From Sporomusa sp. KB1 (GTDB taxonomy: Bacteria; Bacillota; Negativicutes; Sporomusales; Sporomusaceae), in NCBI RefSeq assembly GCF_007830295.1, contig NZ_VLKC01000002.1, forward strand, positions 94,023 to 138,624: 44,602 bases of DNA, written 5' to 3'. The notes below the pieces were generated by a model. That model did no database searches. It saw only the letters and a list, made by a program, of their open reading frames with translations, and had not been told where the DNA came from. Shown piece after piece: positions 1 through 44,602 of the stretch (position 1 is its first letter; every line of letters starts with the position of its first letter). A program made the position numbers and the translations under genes.

Positions 1-1444
1 CGCAAGGAGCGCGACTCGTGTATCATTTATTGCCTCCGATAACTGATTGTTTCAATCCACGCGCCCGCAAGGAGCGCGACAAGATAAGGAAACTGAAATT
101 TGGCAGGATGAAGTTTCAATCCACGCGCCCGCAAGGAGCGCGACGCCGGAAGATTACTACGGTACTATGGAATATCGGTTTCAATCCACGCGCCCGCAAG
201 GAGCGCGACTTAGCTTCCGGTTTGCGGCTTCCGAGAATTAGTGTTTCAATCCACGCGCCCGCAAGGAGCGCGACTTCATCCCTCGGCCTACGACGACCAG
301 TAACACAGTTTCAATCCACGCGCCCGCAAGGAGCGCGACTTTTTCAATGTTGTTTCACCTACTTTCTTACAGGTTTCAATCCACGCGCCCGCAAGGAGCG
401 CGACAGCGCCGTAACATTTCGGACACTGCTTGAGTGGTTTCAATCCACGCGCCCGCAAGGAGCGCGACGCAACGGCAAGAGATGGGATAAGTCAGCTATT
501 AGTTTCAATCCACGCGCCCGCAAGGAGCGCGACGTTTTTGCGCATCGCACGCATTGATTGCTGAATGTTTCAATCCACGCGCCCGCAAGGAGCGCGACGG
601 ATTTAAAGTTTAACCCAAACGCGTTTTGGGAGTTTCAATCCACGCGCCCGCAAGGAGCGCGACTAAAAATAATGTCGATAAAATGCTAGTATTTGTGTTT
701 CAATCCACGCGCCCGCAAGGAGCGCGACTTGATTGTCGCCCTGAATGGTGTCCTAAGAAAAAGTTTCAATCCACGCGCCCGCAAGGAGCGCGACCTTCCG
801 GTCCTATCTTTCTTTCCAGCAGCTTTCTGTTTCAATCCACGCGCCCGCAAGGAGCGCGACGTCCAGCCGTTGCCGGTACACTTGTAACGTTGTGTTTCAA
901 TCCACGCGCCCGCAAGGAGCGCGACTCAGACAGTATTTTAATGTGGGGATCTAACCGAGTTTCAATCCACGCGCCCGCAAGGAGCGCGACATACTTAACG
1001 CTAATGGAATCTTTCGCCAAGGAGTTTCAATCCACGCGCCCGCAAGGAGCGCGACCTGACCTTGCTGGAGAATTTACGCCACTAAACATGTTTCAATCCA
1101 CGCGCCCGCAAGGAGCGCGACCCACGGCAACAAATGCAATGTCAGTGGCACAAGTTTCAATCCACGCGCCCGCAAGGAGCGCGACAAAATTCCGTTTGAA
1201 TGTTTCGGAGAGAAAGAAGTTTCAATCCACGCGCCCGCAAGGAGCGCGACGTTCTGGTGGTGGATCTACTGGCGGTAATAGTGTTTCAATCCACGCGCCC
1301 GCAAGGAGCGCGACATAAACCCATATTCTTTTTCACCTAGTATGTATGTTTCAATCCACGCGCCCGCAAGGAGCGCGACGTCCCGGCAGTGAGGTTGATG
1401 CTTCATATGTTGGTTTCAATCCACGCGCCCGCAAGGAGCGCGAC
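1..1444 (-). CRISPR. Type I-C CRISPR array, 22 full repeats
   Basis: Twenty-two identical 32-bp repeats start at 49, 113, 178, 243, 308, 373, 437, 502, 567, 632, 697, 763, 829, 894, 959, 1024, 1090, 1154, 1219, 1283, 1348 and 1413. A partial repeat fills 1-15, so the array continues to the left of the window. Spacers are 32-34 bp and all different. Read on the minus strand the repeat is GT, a 7-bp stem (CGCGCTC/GGGCGCG) around a CTTGC loop, then the 11-nt tag TGGATTGAAAC. This is the usual I-C form, in which Cas5 cuts behind the stem and leaves an 11-nt 5' handle. The cas operon, leader and repeat orientation all indicate transcription on the minus strand, so the newest spacer should be 1380-1412. 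I found no degenerate repeat at the leader end; the far end is outside the window. Confidence 0.98.
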
Positions 1445-1610
1445 TGCAAGTCTTACAAAGCCACTAAAATCAAGCTCTGCAGCCTCTACTTGTGCGAACC
1501 AAATAAAATCGCCTTTAAAATTAGTAAATTTCTTATCTAAATTGCTCAAAATCCTTACAGCATCAGCACTGCGAATATTCCGGAAAAATAATGTTCACTT
1601 AGGGTTCGCA
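1445..1610 (-). promoter_or_regulatory. CRISPR leader
   Basis: This AT-rich non-coding stretch lies between the cas2 stop codon and the first repeat, where the I-C leader is expected. It carries an 8-bp inverted repeat, TGCGAACC at 1493-1500 and GGTTCGCA at 1603-1610. A modest minus-strand promoter candidate is TTGAGC (1544-1549), 17 bp, TACTAA (1521-1526). Leader function rests on position and orientation; the promoter hexamers are only a fair match and the role of the inverted repeat is unknown. Confidence 0.7.
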
Positions 1611-1901
1611 TCAGATCATCAAGATGCCTTCCGGATCATAAGCCGTCTTGGCACCAACATGCTCAATACGACTTTTCCAGTTACTTCCTAGGAAATAATA
1701 ACGCAGACTATCTGTCTCAACATCAATAATCGCTTCCAAACGATGCTTAAGTTCGGCAAATTGTGTTGGATCAACGAGACATTCAAAAACCGAATTTTGC
1801 ACCCGTTGCCCATAGTTTACACATTGTTTCGCCACCCGGCGGAGCCGCCTTTTACCAGCATCAGTAGTGACACTTACATCATAGGTAATCAAAACCAGCA
1901 T
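1611..1901 (-). CDS. cas2: CRISPR-associated endoribonuclease Cas2 (I-C)
   Basis: The protein has 96 residues, the normal Cas2 size. It opens with the Cas2 core strand MLVLITYDVS, whose aspartate (D8) corresponds to the conserved metal-binding residue, and continues with the ferredoxin-like RVQNSVFEC segment. In the adaptation complex a Cas2 dimer bridges two Cas1 dimers and measures prespacer length. The gene is the last of the cas operon, 9 bp after cas1, and runs directly into the leader. Nothing suggests truncation. Confidence 0.97.
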   Translation of the reverse strand: MLVLITYDVSVTTDAGKRRLRRVAKQCVNYGQRVQNSVFECLVDPTQFAELKHRLEAIIDVETDSLRYYFLGSNWKSRIEHVGAKTAYDPEGILMI

Positions 1902-1910
1902 TGTTTCTCC

Positions 1911-2942
1911 TCACTTCCAGAAAAATGGCGGATAATCTTCTATATCACCCCGGATATGCCGGGCTAATAGTAAAGCCTGCACATAAGGCACAAGTCCCAG
2001 TGAAATTTTTTCTTCTAAATAAGGATGCGTAATTTCTTCCTGCTTTCTTTTTTGCCAGGCCGTCAACACCTCTTTGCGGGTGTCTTCCTCCATAATCACC
2101 GCGCCGTTTTCTTTCACGACAAAACCATCGGCTGAAATCTGTTTGCGGTTGATGAGTGTTACTGCCAGCCGGTCAGCAAAATGCGGCCGCAATTCTTCCA
2201 TAATATCTAGAGCCAAGCTAGGCCTGCCCGGACGCTCGCGATGCAAAAAGCCCACCTGCGGATCAAGACCAACGCTTTCTAAAGCTGCAGTTACATCATG
2301 AGCCAACAATGTATACAAAAACGACAATAAGGCGTTAATACGGTCTGTTGGTGGTCGACGGTTACGGTTGGACAGATGAAATTCTTCCTTTTGGCTTAGA
2401 ATCAGCTGATTGAAATTCGAAAAATAAACCTGTGCTGCCTCTCCCTCTACACCGCGTATCACATCACCGTTACCCGCCTTTTCCAGCCTGTCCACCGTTC
2501 CCGCCAGCCAACTAATCGCTTTGTCCAGCGCCAGATCATCGACGTTTTCTTTATGATCGCGCCGTAAGCGATGCAGCAGCGCCCTGCTGTTCATGATCTT
2601 GGCGGCAATGAATCGCCGGGCCAGCCGGGTGGAAACAGCCGGATCATCCGCCCAGCGGTATTGCGCCCGCCTGAGAAGCACATTTCCTGAAATACCGCCG
2701 GTTACGCGCCCCATAAATTTGCCATATTCGGTCAGAAATGACAAAGCCACACCCCGCTCAGAGCATAGATACATAAGTTTTGGACTGGCTCCCGCAAAGC
2801 CAAAGCAAATAATACTTTCCAGATTATGCACAGGAACGCGGAATTTTGTCTCATCCTTCACTCTAATCACTACATTCTCACCGTCACAAGCCAGGTAGGC
2901 ATCTGGCATAGTCACGTAAAGCGTATTCAAAAGCCGCCTCAT
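1911..2942 (-). CDS. cas1: CRISPR integrase Cas1 (I-C)
   Basis: This 343-residue protein is a full-length type I-C Cas1, the integrase that inserts prespacers at the leader-repeat junction. The metal ligands are visible: E166 in GVEGEAA, H234 in FLHRERPGR and D246 in LALDIMEELRP. The N-terminal beta domain and the helical catalytic domain are both complete. Its ATG overlaps the cas4 stop codon (TAATG), indicating translational coupling. Cas1, Cas2 and Cas4 together make a complete adaptation module, consistent with the long array of identical repeats. Confidence 0.98.
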   Translation of the reverse strand: MRRLLNTLYVTMPDAYLACDGENVVIRVKDETKFRVPVHNLESIICFGFAGASPKLMYLCSERGVALSFLTEYGKFMGRVTGGISGNVLLRRAQYRWADDPAVSTRLARRFIAAKIMNSRALLHRLRRDHKENVDDLALDKAISWLAGTVDRLEKAGNGDVIRGVEGEAAQVYFSNFNQLILSQKEEFHLSNRNRRPPTDRINALLSFLYTLLAHDVTAALESVGLDPQVGFLHRERPGRPSLALDIMEELRPHFADRLAVTLINRKQISADGFVVKENGAVIMEEDTRKEVLTAWQKRKQEEITHPYLEEKISLGLVPYVQALLLARHIRGDIEDYPPFFWK

Positions 2943-3634
2943 TATTCATCCGCCTCCAAACTGCACATTCGCGCCAAATATGCCGCCACCGGACGGTGGC
3001 GCAGCATCCAATAAGGCTGGCAATCATCCACCAGCGAACATTGGGCACATCGTTTCCCCTTTTTCGCCTTGGGTGTTATGCCATCTCTGACGAACTGGTG
3101 CATTTTCTGGGATAATTCCAGCGTATGCTGCCGTAAAGCCGGAGTAAATTCAACCGCCTCCCGCCGCTTTGTTTCACCATAGAAGAGACACCCTGAAGTT
3201 ATCGTTACACCGAGCATTTCTTCCAGCGCCACCGCCTGCGCACAAAGCTGTACTGCATCGCGGTCATCTTTCTTAGGTTTACCTCTCTTATATTCAACAG
3301 GCAACGGACACCACCAACCATCGCGGTCCTTCAACTGGCAGGTTTCACCATCAATCATAGTCTTACTATAGTGAAACTCCACCACATCGGCTACGCCGCG
3401 CAACGCAAGCTGCCTTGAAACGACCGGCATACTCCTCACAATCCGCACCGTCTTACGGCTTTCATCAAAGAATGGATCATCTGCCCGTTCATGCAAGTGT
3501 TTGCCTTCCACTGTCCGGACATTTTCAGCCCAGACTTGCTCTACATGAATCAGCGCCCACTGACGTTCACAAAAAGCCATATGCTGAATGCCAGACAATA
3601 ATAAGTACTCTTCCGCAGATACGTCAGGTATCAT
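2942..3634 (-). CDS. cas4: CRISPR-associated exonuclease Cas4 (I-C)
   Basis: The protein has 230 residues, typical of I-C Cas4, which selects PAM-bearing prespacers and trims their ends within the Cas1-Cas2-Cas4 complex. Visible landmarks are C22 (FCERQW), the EGKHLHERAD motif, the PD-(D/E)XK lysine context VEYKRG, and a C-terminal cysteine cluster (RCAQCSLVDDC) that with C22 supplies the iron-sulfur ligands. The start overlaps the end of cas7 in an ATGA, and the stop overlaps the cas1 start. Confidence 0.97.
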   Translation of the reverse strand: MIPDVSAEEYLLLSGIQHMAFCERQWALIHVEQVWAENVRTVEGKHLHERADDPFFDESRKTVRIVRSMPVVSRQLALRGVADVVEFHYSKTMIDGETCQLKDRDGWWCPLPVEYKRGKPKKDDRDAVQLCAQAVALEEMLGVTITSGCLFYGETKRREAVEFTPALRQHTLELSQKMHQFVRDGITPKAKKGKRCAQCSLVDDCQPYWMLRHRPVAAYLARMCSLEADE

Positions 3635-4495
3635 CGTTCTATAATAGCGATTTCTGCAGGTTTGTCTTGATGGTTGATTTCAATTTTGTAATCGCTAAAA
3701 GCCCGGGGCGGCTTTATCTCATCCTTACGTTTTACGGTTACCAGTTCGAACAGCCTGTGTGCCGGAGCATTGCCCAGGGACGTAGCATGTTCAAAAATGA
3801 TTAGCTTCCGGCTGGACATCCTGCCTCTCGCCGCCGAGTGGTCATGCTCAAACATATTCAACAATGCCTGCCAAAAAAGTTCCAGATCATCCCCGGAAAA
3901 GCCAGTCTTCTGCGCCAGCGGCGCTGAGATATAGCCCTCAGCACGATACAACGCATAGGGGATGATGTGCTTGCGCCCCATGGTGCGTTCCTTGTCGGCA
4001 TCCTTTTCATTAGTAACCGCCATGCGGGTAATCGTCACTTCCTGCGGTACGATTGAGTCAATACTTTTGGCAAACCCAAATTGCACCGGGCCGCGTACCT
4101 GACCGCAATTGACCTCTGTCGTCATAACCGCACCAAAAGCGCGAATATCATAAAAGCGATTGCACATATAAGAGGTAATCAATTTGGCTTGATCTGCATC
4201 TTTAGGCAGCTTCTTAGTTTCCGATTTAAGTCCCTGCGCTTTATAGGCCTCTTCATTTACCAAATTGAGTACAGCATTTTCCCGAACATAAATATCAAAC
4301 CGTTCTTTATCATCGGCCACTAAATCAATATAATTGCGGACTTTGCGCTTAAGGCATACATCGGTAACCAGTCCCTGACTGGTCTCAGGATCAATACGCG
4401 GCATATTGCCAGCATCAGGATCACCATTAGGGTTGCCGTTCTCCACCTCAAAAAAGAGGACAAATTCATACCGTTTATCTATGGGATTGCTCATT

Positions 4496-4503
<8 letters not shown>
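3631..4503 (-). CDS. cas7: Cascade backbone protein Cas7 (Csd2, I-C)
   Basis: This 290-residue protein is the Csd2 form of Cas7, which polymerises along crRNA to build the I-C Cascade backbone. The N-terminal family signature is unmistakable: ENGNPNGDPDAGNMPR, then GLVTDVCLKRKVRNY. The C-terminal part has the expected glycine-rich and aromatic pattern. The ATG at 4503 lies inside the end of cas8c (8-bp overlap). A second ATG at 4494, just after the cas8c stop, also has a purine-rich sequence ahead of it, so the first three residues are uncertain. Confidence 0.97.
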
Positions 4504-9231
<4,728 letters not shown>

Positions 9232-9232
<1 letters not shown>

Positions 9233-9792
9233 TAATAATCACCACCAAACAGATCAAGACTCTCCTGCGCCGGCCGGTTAATAACATGATTAATTTCCAC
9301 ATGCTGTTGTCCGGCCCTCAGTATGATCTCTGCGCAGGCTTTCGCGTCACTGCCCGCATCATGATGAGTCAACGCCACATTAAGGTGAGCAGCAACCGTT
9401 GACAACTTGTGATTCCTGAGCTTAGGCCAAGCGCTTCGCGCTACCGCCAACGAATCAATAACAAAAAACTCAGGCATAAACAGACCATAGTGAGCCAGCG
9501 TTGCCGCCAGCACACCGATATCAAAATCAGCATTATGGGCAGCGACAATCTGATGTTCAAAAAACGGCCTGATCTCCGGCCAAAGGCCAACAAATGTCGG
9601 TTGGTTTCTCACCATTGAATATGTAATGCCATGCAAATAGGAAAAAGTGAATACTTTGGTTGGCGGCCTAATCAGCCAGGACTTTTCCATCACAATCCTG
9701 CCCTTCGCCACTACGGCTACGCCCAGCTGACAAGCGCTATGGCTTTGCAAATTGGCTGTCTCAAAATCAAACGCAATAAAGTTTTTCCTCAC
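9232..9792 (-). CDS. DEDDh (DnaQ-like) 3'-5' exonuclease, first gene of the cas operon
   Basis: This 186-residue protein is a DnaQ/exonuclease-III-fold DEDDh nuclease. Visible motifs are D9 and E11 in IAFDFETA (ExoI), the HNADFD ExoII motif near residue 86, and HHDAGSDAKA near 144 (ExoIII, His and Asp). It starts with GTG after GGGAGAGG and ends inside the cas3 start (TAATG). DEDDh exonucleases trim prespacer 3' ends in some type I-E systems, free or fused to Cas2. Its position as first gene of this I-C operon suggests a similar accessory role in adaptation, but that is inference; a general DNA-repair role is also possible. No other domain is visible. Confidence 0.88.
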
Positions 9793-9899
9793 AGCATCCT
9801 CTCCCTTGGTATTTATTGTCTACTTTCTCGCAAGATAGTTTACTTTCCTGTAATTTTTTGCCTAAAAAGATTATTTTTGTAAAACCACTTATAATATCT

Positions 9900-9928
9900 A
9901 TTATCATACATGTAATTGAAGATGTAAA
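9900..9928 (-). promoter_or_regulatory. Sigma-70 promoter of the cas operon
   Basis: On the minus strand TTTACA (9923-9928) is followed after exactly 17 bp by GATAAT (9900-9905), 5 of 6 matches to each consensus hexamer. It lies about 110 bp before the exonuclease start with no gene between. A second, weaker element, TTGCAA (9957-9962), 17 bp, TAGTAT (9934-9939), lies just upstream and is part of a duplicated cassette. Confidence 0.7.
9904..9920 (-). promoter_or_regulatory. Predicted Cascade target site in the cas promoter (TTC PAM plus seed)
   Basis: On the minus strand a TTC PAM (9918-9920) is followed from 9917 by AATTACATGTATGA. The guide of the orphan repeat RNA begins AATTAGATGTAGGA. 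Twelve of fourteen positions match and the two mismatches fall at positions 6 and 12, the flipped-out bases of type I crRNA-DNA hybrids. The site fills the spacer between the -35 and -10 hexamers and reaches into the -10. Pairing stops after position 14, the pattern expected for binding without cleavage. Confidence 0.65.
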
Positions 9929-9999
9929 TTCAAATACTAGCATATCCGAGTCGCTCTTGCAATCATAAACTTCCAAGAGACAACTCGGAATAATCTAGC
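9914..9999 (-). repeat. Promoter-like cassette, copy A (ahead of cas operon)
   Basis: This segment is an imperfect direct repeat of 10672-10759. Shared blocks on the minus strand include TCCGAGTT/TCTGAGTT, TTTATGATTGCA, ATATGCTA and CTTCAATTA. Both copies keep a TTGCAW-17 bp-TARTAT promoter-like pair and end in TTC followed by AATTA, where the orphan guide can pair. Copy A precedes the cas operon and copy B the PIN toxin gene. Confidence 0.6.
9946..9988 (-). other. Hairpin downstream of the orphan guide
   Basis: Arms 9946-9959 (CCGAGTCGCTCTTG) and 9974-9988 pair over 14 bp, with one bulged base and wobble pairs, around a 14-nt loop. In the minus direction no T-run follows, so it is not a canonical terminator. 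It could be the 3' stabilising element of the crRNA-like RNA or stand in for its second repeat. Confidence 0.5.
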
Positions 10000-10051
10000 A
10001 TTCCTACATCTAATTGTTTCAATCCACGCGCTATCCCATTAGCACGACACT
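9946..10051 (-). ncRNA. CreR-like crRNA-like RNA gene (orphan degenerate repeat plus guide)
   Basis: An isolated 33-bp CRISPR repeat variant lies at 10016-10048, in the array's orientation. It keeps GT and the full 11-nt handle TGGATTGAAAC. Its stem is CGTGCTA/TAGCGCG around a 6-nt loop: relative to the array one base pair has been swapped (C-G to A-T), one T-G has become T-A and one C-G has become a T-G wobble, so 7-bp pairing is fully kept while loop sequence is lost. The repeat starts 10 nt after a strong -10 box. The guide begins at 10015. A 14-bp hairpin with one bulge at 9946-9988 follows and may form the 3' end; it lacks a U-tract. Cas-regulating RNAs (CreR) and CreA antitoxins have this design. 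The 3' boundary is a guess. Confidence 0.7.
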
Positions 10052-10058
10052 GTAAATT

Positions 10059-10087
10059 AGTATATTGTAAAACATTTTTTTAGTCAA
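10059..10087 (-). promoter_or_regulatory. Sigma-70 promoter of the orphan repeat RNA
   Basis: On the minus strand TTGACT (10082-10087) is followed after exactly 17 bp by TATACT (10059-10064), 5 of 6 matches to each consensus. A start 7-8 nt after the -10 would place the first base 2-3 nt ahead of the orphan repeat, so the transcript would begin almost exactly with the repeat. This is the best sigma-70 promoter seen in the window. Confidence 0.78.
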
Positions 10088-10168
10088 GAAAGCCTGATTG
10101 CTATCCAAAATTCTTACATCATCTTAATCACAAGCAAGCTATCCCTGAGCAGAAAAGCATACAATTTA

Positions 10169-10603
10169 TCACAGTTGCTTTCGTTTAACTCCACGGAACT
10201 TATCAAAATGATTATCAAAAGAGTACACTGGTTGATCGGCGGCCTTTGCTTTTGCAGCAACAATAGCATCAGCCCAGTCAACACCCTTGATTTCATAAAA
10301 CTCTAACGCTTGCGCAAGTGTTGCTGTTTCAGTCTCTGTTTCAATTCCCGGTAACCGTATTAAGGCAATTAAAGCTTTGGCAATGTCTGCACGGTTATGT
10401 TTATAATAACTTTGCAACACAAATACGGTTTCGATAAAAACCGTATCACACAAAACTAAACTTTCTTCGCCTTCAGTGGCCCGTTTAAACAAATCACGTG
10501 CTTTACCGGCATGATCTCCGCCATCGCCAACTAAAAATCTTATTATGATATTTGTATCAATCCTACTCTTCAACATCGTATCCAAATCTTGTGGCTCGTT
10601 CAT
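10169..10603 (-). CDS. PIN-domain ribonuclease toxin (VapC-like)
   Basis: The protein has 144 residues from the ATG at 10603, or 135 from the in-frame ATG at 10576. PIN-fold acidic residues are visible: D in SRIDTNIIIRFL, E in FIETVFVL, D in GVDWADAIVA and D in SFDNHFDKF. Such proteins are Mg-dependent RNases that act as toxins with an AbrB, RHH or Phd antitoxin. The ATG at 10576 overlaps the stop of an antitoxin remnant, the classical coupled arrangement; the ATG at 10603 has GGGGG ahead of it and is probably used now that the antitoxin copy is broken. The toxin appears intact, so the separate upstream abrB gene may supply its antitoxin. Confidence 0.85.
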   Translation of the reverse strand: MNEPQDLDTMLKSRIDTNIIIRFLVGDGGDHAGKARDLFKRATEGEESLVLCDTVFIETVFVLQSYYKHNRADIAKALIALIRLPGIETETETATLAQALEFYEIKGVDWADAIVAAKAKAADQPVYSFDNHFDKFRGVKRKQL

Positions 10604-10626
10604 TTGACGCAGCCCCCTAAGCTTTC
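10563..10626 (-). pseudogene. Remnant of a second AbrB antitoxin gene (3' end)
   Basis: In the reading frame ending at TAG 10563-10565 the sequence encodes SNERATRFGYDVEE and stop, nearly identical to the SNESAARLGYDVEE end of the intact antitoxin. Homology runs upstream to about 10626 with one deletion, and then stops. The remnant overlaps the toxin start exactly as an antitoxin would in an intact module. Confidence 0.75.
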
Positions 10627-10659
10627 GATTCTCCTATTTTTAGAATTCAATTTTTACTT

Positions 10660-10678
10660 ATTCCTACTTTTAATTGAA
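10660..10678 (-). promoter_or_regulatory. Second predicted Cascade target, ahead of the PIN toxin
   Basis: On the minus strand TTC (10676-10678) precedes AATTAAAAGTAGGAAT, starting at 10675. This matches the first 16 nt of the orphan guide (AATTAGATGTAGGAAT) at 14 positions, with mismatches at 6 and 8. It sits about 6 nt after the expected start of the weak copy-B promoter and about 60 nt before the toxin ATG. Shared ancestry of the flanking repeat may account for part of the match. Confidence 0.5.
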
Positions 10679-10759
10679 GTTCATAAATTTATATTAGCAT
10701 ATTCAACCTGTTCATGCAATCATAAATTTCCAGGAGATAACTCAGAATCGGCATAATAT
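10672..10759 (-). repeat. Promoter-like cassette, copy B (ahead of PIN toxin)
   Basis: Second copy of the cassette at 9914-9999. It includes TTGCAT (10714-10719), 17 bp, TAATAT (10691-10696) on the minus strand, a weak but conserved promoter-like pair. It overlaps the tail of a broken PIN reading frame. Confidence 0.55.
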
Positions 10760-10809
10760 GTGACTAAAACCGCAATTATACTATTTGTATTACGCCTACT
10801 CTTCAACAT
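10720..10809 (-). pseudogene. Remnant of a first PIN toxin gene (5' end)
   Basis: The ATG at 10809 overlaps the end of the intact abrB gene and begins MLKSRRNTNSIIAVLV, matching MLKSRIDTNIIIRFLV of the intact toxin. The frame then departs and stops at 10720-10722 after 29 residues. The catalytic aspartate is already replaced by asparagine. With the abrB remnant this shows that a tandem antitoxin-toxin duplication has been pared down to one antitoxin and one toxin. Confidence 0.75.
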
Positions 10810-11101
10810 CATATCCAAGTCTTGCAGCACTCTCATTTGACATAGCTCCTCTAAGCTCTTTGATGTTCGCGGGCTTCATCGGAGCCACCGGTTTTAGTAT
10901 CCCAAATAGATCATTGATTGTCGGTTCAGGTTCGATGACGATTATACCGTCAGGTTTAACAAAAATATTAATGCGTTGGGAGCCCCCTGCCATAATGCCC
11001 AGGCGCTCACGGACTGCTTTTGGCAAAGTAACCTGCCCTTGGCTGCTCACAGGAATGCGCCGAAATTCAACTAACCGACTAGTATGTTTTACCGTATTCA
11101 T
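10796..11101 (-). CDS. AbrB/SpoVT-family antitoxin
   Basis: The protein has 101 residues from the ATG at 11101, chosen because GGAGGTG lies 7 nt ahead; the frame stays open to 11125. The swapped-hairpin AbrB DNA-binding domain is clear at about residues 14-55: RRIPVSSQGQVTLPKAVRERLG, then a beta strand IIVIEPE. The C-terminal tail would wrap the partner toxin. These antitoxins also autorepress their operon. The gene is complete but separated from the intact PIN gene by remnants of a duplicated module. Confidence 0.88.
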   Translation of the reverse strand: MNTVKHTSRLVEFRRIPVSSQGQVTLPKAVRERLGIMAGGSQRINIFVKPDGIIVIEPEPTINDLFGILKPVAPMKPANIKELRGAMSNESAARLGYDVEE

Positions 11102-11271
11102 AATATTACACCTCCGAATACACACTTGATCTTTAAAAATTAAATTTTATTTACTTGTTTATTCTATACAATATTTTAAATATCAATGCATGTTTTAAAT
11201 AAAAATGTGTTTATCTTTATTTTATAATAAAAATAAACACTCGTAAACAATATATTATATATCTTTGCATC

Positions 11272-12192
11272 TCATTTATTTTTAATGCGTGGATCTAAGA
11301 AAAAATACATCATATCAGCTGCCAGATTACCTAAAATAACCAACAAGGTAGTAAAAAGGATGGAGCCCTGCAATAGCGGCAAATCTCTGGTCTGAATGGC
11401 ATTAACCGCAATACGCCCTATTCCCGGAATGCTAAAAATAGTCTCGGTTATAACTGATCCCGAAAGCATGGAAGCAACTTGGATCGCCATAACCGTTACT
11501 ACCGGTAAAAATGAATTTTTGAGCGCATGGTTAAAAAGAACAGCAAGAGCTGACAAACCTTTGGCTCTAGCTGTTCGAATATAATCGTTGCCCATAACCT
11601 CCAACAAGCTGGAGCGAGTTAAGCGGGCAATCGTCCCTGCCGCCCCCCAACCCAAAACCACTGCAGGCATAATAAGACAAAGCGGATTATCAAAACCCGA
11701 AACAGGCAGCCAGCCCAGTGTAAAGGCAAAAATGTACTGCAATAAAAGGCCTGACCAAAAGACAGGCATAGATACACCGAGTAACGCACTACCCATAAAA
11801 AAATAATCAATAACAGAATATTTTTTAACAACAGACAATATTCCTGCCGGAACCCCGACCACCCAGGAAAAAATCATAGCCGCTGTTGCCAATACTAAGG
11901 TATTAGGAAAAGCATCTAACAGTAATGTCGCAACAGGCCTGTTCATCTTATAGGAAACACCAAAATCGCCATGCAGTGCATCCCATACAAAATTAAAATA
12001 CTGTACATAAATTGGCTCATCCAAATGCATTTGAGCCCGCACCCGCGCTATCGTATCAGGATCAACATGGTCATTCATCATCAAGGTCACCGGGTCCCCT
12101 GGAACAATATGTAAAAGTATAAAGATAAGTAATGTTACCCCTAATAATATTGGAATGGAACTGATAATACGTTTAACAATGAATAGTACCAC
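11272..12192 (-). CDS. Orphan DppB/OppB-type ABC transporter permease
   Basis: The protein has 306 residues, full length for the DppB/GsiC family of peptide, nickel or glutathione importers. Six membrane segments are visible, the N-terminal motif VKRIISSIPILLGVTLLIF is typical, and the EAA loop appears as RTARAKGLSALAVLFNHALKNS near 200-220. The GTG start follows GGGAGG. The unusual point is isolation: no DppA-type binding protein, DppC partner or ATPases lie on either side, although such permeases work only as heterodimers. The partners may be elsewhere, or this may be a surviving gene of a lost operon. Substrate unknown. Confidence 0.88.
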   Translation of the reverse strand: MVLFIVKRIISSIPILLGVTLLIFILLHIVPGDPVTLMMNDHVDPDTIARVRAQMHLDEPIYVQYFNFVWDALHGDFGVSYKMNRPVATLLLDAFPNTLVLATAAMIFSWVVGVPAGILSVVKKYSVIDYFFMGSALLGVSMPVFWSGLLLQYIFAFTLGWLPVSGFDNPLCLIMPAVVLGWGAAGTIARLTRSSLLEVMGNDYIRTARAKGLSALAVLFNHALKNSFLPVVTVMAIQVASMLSGSVITETIFSIPGIGRIAVNAIQTRDLPLLQGSILFTTLLVILGNLAADMMYFFLDPRIKNK

Positions 12193-12607
12193 TTAGTAAT
12201 CCTCCCGCCAAAGAGCAAATATATTTCAAATTATAACAGAAAAAATAAAAAAACCGTGTATTCGCATTTCTACTATTCGAACTTTCACGGCGTCTTTGCC
12301 TCTATCTACGAATTTTTTTAATTTATAAGCACACTTTTACTATTTTATCAATTTACCATGTAAGATTATACCATGGTGTCCAACTTGAGTCAAACAAACT
12401 CATAAAAGTTAATACAGAGTATTTTGCAGTTGAACAAACATAAACCTGGCTCTTTGCTGTAATAATGTATTGCACATTATACAGCAAAGAACCAGGTTTT
12501 CTATGCAAATAATCGCCTGTTCTCTACGAGACCCAGCAATATATCTGAGAATTTGAATCCTAAAGCGCAGGAATACACATGGGAATTATGCACTGCACCG
12601 CGTTTGG
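12193..12607. other. Intergenic region, one terminator, otherwise nothing recognised
   Basis: The 415 bp between the permease and the outer-membrane protein hold the long hairpin described at 12442-12499. The rest is AT-rich, and I see no gene or convincing promoter in it. Confidence 0.6.
12442..12499 (-). terminator. Long hairpin, probable terminator of the outer-membrane protein gene
   Basis: AAACCTGG and TCTTTGCTGTA at 12442-12461 pair with their complements ending at 12499, giving a stem above 20 bp with one extra C and a short loop. T-tracts are short on both sides. It lies about 110 bp after the stop of the minus-strand gene at 12608. Confidence 0.65.
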
Positions 12608-13105
12608 TTAAAATTTAAAGGTTGCACCAACTTCAACTTGATCTTTATCGCGGCCTTCATCAGGCATAAAATTGGTATATGTAACATTGAGATCAACATT
12701 GCTAGCTAATTGAAAAGCAGTACCTATTTGTACTTCCTTAAATTCATCGCCGGCAATAAACGCAGCAGATCCGTCAATTTTCGGCGCTAATGCCCCCTGC
12801 AGACCTAACCCCAGATACATCTCTGAATCATGATAATCAAAATTCCGATTGCCGACAATACCTCGGACATTCTGGGAAAACTGATACTGTCCGTAAACGT
12901 CCTTCATATCACCATAGTAATCACGGTCGCTGGCTTGATACCCAAGCGTAAAGCGGTCACCAAATTTATGTTCAATGTAAACCGTGTCACCAGTTGCGCC
13001 AACCGCCGTTTGTTCGTTAGCCAGGTTATTGAGTGGAGCAGCAGCAAAACTTGTGCCTGCACTCAAAACAAGAAACGACCCTAAAATAAGTAAACTCTTT
13101 TTCAT
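12608..13105 (-). CDS. Small exported outer-membrane beta-barrel protein
   Basis: The protein has 165 residues from ATG 13105, chosen because GGAGG lies 8 nt ahead; the open frame extends to 13123. It starts with a signal peptide (MKKSLLILGSFLVLSAGTSFA), followed by alternating strands and a final phenylalanine, the signature of barrels inserted by BamA. It shares a clear pattern with the protein at 37034: GNRNFD, YLG, a KIDG/GLDG turn, then EVQIG/ELQVG and N-Y near the end. No known porin family is recognised. The intergenic region ahead carries a TTTACCT operator-like palindrome. Confidence 0.72.
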   Translation of the reverse strand: MKKSLLILGSFLVLSAGTSFAAAPLNNLANEQTAVGATGDTVYIEHKFGDRFTLGYQASDRDYYGDMKDVYGQYQFSQNVRGIVGNRNFDYHDSEMYLGLGLQGALAPKIDGSAAFIAGDEFKEVQIGTAFQLASNVDLNVTYTNFMPDEGRDKDQVEVGATFKF

Positions 13106-13168
13106 TTGGAAAACCTCCATCACATTGTAATAACTCTACCAAGTATTCCCATCTTCGATAAAGCTTTT

Positions 13169-13202
13169 AGGTAAAGTAATTTACCTGTGTAATTATTTAC
13201 CT
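13169..13202. promoter_or_regulatory. Operator-like palindrome with extra half-site
   Basis: AGGTAAA (13169-13175), a 4-bp spacer and TTTACCT (13180-13186) form a perfect inverted repeat. A further TTTACCT lies at 13196-13202, 16 bp after the previous one. The group sits 64-97 bp upstream of the outer-membrane protein start and is probably a regulator-binding site; the regulator is unknown. Confidence 0.5.
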
Positions 13203-13347
13203 AAGATGAATATACCACGCAATTTTTAGAGTTTCTTTAGAATTTGTTTAATTATCTATATTTAGAAAAACTCAGCAAAATCCGTTCTCAGTGTACTGCC
13301 TTGAAAAGGCGGCAACTGCTCACTGGTGATGGCGGCAGGATAAAGTA

Positions 13348-14457
13348 TTATTTACCGGTAGCGGCAGCAACCATAGCCTTAACATTTTCAAATTTCGCAT
13401 TTGGCGGTATCGTACACCCGGAAGCAAGAATAAACCCTTTTCCCATATCCTTAATCAATTTGGTGGAATAGTTATACACGTCGTCAGGAGTACCAAGAGC
13501 TAACATGGCAGCCGGGACATCCCCCTTAATACACATGTGGTCACCAAGAACCTCTCTCACTTTATAGATGTTGGTAGCGCCATCGCACTCAAAGATGCAT
13601 TTCTGTTTAGGTAAGGTTTTGAAAAATTCCAAATCGCGTTCCCAGTTACCGTCAATGTGAAGGTCGGCTACCGCACCTTCTTCAATAATTGCCTCAGCAG
13701 CTGCCTTTAGATACTTCCAGACAAATCGTTGCCAGATTTTCGGAGAAAAGAATTCACTAGCGCCCCGAGCCGGTGACATAAAGACAACTAAAGGTTTAAT
13801 GGCTCGTATTTGCTGGCGTAAATCTGCCAGATTTTCTTCAAGAATGACATCTAAAACAGCCTCAACCTTGTCAGGCATTTTAAACATATCTCGCATCAAT
13901 TTTGGAAATGACCGCCCGCCACCCAAAAATTCATTAACTGTGGAGGATGCTTTGGGGGAATATACCAGATAGCCGGCAGCCTCAAAATCTTTGATAAATT
14001 GCGGAACATCTGCCAATTGGGCACGGATCGAATCAAGATCAAAGCCAATTCGATTTTTCAAATAATCCTCGCTAAAAGCTTTCCAGCCTTTATTCAAAAT
14101 GGTATCATAATCTTCCACTGTCATCAATTCCTGCTCATCAAGCTGCCACGGAGTATCATCAGGAAGCTCACGCCCAGGCAATTTGACTTTCGAATAAAAA
14201 ATTAACGGAAAAATTGTGGCTGTCGCATAAGTGCTACCTGTTCCATCCACATCGCCTAAATCTTTAAATGATGATAAAATTGCCTGATGCGAGGCTTTCA
14301 TGTTTGAGACAAATTCTGATAGCTTCATGCCTACATGCTTAGCAAAAACGGCATCTCCCGAAAGTATAACCGGTGCACGATCGGTTTTTTCAAAGGCAAT
14401 CGTTTTTTTCAATCTTTCAGTACGTTCCGCAAGTAATTGTTGTGCTGTTTTCATCAT
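13348..14457 (-). CDS. UROD/MtaA-family methyltransferase-like protein
   Basis: The 369-residue protein belongs to the uroporphyrinogen-decarboxylase superfamily that includes the corrinoid methyltransferases MtaA, MtbA and relatives. The TIM-barrel pattern ends with the family features IKGDVPAAMLALGTPDDVYNY and ILASGCTIPPNAK. In MtaA zinc is held by His-X-Cys and a distant Cys. Here the SGC cysteine is present but the HXC position reads HIDGN (His-X-Asp). It may therefore use a different ligand set or act on another methyl donor. The start follows GAGGAG. Expression from the MFS promoter suggests catabolism of a methylated substrate. No corrinoid protein gene is nearby. Confidence 0.8.
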   Translation of the reverse strand: MMKTAQQLLAERTERLKKTIAFEKTDRAPVILSGDAVFAKHVGMKLSEFVSNMKASHQAILSSFKDLGDVDGTGSTYATATIFPLIFYSKVKLPGRELPDDTPWQLDEQELMTVEDYDTILNKGWKAFSEDYLKNRIGFDLDSIRAQLADVPQFIKDFEAAGYLVYSPKASSTVNEFLGGGRSFPKLMRDMFKMPDKVEAVLDVILEENLADLRQQIRAIKPLVVFMSPARGASEFFSPKIWQRFVWKYLKAAAEAIIEEGAVADLHIDGNWERDLEFFKTLPKQKCIFECDGATNIYKVREVLGDHMCIKGDVPAAMLALGTPDDVYNYSTKLIKDMGKGFILASGCTIPPNAKFENVKAMVAAATGK

Positions 14458-14583
14458 AATCTACTCCTCACTAATCCAAAATTATATTTTCATATGGTAC
14501 CATACGCCGAACACCAACGTACCGGTCCCATTAAACCGCAGCCAGCTTCCACTTTAGCTACTTTACTATTACGTTCCGAATCG

Positions 14584-15864
14584 CTAACCATTTTCAGAAC
14601 ACTTGGCAGCCGGCGGCTTAGGCATAGTTGCAAAGATCAGACAAATAATCCCTGCCAGGCCGATAGCCGCATTAAGCTGAAATGCCGGCGTATAACTCTG
14701 AAAAGAATCAAACAATTTCCCTCCAACTACACCGGCACCGGAAACAACGACAGCAGAGATTGCCTGCAGCATGCCATTAATCTTAGGAAAGGCCGCCGGA
14801 CCAAAAAAGTTGCCCAGCATGGTGTTTTGAGCCACAAAAGACCAGCCAAAACCCGCACCATAAAACACAGCTGCTACATAGGCTGCCATCAGCATGCCAG
14901 GAGCAGCCTGGACAGCAAGATACGAGCCGATAAAGTAACAGCAAATGCCTAACATGAAGACATAGCGAGCCGCCATTCTATCCATGAGCCAACCACTTAT
15001 CAGCCGTCCAAATATCCCCCCCATGGTAAACATCCCCATGGCAAACGCCGCATCTGCCGACGAAATTCCTTTGCCTTTCAAATGCATAATCCAGTGGGCG
15101 GTAAAAAAGAAAAACGGCCATTGACTAGCAGCCGCAGCCAGCACTGTCAACCAATAGGTAATCGACTTATATACATCAGCCGGTTCCCAGATATACTTCG
15201 TCACTAAGGCGTTGGTTACAGGCGTTGCTGCTACCGTTACCGCCGCAGCTTGGCCATCAGGAACTTGGCCAATATCCTGCGGACGTTCTTTCACAAAGAA
15301 CCAGGCAATCATAGCACTAATAACAACAATTCCGGTAACTACCAGCCAGGCTAACCGCCAGTTGCCCCCATTAGCTGCGATCAGCTGGTTCATGGCCGGC
15401 GCACCAATAAAGCCAGCGAAGCCCGAAGCGGTCATGGCCAAAGCCATGGCTCTTCCCCGGAATGTAACAAACCAGCGGGTAACGGTTGTCGATAATGCCA
15501 CAATCGTGCCAAAACCAAGACCGCAACCAACCAAAAACCCAAACCCTACTAAATACTGCCAGGGTTGCGTGGCAACCTGCGCCATCCATAATGTACCAAC
15601 GGCCAGCAAACCTGAGCCAATAACAAATGTCCTGCGAACGCCCCACTTAGTAATTGCCATCCCGACAAGAATGGCCGACGTACCAACAAATAAATTCAAC
15701 AACGAAAAACCTAAGCCGTAAGTAGTGCGATCCATGGGTATTTCCTTTAGCATGAAGGAATTGATAACAGCACCGCCGTACAGCGGAAAACCCATATTGA
15801 GCAAGTATAAGGTCCATAACACCCCAACCAGCTTCCAACCATAAAATTTTTGCTCACTCGCCAT
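14584..15864 (-). CDS. MFS transporter, oxalate/formate-antiporter-like
   Basis: The protein has 426 residues with 12 predicted membrane segments. It resembles the OFA branch of the major facilitator family: FYGWKLVGVLWTLYLLNMG at the start, GWGxR-like motif A (TKWGVRRTFVIGSG) after TM2, and SGWLMDRMAARYVF in the second half. A cytoplasmic loop with KERPQDIGQ, typical of OFA members, separates the halves. The ATG follows GGAGGGG. It is the first gene after a sigma-54 promoter and is followed 126 bp later by the methyltransferase, so it probably imports that pathway's substrate, perhaps an organic acid or methylated compound. Substrate not deducible. Confidence 0.85.
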   Translation of the reverse strand: MASEQKFYGWKLVGVLWTLYLLNMGFPLYGGAVINSFMLKEIPMDRTTYGLGFSLLNLFVGTSAILVGMAITKWGVRRTFVIGSGLLAVGTLWMAQVATQPWQYLVGFGFLVGCGLGFGTIVALSTTVTRWFVTFRGRAMALAMTASGFAGFIGAPAMNQLIAANGGNWRLAWLVVTGIVVISAMIAWFFVKERPQDIGQVPDGQAAAVTVAATPVTNALVTKYIWEPADVYKSITYWLTVLAAAASQWPFFFFTAHWIMHLKGKGISSADAAFAMGMFTMGGIFGRLISGWLMDRMAARYVFMLGICCYFIGSYLAVQAAPGMLMAAYVAAVFYGAGFGWSFVAQNTMLGNFFGPAAFPKINGMLQAISAVVVSGAGVVGGKLFDSFQSYTPAFQLNAAIGLAGIICLIFATMPKPPAAKCSENG

Positions 15865-15902
15865 GTATACCCCTCCTTTTTTTTATTTGCGCATTACTAT
15901 AA

Positions 15903-15918
15903 AGCAATTTCCATGCCA
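15903..15918 (-). promoter_or_regulatory. Sigma-54 promoter (-24/-12) of the MFS-methyltransferase operon
   Basis: The minus strand reads TGGCATGGAAATTGCT, matching the sigma-54 consensus TGGCACGNNNNTTGCW at every fixed position but one, with the invariant GG and GC 10 bp apart. It lies about 40 bp before the MFS start, and the divergent neighbour is a sigma-54 activator. Confidence 0.9.
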
Positions 15919-15984
15919 ATAATTGAAAACTCCCATCACTACTGCTTTCTACAGTATTTGTAAAGTCAATTAACACAATTATAT

Positions 15985-16032
15985 TGACTATTTTGCAACA
16001 TCATTTTGTGAAAAGTGACTATTTTGCAACAT
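15985..16032. promoter_or_regulatory. Tandem enhancer sites for the sigma-54 activator
   Basis: TGACTATTTTGCAACAT occurs exactly at 15985-16001 and again at 16016-16032, with starts 31 bp apart, close to three helical turns. The pair lies 70-115 bp upstream of the sigma-54 promoter, the normal place for an activator, and also ahead of the activator gene itself, which suggests autoregulation. Confidence 0.78.
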
Positions 16033-16165
16033 TTTCTTATATTCTGAACAATATAATTTTTCCGCAATAGAGGAAGGAATTTGTCTATACAACGTCGTAC
16101 CTTATAGTTACTTGGTATAAAACAAAATGCGTTTTGACGATCTCATATTGGGAGGGAGGTGTTTT

Positions 16166-17569
16166 ATGCCTCAAAACTCAATTTGTTTCATGCCGCAAGA
16201 GGTTGACAAATCTGCTAACCCAACCAAAGAAAAGATAATCTTCGTTACCGACAAAAAAGGCTATCTGCTACTTTCCAATACCAAAGCAGCTTTAACTATC
16301 GGCGTACCTATGGAGCAATTACTGCATTTAAACATGCGCGAACTTATACGTAATGGCAATATCAGTACCTCTTATACACTGCAGGCCGCCCAAAACCGGC
16401 GTATCGAACAGGGCTTGGTTACAACTAAATTCGAAGCGGAATTATTAGCAATAAGTACGCCTGTTTTTGACAATAAGGGTGAGCTCCTCTATCTGTTAAC
16501 TACCTGTGTGCCAAACCCATCCCGCAACGTAACCCCAATAAGTAACCCCGGCCTGAAAAATGTCCAGACAGGTACTTTCCGTGGCTTGGTCCTAGCCCCT
16601 GAGAACATTGTCGCTGAAAGTAGCGCCATGAAGTCCATACTGCGCATAGCATCGACAATATCCCAGACCGATAGTCCAATTGTCCTGTACGGAGAATCAG
16701 GCACTGGCAAAGAAGTACTGGCGCAGTATATCCACCGTCAAAGCAACCGTTCTGCGAAGGCGTTTATTGCCATAAACTGTGCTGCTTTATCAGAATCATT
16801 AGCCGAAGCAGAGCTTTTTGGTTATGACAAAGGGGCATTTACCGGCGCTCATGCTCAGGGAAAAATCGGCTTGATTGAAGCAGCCGATGGCGGAACCTTG
16901 TTCCTGGATGAAATTGCTGAATTACCCCTTGTCTTGCAGGCTAAGTTGCTGCGTGTTTTAGAAGCAGGCGAGATTCGCCGCGTTGGCAGTTGTATAAATC
17001 GCACAATTGATTTCCGACTTATTGCCGCAACAAATAAGAACCTAAAACAGATGACCGAAGAAGGAACTTTTCGCAAAGATCTTTTTTATCGCCTAAATGT
17101 ACTCAGCCTGTTACTGCCGCCTTTACGTGAGAGACCGGAAGATGTTGCCATGCTGGCCCTGAAATTTCTGAAAGATTTTAATAGTAAATACAATCTGAGT
17201 ACCAACCTGGATAGTAACACGTTAAGCACTTTTCAACACTATGATTGGCCGGGAAATGTGAGAGAACTACGCAATGAGGTGGAAAAATACGTAATTGCCA
17301 ACATCCAGGACAATTCCACTCAATTCTTAGCGGCAATGTCCGGCATGGCAAAACAGATTTCACAGCCCAACTGCGACTATATGAACTCACAAGAAAACTA
17401 TGGTCCACTAAAACAGGCCATGCGCCAATTTGAAGAACAATATATTGATAGTGTTTTAAAAGTATGCAATTTTCAAATGGGCAAAGCAGCCGATCGACTA
17501 GGCATTTGCCGAACAGTACTGTATCGAAAAATGAAGGCCTTTTCCGAAGCAAAAAGATCACATCTGTAA
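16166..17569 (+). CDS. Sigma-54-dependent transcriptional activator (PAS-AAA-HTH)
   Basis: The protein has 467 residues from ATG 16166, chosen for GGAGGGAGGTG 5-6 nt ahead; the frame is open from 16127. Residues about 22-115 form a PAS-like sensor (VTDKKGYLLLSN). The AAA+ domain carries Walker A GESGTGKE (176-183), the sigma-54 contact loop GAFTGA (223-228) and FLDEIAELP (246-254). A Fis-type helix-turn-helix ends the protein (GKAADRLGICRTVLYRKMKAF). It is transcribed divergently from the MFS gene and almost certainly activates the -24/-12 promoter from the tandem sites between them. The inducer is unknown; a PAS ligand related to the transported substrate is likely. Confidence 0.93.
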   Translation: MPQNSICFMPQEVDKSANPTKEKIIFVTDKKGYLLLSNTKAALTIGVPMEQLLHLNMRELIRNGNISTSYTLQAAQNRRIEQGLVTTKFEAELLAISTPVFDNKGELLYLLTTCVPNPSRNVTPISNPGLKNVQTGTFRGLVLAPENIVAESSAMKSILRIASTISQTDSPIVLYGESGTGKEVLAQYIHRQSNRSAKAFIAINCAALSESLAEAELFGYDKGAFTGAHAQGKIGLIEAADGGTLFLDEIAELPLVLQAKLLRVLEAGEIRRVGSCINRTIDFRLIAATNKNLKQMTEEGTFRKDLFYRLNVLSLLLPPLRERPEDVAMLALKFLKDFNSKYNLSTNLDSNTLSTFQHYDWPGNVRELRNEVEKYVIANIQDNSTQFLAAMSGMAKQISQPNCDYMNSQENYGPLKQAMRQFEEQYIDSVLKVCNFQMGKAADRLGICRTVLYRKMKAFSEAKRSHL

Positions 17570-17580
17570 ATGTAAGCAAA

Positions 17581-17618
17581 AAAATCCGTACCTGCTGAAA
17601 AAAGCAAGTACGGATTTT
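17581..17618. terminator. Bidirectional rho-independent terminator
   Basis: AAAATCCGTAC at 17581-17591 and GTACGGATTTT at 17608-17618 form a stem extended by CTGCT/AGCA around an A-rich loop, with A and T runs on both sides. It separates the convergent activator and TPR genes and can serve both. Confidence 0.85.
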
Positions 17619-17704
17619 CCATTGTTCCGTGTCTGCGAGAATTCATCTCTAAACTGGTAATTTTTACTTCGCCCCCTCCCAGCACTGATACCTAATTCAT
17701 TAAC

Positions 17705-19153
17705 TTACATCAGCTCTTCCTGTAAAGCGTTCTTAACTCTATCCACTACTTCTTGCCAATCACCAAGCTTACGCTGCCGAAAAAGTTTAATTGCCGGATA
17801 CCATGGACTATCTTCTCGCTCTAATTGCCAACGCCAATCAGGATCAAAAGGCAAAAGTACCCACGTCTTTTTCCCCATAGTTCCTGCCAAATGCGCCACA
17901 GCTGTATCAACAGTTATCACTAAATCAAGAGTTTCTATCAATTCTGCCGTGTCCATGAAATCAACAAGTTCGCTTGAAAAATCGCTTACCTTGTATGCCG
18001 GGCCAAGTAAGTCTTCCGCTCTGGATCCAACTTGCAGGCTGATCCAGCTAACACGGGAAATGTCAAACAAATTATGAAATACAGCAAACGGGATTGACCG
18101 CTTCGCGTCGTTGAGATGCTTGGGATGTCCAGCCCAAACCACTCCAACCCTGTACATTTTATCATTGTCGACCTTGCTCAGAGTTTCATTCCAAGTTCTT
18201 GCAGTTGTACTTTTAACCGTTCCATAGGGAACAGCCGGCGGAATGGTTTCCGTACAGGTATTAAATATCACTGGCAGGCTAAGCAAGGAGCAAACATAAT
18301 CGTAGTGCGCTGGTGGCAGACATTCGCCTGTATAAACTGTCAAATCAGGGTATGCGGCCGATAGCAAACGTTCCAATGGCTTTTGAACCCATAAACTCGT
18401 TCTCGACGCTAATTTTTCGACCATTGGCGCATATCTGACAAATTGTAGAGTATCACCAAATCCATATTCCCAACATAGTAAAATACTGCATTCCGTTAAA
18501 TCTTCTCCGTGCCAGTGCGGTATATCAATCTGCCTATACCCATATCTTTTTCGCCGTGACTTTTCGTATTTTTCCCACCCCTTCTCAAACTCTCCCCGTA
18601 ATAAATATAAATTCCCTAGTGAAAAATTTGCTTCAAAATAAGTAGGACGTAGCTCGACAGCCCGACAAAGATGAACCTCTGCTTCTTGGAACTGCTTAGT
18701 AACTCTCAAAAATGTACCAAAATTATAATGGGCTTCCGGAAAATTCGGCTTCAATTGTATAGCACGGCAATAGGCTGCCTCTGCTTCAGCTAGCTGGTAC
18801 GTCGCTTCTAAAACAATGCCTAAATTATTGTAGAATGCCGGATAATTAGGCTTACATTCAATCGCTTTACGAAAACATTCCGCTGCTTTCTGCAAATTAC
18901 CAAAATCCATTAAAACTAAACCCAGGTTATTATAAGCATGCGAATCATTTGGATTCAGTTCAATTGTTCGACAAAAACAAGCTTCTGCTTCCTGCAAGCG
19001 ATCAGTATTTTTTAAAACCAGGCCTAAGTTATTATAGGCCGGTGCATATTGTGGCTCTAACTTTATCGCTGTACAGAAGGCCGTAATTGCATTTTCCCAG
19101 TCGCCCCTTCTAACCAGTTTTATTCCTAAATCCAAATACCTCTTTGGCGTCAT
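17705..19153 (-). CDS. TPR-repeat protein with C-terminal glycosyltransferase-9-like domain
   Basis: The protein has 482 residues from ATG 19153, preferred over a TTG at 19174 because GGGAG lies ahead of it. About six TPR units of 34 residues fill the first 205 positions, with the recurrent AYNNLGLVL and EAExxFCRAIELxPN patterns. The C-terminal half resembles the heptosyltransferase/GT9-like domain common in TPR proteins of this type: YRVGVVWAGHPKH, then DLVITVDTAVAHLAGTMGKKTWVLLP. Such proteins are thought to glycosylate cell-surface or flagellar proteins, but the substrate cannot be told here. The gene stands alone, convergent to the sigma-54 activator. Confidence 0.82.
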   Translation of the reverse strand: MTPKRYLDLGIKLVRRGDWENAITAFCTAIKLEPQYAPAYNNLGLVLKNTDRLQEAEACFCRTIELNPNDSHAYNNLGLVLMDFGNLQKAAECFRKAIECKPNYPAFYNNLGIVLEATYQLAEAEAAYCRAIQLKPNFPEAHYNFGTFLRVTKQFQEAEVHLCRAVELRPTYFEANFSLGNLYLLRGEFEKGWEKYEKSRRKRYGYRQIDIPHWHGEDLTECSILLCWEYGFGDTLQFVRYAPMVEKLASRTSLWVQKPLERLLSAAYPDLTVYTGECLPPAHYDYVCSLLSLPVIFNTCTETIPPAVPYGTVKSTTARTWNETLSKVDNDKMYRVGVVWAGHPKHLNDAKRSIPFAVFHNLFDISRVSWISLQVGSRAEDLLGPAYKVSDFSSELVDFMDTAELIETLDLVITVDTAVAHLAGTMGKKTWVLLPFDPDWRWQLEREDSPWYPAIKLFRQRKLGDWQEVVDRVKNALQEELM

Positions 19154-19228
19154 AGGCTTGCTCCCTGCTATCAATTAATTAACTAGGCTTGCGTTGGCCG
19201 CAAGTCCTGGCATTCCTGGCAAAATCAA

Positions 19229-19253
19229 ACCAGCGGGTAATCACTTCGCTGGT
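19229..19253 (-). terminator. Probable terminator of the urt-ure operon
   Basis: ACCAGCG (19229-19235) and CGCTGGT (19247-19253) form a 7-bp stem with an 11-nt loop. In the minus direction it is followed by TTGATTTTGCC. It lies about 100 bp after the ureD stop. A second small hairpin follows at 19188-19204. Confidence 0.5.
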
Positions 19254-19353
19254 CTGCAGGTCTTTATACTATAATTCATAAATTTATTCCCTTACTTATC
19301 GGATTAATTTATTGTGATTGTGTTTGGTAAACTCTCAGCCATAGCAATGATTG

Positions 19354-20232
19354 TCAATATTTTCGCCATGGCCAGGCAGCTTCATTAAATAAACGCTTGC
19401 GGAAAACCTGCCATAACTCTTTGAAGGCTTCTTGAATATTGTCTGCATTACGTCCTAATGCACGAAAACAATAGGCCTCCTTGGTGAGCTTAGTACCTGC
19501 TAATAGCACACCGTATTTGTTAGCTATTTTTTCAAGATAGCCTTCCTCTACTTCAGTATTTCGCTGCAGCACATAGCCTATTTCCTGCTTGACGTTAGGG
19601 TTAATAACCCAAAAAGTACCAGTATGCGTATAGTCATGTACCAGGCCAAGAGGGTTGTTCCATGACTGTAGCTCAATCGGAACGATTGACGGCTCAAGCA
19701 CAAACCGGTCACTGAAGATAAGCTCCCGGTCAATATAGATATTGGTCTGCTGGTCCAGTTTGCTATAGGCGAAACGCTCCTGCCGCGCTGAACGTCCGGG
19801 AGCATTAATTTCCCAAAACAGTACCGATGCCTGGCTTGAAACCAGGATATTGGTCCTACTTAACAGGCAGCTTTCCGCAAAGGGAATGATAACTTCCGGC
19901 ATATACTCCAGCCGCGCACCAGCCTCTACACATATTGTTGTAAACTGCTTGGAAAAGTTGCGCTTGGGGGAACGGAAAACCTTTGTAGCGCCCTGCCCCA
20001 TTATGACAGCCTGCGCATTTTCTTTCACCCGTACATAAATAGAATGCTGATCTCCTTGAAGAAGACCAGCGGCAGGATTCATGATAAAAAAACTTACTGT
20101 CTGTTCACTGACAGGATACAGCGGACTAGATACCCGGAGCGGCATACGCTGCCTTAAAGAACTAAGCACACTACGGCCATTTATTGCCGCTACCTCAGCT
20201 TGAACAATTCCCTGCTTTAACTTGGCTAACAT
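19354..20232 (-). CDS. ureD: Urease accessory protein UreD (UreH)
   Basis: The protein has 292 residues from ATG 20232, which overlaps the ureG stop (TGATG) and has GGAGG 7 nt ahead; the frame is open to 20271. UreD is the scaffold that binds apo-urease and, with UreF and UreG, delivers nickel to the active site. Typical family segments are visible: MNPAAGLLQGD, GQGATKVFRS and GARLEYMPEVIIPFA. It is the last gene of the operon; in many bacteria ureD comes first, so the order here is the ureABCEFGD variant found in many Firmicutes. Confidence 0.95.
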   Translation of the reverse strand: MLAKLKQGIVQAEVAAINGRSVLSSLRQRMPLRVSSPLYPVSEQTVSFFIMNPAAGLLQGDQHSIYVRVKENAQAVIMGQGATKVFRSPKRNFSKQFTTICVEAGARLEYMPEVIIPFAESCLLSRTNILVSSQASVLFWEINAPGRSARQERFAYSKLDQQTNIYIDRELIFSDRFVLEPSIVPIELQSWNNPLGLVHDYTHTGTFWVINPNVKQEIGYVLQRNTEVEEGYLEKIANKYGVLLAGTKLTKEAYCFRALGRNADNIQEAFKELWQVFRKRLFNEAAWPWRKY

Positions 20233-20843
20233 CAGGCAATATCCTCCATAATGACATTGTGACGAATCCAAGACAACACTTGCTGCAGTCCCTCTTCGGT
20301 TTTTAAATTTGTAAACAAAAACGGTCTCTCACCACGCATGCGTTGAGAATCGCTGGCCATAACTTCCAGGCTGGCACCAACATACGGGGCCAGGTCAATT
20401 TTATTAATAACCAGCAGGTCTGAGCGAGTAATGCCCGGGCCGCCTTTGCGGGGAATCTTTTCTCCTTGCGCGACATCAATAATGTAAATGGCCACATCGA
20501 CAAGTTCGGGGCTAAAGGTTGCAGCAAGGTTATCACCGCCGCTTTCGACGAAAATAATTTCCAAGTCAGGATGACGCTCTAGCAACGCTTCCATTGCTTC
20601 CAGATTCATCGAAGCATCTTCCCGTATGGCTGTATGGGGACAGCCGCCTGTCTCGACACCAATAATACGGTCAGGCGGCAAAATACCGTTGTGACAGAGA
20701 AATTGCGCATCTTCTTTAGTAAAAATATCGTTAGTTATAACAGCTAAGCTAAAATCGGCCGCCAAATAGCGGGTTAGTTTTTCTACCAGCGCTGTTTTCC
20801 CCGCACCTACCGGACCGCCTACGCCAATTCGAATGGGTTTCAT
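20232..20843 (-). CDS. ureG: Urease accessory GTPase UreG
   Basis: This 203-residue SIMIBI-class GTPase carries Walker [12 protein letters not shown] at residues 9-19, the metal-binding CPH motif in [13 protein letters not shown], the Walker B region [10 protein letters not shown] and the guanine-specificity motif NKIDL. UreG couples GTP hydrolysis to nickel transfer into urease. It starts 12 bp after ureF and overlaps ureD by one base. Confidence 0.97.
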
Positions 20844-20854
20844 ACCCAGGCCTC

Positions 20855-21529
20855 CTATGACATAAATATTCGTGAATATAAGCCTTCATGGGCCATACCA
20901 GCCCAGTCAAAGGCAGGGGCACTACCGCCCCAATCCTGTTCTGTTGCCGTTAAAACCCAGTCAATACACTGCTCCACGAGTGGTTGAAGCTGAGCAATGA
21001 CTTGCTGGCCGCTAGTCTGCCCCAGTGGAATGGCCCGTACTCCATTAGCAACTAAAGATACAACAGTAGCATGAGCATAGGCGGCCAATAGCGGCGCGAG
21101 CTCCATACCCATTGCACCATAGTGGCCAAATACTATCGCATGATGGCACCAGGGCAGCTTACTATCAAGCTGATACGCTGGATCAATTTCACCTAAAATT
21201 TGCCGTAGGCGCTTACCCATTTTAACACTGCCCTCCCGGCTTTCATAAGGTAGTTTCATTGCATGAAGCCGTTTATCCAAAGCAGCCAGCTTGTTCATAT
21301 TCGACATTCTGCCTGCTTGCCAGGCAAGCTTAATAGCCATTAAGTCTGTGGCTCGCCAAGTATAGTAGAGGTAAGTCTGCATATAGTTAGTCAAATGTTG
21401 TCCGTTTGTAATATCACCACGCTGAATAAAAGTTTCCATCCCAAAGGACTGTGTAAAACTTCCTGAAGGAAAAGCTGAATCTGCAAGCTGCATGAGCCTC
21501 AGTCCGGCCTGTAATGAAGGCTTGTTCAT
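20855..21529 (-). CDS. ureF: Urease accessory protein UreF
   Basis: The protein has 224 residues and is entirely helical, as in UreF. The N-terminal family motif [23 protein letters not shown] is clear, and the conserved C-terminal [11 protein letters not shown] segment is present near residue 170. UreF bridges UreD and UreG in the activation complex. Its ATG overlaps the ureE stop (ATGA). Confidence 0.96.
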
Positions 21530-21957
21530 GGGGCAAAAGGGCGATTTTCTACTTGTGTTGCTAAACCCAGCTTTTGCAACTGATCCTCTAAAACAGAATT
21601 ATAGGGTGTAATCACTGTTTGGGTAGTAATTTCGATCGGTGCATGCATGTTGCCGATTGCGTGGGCTGCTAACCCCATAGTACGCATAGTGCTGACAGCC
21701 ACAACTAAAACAGCTTCTGCTTTGACTTCCACAATAATGATATGATTACCCTCGCGGTGCAAAATATCGCCGGGGTGTAAATGTCCGGTCTCCAGCTGTA
21801 TGCCAATATCCCGGCCCACGTCAGTAGTTTTGCGCAAAATTCTTTTGTGAAGCTCATCCCAGGATAGTACTAGCCTTTCAATGGTCAAGTCCGTACTGTC
21901 ACAGTGATGATCAAGTTTTAAATCAGCTAGTTTACCTACAACTTGACGAATCATCAT
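21526..21957 (-). CDS. ureE: Urease accessory nickel chaperone UreE
   Basis: The protein has 143 residues from ATG 21957, preceded by GAGGGAG; the open frame runs further to 22056 but overlaps ureC and would add an unrelated hydrophobic stretch. The UreE core is visible: LTIERLVLSWDELHKRILRKTTDVGRDIGIQL, HLHPGDIL, and the metal-binding loop AAHAIGNMHAPIEI with its conserved histidine. UreE carries nickel to UreG. It lacks the long histidine-rich tail seen in some species, ending at NRPFAP. Confidence 0.93.
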   Translation of the reverse strand: MMIRQVVGKLADLKLDHHCDSTDLTIERLVLSWDELHKRILRKTTDVGRDIGIQLETGHLHPGDILHREGNHIIIVEVKAEAVLVVAVSTMRTMGLAAHAIGNMHAPIEITTQTVITPYNSVLEDQLQKLGLATQVENRPFAP

Positions 21958-21988
21958 TTCGACTAACTCCCTCTTACATTCGCTTCTA

Positions 21989-23695
21989 TTAAAACAGAAA
22001 ATACCGCTGAGCCATAGGCAGTACAGACAATGGCTCACAGACAAGTGCCTCGCCATCAGCTGTAACCTGATACGTTTCCGGATCTACTGAAATGTCAGGT
22101 GTTGCAAAGTTATGCTTCATATCTTGCTTGCTAATATTGCGGCAATTAACAACAGGCACTAGCGTTTTCTCCAGCTTGAGCTGCTCTGCTAGCATAGCAG
22201 TATCGGCAGCTTGCGAAACAAAAGTAACTGCACAACTGGCAATAGCCTTACCAAAAGCAGCAAACATCGGCCGCTGGGTGACAGGCTGTGGTGTCGGAAT
22301 AGAAGCGTTAGCATCACCCATAGCAGCATTCATGATCAAGCCCCCTTTAATAACCAGGGCTGGCTTAACACCAAAAAATTTGGGCTGCCACAATACCAGA
22401 TCGGCTAGTTTTCCTTGTTCTACCGAGCCGACTATATGACTAATACCGTGAGTTATCGCCGGATTAATAGTGTATTTGCTGATATACCGTTTAATACGGT
22501 GGTTATCACTATCTGAATTGTTCCCTGCTAATGCTCCCCGCTGCAACTTCATCTTATGGGCTGTCTGCCAGGTTCTGATAATGACCTCCCCGACCCGGCC
22601 CATTGCCTGAGAGTCTGATGACATCATGGAGATAACACCCAAATCGTGAAGGATATCCTCTGCAGCTATTGTTTCCGGGCGAATGCGCGAATCAGCGAAA
22701 GCAACATCTTCCGGCACGTTTTTATCAAGATGATGACAAACCATCAGCATATCTAAGTGTTCTTCCAGGGTATTTACTGTAAACGGTCTGGTAGGATTCG
22801 TTGAAGATGGCAGGACGTTCGGCAGTGAAGCTACCGTAATAATGTCTGGTGCATGTCCGCCGCCAGCTCCTTCGGTGTGAAAGGTATGGATTGTACGGCC
22901 GCCGATAGCTGCAATCGTATCTTCTACAAATCCGGCTTCATTTAGCGTGTCGGTATGAATGGCAACCTGGACATCATATGCATCAGCCACCCTTAGACAA
23001 CAGTCAATGGCTGCCGGAGTAGAACCCCAGTCTTCGTGTAATTTGAGACCGATTGCTCCCGCTTTAACTTGGGCGACTAAAGGCTCAGGACACGAATTGT
23101 TTCCCTTACCAAAAAAGCCAAGATTTATCGGAAACGCTTCTGCCGCCTGAAGCATGCGATACATATTCCATTCACCTGGTGTGCACGTGGTGGCATTGGT
23201 GCCTGCTGCCGGGCCAGTGCCACCGCCCAGCATGGTAGTGACTCCTGAAGCAATGGCTGTTTCGATTTGCTGGGGGCAAATGAAGTGGATGTGTGAATCT
23301 ATGCCGCCAGCTGTAACAATGTGGTTCTCGCCGGCAATCACCTCTGTACCGGCCCCGATAGAAAGATTGACACCAGCCATAGTTTTCGGATTGCCAGCTT
23401 GACCTACGCCGTAAATTCGACCGTCTTTAATTCCAATATCGGCCTTGATAATACCCCAATGATCAATGATTACCGCGTTGGTGATCACAAGGTCCATGGC
23501 TTCGGCGAGAGCCTCCGGGTCTTGTCCCATACCATCACGTATGACCTTGCCGCCGCCAAATTTGGCTTCATCACCGGGTTTTGTCAGGTCTTTCTCAATT
23601 TTGGCCCATAGCTCGGTATCGGCTAATCTTATTTTATCACCGGTCGTCGGCCCGTACATATCGGCATGCTGCCGCCGTGTCATTGTTAAACTCAC
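21989..23695 (-). CDS. ureC: Urease alpha (catalytic) subunit
   Basis: The protein has 568 residues, the standard UreC length. The nickel-bridging carbamylated lysine is K218 in GLKLHEDWG. Metal-binding histidines are in DSHIHF (135, 137), VAIHTDTL and HTEGAGGGH, the flap cysteine is in MVCHHLD, and the nickel-ligand aspartate is in [10 protein letters not shown]. UreC hydrolyses urea to ammonia and carbamate. The start is GTG after GGGGGG, giving the expected [20 protein letters not shown] beginning; an in-frame ATG follows at 23683. Confidence 0.98.
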
Positions 23696-23723
23696 TATAA
23701 TCCCCCCTGGCTCTCACTGAAAG

Positions 23724-24077
23724 CTATTTTACAAATCCTTTTTCTCTGGCCCTGTCAATGCATTGCTGCCTGTTGGTCGAACCTGCAGTTAAGTTATTGG
23801 CACCAAACCAGGGGCCGCTGCCGGAAAACTCTACAAGTTCTACTGTGCGGCTCTCGCCAGGTTCAAAACGAACAGCAGTCCCTGAGGGAATATTAAGCCG
23901 CAGCCCCCAGGACTTAGTTCGATCAAATACTAAGTAGCGGTTAACCTCAAAAAAGTGAAAGTGAGACCCTACCTGAATTGGCCGGTCGCCAGTATTTTCT
24001 ACAGCTATTCGATCTATTACAAGATTACAGTTAGCACGAATACTTGCATTTGCCAACTTTAGTTCACCTGGTATCAT
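23724..24077 (-). CDS. ureB: Urease beta subunit
   Basis: The protein has 117 residues, a separate beta subunit as in most bacteria. It begins MIPGELKLAN and contains the signatures NTGDRPIQVGSHFHFFEVN, GLRLNIPSGTAVRFEPG and the final GFVK. It packs between UreA and UreC in the trimer of trimers. It starts 2 bp after ureA, with GGAGG inside the end of ureA. Confidence 0.97.
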   Translation of the reverse strand: MIPGELKLANASIRANCNLVIDRIAVENTGDRPIQVGSHFHFFEVNRYLVFDRTKSWGLRLNIPSGTAVRFEPGESRTVELVEFSGSGPWFGANNLTAGSTNRQQCIDRAREKGFVK

Positions 24078-24079
24078 AA

Positions 24080-24397
24080 TTATGGCCTCCCTGCTAAACG
24101 AATGGGATGATGCACGGTAACCAGCTTTGTGCCATCAGGAAAAGTTCCTTCCAGCTGAATTTCATCAATCATTTCCGGCACGCCTTCCATAACCTGATCA
24201 CGGCCTAAAATTTTAGTCCCCAGGTCCATAAGTTGAGCCACACTATAACCATCGCGAATGCGTTCCAGCAATTCTGCTGTTATCAAGGCCACAGCCTCAG
24301 GATAGTTGAGCTGCAGCCCCCGGTTCAGGCGTTCACGGGCTACCTGCCCGGCAACGAAAATTAGAAGTTTATCTTTTTCCATTGGACTCAGATGCAT
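24080..24397 (-). CDS. ureA: Urease gamma subunit
   Basis: The protein has 105 residues and begins [20 protein letters not shown], typical of UreA; it continues with NYPEAVALI and the final [19 protein letters not shown]. The ATG follows AGGAGGG. It opens the structural part of the operon, 26 bp after urtE, so transporter and enzyme genes are very likely cotranscribed. Confidence 0.97.
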
Positions 24398-24423
24398 TAT
24401 CTACCCTCCTATCAACACTTCAC

Positions 24424-25119
24424 CTAAACAGCCATTCTTTTTTGAATTTCTTCCTGATTAATATCTTTGGTCAAACCTTCTGCTACAATCTGCCCTTTTT
24501 CCATGACATAATAGTAGTCAGCGACATCCATGATAAATTCGAGATACTGCTCAACAATAAGAATCGTTATATTCCCTTCCTGCCTTAGCTGCTTAATAAC
24601 TCTGCCAATATCTTTAATAACTGACGGTTGAATCCCTTCTGTAGGCTCATCTAAAATAAGCAGTTTAGGATTGGCGGCAAGGGCCCTGGCAATAGCTAAC
24701 TGCTGCTGTTGTCCGCCGCTTAAGTCACCGCCTTTTCTATTGAGCATAGTTTTTAAAATAGGAAACAAAGTGAATATTTTATCACTGACTTGCCCTTTAC
24801 TGCCAGCCATTTCAAGGCCTATCAGCAAATTCTCATAAACAGTTAATTGCGGGAAAATATCCCGCCCCTGCGGTACATAGCCAATCCCCTGCCTTGCTCG
24901 CTGGTATGTAGCGTCATTGATAAGCTCCTGGCCGTTAAAAATAATACTACCTGTGGGGGTATTTACAAGCCCCATTAAACTTTTGAGAAAAGTTGACTTA
25001 CCAACCCCGTTCCGGCCTAGCAGGCAAACAACTTTCCCTGCCGTTACCTCAACATTTACTTTGTTTAAAATATTACTTTCGCCATAAAATGCTGCTAAAT
25101 TTTTTACGCTAAGCATCAT
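24424..25119 (-). CDS. urtE: Urea ABC transporter ATPase UrtE
   Basis: This 231-residue LivF-type ATPase carries Walker A GRNGVGKST near 36-44, the signature LSGGQQQQLAIARAL and Walker B LLILDEPTEGI. The phrase GRNGVGKSTFLKSLMGL with FYGESNIL near the start separates UrtE from generic LivF, and the urease context supports it. It overlaps urtD by 11 bp with a purine-rich Shine-Dalgarno inside urtD. A second ATG follows immediately. Confidence 0.95.
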   Translation of the reverse strand: MMLSVKNLAAFYGESNILNKVNVEVTAGKVVCLLGRNGVGKSTFLKSLMGLVNTPTGSIIFNGQELINDATYQRARQGIGYVPQGRDIFPQLTVYENLLIGLEMAGSKGQVSDKIFTLFPILKTMLNRKGGDLSGGQQQQLAIARALAANPKLLILDEPTEGIQPSVIKDIGRVIKQLRQEGNITILIVEQYLEFIMDVADYYYVMEKGQIVAEGLTKDINQEEIQKRMAV

Positions 25120-25864
25120 GCTCTCCCCCTCGCCCCAGATAGACGTCTATGACTTTGGGATTGTTTTGTACATCATAAACACTGCCTTCATCAAGTACTG
25201 CGCCTTCATGCAACACCGTGACTTTTGTTGCAAAGTCTCTGACGAACTGCATATCATGCTCAACAACTACAATGGTGCAATCATTACAAATCTTTTTAAG
25301 TAATTCCCCGGTCTTCTCAGTTTCTCTTCTGCCCATGCCGGCAACGGGTTCATCAAGCAGCATTAACTTGGGCTGCTGCGCCAGCAGCATACCGATTTCC
25401 AACCACTGTTTTTCCCCATGCGATAAGGCAGCTGCTTCGCTGTGACGTTTTTCATATAGACCAATGGTATTTAATATATCATCATTACACTCTTGCTGCG
25501 CTTTGCTCACACTACAAAACAGGGAGGAATACAACGAACGGTCTTTTACCACAGTAAGCTCCATGTTTTCATCGACAGTAAGACTAGTAAATACTGACGG
25601 AACTTGAAACTTGCGGCCAATACCGATATTAACAATTTCATGTTCGGCATATCTTGTTACATCAAGATTCCCTTTAAACAAAACCTGACCATCTGCAGGC
25701 TTTACCCGTCCACAAATTGCATCAAGCAATGTTGTTTTACCGGCGCCGTTAGGACCAATAAAAAAACGTATTTCACCCTTAGCAATCTCGGTATTCACAC
25801 TATTTACTGCCTTGAAGCCATCAAAACTAACAGTCAGATTATCAATCTGTAAAATTGCTTCCAT
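25109..25864 (-). CDS. urtD: Urea ABC transporter ATPase UrtD
   Basis: The protein has 251 residues from ATG 25864, with GGTGGCGGG ahead; a GTG at 25876 would add four residues. It is a LivG-type ATPase: Walker A GPNGAGKTTLLD, signature ALSHGEKQWLEIGM and Walker B LMLLDEPVAGM. The LSHGEKQWLEIGM form is characteristic of UrtD. It forms the ATPase heterodimer with UrtE. Confidence 0.95.
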   Translation of the reverse strand: MEAILQIDNLTVSFDGFKAVNSVNTEIAKGEIRFFIGPNGAGKTTLLDAICGRVKPADGQVLFKGNLDVTRYAEHEIVNIGIGRKFQVPSVFTSLTVDENMELTVVKDRSLYSSLFCSVSKAQQECNDDILNTIGLYEKRHSEAAALSHGEKQWLEIGMLLAQQPKLMLLDEPVAGMGRRETEKTGELLKKICNDCTIVVVEHDMQFVRDFATKVTVLHEGAVLDEGSVYDVQNNPKVIDVYLGRGGEHDA

Positions 25865-25885
25865 TTTTCCCGCCACCTTTCACTG

Positions 25886-26959
25886 TCATGCTGCCTCACT
25901 CGGCTTTACACCTTTACTTTTGGGTACACCTATGCGCTGGGCAAACTTTCTGACAAGTCCCACAAGGCCTTCAGGCATAAATAAAACTACACCGACAAAG
26001 GCAAAGCCAATAAAGTATGACCACACATCAGGGAAGCTTTCACTTACACCGCTCTTGAGAGCATTGACAAGGATGGCTCCGATAACAGCCCCGACTAAAG
26101 TTCCCCGCCCGCCGATAGCTACCCAAATAATCATTTCAATGGAAGGAACGATGCCCATCTCGGCTGGAGAAATGATGCCCACCTGCGGTACAAAGATAGC
26201 ACCGGCTAAACCCGCAAAGGCGGCTGAAAGACAATAAACGAAGATCTTATAGGTGGCCGGGTTATATCCGGAAAATCGGACCCTGTTTTCACCGTCGCGA
26301 ATCGCGATAAGTATTTTGCCGATCCGGCGTTCCACCAATACCCGGCAGATAGTGTAGGTCAAAACCAGCAGACCTACTGCCACATAATAAAGAACCAGCT
26401 TGGTTGTATCATCCGCTAAAGAAAAACCCATTATACTCTTATAGTTTGTTAAGCCGTTTGTACCGCCGGTATAGGCTTGCTGACCGACAAAAAGGACGAC
26501 AAATATAATAGCTAAGGCTTGTGATAATATCGAAAAATACACGCCTTGTATCCGATTTTTAAAGGTTAAATAGCCGACTACAAAGGCTATCAACGTTGGA
26601 ATGAGTATTGCTAAGACCATGGCTGCCGCCCCATTGGAAAACGGTGCCCAAAACCATGGCAAAACCTCAAGGCCACTCCAGGACATAAAGTCCGGTAATT
26701 TACCTTTTGCCGCTTCCAACTTTAAATACATGGCCATAGCATAGGCCCCAAGGCCAAAATATACCCCGTGACCAAGACTCATAATACCGGTATAACCCCA
26801 GATCAAATCCAGTCCAATGGCCAAAATCGCATAGGCCACAAACTTTCCCAGCAGATTTGTTCTGAATTCTGATAAAAACAAGGGCGCCAAAACCAGCCCA
26901 ACAACAATAATCAAAAAAACCAGTTTTTCTTTGGATTTAATCCTATGTAAAAGGTTCAA
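25886..26959 (-). CDS. urtC: Urea ABC transporter permease UrtC
   Basis: The 357-residue protein is a LivM-type permease with about ten membrane segments. UrtC features include DLIWGYTGIMSLGHGVYFGLGAYAMAMY, then GGTNGLTNY, and the GGRGTLVGAVIGAILVN motif near 285-303. The start is TTG, chosen because AGGAGGG lies 6 nt ahead and no ATG fits. It pairs with UrtB in the membrane. Confidence 0.94.
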   Translation of the reverse strand: MNLLHRIKSKEKLVFLIIVVGLVLAPLFLSEFRTNLLGKFVAYAILAIGLDLIWGYTGIMSLGHGVYFGLGAYAMAMYLKLEAAKGKLPDFMSWSGLEVLPWFWAPFSNGAAAMVLAILIPTLIAFVVGYLTFKNRIQGVYFSILSQALAIIFVVLFVGQQAYTGGTNGLTNYKSIMGFSLADDTTKLVLYYVAVGLLVLTYTICRVLVERRIGKILIAIRDGENRVRFSGYNPATYKIFVYCLSAAFAGLAGAIFVPQVGIISPAEMGIVPSIEMIIWVAIGGRGTLVGAVIGAILVNALKSGVSESFPDVWSYFIGFAFVGVVLFMPEGLVGLVRKFAQRIGVPKSKGVKPSEAA

Positions 26960-26987
26960 GGGTAGCCCTCCTTCCTTTGTATGCTGC

Positions 26988-27893
26988 TTAATCTAACGAG
27001 CGGCTGTTAACGGTAAACAGCCCTTTAGGCCGCCATTGCAAAAACATAATAACTAGCGTAAAGACTAACACTTTGCCTATTGAAGTATTTGTGAAAAACT
27101 CAAAGGTGGTGTTCGCAGTGCCGATTACCAGCCCCCCTGCTACAGTACCAAGCAATGTTCCCACACCACCAAGCACAACAACCATAAAAGTGTCCACAAT
27201 ATAGTACGTGCCAAGGGTAGAACCAATGGAACCGAGCAAGGTTAACGCACAGCCGGCAATACCGGCAATACCTGAACCTACAGCAAACGTGTAAGCATCA
27301 ACAAGTCTGGTATTAATACCAAGGCTAGCCGCCATTTCTCTGTTTTGCATAACAGCTCTTATCCAGATACCATATTTGCTTTTGTAAAGCAGCACAGACA
27401 TCCCGATGATACAGGCAATTACTAAGGCAATGATAAATAGCCGTTTGTGAGGTAACTGCACACCCTGAGTAAGTAATAACGCTCCGTCCAACCAAGCTGG
27501 GCTTTTTACATCAACGTTTGGCGCTCCAAAAATACTTCTGGCTAATTGCTGAAGAACCAAACTTATCCCCCACGTGGCTAACATACTATCTAAAGGTCTG
27601 CCGTAAAGATGCTTTATCACCAAACTTTCGAGTAGGAGACCCATCGCACCGGCAATGACAAAAGCTGCTGGAATTGCGACAACAAAGTATAAACCAAAAA
27701 GACTTTTATCAACATAGCTCAAAAAAATATTCTGAATAACATAGGTTACATAGGCGCCAATCATAATGAATTCACCATGCGCCATATTAATGACCTTCAT
27801 TAAGCCGAAGGTAATGGCCAGCCCCAGGGCGGCCAGCACATAAATTGAACTGACGCTAATGCCATTAAAAAGCTGCAAGATATACGTTTCCAT
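26988..27893 (-). CDS. urtB: Urea ABC transporter permease UrtB
   Basis: The protein has 301 residues from ATG 27893, which has GGTGG ahead and gives the expected METYILQLFNGISVSSIY start; the longer frame to 28001 would read through an intergenic hairpin and is rejected. It is a LivH-type permease with INMAHGEFIMIGAY, LATWGISLVLQQ and GGVGTLLGTVAGGLVIG. It is separated from urtA by an 83-bp gap containing a strong stem-loop. Confidence 0.94.
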   Translation of the reverse strand: METYILQLFNGISVSSIYVLAALGLAITFGLMKVINMAHGEFIMIGAYVTYVIQNIFLSYVDKSLFGLYFVVAIPAAFVIAGAMGLLLESLVIKHLYGRPLDSMLATWGISLVLQQLARSIFGAPNVDVKSPAWLDGALLLTQGVQLPHKRLFIIALVIACIIGMSVLLYKSKYGIWIRAVMQNREMAASLGINTRLVDAYTFAVGSGIAGIAGCALTLLGSIGSTLGTYYIVDTFMVVVLGGVGTLLGTVAGGLVIGTANTTFEFFTNTSIGKVLVFTLVIMFLQWRPKGLFTVNSRSLD

Positions 27894-27917
27894 CTGCCCA
27901 CCACCTTGTCTTATTAT

Positions 27918-27957
27918 GCCAGGCGATGCAGACCAATCACCTGCTGCACCGCCTGGC
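27918..27957 (-). other. Stem-loop between urtA and urtB
   Basis: GCCAGGCGATGCAG (27918-27931) pairs with CTGCACCGCCTGGC (27944-27957) over 14 bp with one wobble, leaving a 12-nt loop. No U-tract follows, so it is more likely an mRNA-stabilising or weakly attenuating hairpin that keeps the binding-protein message more abundant than the downstream genes. Confidence 0.7.
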
Positions 27958-27976
27958 TGCATAAACCGTCTTAGTA

Positions 27977-29224
27977 CTAGTTGCTTATTCCTTTGGCCCA
28001 ATCATATGTTTTGAGATAGGGGTCAGGTCTTACCGTCTTGCCAGTACTCCAAATTTCTTTAATTAAACCGTCTTCAGTAACTTCGCCAATTCTAACAGGC
28101 TTCCAGATATGTTGATTCTCACCTTCAATTTTTACAAGTCCTTCAGGTGCTTGGAACTCAATGCCTTTTGCTGCCTCTTTTACTTTCTCGATGTCAGTTG
28201 TACCTGCTTTAGTAACAGCTTGGGCCCATAAATGAACGGCAATATAAGCGGCTTCAATCGGATCGTCTGTTACCCTGTCGGCACCGTATTTGGCCTTATA
28301 TTTTTTAACAAACTCTTTGTTTTCTGGCGTATCAGTAGTTTGATAGTAGTTCCAGGACACTAGATGTCCTTTCAGATTGTCTGCGCCAATCCCGCGAACT
28401 TCTTCTTCCGCTACGCTTACAGAACAGGTTGTAAGGTCTTTGGCAGTAATACCAGCATCTTTAAGTTGTTTAAAGAAAGCCACATTACTGTCCCCATTTA
28501 GGGTATTAAAAACAACATCTGGTTTGGACGCCTTAATCTTATTAATAATTGTGCTGTAATCAGTGTGGCCGAGAGGAGTATATTCTTCGGCAATTAATTC
28601 ACCGCCCATGGCTTTGAGCTGTTCTTTGATAATTTTGTTGGCAGTACGGGGGAATACATAGTCAGAACCTAATAAGAACATCTTTTTGCCTTTGTTTTGC
28701 AGCAGCCATTCTACAGCCGGAACGATTTGCTGATTAGGAGCAGCCCCAGTGTAAAAGATATTAGGCGATGCCTCCATGCCTTCGTATTGGACCGGATACC
28801 AGAGCAGTCCTTTGTTTTCTTCGAATACCGGCAGAACAGCTTTACGACTTGCCGAGGTCCAGCAACCAAAAACTGTAGCAACCTTATCCTTTTGTAACAA
28901 CTTTTTAGCTTTTTCCGCGAAGGTAGTCCAGTTAGAGGCACCGTCTTCAATTACAGGTTCAATCTTTTTGCCTAATAGACCTCCGGAAGCATTAATTTCC
29001 TCGATAGCCATCAGTTCCGCATCCTTAACAGATACTTCGCTGATTGCCATAGTGCCGCTAAGCGAATGCAATATACCTACTTTAATTGTGTCACTTGCTG
29101 TGGACGCCGCTTGTTTGGCTGGCTGGTTTGATGAACAGCCTGTAAGCATTACGCTTGCCACTAAAGTCACCGCCATAGCTGCAGCAAGACGCTTCTTAAA
29201 TTTTTGCATAACACCCTTGGTCAT
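27977..29224 (-). CDS. urtA: Urea ABC transporter substrate-binding lipoprotein UrtA
   Basis: The protein has 415 residues from ATG 29224, with AAAGGTGG ahead; a TTG at 29242 is in frame. The N-terminus is a lipoprotein signal ([14 protein letters not shown]), with the lipid-bearing cysteine near residue 30. The mature part is a periplasmic-binding fold of the Leu/amide type with UrtA features: [35 protein letters not shown] and [18 protein letters not shown]. It opens the urtABCDE-ureABCEFGD operon. Confidence 0.95.
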
Positions 29225-29312
29225 GAAAATTCCACCTTTCAACCATTTTTTAGTTACTCCAACACCGAATTGGCCATTTCAGGTGCTAATAGATTGCCAT
29301 AGCGCTAGGTCC

Positions 29313-29374
29313 AAACAAAAAGGCACTGTAAGAAGGGAAGCTCCGCTAACCGGATACTTTCTTCTCACAGCGCC
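29313..29374 (-). terminator. Terminator-like hairpin in the urt leader (possible attenuator)
   Basis: On the minus strand the arms 29361-29374 and 29322-29335 pair over 14 bp with two wobbles, around a loop that contains a small CCG/CGG stem, followed directly by TTTTTGTTT (29313-29321). It is a good rho-independent terminator 90 bp before urtA. It could end a leader transcript under some conditions, or end read-through from the regulator operon. Confidence 0.65.
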
Positions 29375-29584
29375 TGTGCTGGTGGATTACTTTTTCTATT
29401 GATGTTTCTATTTTATAGTGTTTAACAATCATTTAAAACAGCAAAATCCCGATATTTTGCATTAAAAAACCGCTAAGAAAACTTTTTGTCTTACGTTGAG
29501 CCAATGAATACAAGGAGCGGGGTTTTACTTTTGGCATTGCCCCAAAAGTAACAAAAGGTCTAGGCCCCACGCCTCCAAAAGCTG

Positions 29585-29668
29585 AAAAGCCGGACGATAT
29601 TCCTAAAATCCGTAAACTCGCTACGCTCAAACAGTACGGATTTTTTAACGGAATACCGCCCGGCTTTT
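29585..29668. repeat. Nested interrupted palindrome
   Basis: Three nested arm pairs share one centre: AAAAGCCGG (29585-29593) with CCGGCTTTT (29660-29668), ATTCC (29599-29603) with GGAAT (29650-29654), and AAAATCCGTA (29605-29614) with TACGGATTTT (29635-29644). It can fold as one long hairpin on either strand and may act as a bidirectional terminator or be part of a dispersed intergenic repeat. Confidence 0.7.
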
Positions 29669-29864
29669 CTCCTGCGGAACGCTTTTTCCGGCAAAGGCTG
29701 AAGGGTTCGGGTTACGGCACGGGGTACGGGCACGGGGTCGCCTGTGCCAGGTTTTATTCTTGACACTCCTTGTTTTATAAGGCCTCCATAACTCTCAAAA
29801 ACATATACTTTCTTATCTTATAAGATAACTTGTACCAAGTCCTTTATGTCATCAGAAAGACTTG

Positions 29865-30947
29865 TCACAAGCCAAGTCTTTTCTTATACTCCAACGGCGT
29901 CTGACGTGTGTATTTTTTAAAAAGGCGACAAAAATAATCCGGACTGCTATAACCAAGCCGCTCGCTTATTTCATAATTTTTATACTTGCCCATGCCTAGA
30001 AGCTGTTTAGCATGCTCCATTTTGGCTTTTGTCACATAATCATTTAAATTTAAACCTGTTTTTTGTTTAAATATTTTGCCTAAATAATCTTTATGCAGCA
30101 ATACTTCATTGGCAATCACCTCAAGCGTGTTGCTTTCTTCAATATGTTCCATAACATATTGGCAGGTTCTGCTGATAACACTGTCTGTGTGATGCAGTTC
30201 ATATTTTCTGATAACTTTGATCCTTGAAGATACACAGGTAAGAAAACTAGCTTTAACAACCGCCAGCGAGTTGCTGCGTTCTATCTTGTCTTGATATACT
30301 GTATTTTCAAAGTTAGGCAACCACGGAAAATGTTTAGCTATTACCTGATTAAAATTAGCAAGAATAATTGCCAGCAATTGCTCTAATTTTAAGGTATCCC
30401 GCCCCAACATTTCGGCTAATTCGTTAACAGTTTCTTCAGCTACTGCCATTGCGGCAGCCTTACCTGCTAATATATATGCCATTATTTCTTTTTCTTTATT
30501 TACAGGATAATGTACGGCCAGGCTCTCTTCTATCAGCCTATGCTCTTCCTGTATTTTTAACCTGCTACTCTCTTTTCTTGCTAAATGCAGTCTGACTCGT
30601 TCCAATACTTCGCAAAGTACTGCATCATCAACAGGTTTTGTTATATAGTCAAATACACCAAGCCTTATGGCTTGTTTAGCATACTTAAAGTCACTGTGAG
30701 TACTAAGAAAGATCAGACAAATATCCACATTGGCCCACTTTAGTTCGTTCGAAAATTCGATGCCATCCATTCCCGGCATCTTAATATCGGTAATAACCAG
30801 ATCAAAGCTGTCATTCGTAAGCATTTGCAATGCTTCTTTTCCATCACTGGCTTCGCCGGCAATCGTAAATCCGTATGCTTTCCAGTTAAAACGCTTAAGA
30901 ATGTAACGGGCAGTTTTATCATCATCGATTAGCAGCACTTTATACAT
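29865..30947 (-). CDS. AraC-type response regulator (YesN-like)
   Basis: The protein has 360 residues. Residues 1-120 form a receiver with acidic pocket D8-D10, phosphoacceptor D54 (VITDIKMPGMDG) and the KPVDDAVL lysine. The C-terminal ~100 residues are an AraC helix-turn-helix pair: LEVIANEVLLHKDYLGKIFKQ and YEISERLGYSSPDYFCRLFKK. The middle is a helical linker. It follows the hybrid kinase by 28 bp on the same strand, so the two form an operon, and it ends just upstream of urtA. Control of urea uptake is plausible from position only. Confidence 0.9.
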   Translation of the reverse strand: MYKVLLIDDDKTARYILKRFNWKAYGFTIAGEASDGKEALQMLTNDSFDLVITDIKMPGMDGIEFSNELKWANVDICLIFLSTHSDFKYAKQAIRLGVFDYITKPVDDAVLCEVLERVRLHLARKESSRLKIQEEHRLIEESLAVHYPVNKEKEIMAYILAGKAAAMAVAEETVNELAEMLGRDTLKLEQLLAIILANFNQVIAKHFPWLPNFENTVYQDKIERSNSLAVVKASFLTCVSSRIKVIRKYELHHTDSVISRTCQYVMEHIEESNTLEVIANEVLLHKDYLGKIFKQKTGLNLNDYVTKAKMEHAKQLLGMGKYKNYEISERLGYSSPDYFCRLFKKYTRQTPLEYKKRLGL

Positions 30948-30975
30948 AATTTTCGCCTCCGGTTCATGACTTGTT

Positions 30976-33609
30976 TTATTTTTTGTCTAGTATGGCTTGA
31001 ATTTGCTTTGACGCTTCGTCAAAAGCATACGCTTTGACCGTACTATGAATTTGCCAATACGCATCACTGCAAATACCTTTTTGCAGAATATCCTGCGACT
31101 GTTCCAGTAAAATAGCTGCCTCGGCATCGCCAGCATCAAGCAATTCCACGATCTTTTCCAGCACCTCGCGTGCATCAGTAATTTGATTACCAAGCGGTAT
31201 GTTCACTGCTTCATCAGCAATACCCGCCTCATATTCCAGCGCACACAGGCAGGTTTCATCTAAAGCAATTGCTAAATTTGCTGTACCCGCCAGGACCGCA
31301 CGGCCGTCCTTTTGCTCTATTGTCTGCTCTAATTGACGGCAAACCTGGGCTAACCTGGTGGCACCAATGTTAGCTGCCGTGCCTTTAAGGGTATGCAGCA
31401 ACATTTTTGCGCAATCAGACTCGCCTTTAGATAGTTGCTCTTCTATTTTTCTTGCATCCTCACTGTGGCTTATAAAACGCCGTAGCAGCTCTTTATATAC
31501 TGACTTCTTGCCGCCTAAACGGGTAACGGCACTTGTAACGTCCAAACACGTATCGTTGTTAGTCACATCGGCAGCTGTTGCTTCTGCTGCCCCTAACTCT
31601 TGCGGCAAACAAAGATACTGTTTAAGAACGCCGACTAATTTTGCTGCTTCCAATGGTTTGGTCAGATAGCCGCTAAACCCAGCTTGTTTAGCTTTTTCCT
31701 CTACCCCTTGAACAGCATCAGCCGACAAAGCCACCAACGGCGGACAGCCCGCTTTTTTTGCAGCTATTATCTGTCTGGCCGTTTCATAGCCATCCATTTC
31801 CGGCATCCGTATATCTAACAAAATGGCATCATACTGAATTTTCCTTATCTGTTCTAACGCCATTTGCCCGCTTTGGGCGGTATCAACTGTCAAACCAAAG
31901 GTTTCCAGAATTTCCTTAGTCATCTGCAGGTTAATCAGATTATCCTCGACTAACAAAATATGCTTTTTTATCATAAAGTTCTTATTTATTTCATCATCTG
32001 TTTGGTGATAGGAAATTTCATCAACAGTTTCAAGCGGTACAGTAAAACTAAAGCAAGAGCCTTTGCCGACAACACTTTGGATACTAATACTCCCTGACAT
32101 AAGCTCTATTATTTTCCGGGAAATAGCCAACCCTAACCCGGTACCGCCATATTTTCTTGACGTTGAGGCATCCCCTTGTGTAAACGCATTAAATAGCCGC
32201 TGCTGCTGCTCTTGACTAATTCCAATTCCTGTATCTGTTACTTTGACACTAAGGTTACTTTGACTGCCCTTACTTTCAATAACTTCTACCAAAACAGCAA
32301 TACTGCCATGATGCGTAAATTTAACACTATTAGAAAGCAAATTCAAAATAACTTGCTTCAGCTTTACTATGTCACCTTTTACATATCTTGGTACATCAGG
32401 CTGAATATCCCGCTGAAAAAGCAGGCCCTTTTGCCTCGCCTCCACCTCTACCATACTGCACAGCTCATGAACGGTATCATATAAATCAAATGCTACTGCT
32501 TCTACAGTCATTCGCTGCGCCTCAATCTTCGAAAAATCAAGAATTTCAGTGATAATAGTCAACAATCCCTTGGCAGCCTTACCCATCCTGTCGATATATT
32601 CCTGCTGCTTTGTTGTAAGCGTTGTGCTGCCAAGCAAGTAATTATAGCCAATAACAGTATTCATTGGCGTACGTATTTCATGACTCATATGAGCAAGAAA
32701 TTCGCTTTTAGCCCTGTTGGCCTGCTCTGCTTCTTCTTTGGCTGACTTCATAGAAGTAAACAAATTATTGAAGGTGTCCGCCAGGAGCCGTAATTCCTGT
32801 GAGCCTTCAGGCACAAGCCTAAAATGTTCGTCATCAGGAGAAAAAGCTTTTAATACTTCATTATAGTTTTGAATTGGACGATTGACTTGGGTGAAAAAAA
32901 GTCTCATCAGCGTAGCGACAGCCCCGATAATAATTGCTGCAAGTATAGCCTGTACTAGTGCAGCCTTATTTGTTCTATCACGGGCAGCTGATAAGTCTGC
33001 TTCTAGCCGGGCATTCATGATATTTTGAAATTGAGCGATAGGACTCATTATACTGCGCTTGTCTAAGTCATATTTACTGTCAAACATGATACTCCGCGCT
33101 CTGGCTAGTTTTTCTTCCGGACTTGCCCTTTTGGCCTGTTCATCTAGTTGAAAGACGGCAACCTCCGGCGGCATTTCACTTTCAAGTACCCCTTGCGCTT
33201 CAAGTACCAGCCGCATGGACTCCTTCTCTGTTTCTACCAGAGCATCCGAATTTCTTTTAGCTTCTGCCAGTAATTCCATTTCGGCGCTAGGTGCATTCAG
33301 TTCCCCTAACCGCGCTATAACATAATCCCTGGTTTTTGTCAGATTAATTTCTTCCCAGTATTTATACATATGGATAGCTTCTGTTGTGACAGCGTACTTT
33401 CGTGCTTCATCTGTCAAATAGTCGGAAGCAGTTGCTAGATTAATGCCTAACTGCTTAAATTCAGTTCGCCTTTTCTCTGCCGTCTGCTCGTCTTGAATAC
33501 TAATGTTCATATACATAACACTCCCCCCAAGCAGCAGCGCAATGAGAAGAAAAAGCACCAGCATTAAGGCACTAAGTGTTGACTGTTTTACAATAAATTT
33601 GGCCGGCAT
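30976..33609 (-). CDS. Hybrid sensor histidine kinase (HAMP-HisKA-HATPase-REC-HPt)
   Basis: The protein has 877 residues from ATG 33609, with GGGGGTG ahead; the longer frame to 33639 would read the hairpin leader. TM1 spans about 10-34 and TM2 about 218-240, enclosing a helical extracytoplasmic sensor. A HAMP-like linker follows, then HisKA with H310 in [11 protein letters not shown], an HATPase with DTGIGI and [10 protein letters not shown], a receiver with [13 protein letters not shown], and an HPt domain with [11 protein letters not shown]. This is a complete phosphorelay in one chain, probably passing phosphate to the adjacent AraC-type regulator. The signal is unknown; the sensor resembles four-helix-bundle small-molecule sensors. 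Confidence 0.93.
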
Positions 33610-33637
33610 GAATACACCCCCTGGCACTGAAAATAGC

Positions 33638-33684
33638 AAAAAGGCATAGCCGGCAAGTTTGATTGCTCAAACGGCCACTATGCC
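33638..33684 (-). terminator. Terminator-like leader hairpin of the hybrid kinase
   Basis: On the minus strand GGCATAG (33678-33684) pairs with CTATGCC (33643-33649), with an inner GTTTGA/TCAAAC stem capped by a GCAA tetraloop and a GGC/GCC pair between, followed directly by TTTTT (33638-33642). It lies between the promoter and the start codon, so it can act as an attenuator. Confidence 0.65.
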
Positions 33685-33704
33685 ATCAGAAACTTTTTTC
33701 TTTT

Positions 33705-33733
33705 ATTGTAATGCAAATAACTACAATTGACAA
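33705..33733 (-). promoter_or_regulatory. Sigma-70 promoter of the kinase-regulator operon
   Basis: On the minus strand TTGTCA (33728-33733), 17 bp, TACAAT (33705-33710) match the consensus at 5 of 6 and 5 of 6 positions. The expected start lies about 14 nt ahead of the leader hairpin, giving a leader of about 90 nt. Confidence 0.72.
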
Positions 33734-33828
33734 ATACTTTTTTGGTTTAAGATAACGGAGAGCTACTTGTATTCAGGTTACCACTACTTTAAAATTAGAT
33801 ATCGACATTCGACTTACGGAGATGATCT

Positions 33829-34938
33829 ATGGTGAACTATAATAAGCCTGTTAATCAACCAACGATACTAATTGTTGATGATACACCTGAGCATATAGAA
33901 ACTGCGGTGGCCGTACTTCGCAATAATAATTTTCACGTTCGCGTTGCTACCAAAGGTAATACAGCTTTAAAATTACTGGAACAACATATGGCCGATTTGA
34001 TTCTCCTTGATATTTATATGCCTGAAATAAATGGTTTTGAGATTTGTCAGATGATCAAAAACGACCCTGCGTTCCGTTCGATTCCGATAATCTTTTTGAC
34101 CTCACTTAATGATGAAGCAAGTATCAGCAAAGGATTTCAGCTTGGTGCACAGGACTATGTGACCAAGCCCTTCAATACTTCTGAATTGCTTGCCAGAGTC
34201 AACACCCATATCAAACTAAAAAGGCAGGCGGAATCCCTGCAACATGCTAATAATGAACTAGATAGTTTCTGCTACTCGGTTGCCCATGATCTAAAATCAC
34301 CTTTACTATCTTTAAATAAACTTACCGAATATCTTGCTGCTGATTACGCCGATAAAATTGATCCCGATGGACAGGAACTAATCAGCAACATCCAGGAAAA
34401 ATCACAGGAAGTTATCCAAATCATAGATCACCTGCTTGATTTATCACGTATGTGTGAAAGGAAGATGGATCTGACTACGATTGACTTAAGTCAGTTATTT
34501 TCCAAGACATATACTGAACTAGTTGCACTGGAACCAGTGCGAGATATTGAATTTACACTTGCGCCTCTACCCACCATTCAAGGCGATGCTCTAATGCTCA
34601 AGCTGCTTGTACAAAATATCCTTTCCAACGCCTTAAAATATACACGCCATAAAGCAACAGCGTCTATCAAGGTTACAGCTACACAAACTGATACTGAATT
34701 TGTTATTGCCATTCAAGATAACGGCGCAGGTTTTGACATGAAATATTCCGCCAGATTGTTTAACATATTCCAAAGACTTCACTCCAATAATGAATTTGAA
34801 GGTTCTGGGATTGGGTTAGCTATATGTCAAAAAATACTTAAACGACACCACGGCACGGCATGGATAACAGGAAAAGTCAATGAAGGAGCCAGCTTTTATT
34901 TTAGCTTAAGAAAAAATCTGCCTACAATTGTTAAATAG
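33829..34938 (+). CDS. Response-regulator/histidine-kinase fusion (REC-HisKA-HATPase)
   Basis: This 369-residue soluble protein has no membrane segment. An N-terminal receiver carries D18-D19 and phosphoacceptor D61 (LILLDIYMPEINGF) and the TKPFN lysine. After a short coiled linker (AESLQHANNELDSF) comes HisKA with SVAHDLKSPLLSL, and an HATPase with NILSNALKYT, DNGAGF and GSGIGLAIC. This inverted order is typical of cytoplasmic kinases whose activity is set by phosphorylation of the attached receiver. It is divergent from the hybrid kinase, which could phosphorylate it; that link is inferred from position. The ATG follows GGAG. Confidence 0.92.
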   Translation: MVNYNKPVNQPTILIVDDTPEHIETAVAVLRNNNFHVRVATKGNTALKLLEQHMADLILLDIYMPEINGFEICQMIKNDPAFRSIPIIFLTSLNDEASISKGFQLGAQDYVTKPFNTSELLARVNTHIKLKRQAESLQHANNELDSFCYSVAHDLKSPLLSLNKLTEYLAADYADKIDPDGQELISNIQEKSQEVIQIIDHLLDLSRMCERKMDLTTIDLSQLFSKTYTELVALEPVRDIEFTLAPLPTIQGDALMLKLLVQNILSNALKYTRHKATASIKVTATQTDTEFVIAIQDNGAGFDMKYSARLFNIFQRLHSNNEFEGSGIGLAICQKILKRHHGTAWITGKVNEGASFYFSLRKNLPTIVK

Positions 34939-34958
34939 TACAGCACCTTTAACACTCT

Positions 34959-35045
34959 TGTATGATTGATAGGCAAAAGGTGTTACCCCTTAGCCCGAAT
35001 GATCTTTGAAAATTCATCTTCGTGTCAGAAATGATTCTTAGCATT
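34959..35045. repeat. Dispersed intergenic repeat, copy 1
   Basis: About 87 bp here match 38217-38303 at roughly four positions in five, sharing TGTATGATT, ATAGGCAAAAGG, TTACCCCTTAGC, ATCTTTGAAAATT and TTCTTAGCA blocks. A small AAGG..CCTT hairpin is included. It lies 21 bp after the receiver-kinase stop. Confidence 0.7.
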
Positions 35046-35177
35046 AGCGTGTTACTCCACCGGAATGATTCGATGTTTGTCTGGTTGGGTCGCCTTTAGT
35101 AGGCGCACCCCGTATCACACGCAAAGCTGTTTGGCATTGGTGTGTGTTGTGGATACTCTGAGCCATTTCTGTTAGAT

Positions 35178-35912
35178 TTATTGCATCAATATTGGTGTTT
35201 TTGCACCAGAACCCGCATCTATACTGTTTCCTTGAACTGGGGGTGCAACGTAACCCACTTGCAGATAATAACCTACGCCGCGCACAGTCTTGATGTTCAA
35301 GATGTTTATTTTTTTGCGCAAGAAATGAATATATATGTCAATACTCGCAAAACCGCTGTCTGAATTATAGCCCCAAACTTTCCCCATAATGCATTCTCTT
35401 GTTACGACTTGGCCGCAATTGATCATTAGCAATTCTAAAAGCAAAAATTCTTTTCTAGTCAGGTCAATTTTTTCTTTTCCTTTAATCACTTGTTTATGAA
35501 TAGGATCTAAGATTAGTCCGGCAGCTTTAATTAAATGGTCGAATTGCCCTATGTTTTTTCCCCGGATAAGAACTCGCAATCTTGCTAATAGTTCCTTTAC
35601 TGCGAATGGTTTTACCAAATAATCATCGGCACCAGCATTCAAACCTTCTGCTCTCTCATTGGGGTCATCCTTCGCCGATAGAATTAGGACCGGAGTATCA
35701 ATCCCCTGCTCGCGGAGCTCCTTTAGTACAGAAAGACCATCCAGTTGGGGCAGCATGCGATCAAGTATAATAACGTCGTAAATTTCCATAACTGCCACTT
35801 CGGCTCCTGTTTTACCATCAGTAGCGGTATCTACTATATAACCTGTATTTTTCAATAGGTGTGACAAAGCATCAAGAAGTTTAAGGTTGTCTTCAATTAA
35901 TAATATTTTCAT
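35178..35912 (-). CDS. OmpR/PhoB-family response regulator
   Basis: The protein has 244 residues from ATG 35912, with GGAAGG ahead. The receiver carries E8-D9, phosphoacceptor D51 (VIILDRMLPQLDG), and the lysine in LVKPFAVKELLARLR. The C-terminal winged helix is normal: KIDLTRKEFLLLELLMINCGQVVTRE, then IDIYIHFLRKKI and TVRGVGYYLQ. A tail of about 25 residues follows the usual end and is not recognised. No cognate kinase is adjacent on the same strand; the receiver-kinase to the right end (34938) is convergent. Confidence 0.93.
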   Translation of the reverse strand: MKILLIEDNLKLLDALSHLLKNTGYIVDTATDGKTGAEVAVMEIYDVIILDRMLPQLDGLSVLKELREQGIDTPVLILSAKDDPNERAEGLNAGADDYLVKPFAVKELLARLRVLIRGKNIGQFDHLIKAAGLILDPIHKQVIKGKEKIDLTRKEFLLLELLMINCGQVVTRECIMGKVWGYNSDSGFASIDIYIHFLRKKINILNIKTVRGVGYYLQVGYVAPPVQGNSIDAGSGAKTPILMQ

Positions 35913-35933
35913 TGGAAAACCTTCCAGGTACAT

Positions 35934-36442
35934 CCATGTTAATTTTTTACATCCGTGTTAATTTTATGCATCGCTGTTTCTAATACAATATCCATTATTG
36001 TCAAACTACAGAATCGAAAAGTCAAAATCCTTTACCTTTTCGTGCTTAAAAACCCCTCTCACGAATGGACTGGAGCAGTCCATATCACTTGCTTATTAAG
36101 CAGAATCAGAATAAACGAATATAATCCAAATTTGCATTTTTTTACAGAGTCACCTAAATTTCAGCTATCTAGAGAGATTTAGGACGACTCTGTTCATAAT
36201 ACTGCGTTTATAAAAATATCTGTAGAAACGATTTCTTTAATGAATTATTAATATTATGCTTCGATAATTTTTTAAAATAAGGCTCTATACATATAAATTG
36301 TTATAAATTATTCTTTAAGTAGTTTGTGCCTAATTCCCATAGTAATTAGGTTCGGAAAATGTCTATAACTTCATCAAGCTCATTTAGACCATTCACTCCG
36401 CTTTTAACAATGAATATAGTTTACACATCGTAATGAAAATTA
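35934..36442. other. Intergenic region without recognised gene
   Basis: About 500 AT-rich bp between the OmpR-type regulator and the exported-protein gene. Only short frames without ribosome-binding sites are seen, and no RNA gene, clear promoter or long repeat. Confidence 0.5.
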
Positions 36443-36993
36443 TTATTCTGTTAATACAGAATTCACTGGCTCTATTTTTTGTAAATACATAGATTGTACC
36501 AATGTTATAGTTTTGTAGGGAATAGTATAATCTTTAACCCGATCACCATCGGGTGTATTATAAAAGAACCTTACTAAAATAGCTTTTTTCGTTTCCATTA
36601 AAGATTTGATTACAGTATCAGGAAAAACCCAACTAAATTGAGGAACACCAGCGCTGGTAATGGTACAGTAGGATGTTGATGATAATTGCCATATTTTATC
36701 ATCAATAATAAAATTTATTGTAGGTCGAATTAATATAATATCATCTTGATCCGTATAGTATTGTAAAGTAATTTTCTTTACGGCTAATGTACTATCTTTT
36801 TCATAAATTGAATTGAATATTGTAGTAATCTTATAGTGATTGCTGAGATTAAAAATGCTAGATGATTTGGTGTAGGTAATTGAATATGTTCTTTTGCCTG
36901 TGTAGTCTTCGTAACTTTTAATATTTGCCGCAACTGTTACTGATGTTGAAAAAAATAAAAATAGGATTAAAATTAATAATTTTTTTTTTTCAT
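36443..36993 (-). pseudogene. Exported protein gene frameshifted at an 11-A tract (possibly slippage-controlled)
   Basis: ATG 36991-36993, with GGTGG ahead, is followed by eleven A residues and then stops after six codons. If one A is added, a single frame runs without stop to TAA 36443-36445: a signal peptide (about MKKKKLLILILFLFFSTSVTVAA) followed by about 160 residues ending KIEPVNSVLTE. The body is intact over 500 bp, so coding function has been kept or lost very recently. Poly-A tracts of this length slip in replication and transcription. A sequencing error is also possible. No known family is recognised; its neighbours are exported envelope proteins. Confidence 0.78.
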
Positions 36994-37033
36994 AGAACCA
37001 CCATCCTTATAATTAATTGGACAAAATTTCGTT

Positions 37034-37528
37034 TTAAATACGGCAGCCTAGTCCGATGCCAATACCTTGGTCAGTGCCGTGATGTTTTACTAAACGGTAA
37101 TTTAAATTCATAAATACAGATTCATTTATATCACTGGTAATGCCTACTTGTAATTCCTGAAGTGACTTCCCAGCAAGCGCAAGTGCATAACCGTCAAGTC
37201 CATTTGAAATTGGAGCTTTTATAGCAGCGCCTAAATAGGTTATCGACCCAGAGTCAAAATTTCTATTGCCAATAATCAATTTTGGACTATTTCCTGTATC
37301 ATTTGAAAAATCTAATTGCCCATAACAATCAACATCACTATCAATATATTGAATTCCTAAAGTAACATTATTGGTAATCTTCTGTTCAAGATAATAAGTA
37401 TCCGTGACACTGCCACCCACAATACCTATTACTATTTGCTGTTGATCTAAGGTGTTGATTGGAGCTGCAAAGCTGTTGCCGACAGTAATAAAGAATAATG
37501 CACTCAGTAAAACCATTATTTTCCTCAT
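37034..37528 (-). CDS. Small exported outer-membrane beta-barrel protein, paralogue of 12608
   Basis: The protein has 164 residues from ATG 37528, with GGAGG ahead; the longer frame to 37582 is rejected. A signal peptide (MRKIMVLLSALFFITVGNSFA) is followed by APINTLDQQQIVIG, comparable to the APLNNLANEQTAVG of the protein at 12608, and by shared GNRNFD, YLGAAI, GLDG and ELQVG elements. It ends in GCRI rather than an aromatic residue, unusual for a barrel. Function unknown; it belongs to the same outer-membrane family by the shared pattern. Confidence 0.7.
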   Translation of the reverse strand: MRKIMVLLSALFFITVGNSFAAPINTLDQQQIVIGIVGGSVTDTYYLEQKITNNVTLGIQYIDSDVDCYGQLDFSNDTGNSPKLIIGNRNFDSGSITYLGAAIKAPISNGLDGYALALAGKSLQELQVGITSDINESVFMNLNYRLVKHHGTDQGIGIGLGCRI

Positions 37529-37652
37529 ATTAACTCCTCCGTTGTAATAAAAAATTTTGTTGAAAACTATGAATATATACATTATTTTTTATATTGTATT
37601 AACTTCATTTCGTTAATCGTCTTCCCTTAAATAAAAGGGGGGTTCATAAATA

Positions 37653-38201
37653 TTACCACTCCTCATGAATGGTTGCCTTTTTTGCTTTTTCCCAGCGGCT
37701 TTTTAATTTTTCAATTGAATTTGACCTCATATAAAAGTGAACTACATCATCATCCCCTGCCATTGTAATTACTATTTCAGCTTTGGAATTAATCCAGACA
37801 ATTCGCTTGCAGTATTGATTTTCTTCAATGTAATTTGGTCGTCCAAATTTTTTTCGAGTTGAATCAGCTAATTGAGCAAATTTATCACTTCCTTGAGTAT
37901 TAGCGGTTATGGCTCTAAATTTTCCACGCCAAAAAATGTATGTAATATCGACGAAATCTACTCCGCCAATTTTATTATCATTATTTAATCGTTTATATGC
38001 GGATTCATCTTTTCCTAATATCTTAGATCCTAGAGATGGTGATACATCCTTCATTATTTCCTTTTCCTGAAAATCGTTGAGGGTTTGTCCCCAGATTAAA
38101 CCTTTGAATCCATATGGTAATGACGTTTTAGCATCTGCGTTTGTAATTAAAGATAGCGTCAGTATAAAACAAAGAAGTAAGGAATGGCGAATACGTCTCA
38201 C
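37653..38201 (-). CDS. Exported protein of unknown function
   Basis: The protein has 182 residues. The GTG start follows AAGGAGG. A signal peptide (LLLCFILTLSLITNADA) is followed by LPYGFKGLIWGQTLNDF, a beginning seen in small uncharacterised exported proteins where the phrase resembles FRGIxWG. The middle has IGGVDFVDITYIFWRGKF and the end is lysine-rich. No catalytic motif is visible. The dispersed repeat copy 2 lies immediately upstream, in its 5' region. Confidence 0.65.
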   Translation of the reverse strand: MRRIRHSLLLCFILTLSLITNADAKTSLPYGFKGLIWGQTLNDFQEKEIMKDVSPSLGSKILGKDESAYKRLNNDNKIGGVDFVDITYIFWRGKFRAITANTQGSDKFAQLADSTRKKFGRPNYIEENQYCKRIVWINSKAEIVITMAGDDDVVHFYMRSNSIEKLKSRWEKAKKATIHEEW

Positions 38202-38216
38202 TAAATTATTCCTCCT

Positions 38217-38303
38217 TGTATGATTAAAATAGGCAAAAGGGGTTACCCCTTAGCTCAAATATCTTTGAAAATTTATCTTCATCGTTCAGAAATAGTTCTT
38301 AGC
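38217..38303. repeat. Dispersed intergenic repeat, copy 2
   Basis: Second copy of the 34959-35045 repeat. Here the internal hairpin is perfect (AAGGGG, TTA, CCCCTT). It lies 15 bp upstream of the gene at 37653-38201 and could be part of its leader, but copy 1 has no such relation to a gene start. Confidence 0.7.
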
Positions 38304-38368
38304 AAGAATTTGTATCCATTATTATACTTTTAAAGATCATTCTTCTACTTCTTGTGGAAAAAGAAATA

Positions 38369-38956
38369 TTAAAACCAATAGACTATTCCACCATAAGGAA
38401 CTTTTACAGTGATATCCTCTGCGGCTAAATCTTTATATCTCATATTGCTGTAGTCTAGTCTAAGTTCAGTATTCGGGGTGAGGTTGTATCCAATACCGAC
38501 TGCATAGCCCTCAACACTATTACCGGAAGTCATTGCAGCATAGGCGTGAGTGTTTGGCGCAATAGAAACACGACCTTGAATTCCTGCAATGATGCTGGTA
38601 TGTGAAGAATAGCCCACAAGTTCATTCTGGGAAGATCCTAGCAAGAATGAGATCCCGTTCCGTTCGTTTTTAAGTAAATTTATTTGTTTTGATTTAATGC
38701 GTTTATTTCCATCTATTGTTATTTTTGTTTCCAACTCATTATAAATATATTGTCCGGTAAAGCCTGATCCCAGATCTGCTGTAATACTATAACTAGCATT
38801 TAGTTGATCCGCTGTTCCTTCATTATCCATAACACCAAGATTCACGTTAAATGAGAAATTTTCTGGAGAATAATCATCAATTATTAGACTAGCTAGGCAA
38901 ATAGCAGAAGGAAACATAAAGATCATAAAAAATAACATAAAGATCTTTCTGAGCAT
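38369..38956 (-). CDS. Exported outer-membrane beta-barrel protein
   Basis: The protein has 195 residues from ATG 38956, with AAGGTGAG ahead (an in-frame GTG lies at 38965). A signal peptide (MLRKIFMLFFMIFMFPSAICLA) precedes a body of alternating beta strands, with paired features such as VEGYAVGIGYNLTPNTELRLDYSNMRY, and the protein ends in VYWF, an aromatic C-terminus suited to outer-membrane insertion. It resembles the two other small barrels of the window in style but not in specific motifs. Function unknown. Confidence 0.68.
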   Translation of the reverse strand: MLRKIFMLFFMIFMFPSAICLASLIIDDYSPENFSFNVNLGVMDNEGTADQLNASYSITADLGSGFTGQYIYNELETKITIDGNKRIKSKQINLLKNERNGISFLLGSSQNELVGYSSHTSIIAGIQGRVSIAPNTHAYAAMTSGNSVEGYAVGIGYNLTPNTELRLDYSNMRYKDLAAEDITVKVPYGGIVYWF

Positions 38957-39047
38957 AGATCTCACCTTTCCGCAATTTATTATCTTTGGTATTTTATTCT
39001 AACGGCAGTTGAATTCCGAAATTTTAGACTGCCAAAAGCATCCTTTA

Positions 39048-39875
39048 TCAGTTTACTTGTTTTAAACTGGTCTTTGATTTATGTGCTACTCTACAAATCT
39101 CTCTTCTATTATCACGCAAAAAATTCATAAAATATTCTAATTCTTCACATAAAATAAGTTGTTCTTCCATCACTTTTAAAGCACGAGAATAGCCCAGTCC
39201 TGATAGATATAAAATTTTGTAAGCATTTTTTAAAGTTCGCCGTTTATTTTCATTTATACCCACACGTTTCATACCGATACTATTAATACCAAAAGCTTTT
39301 GCAGGGTTACCATTAACCATAATAAAAGGAGGTACATCTTGAATTACTTTAGAAGCGCCACCCACCATAGCGTTTTTCCCAATTTTTATAAATCGATGAA
39401 TTATTGTTAACCCACCGATAACTGCTCGATCCTCAACTTCCACATGAGCTGCAAGATTTACAGCATTCGACATAATTACATAATTTCCGATAATACAGTT
39501 AGGATCGATATGACTATATGCTGATAGTAGACAATGTGAACCAATCTGTGTTTTTGAGTCCGTACCAATTGAACCATTAATAGTAACAAATTCACGAATC
39601 TGTGTGTTGTTGCCTATAATAACAGAGCCTTTCTCCCCATGCTTATTTTTGTGCGGCTCCGAAGCAATCGAGACATGTGGGTGAATAATACAATTATTTC
39701 CTATTGTTGTCCAACCATTTATAGTTGCATATGCCCCAATTTTAGTACCCTCCCCGATAATAACGTTCTTACCGATGACAGCACCGTGTCCAATTTCAAC
39801 ATTTTTACCGCAAGTTACGCCAGTTAATAGTATCTCTGTTTCACGTTCTTTAGGAAAAGGGAATGTCTCTTCCAT
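39048..39875 (-). CDS. LpxA-family acyltransferase paralogue lacking the catalytic histidine
   Basis: The protein has 275 residues from ATG 39875, with GAGGTG ahead. Left-handed beta-helix hexapeptides fill residues 15-185 and an LpxA helical tail follows. LpxA acylates UDP-GlcNAc in the first lipid A step. The order of motifs matches E. coli LpxA closely, including QDVPPFIMVNGNPAKAFGIN and KNAYKILYLSG. With this start the numbering coincides: H122, H144 and H160 are kept, but the catalytic H125 is Pro and D126 is Asn (SHIDPNC instead of AHIAHDC). It stands alone, away from other lpx genes, and is probably a paralogue with altered or no acyltransferase activity. Confidence 0.8.
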   Translation of the reverse strand: MEETFPFPKERETEILLTGVTCGKNVEIGHGAVIGKNVIIGEGTKIGAYATINGWTTIGNNCIIHPHVSIASEPHKNKHGEKGSVIIGNNTQIREFVTINGSIGTDSKTQIGSHCLLSAYSHIDPNCIIGNYVIMSNAVNLAAHVEVEDRAVIGGLTIIHRFIKIGKNAMVGGASKVIQDVPPFIMVNGNPAKAFGINSIGMKRVGINENKRRTLKNAYKILYLSGLGYSRALKVMEEQLILCEELEYFMNFLRDNRREICRVAHKSKTSLKQVN

Positions 39876-39988
39876 ATAAAAATACACCTCATTTTATGAT
39901 TTAAAAAGCTAATTTTGTGCTGATTTCTTTATCAGTCAGGCATTTTTCATGGTGCTGTAGTAAGATCAGTTAATCCACTAAAATATAA

Positions 39989-40621
39989 CTACAACTCCTC
40001 TCTTTTGAATCGGCTTAATAAATCAGACCACGATTTCAATTTAACTTTTTGTGTTTCTGTTAGTAAACGGTATAATTTATCAATTGCATTTACTTGCTTT
40101 ATTTTCGTTCTTCTTGCTTCCCAGGAAAGTTTTTCATCTGAAATAATAGACCAAACCTGTTTTTGAGATTCTATTAACGAATAAAGTACCACTGGTTGTT
40201 GTTTTTCTGTAAGATCTAAACTCAATAGATACATTGTAATTAGTTCCTTAGATTCCTCTTGCTTTCTTAATTGACTATCAAATATGCTTTGCTGTTCTAC
40301 TGTTAAAAGCTGTGAAATTTTTTCATTTGCGTTTATTCGTCTATCATTTACGAGACTCTCATGTTTCAACATGTCAAGCATATTAATATTCGTATTTTTT
40401 ATTTTTTCGTGATTTTTAAGTACACTTATAGCTGCCGTTTTAATTATTGCGTCGATTTGCTTTCTCTGTTCTGTAGTAACATCTAATTCTATCCACAGTT
40501 CTTCCGGATATAGTTTATCTGTATTTTCCTTTGCTAAACAAATTGTAGAATCTATACCCAATAAACCGCTTGAAAGAATCATACAAATCATACAAATCAT
40601 TATCCTCGCCTTAGTTGACAT
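39989..40621 (-). CDS. Exported helical protein, Spy/LTXXQ-like
   Basis: The protein has 210 residues from ATG 40621, with GGGGATGG ahead; the longer frame to 40699 is rejected. A signal peptide or anchor (IMICMICMILSSGLLGI) precedes an all-helical body with repeated LTxEQ-type phrases: DVTTEQRKQIDAI, LLTVEQQSIFDSQ, DLTEKQQPVVLYSL and LLTETQKVKLKSW. Four such elements recall the LTXXQ motif of Spy/CpxP periplasmic proteins, which sense or buffer envelope stress. The match is by pattern only. Confidence 0.6.
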   Translation of the reverse strand: MSTKARIMICMICMILSSGLLGIDSTICLAKENTDKLYPEELWIELDVTTEQRKQIDAIIKTAAISVLKNHEKIKNTNINMLDMLKHESLVNDRRINANEKISQLLTVEQQSIFDSQLRKQEESKELITMYLLSLDLTEKQQPVVLYSLIESQKQVWSIISDEKLSWEARRTKIKQVNAIDKLYRLLTETQKVKLKSWSDLLSRFKREEL

Positions 40622-40815
40622 GAAGATACCATCCCCTTTTTCCAACAAAATATTCCAAAAAAATCTTTTATTGGAATATCTTCCAATAACTTTCGACACA
40701 ATAAATAATAATATATCATTATTTATTGTATCTTAAAAAATTAAGTTAATTTAATTATTCATGAGAATTGAAAACGAAAAGCTTTCTTATAACTTCACTA
40801 ACCAACTTAATCTAC

Positions 40816-40880
40816 ATACATATAAAAAAAATCATGCACTTATTCTTTAAGAATAAGTGCATGATTTTTTTTATATGTAT
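40816..40880. terminator. Perfect 30-bp hairpin with flanking A/T runs
   Basis: Arms 40816-40845 and 40851-40880 are perfectly complementary with a TTTAA loop. The arms include an A8 and a T8 run, so the structure can terminate in both directions. It stands between the envelope genes and the insertion-sequence region. Confidence 0.8.
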
Positions 40881-40953
40881 TAATTCCCCATGTAGGACCA
40901 TGATATTTTCAACCTAATCTAAGGTTACCATCTGATTTTACAATAATTCATTA

Positions 40954-41242
40954 TTGAGGTGAATAAGTTAATGCCAATTGAGCCACTGAGTTAATGTTTA
41001 AGAGCCACCCTGTTAATCTAATAGAGCCACTATGTTAATCTGAGAGCCACCCATGTTTTTCTCCAGTAAAATGGAGACAGTGCTACTGAAATGCAGAGCA
41101 CAAATAAACATGGGGAGGACCCAGAATGATCAAGTATCGAGATATCCTAAGGCTAAGCAAAATGGGCTTAAGCCAGCGAAGCATTGCATCAAGTTGTCAG
41201 TGCTCCCGCAACACAGTTGCCGATGTACTAAGCCGCGCTGAC
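40954..41242 (+). mobile_element. IS21-family element A, left part (interrupted)
   Basis: Four GAGCCAC units at 40980, 41002, 41024 and 41044, spaced 20-22 bp and alternating with GTTAAT, form the multiple terminal repeats typical of an IS21 end, just ahead of the istA start. The outer boundary is uncertain; TGAGGTGAATAAG near 40954 is the best guess. The element resumes after 43885 and continues beyond the window. Confidence 0.75.
41126..41242 (+). pseudogene. istA: istA of element A, 5' fragment
   Basis: ATG 41126 with GGGGAGG ahead encodes MIKYRDILRLSKMGLSQRS and the rest of an IstA helix-turn-helix (IASSCQCSRNTVADVLSRAD). The frame is broken after 39 codons by insertion of element B, and resumes in frame at 43893. 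Confidence 0.9.
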
Positions 41243-41389
41243 TGATTATTCTCGTCAATTCAGACCAGCATTCCTATGCCATCCGGCCAACACTCCTAAA
41301 GTATCCGGACACCAATCTTGCGGTATCCGGCCATCGTTCTTGTCTATCCGGCCAAAGGCCGGCACCTCATGCTTGGAGTGTATCATAGA

Positions 41390-42148
41390 TTACTCAGTTG
41401 TGCTATCACTACCTTCATTTTCTAGCTTGTGTGGTCTTAAACTTGGTCCTTTTAACTCAATTCTATGAGCATTGTTAACCAGTCTGTCCAGCACCGCATC
41501 AGCGATGGTGGCGTCTTCAAATACACCATGCCAATTAGCCACCGGCAATTGAGCGGATATGGCGATGGACTTTCTGCCATGACGATCATCAACTACTTCA
41601 AGAAGATCTCGGCAAGCACTAGGATCTAGAGAGGCCATGCCAAAGTCATCTAAGATGAGTAAATCCGGTTTTTTTAGATCATTAAGTAACCGATTGTATG
41701 AGCCGTCCCCCCGTCCAATTGCCAGATCTGTTAGCAGCCGATTTACCCTGTAAGATCGAACTTTTAGACTCTTTCTGCAGGCGGCATTGCCAAAGGCGCT
41801 AACAAGGTAAGTCTTTCCGGTGCCGATTGCCCCGGTGACGATAAGATTTCTGCCTTCTTTAATCCAACCACAGTCAGCAAGGTGGCCAATGACCGCTTTG
41901 TCTAAGCATCTTTTCACATCGAAGTTAAGGTTTTCAAGACTTGCAGCTTGCTCTCTTAGATTTGCTTCCCGTAGGAATCGCTGTAATCGGTTATTAGCTT
42001 TAGCTAGCCATTCAGCGTCTACCATCATAGCAAGACGCTCATCGAAGGATAAGGCTGCATTTGCAGGCAACTCTATCTGCCGTCGGTATTCTTGTTCCAT
42101 AGCTCGTAGCTTCATACTGCTTAATTTATCTAGGGTTTGGTTAATCAT
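41390..42148 (-). CDS. istB: IS21 helper ATPase IstB
   Basis: The protein has 252 residues from ATG 42148 with AGGAGG ahead (a GTG lies at 42157). It is a DnaC-like AAA+ ATPase: Walker A GAIGTGKTYLVSAF, Walker B LLILDDFGMASLD, and an R-finger region in VLDRLVNNAHRIEL. IstB assembles on DNA and directs IstA to target sites. It follows istA by about 12 bp. Confidence 0.96.
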   Translation of the reverse strand: MINQTLDKLSSMKLRAMEQEYRRQIELPANAALSFDERLAMMVDAEWLAKANNRLQRFLREANLREQAASLENLNFDVKRCLDKAVIGHLADCGWIKEGRNLIVTGAIGTGKTYLVSAFGNAACRKSLKVRSYRVNRLLTDLAIGRGDGSYNRLLNDLKKPDLLILDDFGMASLDPSACRDLLEVVDDRHGRKSIAISAQLPVANWHGVFEDATIADAVLDRLVNNAHRIELKGPSLRPHKLENEGSDSTTE

Positions 42149-42160
42149 CTCATCCACCTC

Positions 42161-43705
42161 CTAAACGTAAGCTTCAGAGCCGCGCAGATTTTCATGTCTA
42201 GGCGTGGGCTTGCTCGTTGCAGAGGCAACTACCTTATCCTGACCATTCTTTAGTATGGTAGCTATGGTGGAGTAGGTGCAAGATTTCATAGTAATGGCTT
42301 TCGAACAGGCGGCTTCCAAACGTTCATTGCCATATTTCTTAGAGCATTGCAATACTCCCATGCAAGAGCGATAAGCCTGTTCTTCGGTAATTTGTGAAGA
42401 CAGCAGATAGTCAATAACAGCATAAGTTTGTTGACCGATGTTCCTGGCCCACATACGATATTTTTTGCCATCAAAGTGGTTAACATTATGTTGATGCCGG
42501 TGATGGGGTGGCATATGACTAAGATTGGTTACATATCTGGATCCTGTCTGCCGTCGTTGATGCAGTGCTACACGCTCTCTATTATCATTTAGAACCTCTA
42601 TGGTTGTTGCTGTGGCTCTAATGGTAACCATCTGTTTGTATAAGCTATGGGGCACCGAATAATAAAAGCCTTCGTATTCAACATGGTAATTTGCTGGTGT
42701 CCTACGCACAATGTACTCTGCGTATTCAAACTGAGTGTATGGTAAGGGCCGTAAAGCTGGTTTGTCCAATGCCTCAAAAACACTATGTCGGCTGCCCTTA
42801 CGTTTTTGAAAAGGTCGTTTGGTCAATTCTTGCACACGGGATTGTATTTCGGCATTTAATGCCTCAAAACTAAAGAATCGTTTACCACGCAGCCATTCTA
42901 AAAGCCATGTCTCCAGCCAACCGACACTGCTTTCTACCGGTGCTTTATCTTGAGGCTCGCGGATTCTTGCCGGTAATATAGCCACTTCATAGTGTCTAGC
43001 GAATTCCCAGTATGATCGATTGATGGCTGGATCATAGTAACTAGGTTTTGTTGTAGCAGTCTTGCAATTGTCCGGTACAATGACTCGCGGCACACCACCT
43101 AAAAACTTAAGTGCATTCACATGAGCCAAAAGCCATTTATATAATCTTTCATTAGGGAAGGCTTCCACATATGGGTAGGAACTGTCTCCTAGAGTTGCCA
43201 CAAAGAAATGAGCTGTAAGAATTTCTCCGGTGGAGATATCTACCACACAATCAAGGGTATCGCCCATCCAGTCTACAAATAACTCTTTACCTGGTTCACG
43301 ATTCTGTACCATGATAACGTTTTTACCCGTCTCATCTTTCCAGTCAAGGTAACGCCGACAAAAGCGGCTATAGCTTAACCCGTTAGCATTGTCTGCTTTA
43401 TATTCTTCCCAGAGGTATTGTAAATTGAGACGCTTATTTATTTGCAATCGTTCATGAATACTGGACCAATCTGGATCCTCTTTAATGGAATGCCCAAAAC
43501 TGTCGGGATAAAGCAACATCTTAATCTCATCGTTTGTCATCAAGGTCGCAGCATCATATTGAAGCTTATAGTTTCGGCAGCGTTTTTGTATTTCGCCAAC
43601 AGTAGATTTTCCGCATTTGACACTTTGAGCTATTTCTCTTTGAGAAAAACCCTGCTCTGTTAATCTTAAGATTTCCAGGATTTTCACTGGTTCTTCGCAC
43701 CTCAT
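42161..43705 (-). CDS. istA: IS21 transposase IstA
   Basis: The protein has 514 residues from ATG 43705 with GGGAGG ahead (a GTG lies at 43723). It has an N-terminal helix-turn-helix (GFSQREIAQSVKCGKSTVGE) and an RNase H-like catalytic core with the DDE triad in FVDWMGD, VPDNCKTA and APVESSVG. The C-terminal beta domain includes YEGFYYSVPHSLYKQ. Complete, so the element is probably active. Confidence 0.96.
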   Translation of the reverse strand: MRCEEPVKILEILRLTEQGFSQREIAQSVKCGKSTVGEIQKRCRNYKLQYDAATLMTNDEIKMLLYPDSFGHSIKEDPDWSSIHERLQINKRLNLQYLWEEYKADNANGLSYSRFCRRYLDWKDETGKNVIMVQNREPGKELFVDWMGDTLDCVVDISTGEILTAHFFVATLGDSSYPYVEAFPNERLYKWLLAHVNALKFLGGVPRVIVPDNCKTATTKPSYYDPAINRSYWEFARHYEVAILPARIREPQDKAPVESSVGWLETWLLEWLRGKRFFSFEALNAEIQSRVQELTKRPFQKRKGSRHSVFEALDKPALRPLPYTQFEYAEYIVRRTPANYHVEYEGFYYSVPHSLYKQMVTIRATATTIEVLNDNRERVALHQRRQTGSRYVTNLSHMPPHHRHQHNVNHFDGKKYRMWARNIGQQTYAVIDYLLSSQITEEQAYRSCMGVLQCSKKYGNERLEAACSKAITMKSCTYSTIATILKNGQDKVVASATSKPTPRHENLRGSEAYV

Positions 43706-43892
43706 TTTTTTCCTCCCGTACACCTATAGTGACTATATTGTACAGGAGTTCATTTTTGAGGTACCGGTTTAGTGGCCGGATACTGCAAGAACAGTGGCCG
43801 AATGTGATAAGAACCTTGGCCAGATGTTATAGGATTACTGCCCGAATGTGGCAGGATTAGTGGCCGGATGCTGCAAGAATACTCACGCTGAC

Positions 43893-44602
43893 CAGAAGGG
43901 CGTGCTATGGCCGCTTCCTGATGATGTTGGCGACCCAGATCTTCAGCTAATGCTATTCCCGGAAAGGCTTCAGACATCGCTGCGCAGGATTCCAGACTGT
44001 GAGCATATCCACAGAGAGATGGCAAAAAGCGGCGTTACACTGAGTTTACTATGGAGTGAATATTGTGAGGTTTGCCGTCTTAGTAACGAAATTCCACTAA
44101 AGCACACGCAATACTGTAATTACTACCGAAAATTCGCAGCAACAACTAAAGCGACGATGCACATCAGCCGAAAGCCTGGCGAACAGTTAGAAGTGGATTG
44201 GGCTGGGCAGACAGCAGCCATCGTCGACAGGGATACGGGCGAACTCTTCCCTGTATATGTATTTGTCGCAGCGTTATCTAGTAGCCAGTACGCCTATGTA
44301 GAAGGTTTTCTCTCGCAGAATCAGGAAAGCTGGATCACTGCCCATGTCAACGCCTTCACCTTCTTCGAAGGAGTTACTAGAATCCTTGTGCCAGATAACC
44401 TAAAGACTGGCGTAGAAAAGCCTTCCTGGTATTCTCCGGTGATCAACAAAACCTATCACGAAATGGCTGAGCATTACGGTACTGCAGTTATTCCTGCGCG
44501 CGTTCGAAAGCCCAAAGATAAGCCAAGCGTAGAAGGCATTGTTGGAATCATATCCACCTGGATTATCGCCGCTTTGCGTAATCAGACCTACTTCAGCCTA
44601 GC
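43893..44602 (+). pseudogene. istA: istA of element A, 3' part (runs off the window)
   Basis: Joining the fragment ending at 41242 to 43893, which removes element B and one copy of the duplication, restores a single open frame of 39 plus 236 codons without any stop. The DDE triad is present: VDWAGQ, VPDNLKTG and KPSVEGIVG. The gene was therefore intact when element B landed. The end lies outside the window. Confidence 0.92.

Follow-up and report, generated by a model that had tools for sequence, protein, structure and literature searches.

The window analyzed here is a 44,602-nucleotide stretch of DNA from Sporomusa sp. KB1, located on the larger of the two contigs of a 6.06-Mb genome. It carries a type I-C CRISPR-Cas locus with the following features (coordinates are those of the window):

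1..1440, minus strand: part of a CRISPR array, with 22 exact repeats in the window and extending past the window edge
Between cas1 and the array, minus strand: cas2-like open reading frame (ORF), read from the sequence alone
1911..9232, minus strand: type I-C cas3, cas5c, cas8c, cas7, cas4, and cas1
9232..9792, minus strand: gene for a DnaQ-like 3'-5' exonuclease (PF00929), first gene of the operon
9900..9928, minus strand: predicted promoter of the exonuclease-cas operon, sigma-70 type, TTTACA-17-GATAAT (consensus scan, 10/12 matches)

The exonuclease gene and cas3 abut at base 9232. An exonuclease gene next to cas3 was missing in nearly all other type I-C loci collected; it was found before cas3 in L126 and, weakly, in L027. 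Array spacers within the window measure 32 to 34 bases. The repeat core GCGTGGATTGAAAC has 77 copies genome-wide: the array holds 75, the orphan repeat one (10016-10029), and the second contig one.

Nucleotide relatives of 10800-9780 were sought in 60 genomes, of which 6 matched, including the window genome itself. Matches in G003, G006, and G007 covered the exonuclease leader or the abrB-pin genes (described below), that in G004 covered pin only (at a contig end), and G043 gave a class-level match. The exonuclease leader (9884-9794) is conserved in G006 and G003, both of the same genus and both without the guide RNA. It contains a six-codon frame (TTG-CGA-GAA-AGT-AGA-CAA-stop) after AGGAAAG, and a similar frame was seen by eye in G006.

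Orphan repeat and its predicted RNA

Between the exonuclease gene and pin lie the following elements:

10059..10087, minus strand: predicted orphan-RNA promoter, TTGACT-17-TATACT (consensus scan, 10/12 matches)
10016..10048, minus strand: psiR1, a degenerate type I-C repeat outside the array, beside cas genes of its own type
9982..10015, minus strand: psiS, a 34-base guide (AATTAGATGTAGGAATGCTAGATTATTCCGAGTT) with the length of an array spacer
9946..9981, minus strand: possible psiR2, a very degenerate segment starting with GTC and forming the 3' hairpin of the RNA (placed by position and fold only)
9904..9920, minus strand: target, consisting of the protospacer-adjacent motif (PAM) TTC (9920-9918) and a 14-base seed match (9917-9904)

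The predicted orphan-RNA promoter ends 10 bases upstream of psiR1. In psiR1, the 16 bases at the 3' end of the array repeat (GCGCGTGGATTGAAAC) are retained, as is the pairing of a stem whose sequence has changed (GTGCTA/TAGCGC). On the minus strand, GTGGATTGAAAC directly precedes the start of the guide. The psiR2 candidate is a GTC-hairpin following after 34 bases, otherwise unlike the repeat and barely recognizable. The 106-nt RNA was predicted to fold at −37.2 kcal/mol, versus a shuffle mean of −23.1 (z, −5.5; 0/200 shuffles as stable). An inverted-repeat scan of the leader returned no pair at the settings used, although the fold shows a long hairpin. We read the orphan RNA as psiR1-psiS-psiR2, tentatively as regards the weak psiR2; this is the layout given for creA (PMC9458426).

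Two other origins were considered and set aside. Handle and guide together had 0 exact matches in viral contigs, which makes a phage-borne RNA less likely. The guide (10014-10005) has the 10-mer ATTAGATGTA in common with the I-B-like array repeat of same-genus G003; the G003 repeat core is absent from the window genome (one 1-mismatch match), and the shared 10-mer was left as a coincidence. G003 itself carries an orphan degenerate I-B-like repeat (L121:3405-3441) about 1.3 kb from its array, near an ORF that reads as ParA/CooC-like.

A solitary I-C-like repeat with a pairing stem was also seen on the second contig of the window genome (locus L120, C2:338000-342500; core on the minus strand at C2:340090-340103). 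It lies just downstream of what reads as an htrA-like gene and is followed by a T-rich, terminator-like stretch. Searched genome-wide after TTC, its guide had no perfect seed match and two matches with 1 mismatch (control, 0).

Guide match at the predicted cas promoter and in related loci

The guide AATTAGATGTAGGA starts at 10015 on the minus strand, and its target site AATTACATGTATGA starts at 9917, directly after TTC, as the original prediction had claimed. Also borne out was its count of 12/14 matching bases, with mismatches at positions 6 and 12 only; beyond base 14, the match is at background. The site had been placed between the −35 and −10 boxes, and the seed does lie within the spacer of the predicted promoter (promoter coordinates, 9928-9900), overlapping the first bases of the −10 box. 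Guide and target are 98 bases apart, with a further 93 bases from the target to the exonuclease gene, which is the next recognized gene. The pairing stretch of 14 bases is shorter than in many other I-C pairs. Promoter-like sites in the region numbered 6, versus 4.3 (standard deviation, 2.1) in shuffles; because this count is not above that of the shuffles, both the cas and the orphan-RNA promoters remain predictions.

A chance match was rejected by a window scan, simulations, and genome-wide uniqueness. When the 1594 window positions that follow TTC on either strand were scanned, only the target matched all 12 other seed bases. When the 228-bp region was simulated 100,000 times with a Markov model, an equal match arose 18 times if any flank was allowed and once if TTC was required. 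Genome-wide, the pattern TTCAATTANATGTANGA had one perfect match (the target) and one match with 1 mismatch; a reversed control pattern had one match at up to 1 mismatch.

Type I-C loci were gathered with Cas7 in named genomes (best 80 of 93) and with Cas8c across the class, where 59 of 380 genomes matched, window genome included; regions were taken from 40 of the 59, a few of these regions being very short. The resulting 121 loci were reduced to 117 by dropping L125, L128, L129, and L130 (taken as duplicates of L010, L014, L012, and L011), and the 98 of these with cas3 and cas5 placed were tested. A locus was counted as positive if a repeat-like handle was followed by a guide that, with every sixth base ignored, matched 9 or more contiguous bases after a TTC in the same region.

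The original prediction had named guide-promoter covariation in relatives as its refutable consequence, and this was borne out: 29 of the 98 tested loci, window included, were positive (22/98 in the cas3-cas5 gap and 7/89 upstream of cas3), while random guide starts passed in 6/10993 cases. L023 had a strong match outside the tested regions and was excluded from the 29. By this criterion, the remaining 69/98 loci were without such an element, among them same-genus L010 (G008, Sporomusa silvacetica); the upstream region of same-genus G006 also had none. Guides vary among loci, one being common to L035 and L038, and they matched their own locus in 36/54 cases versus other loci in 23/1056 (at the level of at least 9 of 11 bases). 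By a simple pairing count, psiR1-like stems had a mean of 4.7 pairs versus 3.1 in shuffles, with at least 5 pairs in 14/29 (48%) versus 19%; some of the best stems found by this count are probably not the true ones. The layout of the window, with the element on the operon strand and the target 65 to 98 bases downstream, is also that of L012 (Pelosinus propionicus) and L163.

Every sixth base of type I crRNA-DNA hybrids is unpaired. To examine single positions, 36 pairs were picked that matched at 9 or more of the 11 bases next to TTC, wherever the mismatches fell. Position by position, the matches numbered 35, 35, 35, 36, 35, 9, 35, 36, and 35 (positions 1 to 9) and 36, 34, 7, 27, 31, 28, 27, 18, and 8 (positions 10 to 18). 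Positions 1 to 5 and 7 to 11 thus match in 34 to 36 of the 36 pairs, and positions 6, 12, and 18 in 9, 7, and 8. With similar guides merged (29 pairs), the latter matched in 8, 6, and 7 and the former in 27 to 29. By these counts, positions 6 and 12 look unselected, in keeping with the original statement that they go unread in type I hybrids.

The choice of phase was compared on 54 handles (those without a neighbor at 55 to 80 bases and with a guide of at least 30 bases). At a threshold of 10, skipping every sixth base gave matches for 28/54, skipping in other phases gave 0 or 1, and matching without a skip gave 7, a number that held at thresholds 8 to 11. At thresholds 8 and 9, other phases gave 7 or 8, versus 30 for the sixth-base skip. 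With any flank allowed, matches of at least 10 were flanked by TTC (28), TTT (3), and ACC (1). This pattern is what would be expected from Cascade reading the guide in a type I R-loop, and pairing that fades after about 16 to 17 bases would fit binding without Cas3 cutting. TTC is the motif named for the Xanthomonas I-C system in PMC8406640.

In 22/29 loci, the operon strand carried a promoter-like site that the target overlapped, versus 0.30 by random placement. With the exonuclease, cas3, and cas5 sought, the next recognized gene lay within 214 bases of the target in 25/29 loci, and in 25/29 it was a cas gene or the exonuclease of the window; in 4/29, another, non-cas ORF intervenes after the target. 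Since the next recognized gene is mostly a cas gene or the exonuclease and these four loci have another ORF, I-C elements seem to comprise cargo-directed cases alongside cases like CreR, in which a crRNA-like RNA targets Cascade or Cas12a to the promoter of its own cas genes (PMC12737573).

Guides in L034 (5312-6203) and L043 (6702-7590), between cas3 and cas5, face the promoter region of a DUF3990 gene, beside which stands a second ORF without a Pfam match; these two loci possibly hold CRISPR-guarded cargo. Between target and cas3, the Pelosinus-type loci carry small ORFs: L012 (4894-5079) has a 61-codon ORF with no Pfam match, and L163 (565-843) has a 92-codon ORF that, as read, resembles the helix-turn-helix part of a transposase.

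Second near-match beside a toxin gene

Upstream of the orphan-RNA promoter, the window carries a putative toxin-antitoxin pair and a second site resembling the target:

10796..11125, minus strand: abrB, gene for an AbrB/MazE-type antitoxin (PF04014, TIGR01439)
10634..10748, minus strand: diverged copy of 9991-9871 (3' half of the guide, hairpin region, and cas promoter), between abrB and pin
10660..10678, minus strand: second near-match of the guide, TTC followed by AATTAAAAGTAGGAAT (14/16, mismatches at positions 6 and 8)
10169..10603, minus strand: pin, gene for a PIN-domain (VapC-like) toxin (PF01850; E value, 1.7e-16)

The pin product has a weak VapC NCBIfam match, below the cut-off, and what we take to be the acidic residues of PIN domains appear in place. 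The near-match at 10675, absent from the original prediction, is the only 1-mismatch match genome-wide. Among 29 guides scanned, this one alone has a second site in its own locus, the window being the longest locus scanned. Aligned locally with 9991-9871, the copy scored 98, versus a maximum of 54 in 300 shuffles, and because the match sits in this copy of the cas promoter segment, descent explains it. The promoter scan predicted none on the minus strand within the copy (10748-10634), and the hairpin of the original segment was not retained, as read from the alignment.

The abrB-pin pair occurs without the copy in the sister genome G007 (genes 27 bases apart) and G003 (genes overlapping), neither of which had a cas8c match. 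A doubled abrB tail/pin start is present in both the window genome and G007. Downstream of pin, G007 also carries a relic I-C repeat (L123, C3:86000-96000, minus strand) beside transposase-like remnants, differing by eye from the array repeat of the window at 3/32 bases; this repeat probably marks the place of an I-C locus that was lost. Given the relic repeat and the doubled abrB tail/pin start, G007 may have lost both its cas genes and the copy.

Proposed repression and comparison with known systems

The window holds a repeat-like element whose PAM-flanked match is unique in the genome, and the same design is present in other I-C loci. The orphan RNA very probably guides I-C Cascade to the predicted promoter of the exonuclease-cas operon, which would be blocked without Cas3 cutting; self-repression is likely because the guide matches the predicted promoter of this operon and 28 related loci have guides matching their own locus. 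The orphan repeat and its 34-base spacer would be transcribed and processed into a crRNA-like RNA (CreR), and this RNA would bring the I-C Cascade to the 14-base match that follows TTC. Bound Cascade would block transcription of the operon, Cas3 cutting would be avoided as pairing stops after the seed, and repression would lift when crRNAs or anti-CRISPRs draw Cascade away. The autorepression that the original prediction had proposed is supported as a reading of this locus.

This explanation could be extended by one guide serving two promoters, Cascade also holding down the PIN toxin through 10675 (CreR plus a CrePA-like guard), an addition that we consider rather unlikely. It draws on the 14/16 match after TTC, on this being the lone 1-mismatch match of the genome and the lone second own-locus site among 29 guides, on the DUF3990 cargo promoters faced in L034 and L043, and on the abrB-pin pairs that lack the copy in G007 and G003, both without a cas8c match. 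Descent by copying, however, accounts for the match; the seed has a mismatch at position 8, the copy has no predicted minus-strand promoter and has not kept the hairpin, and the case comes from one genome and from the longest locus scanned. One RNA would then act as thermostat of the I-C operon and as leash on the PIN toxin, the antitoxin operon having been split by a copied, Cascade-repressed cas promoter, a picture that we regard as doubtful. If true, loss of Cascade to an anti-CRISPR or a mutation would make cas genes and toxin rise together, rendering the operon both self-repairing and addictive.

That the exonuclease is a guarded harmful cargo, as in CrePA, and cas repression a by-product of the shared operon appears improbable. 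The exonuclease gene does come first after the target (93 bases), and is missing beside cas3 in nearly all other loci, and in 4/29 loci a non-cas ORF follows the target; yet the next recognized gene is a cas gene or this exonuclease in 25/29 loci, and exonuclease and cas3, meeting at base 9232, would be silenced together. It is very improbable that the element is a functionless remnant of an array that held a self-derived spacer. The repeat is degenerate, psiR2 is nearly lost, and neither of the same-genus I-C loci L010 and G006 showed such an element; yet seed, PAM, and stem have all been retained, and 28 other loci show this signature with guides of their own. That guide and target lie just 98 bases apart might suggest local duplication, or antisense pairing that does not involve Cascade, but this is barely credible. 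Similarity begins exactly after the handle and exactly after TTC, and matches across loci skip every sixth base, which is unexpected from duplication or plain antisense pairing and disfavors both.

Under the preferred reading, autorepression of the operon by guide-directed Cascade, such control of cas genes would now include type I-C, where dozens of natural pairs of guide and target exemplify it. By sequence alone, about 11 to 17 bases are kept at the sites with every sixth free to drift. Such RNAs can be sought directly by this rule, and the pairs predict that repression in I-C proceeds without cutting. Through the second site, a tie between Cas supply and a toxin by way of one RNA becomes testable. 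A search of the literature by title or abstract opening found no I-C CreR, which is not proof of absence. For many type I systems, Shmakov et al. (2023) reportedly described mini-arrays and standalone repeats whose guides partly match the promoters of cas or toxin-antitoxin genes.

Racrs (PMC10651486) are likewise solitary repeat units outside arrays, also known for I-C (RacrIC1); they are virus-encoded inhibitors, whereas the element in the window is chromosomal, stands beside its own cas operon, and has a promoter-matching guide. CreTA (PMC9458426, PMC12737573) shares the psiR-psiS layout and a short promoter match flanked by a TTC PAM but represses a small toxic RNA, whereas the next recognized gene after the target in the window is the exonuclease of the exonuclease-cas operon. 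CrePA, in which a KilA-N toxin is repressed in the same way as CreR targets (PMC12737573), resembles the window in having a protein-toxin gene behind a site like the target of the guide. In the window, that gene encodes a PIN-domain protein with its own AbrB-type antitoxin instead of a KilA-N-type toxin, the cas operon is faced by this guide as well, and repression is putative.

The closest likeness is to CreR (PMC12737573, PMC13131331), with a repeat-like element outside the array beside the cas operon, short complementarity to the cas promoter, and predicted autorepression, which for CreR is relieved by competing crRNAs and anti-CRISPRs (PMC12737573). The degenerate repeat beside cas genes of its own type has a 16-base identical 3' end and a changed stem, and the guide is partly complementary (12/14 after TTC, the PAM of the system) to the predicted cas promoter. 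In CreRs, one spacer stands between two repeat-like units (mini-CRISPR), although a single unit also occurs; the candidate second unit in the window is the GTC-hairpin. CreRs have been named for I-B, I-E, and V-A (PMC13131331), whereas the system in the window is type I-C, is known here from sequence alone, and has a guide that nearly matches another site, ahead of a toxin gene. Backed by covariation, the finding is well supported as a type I-C addition to the known CreR RNAs, with predicted autorepression.
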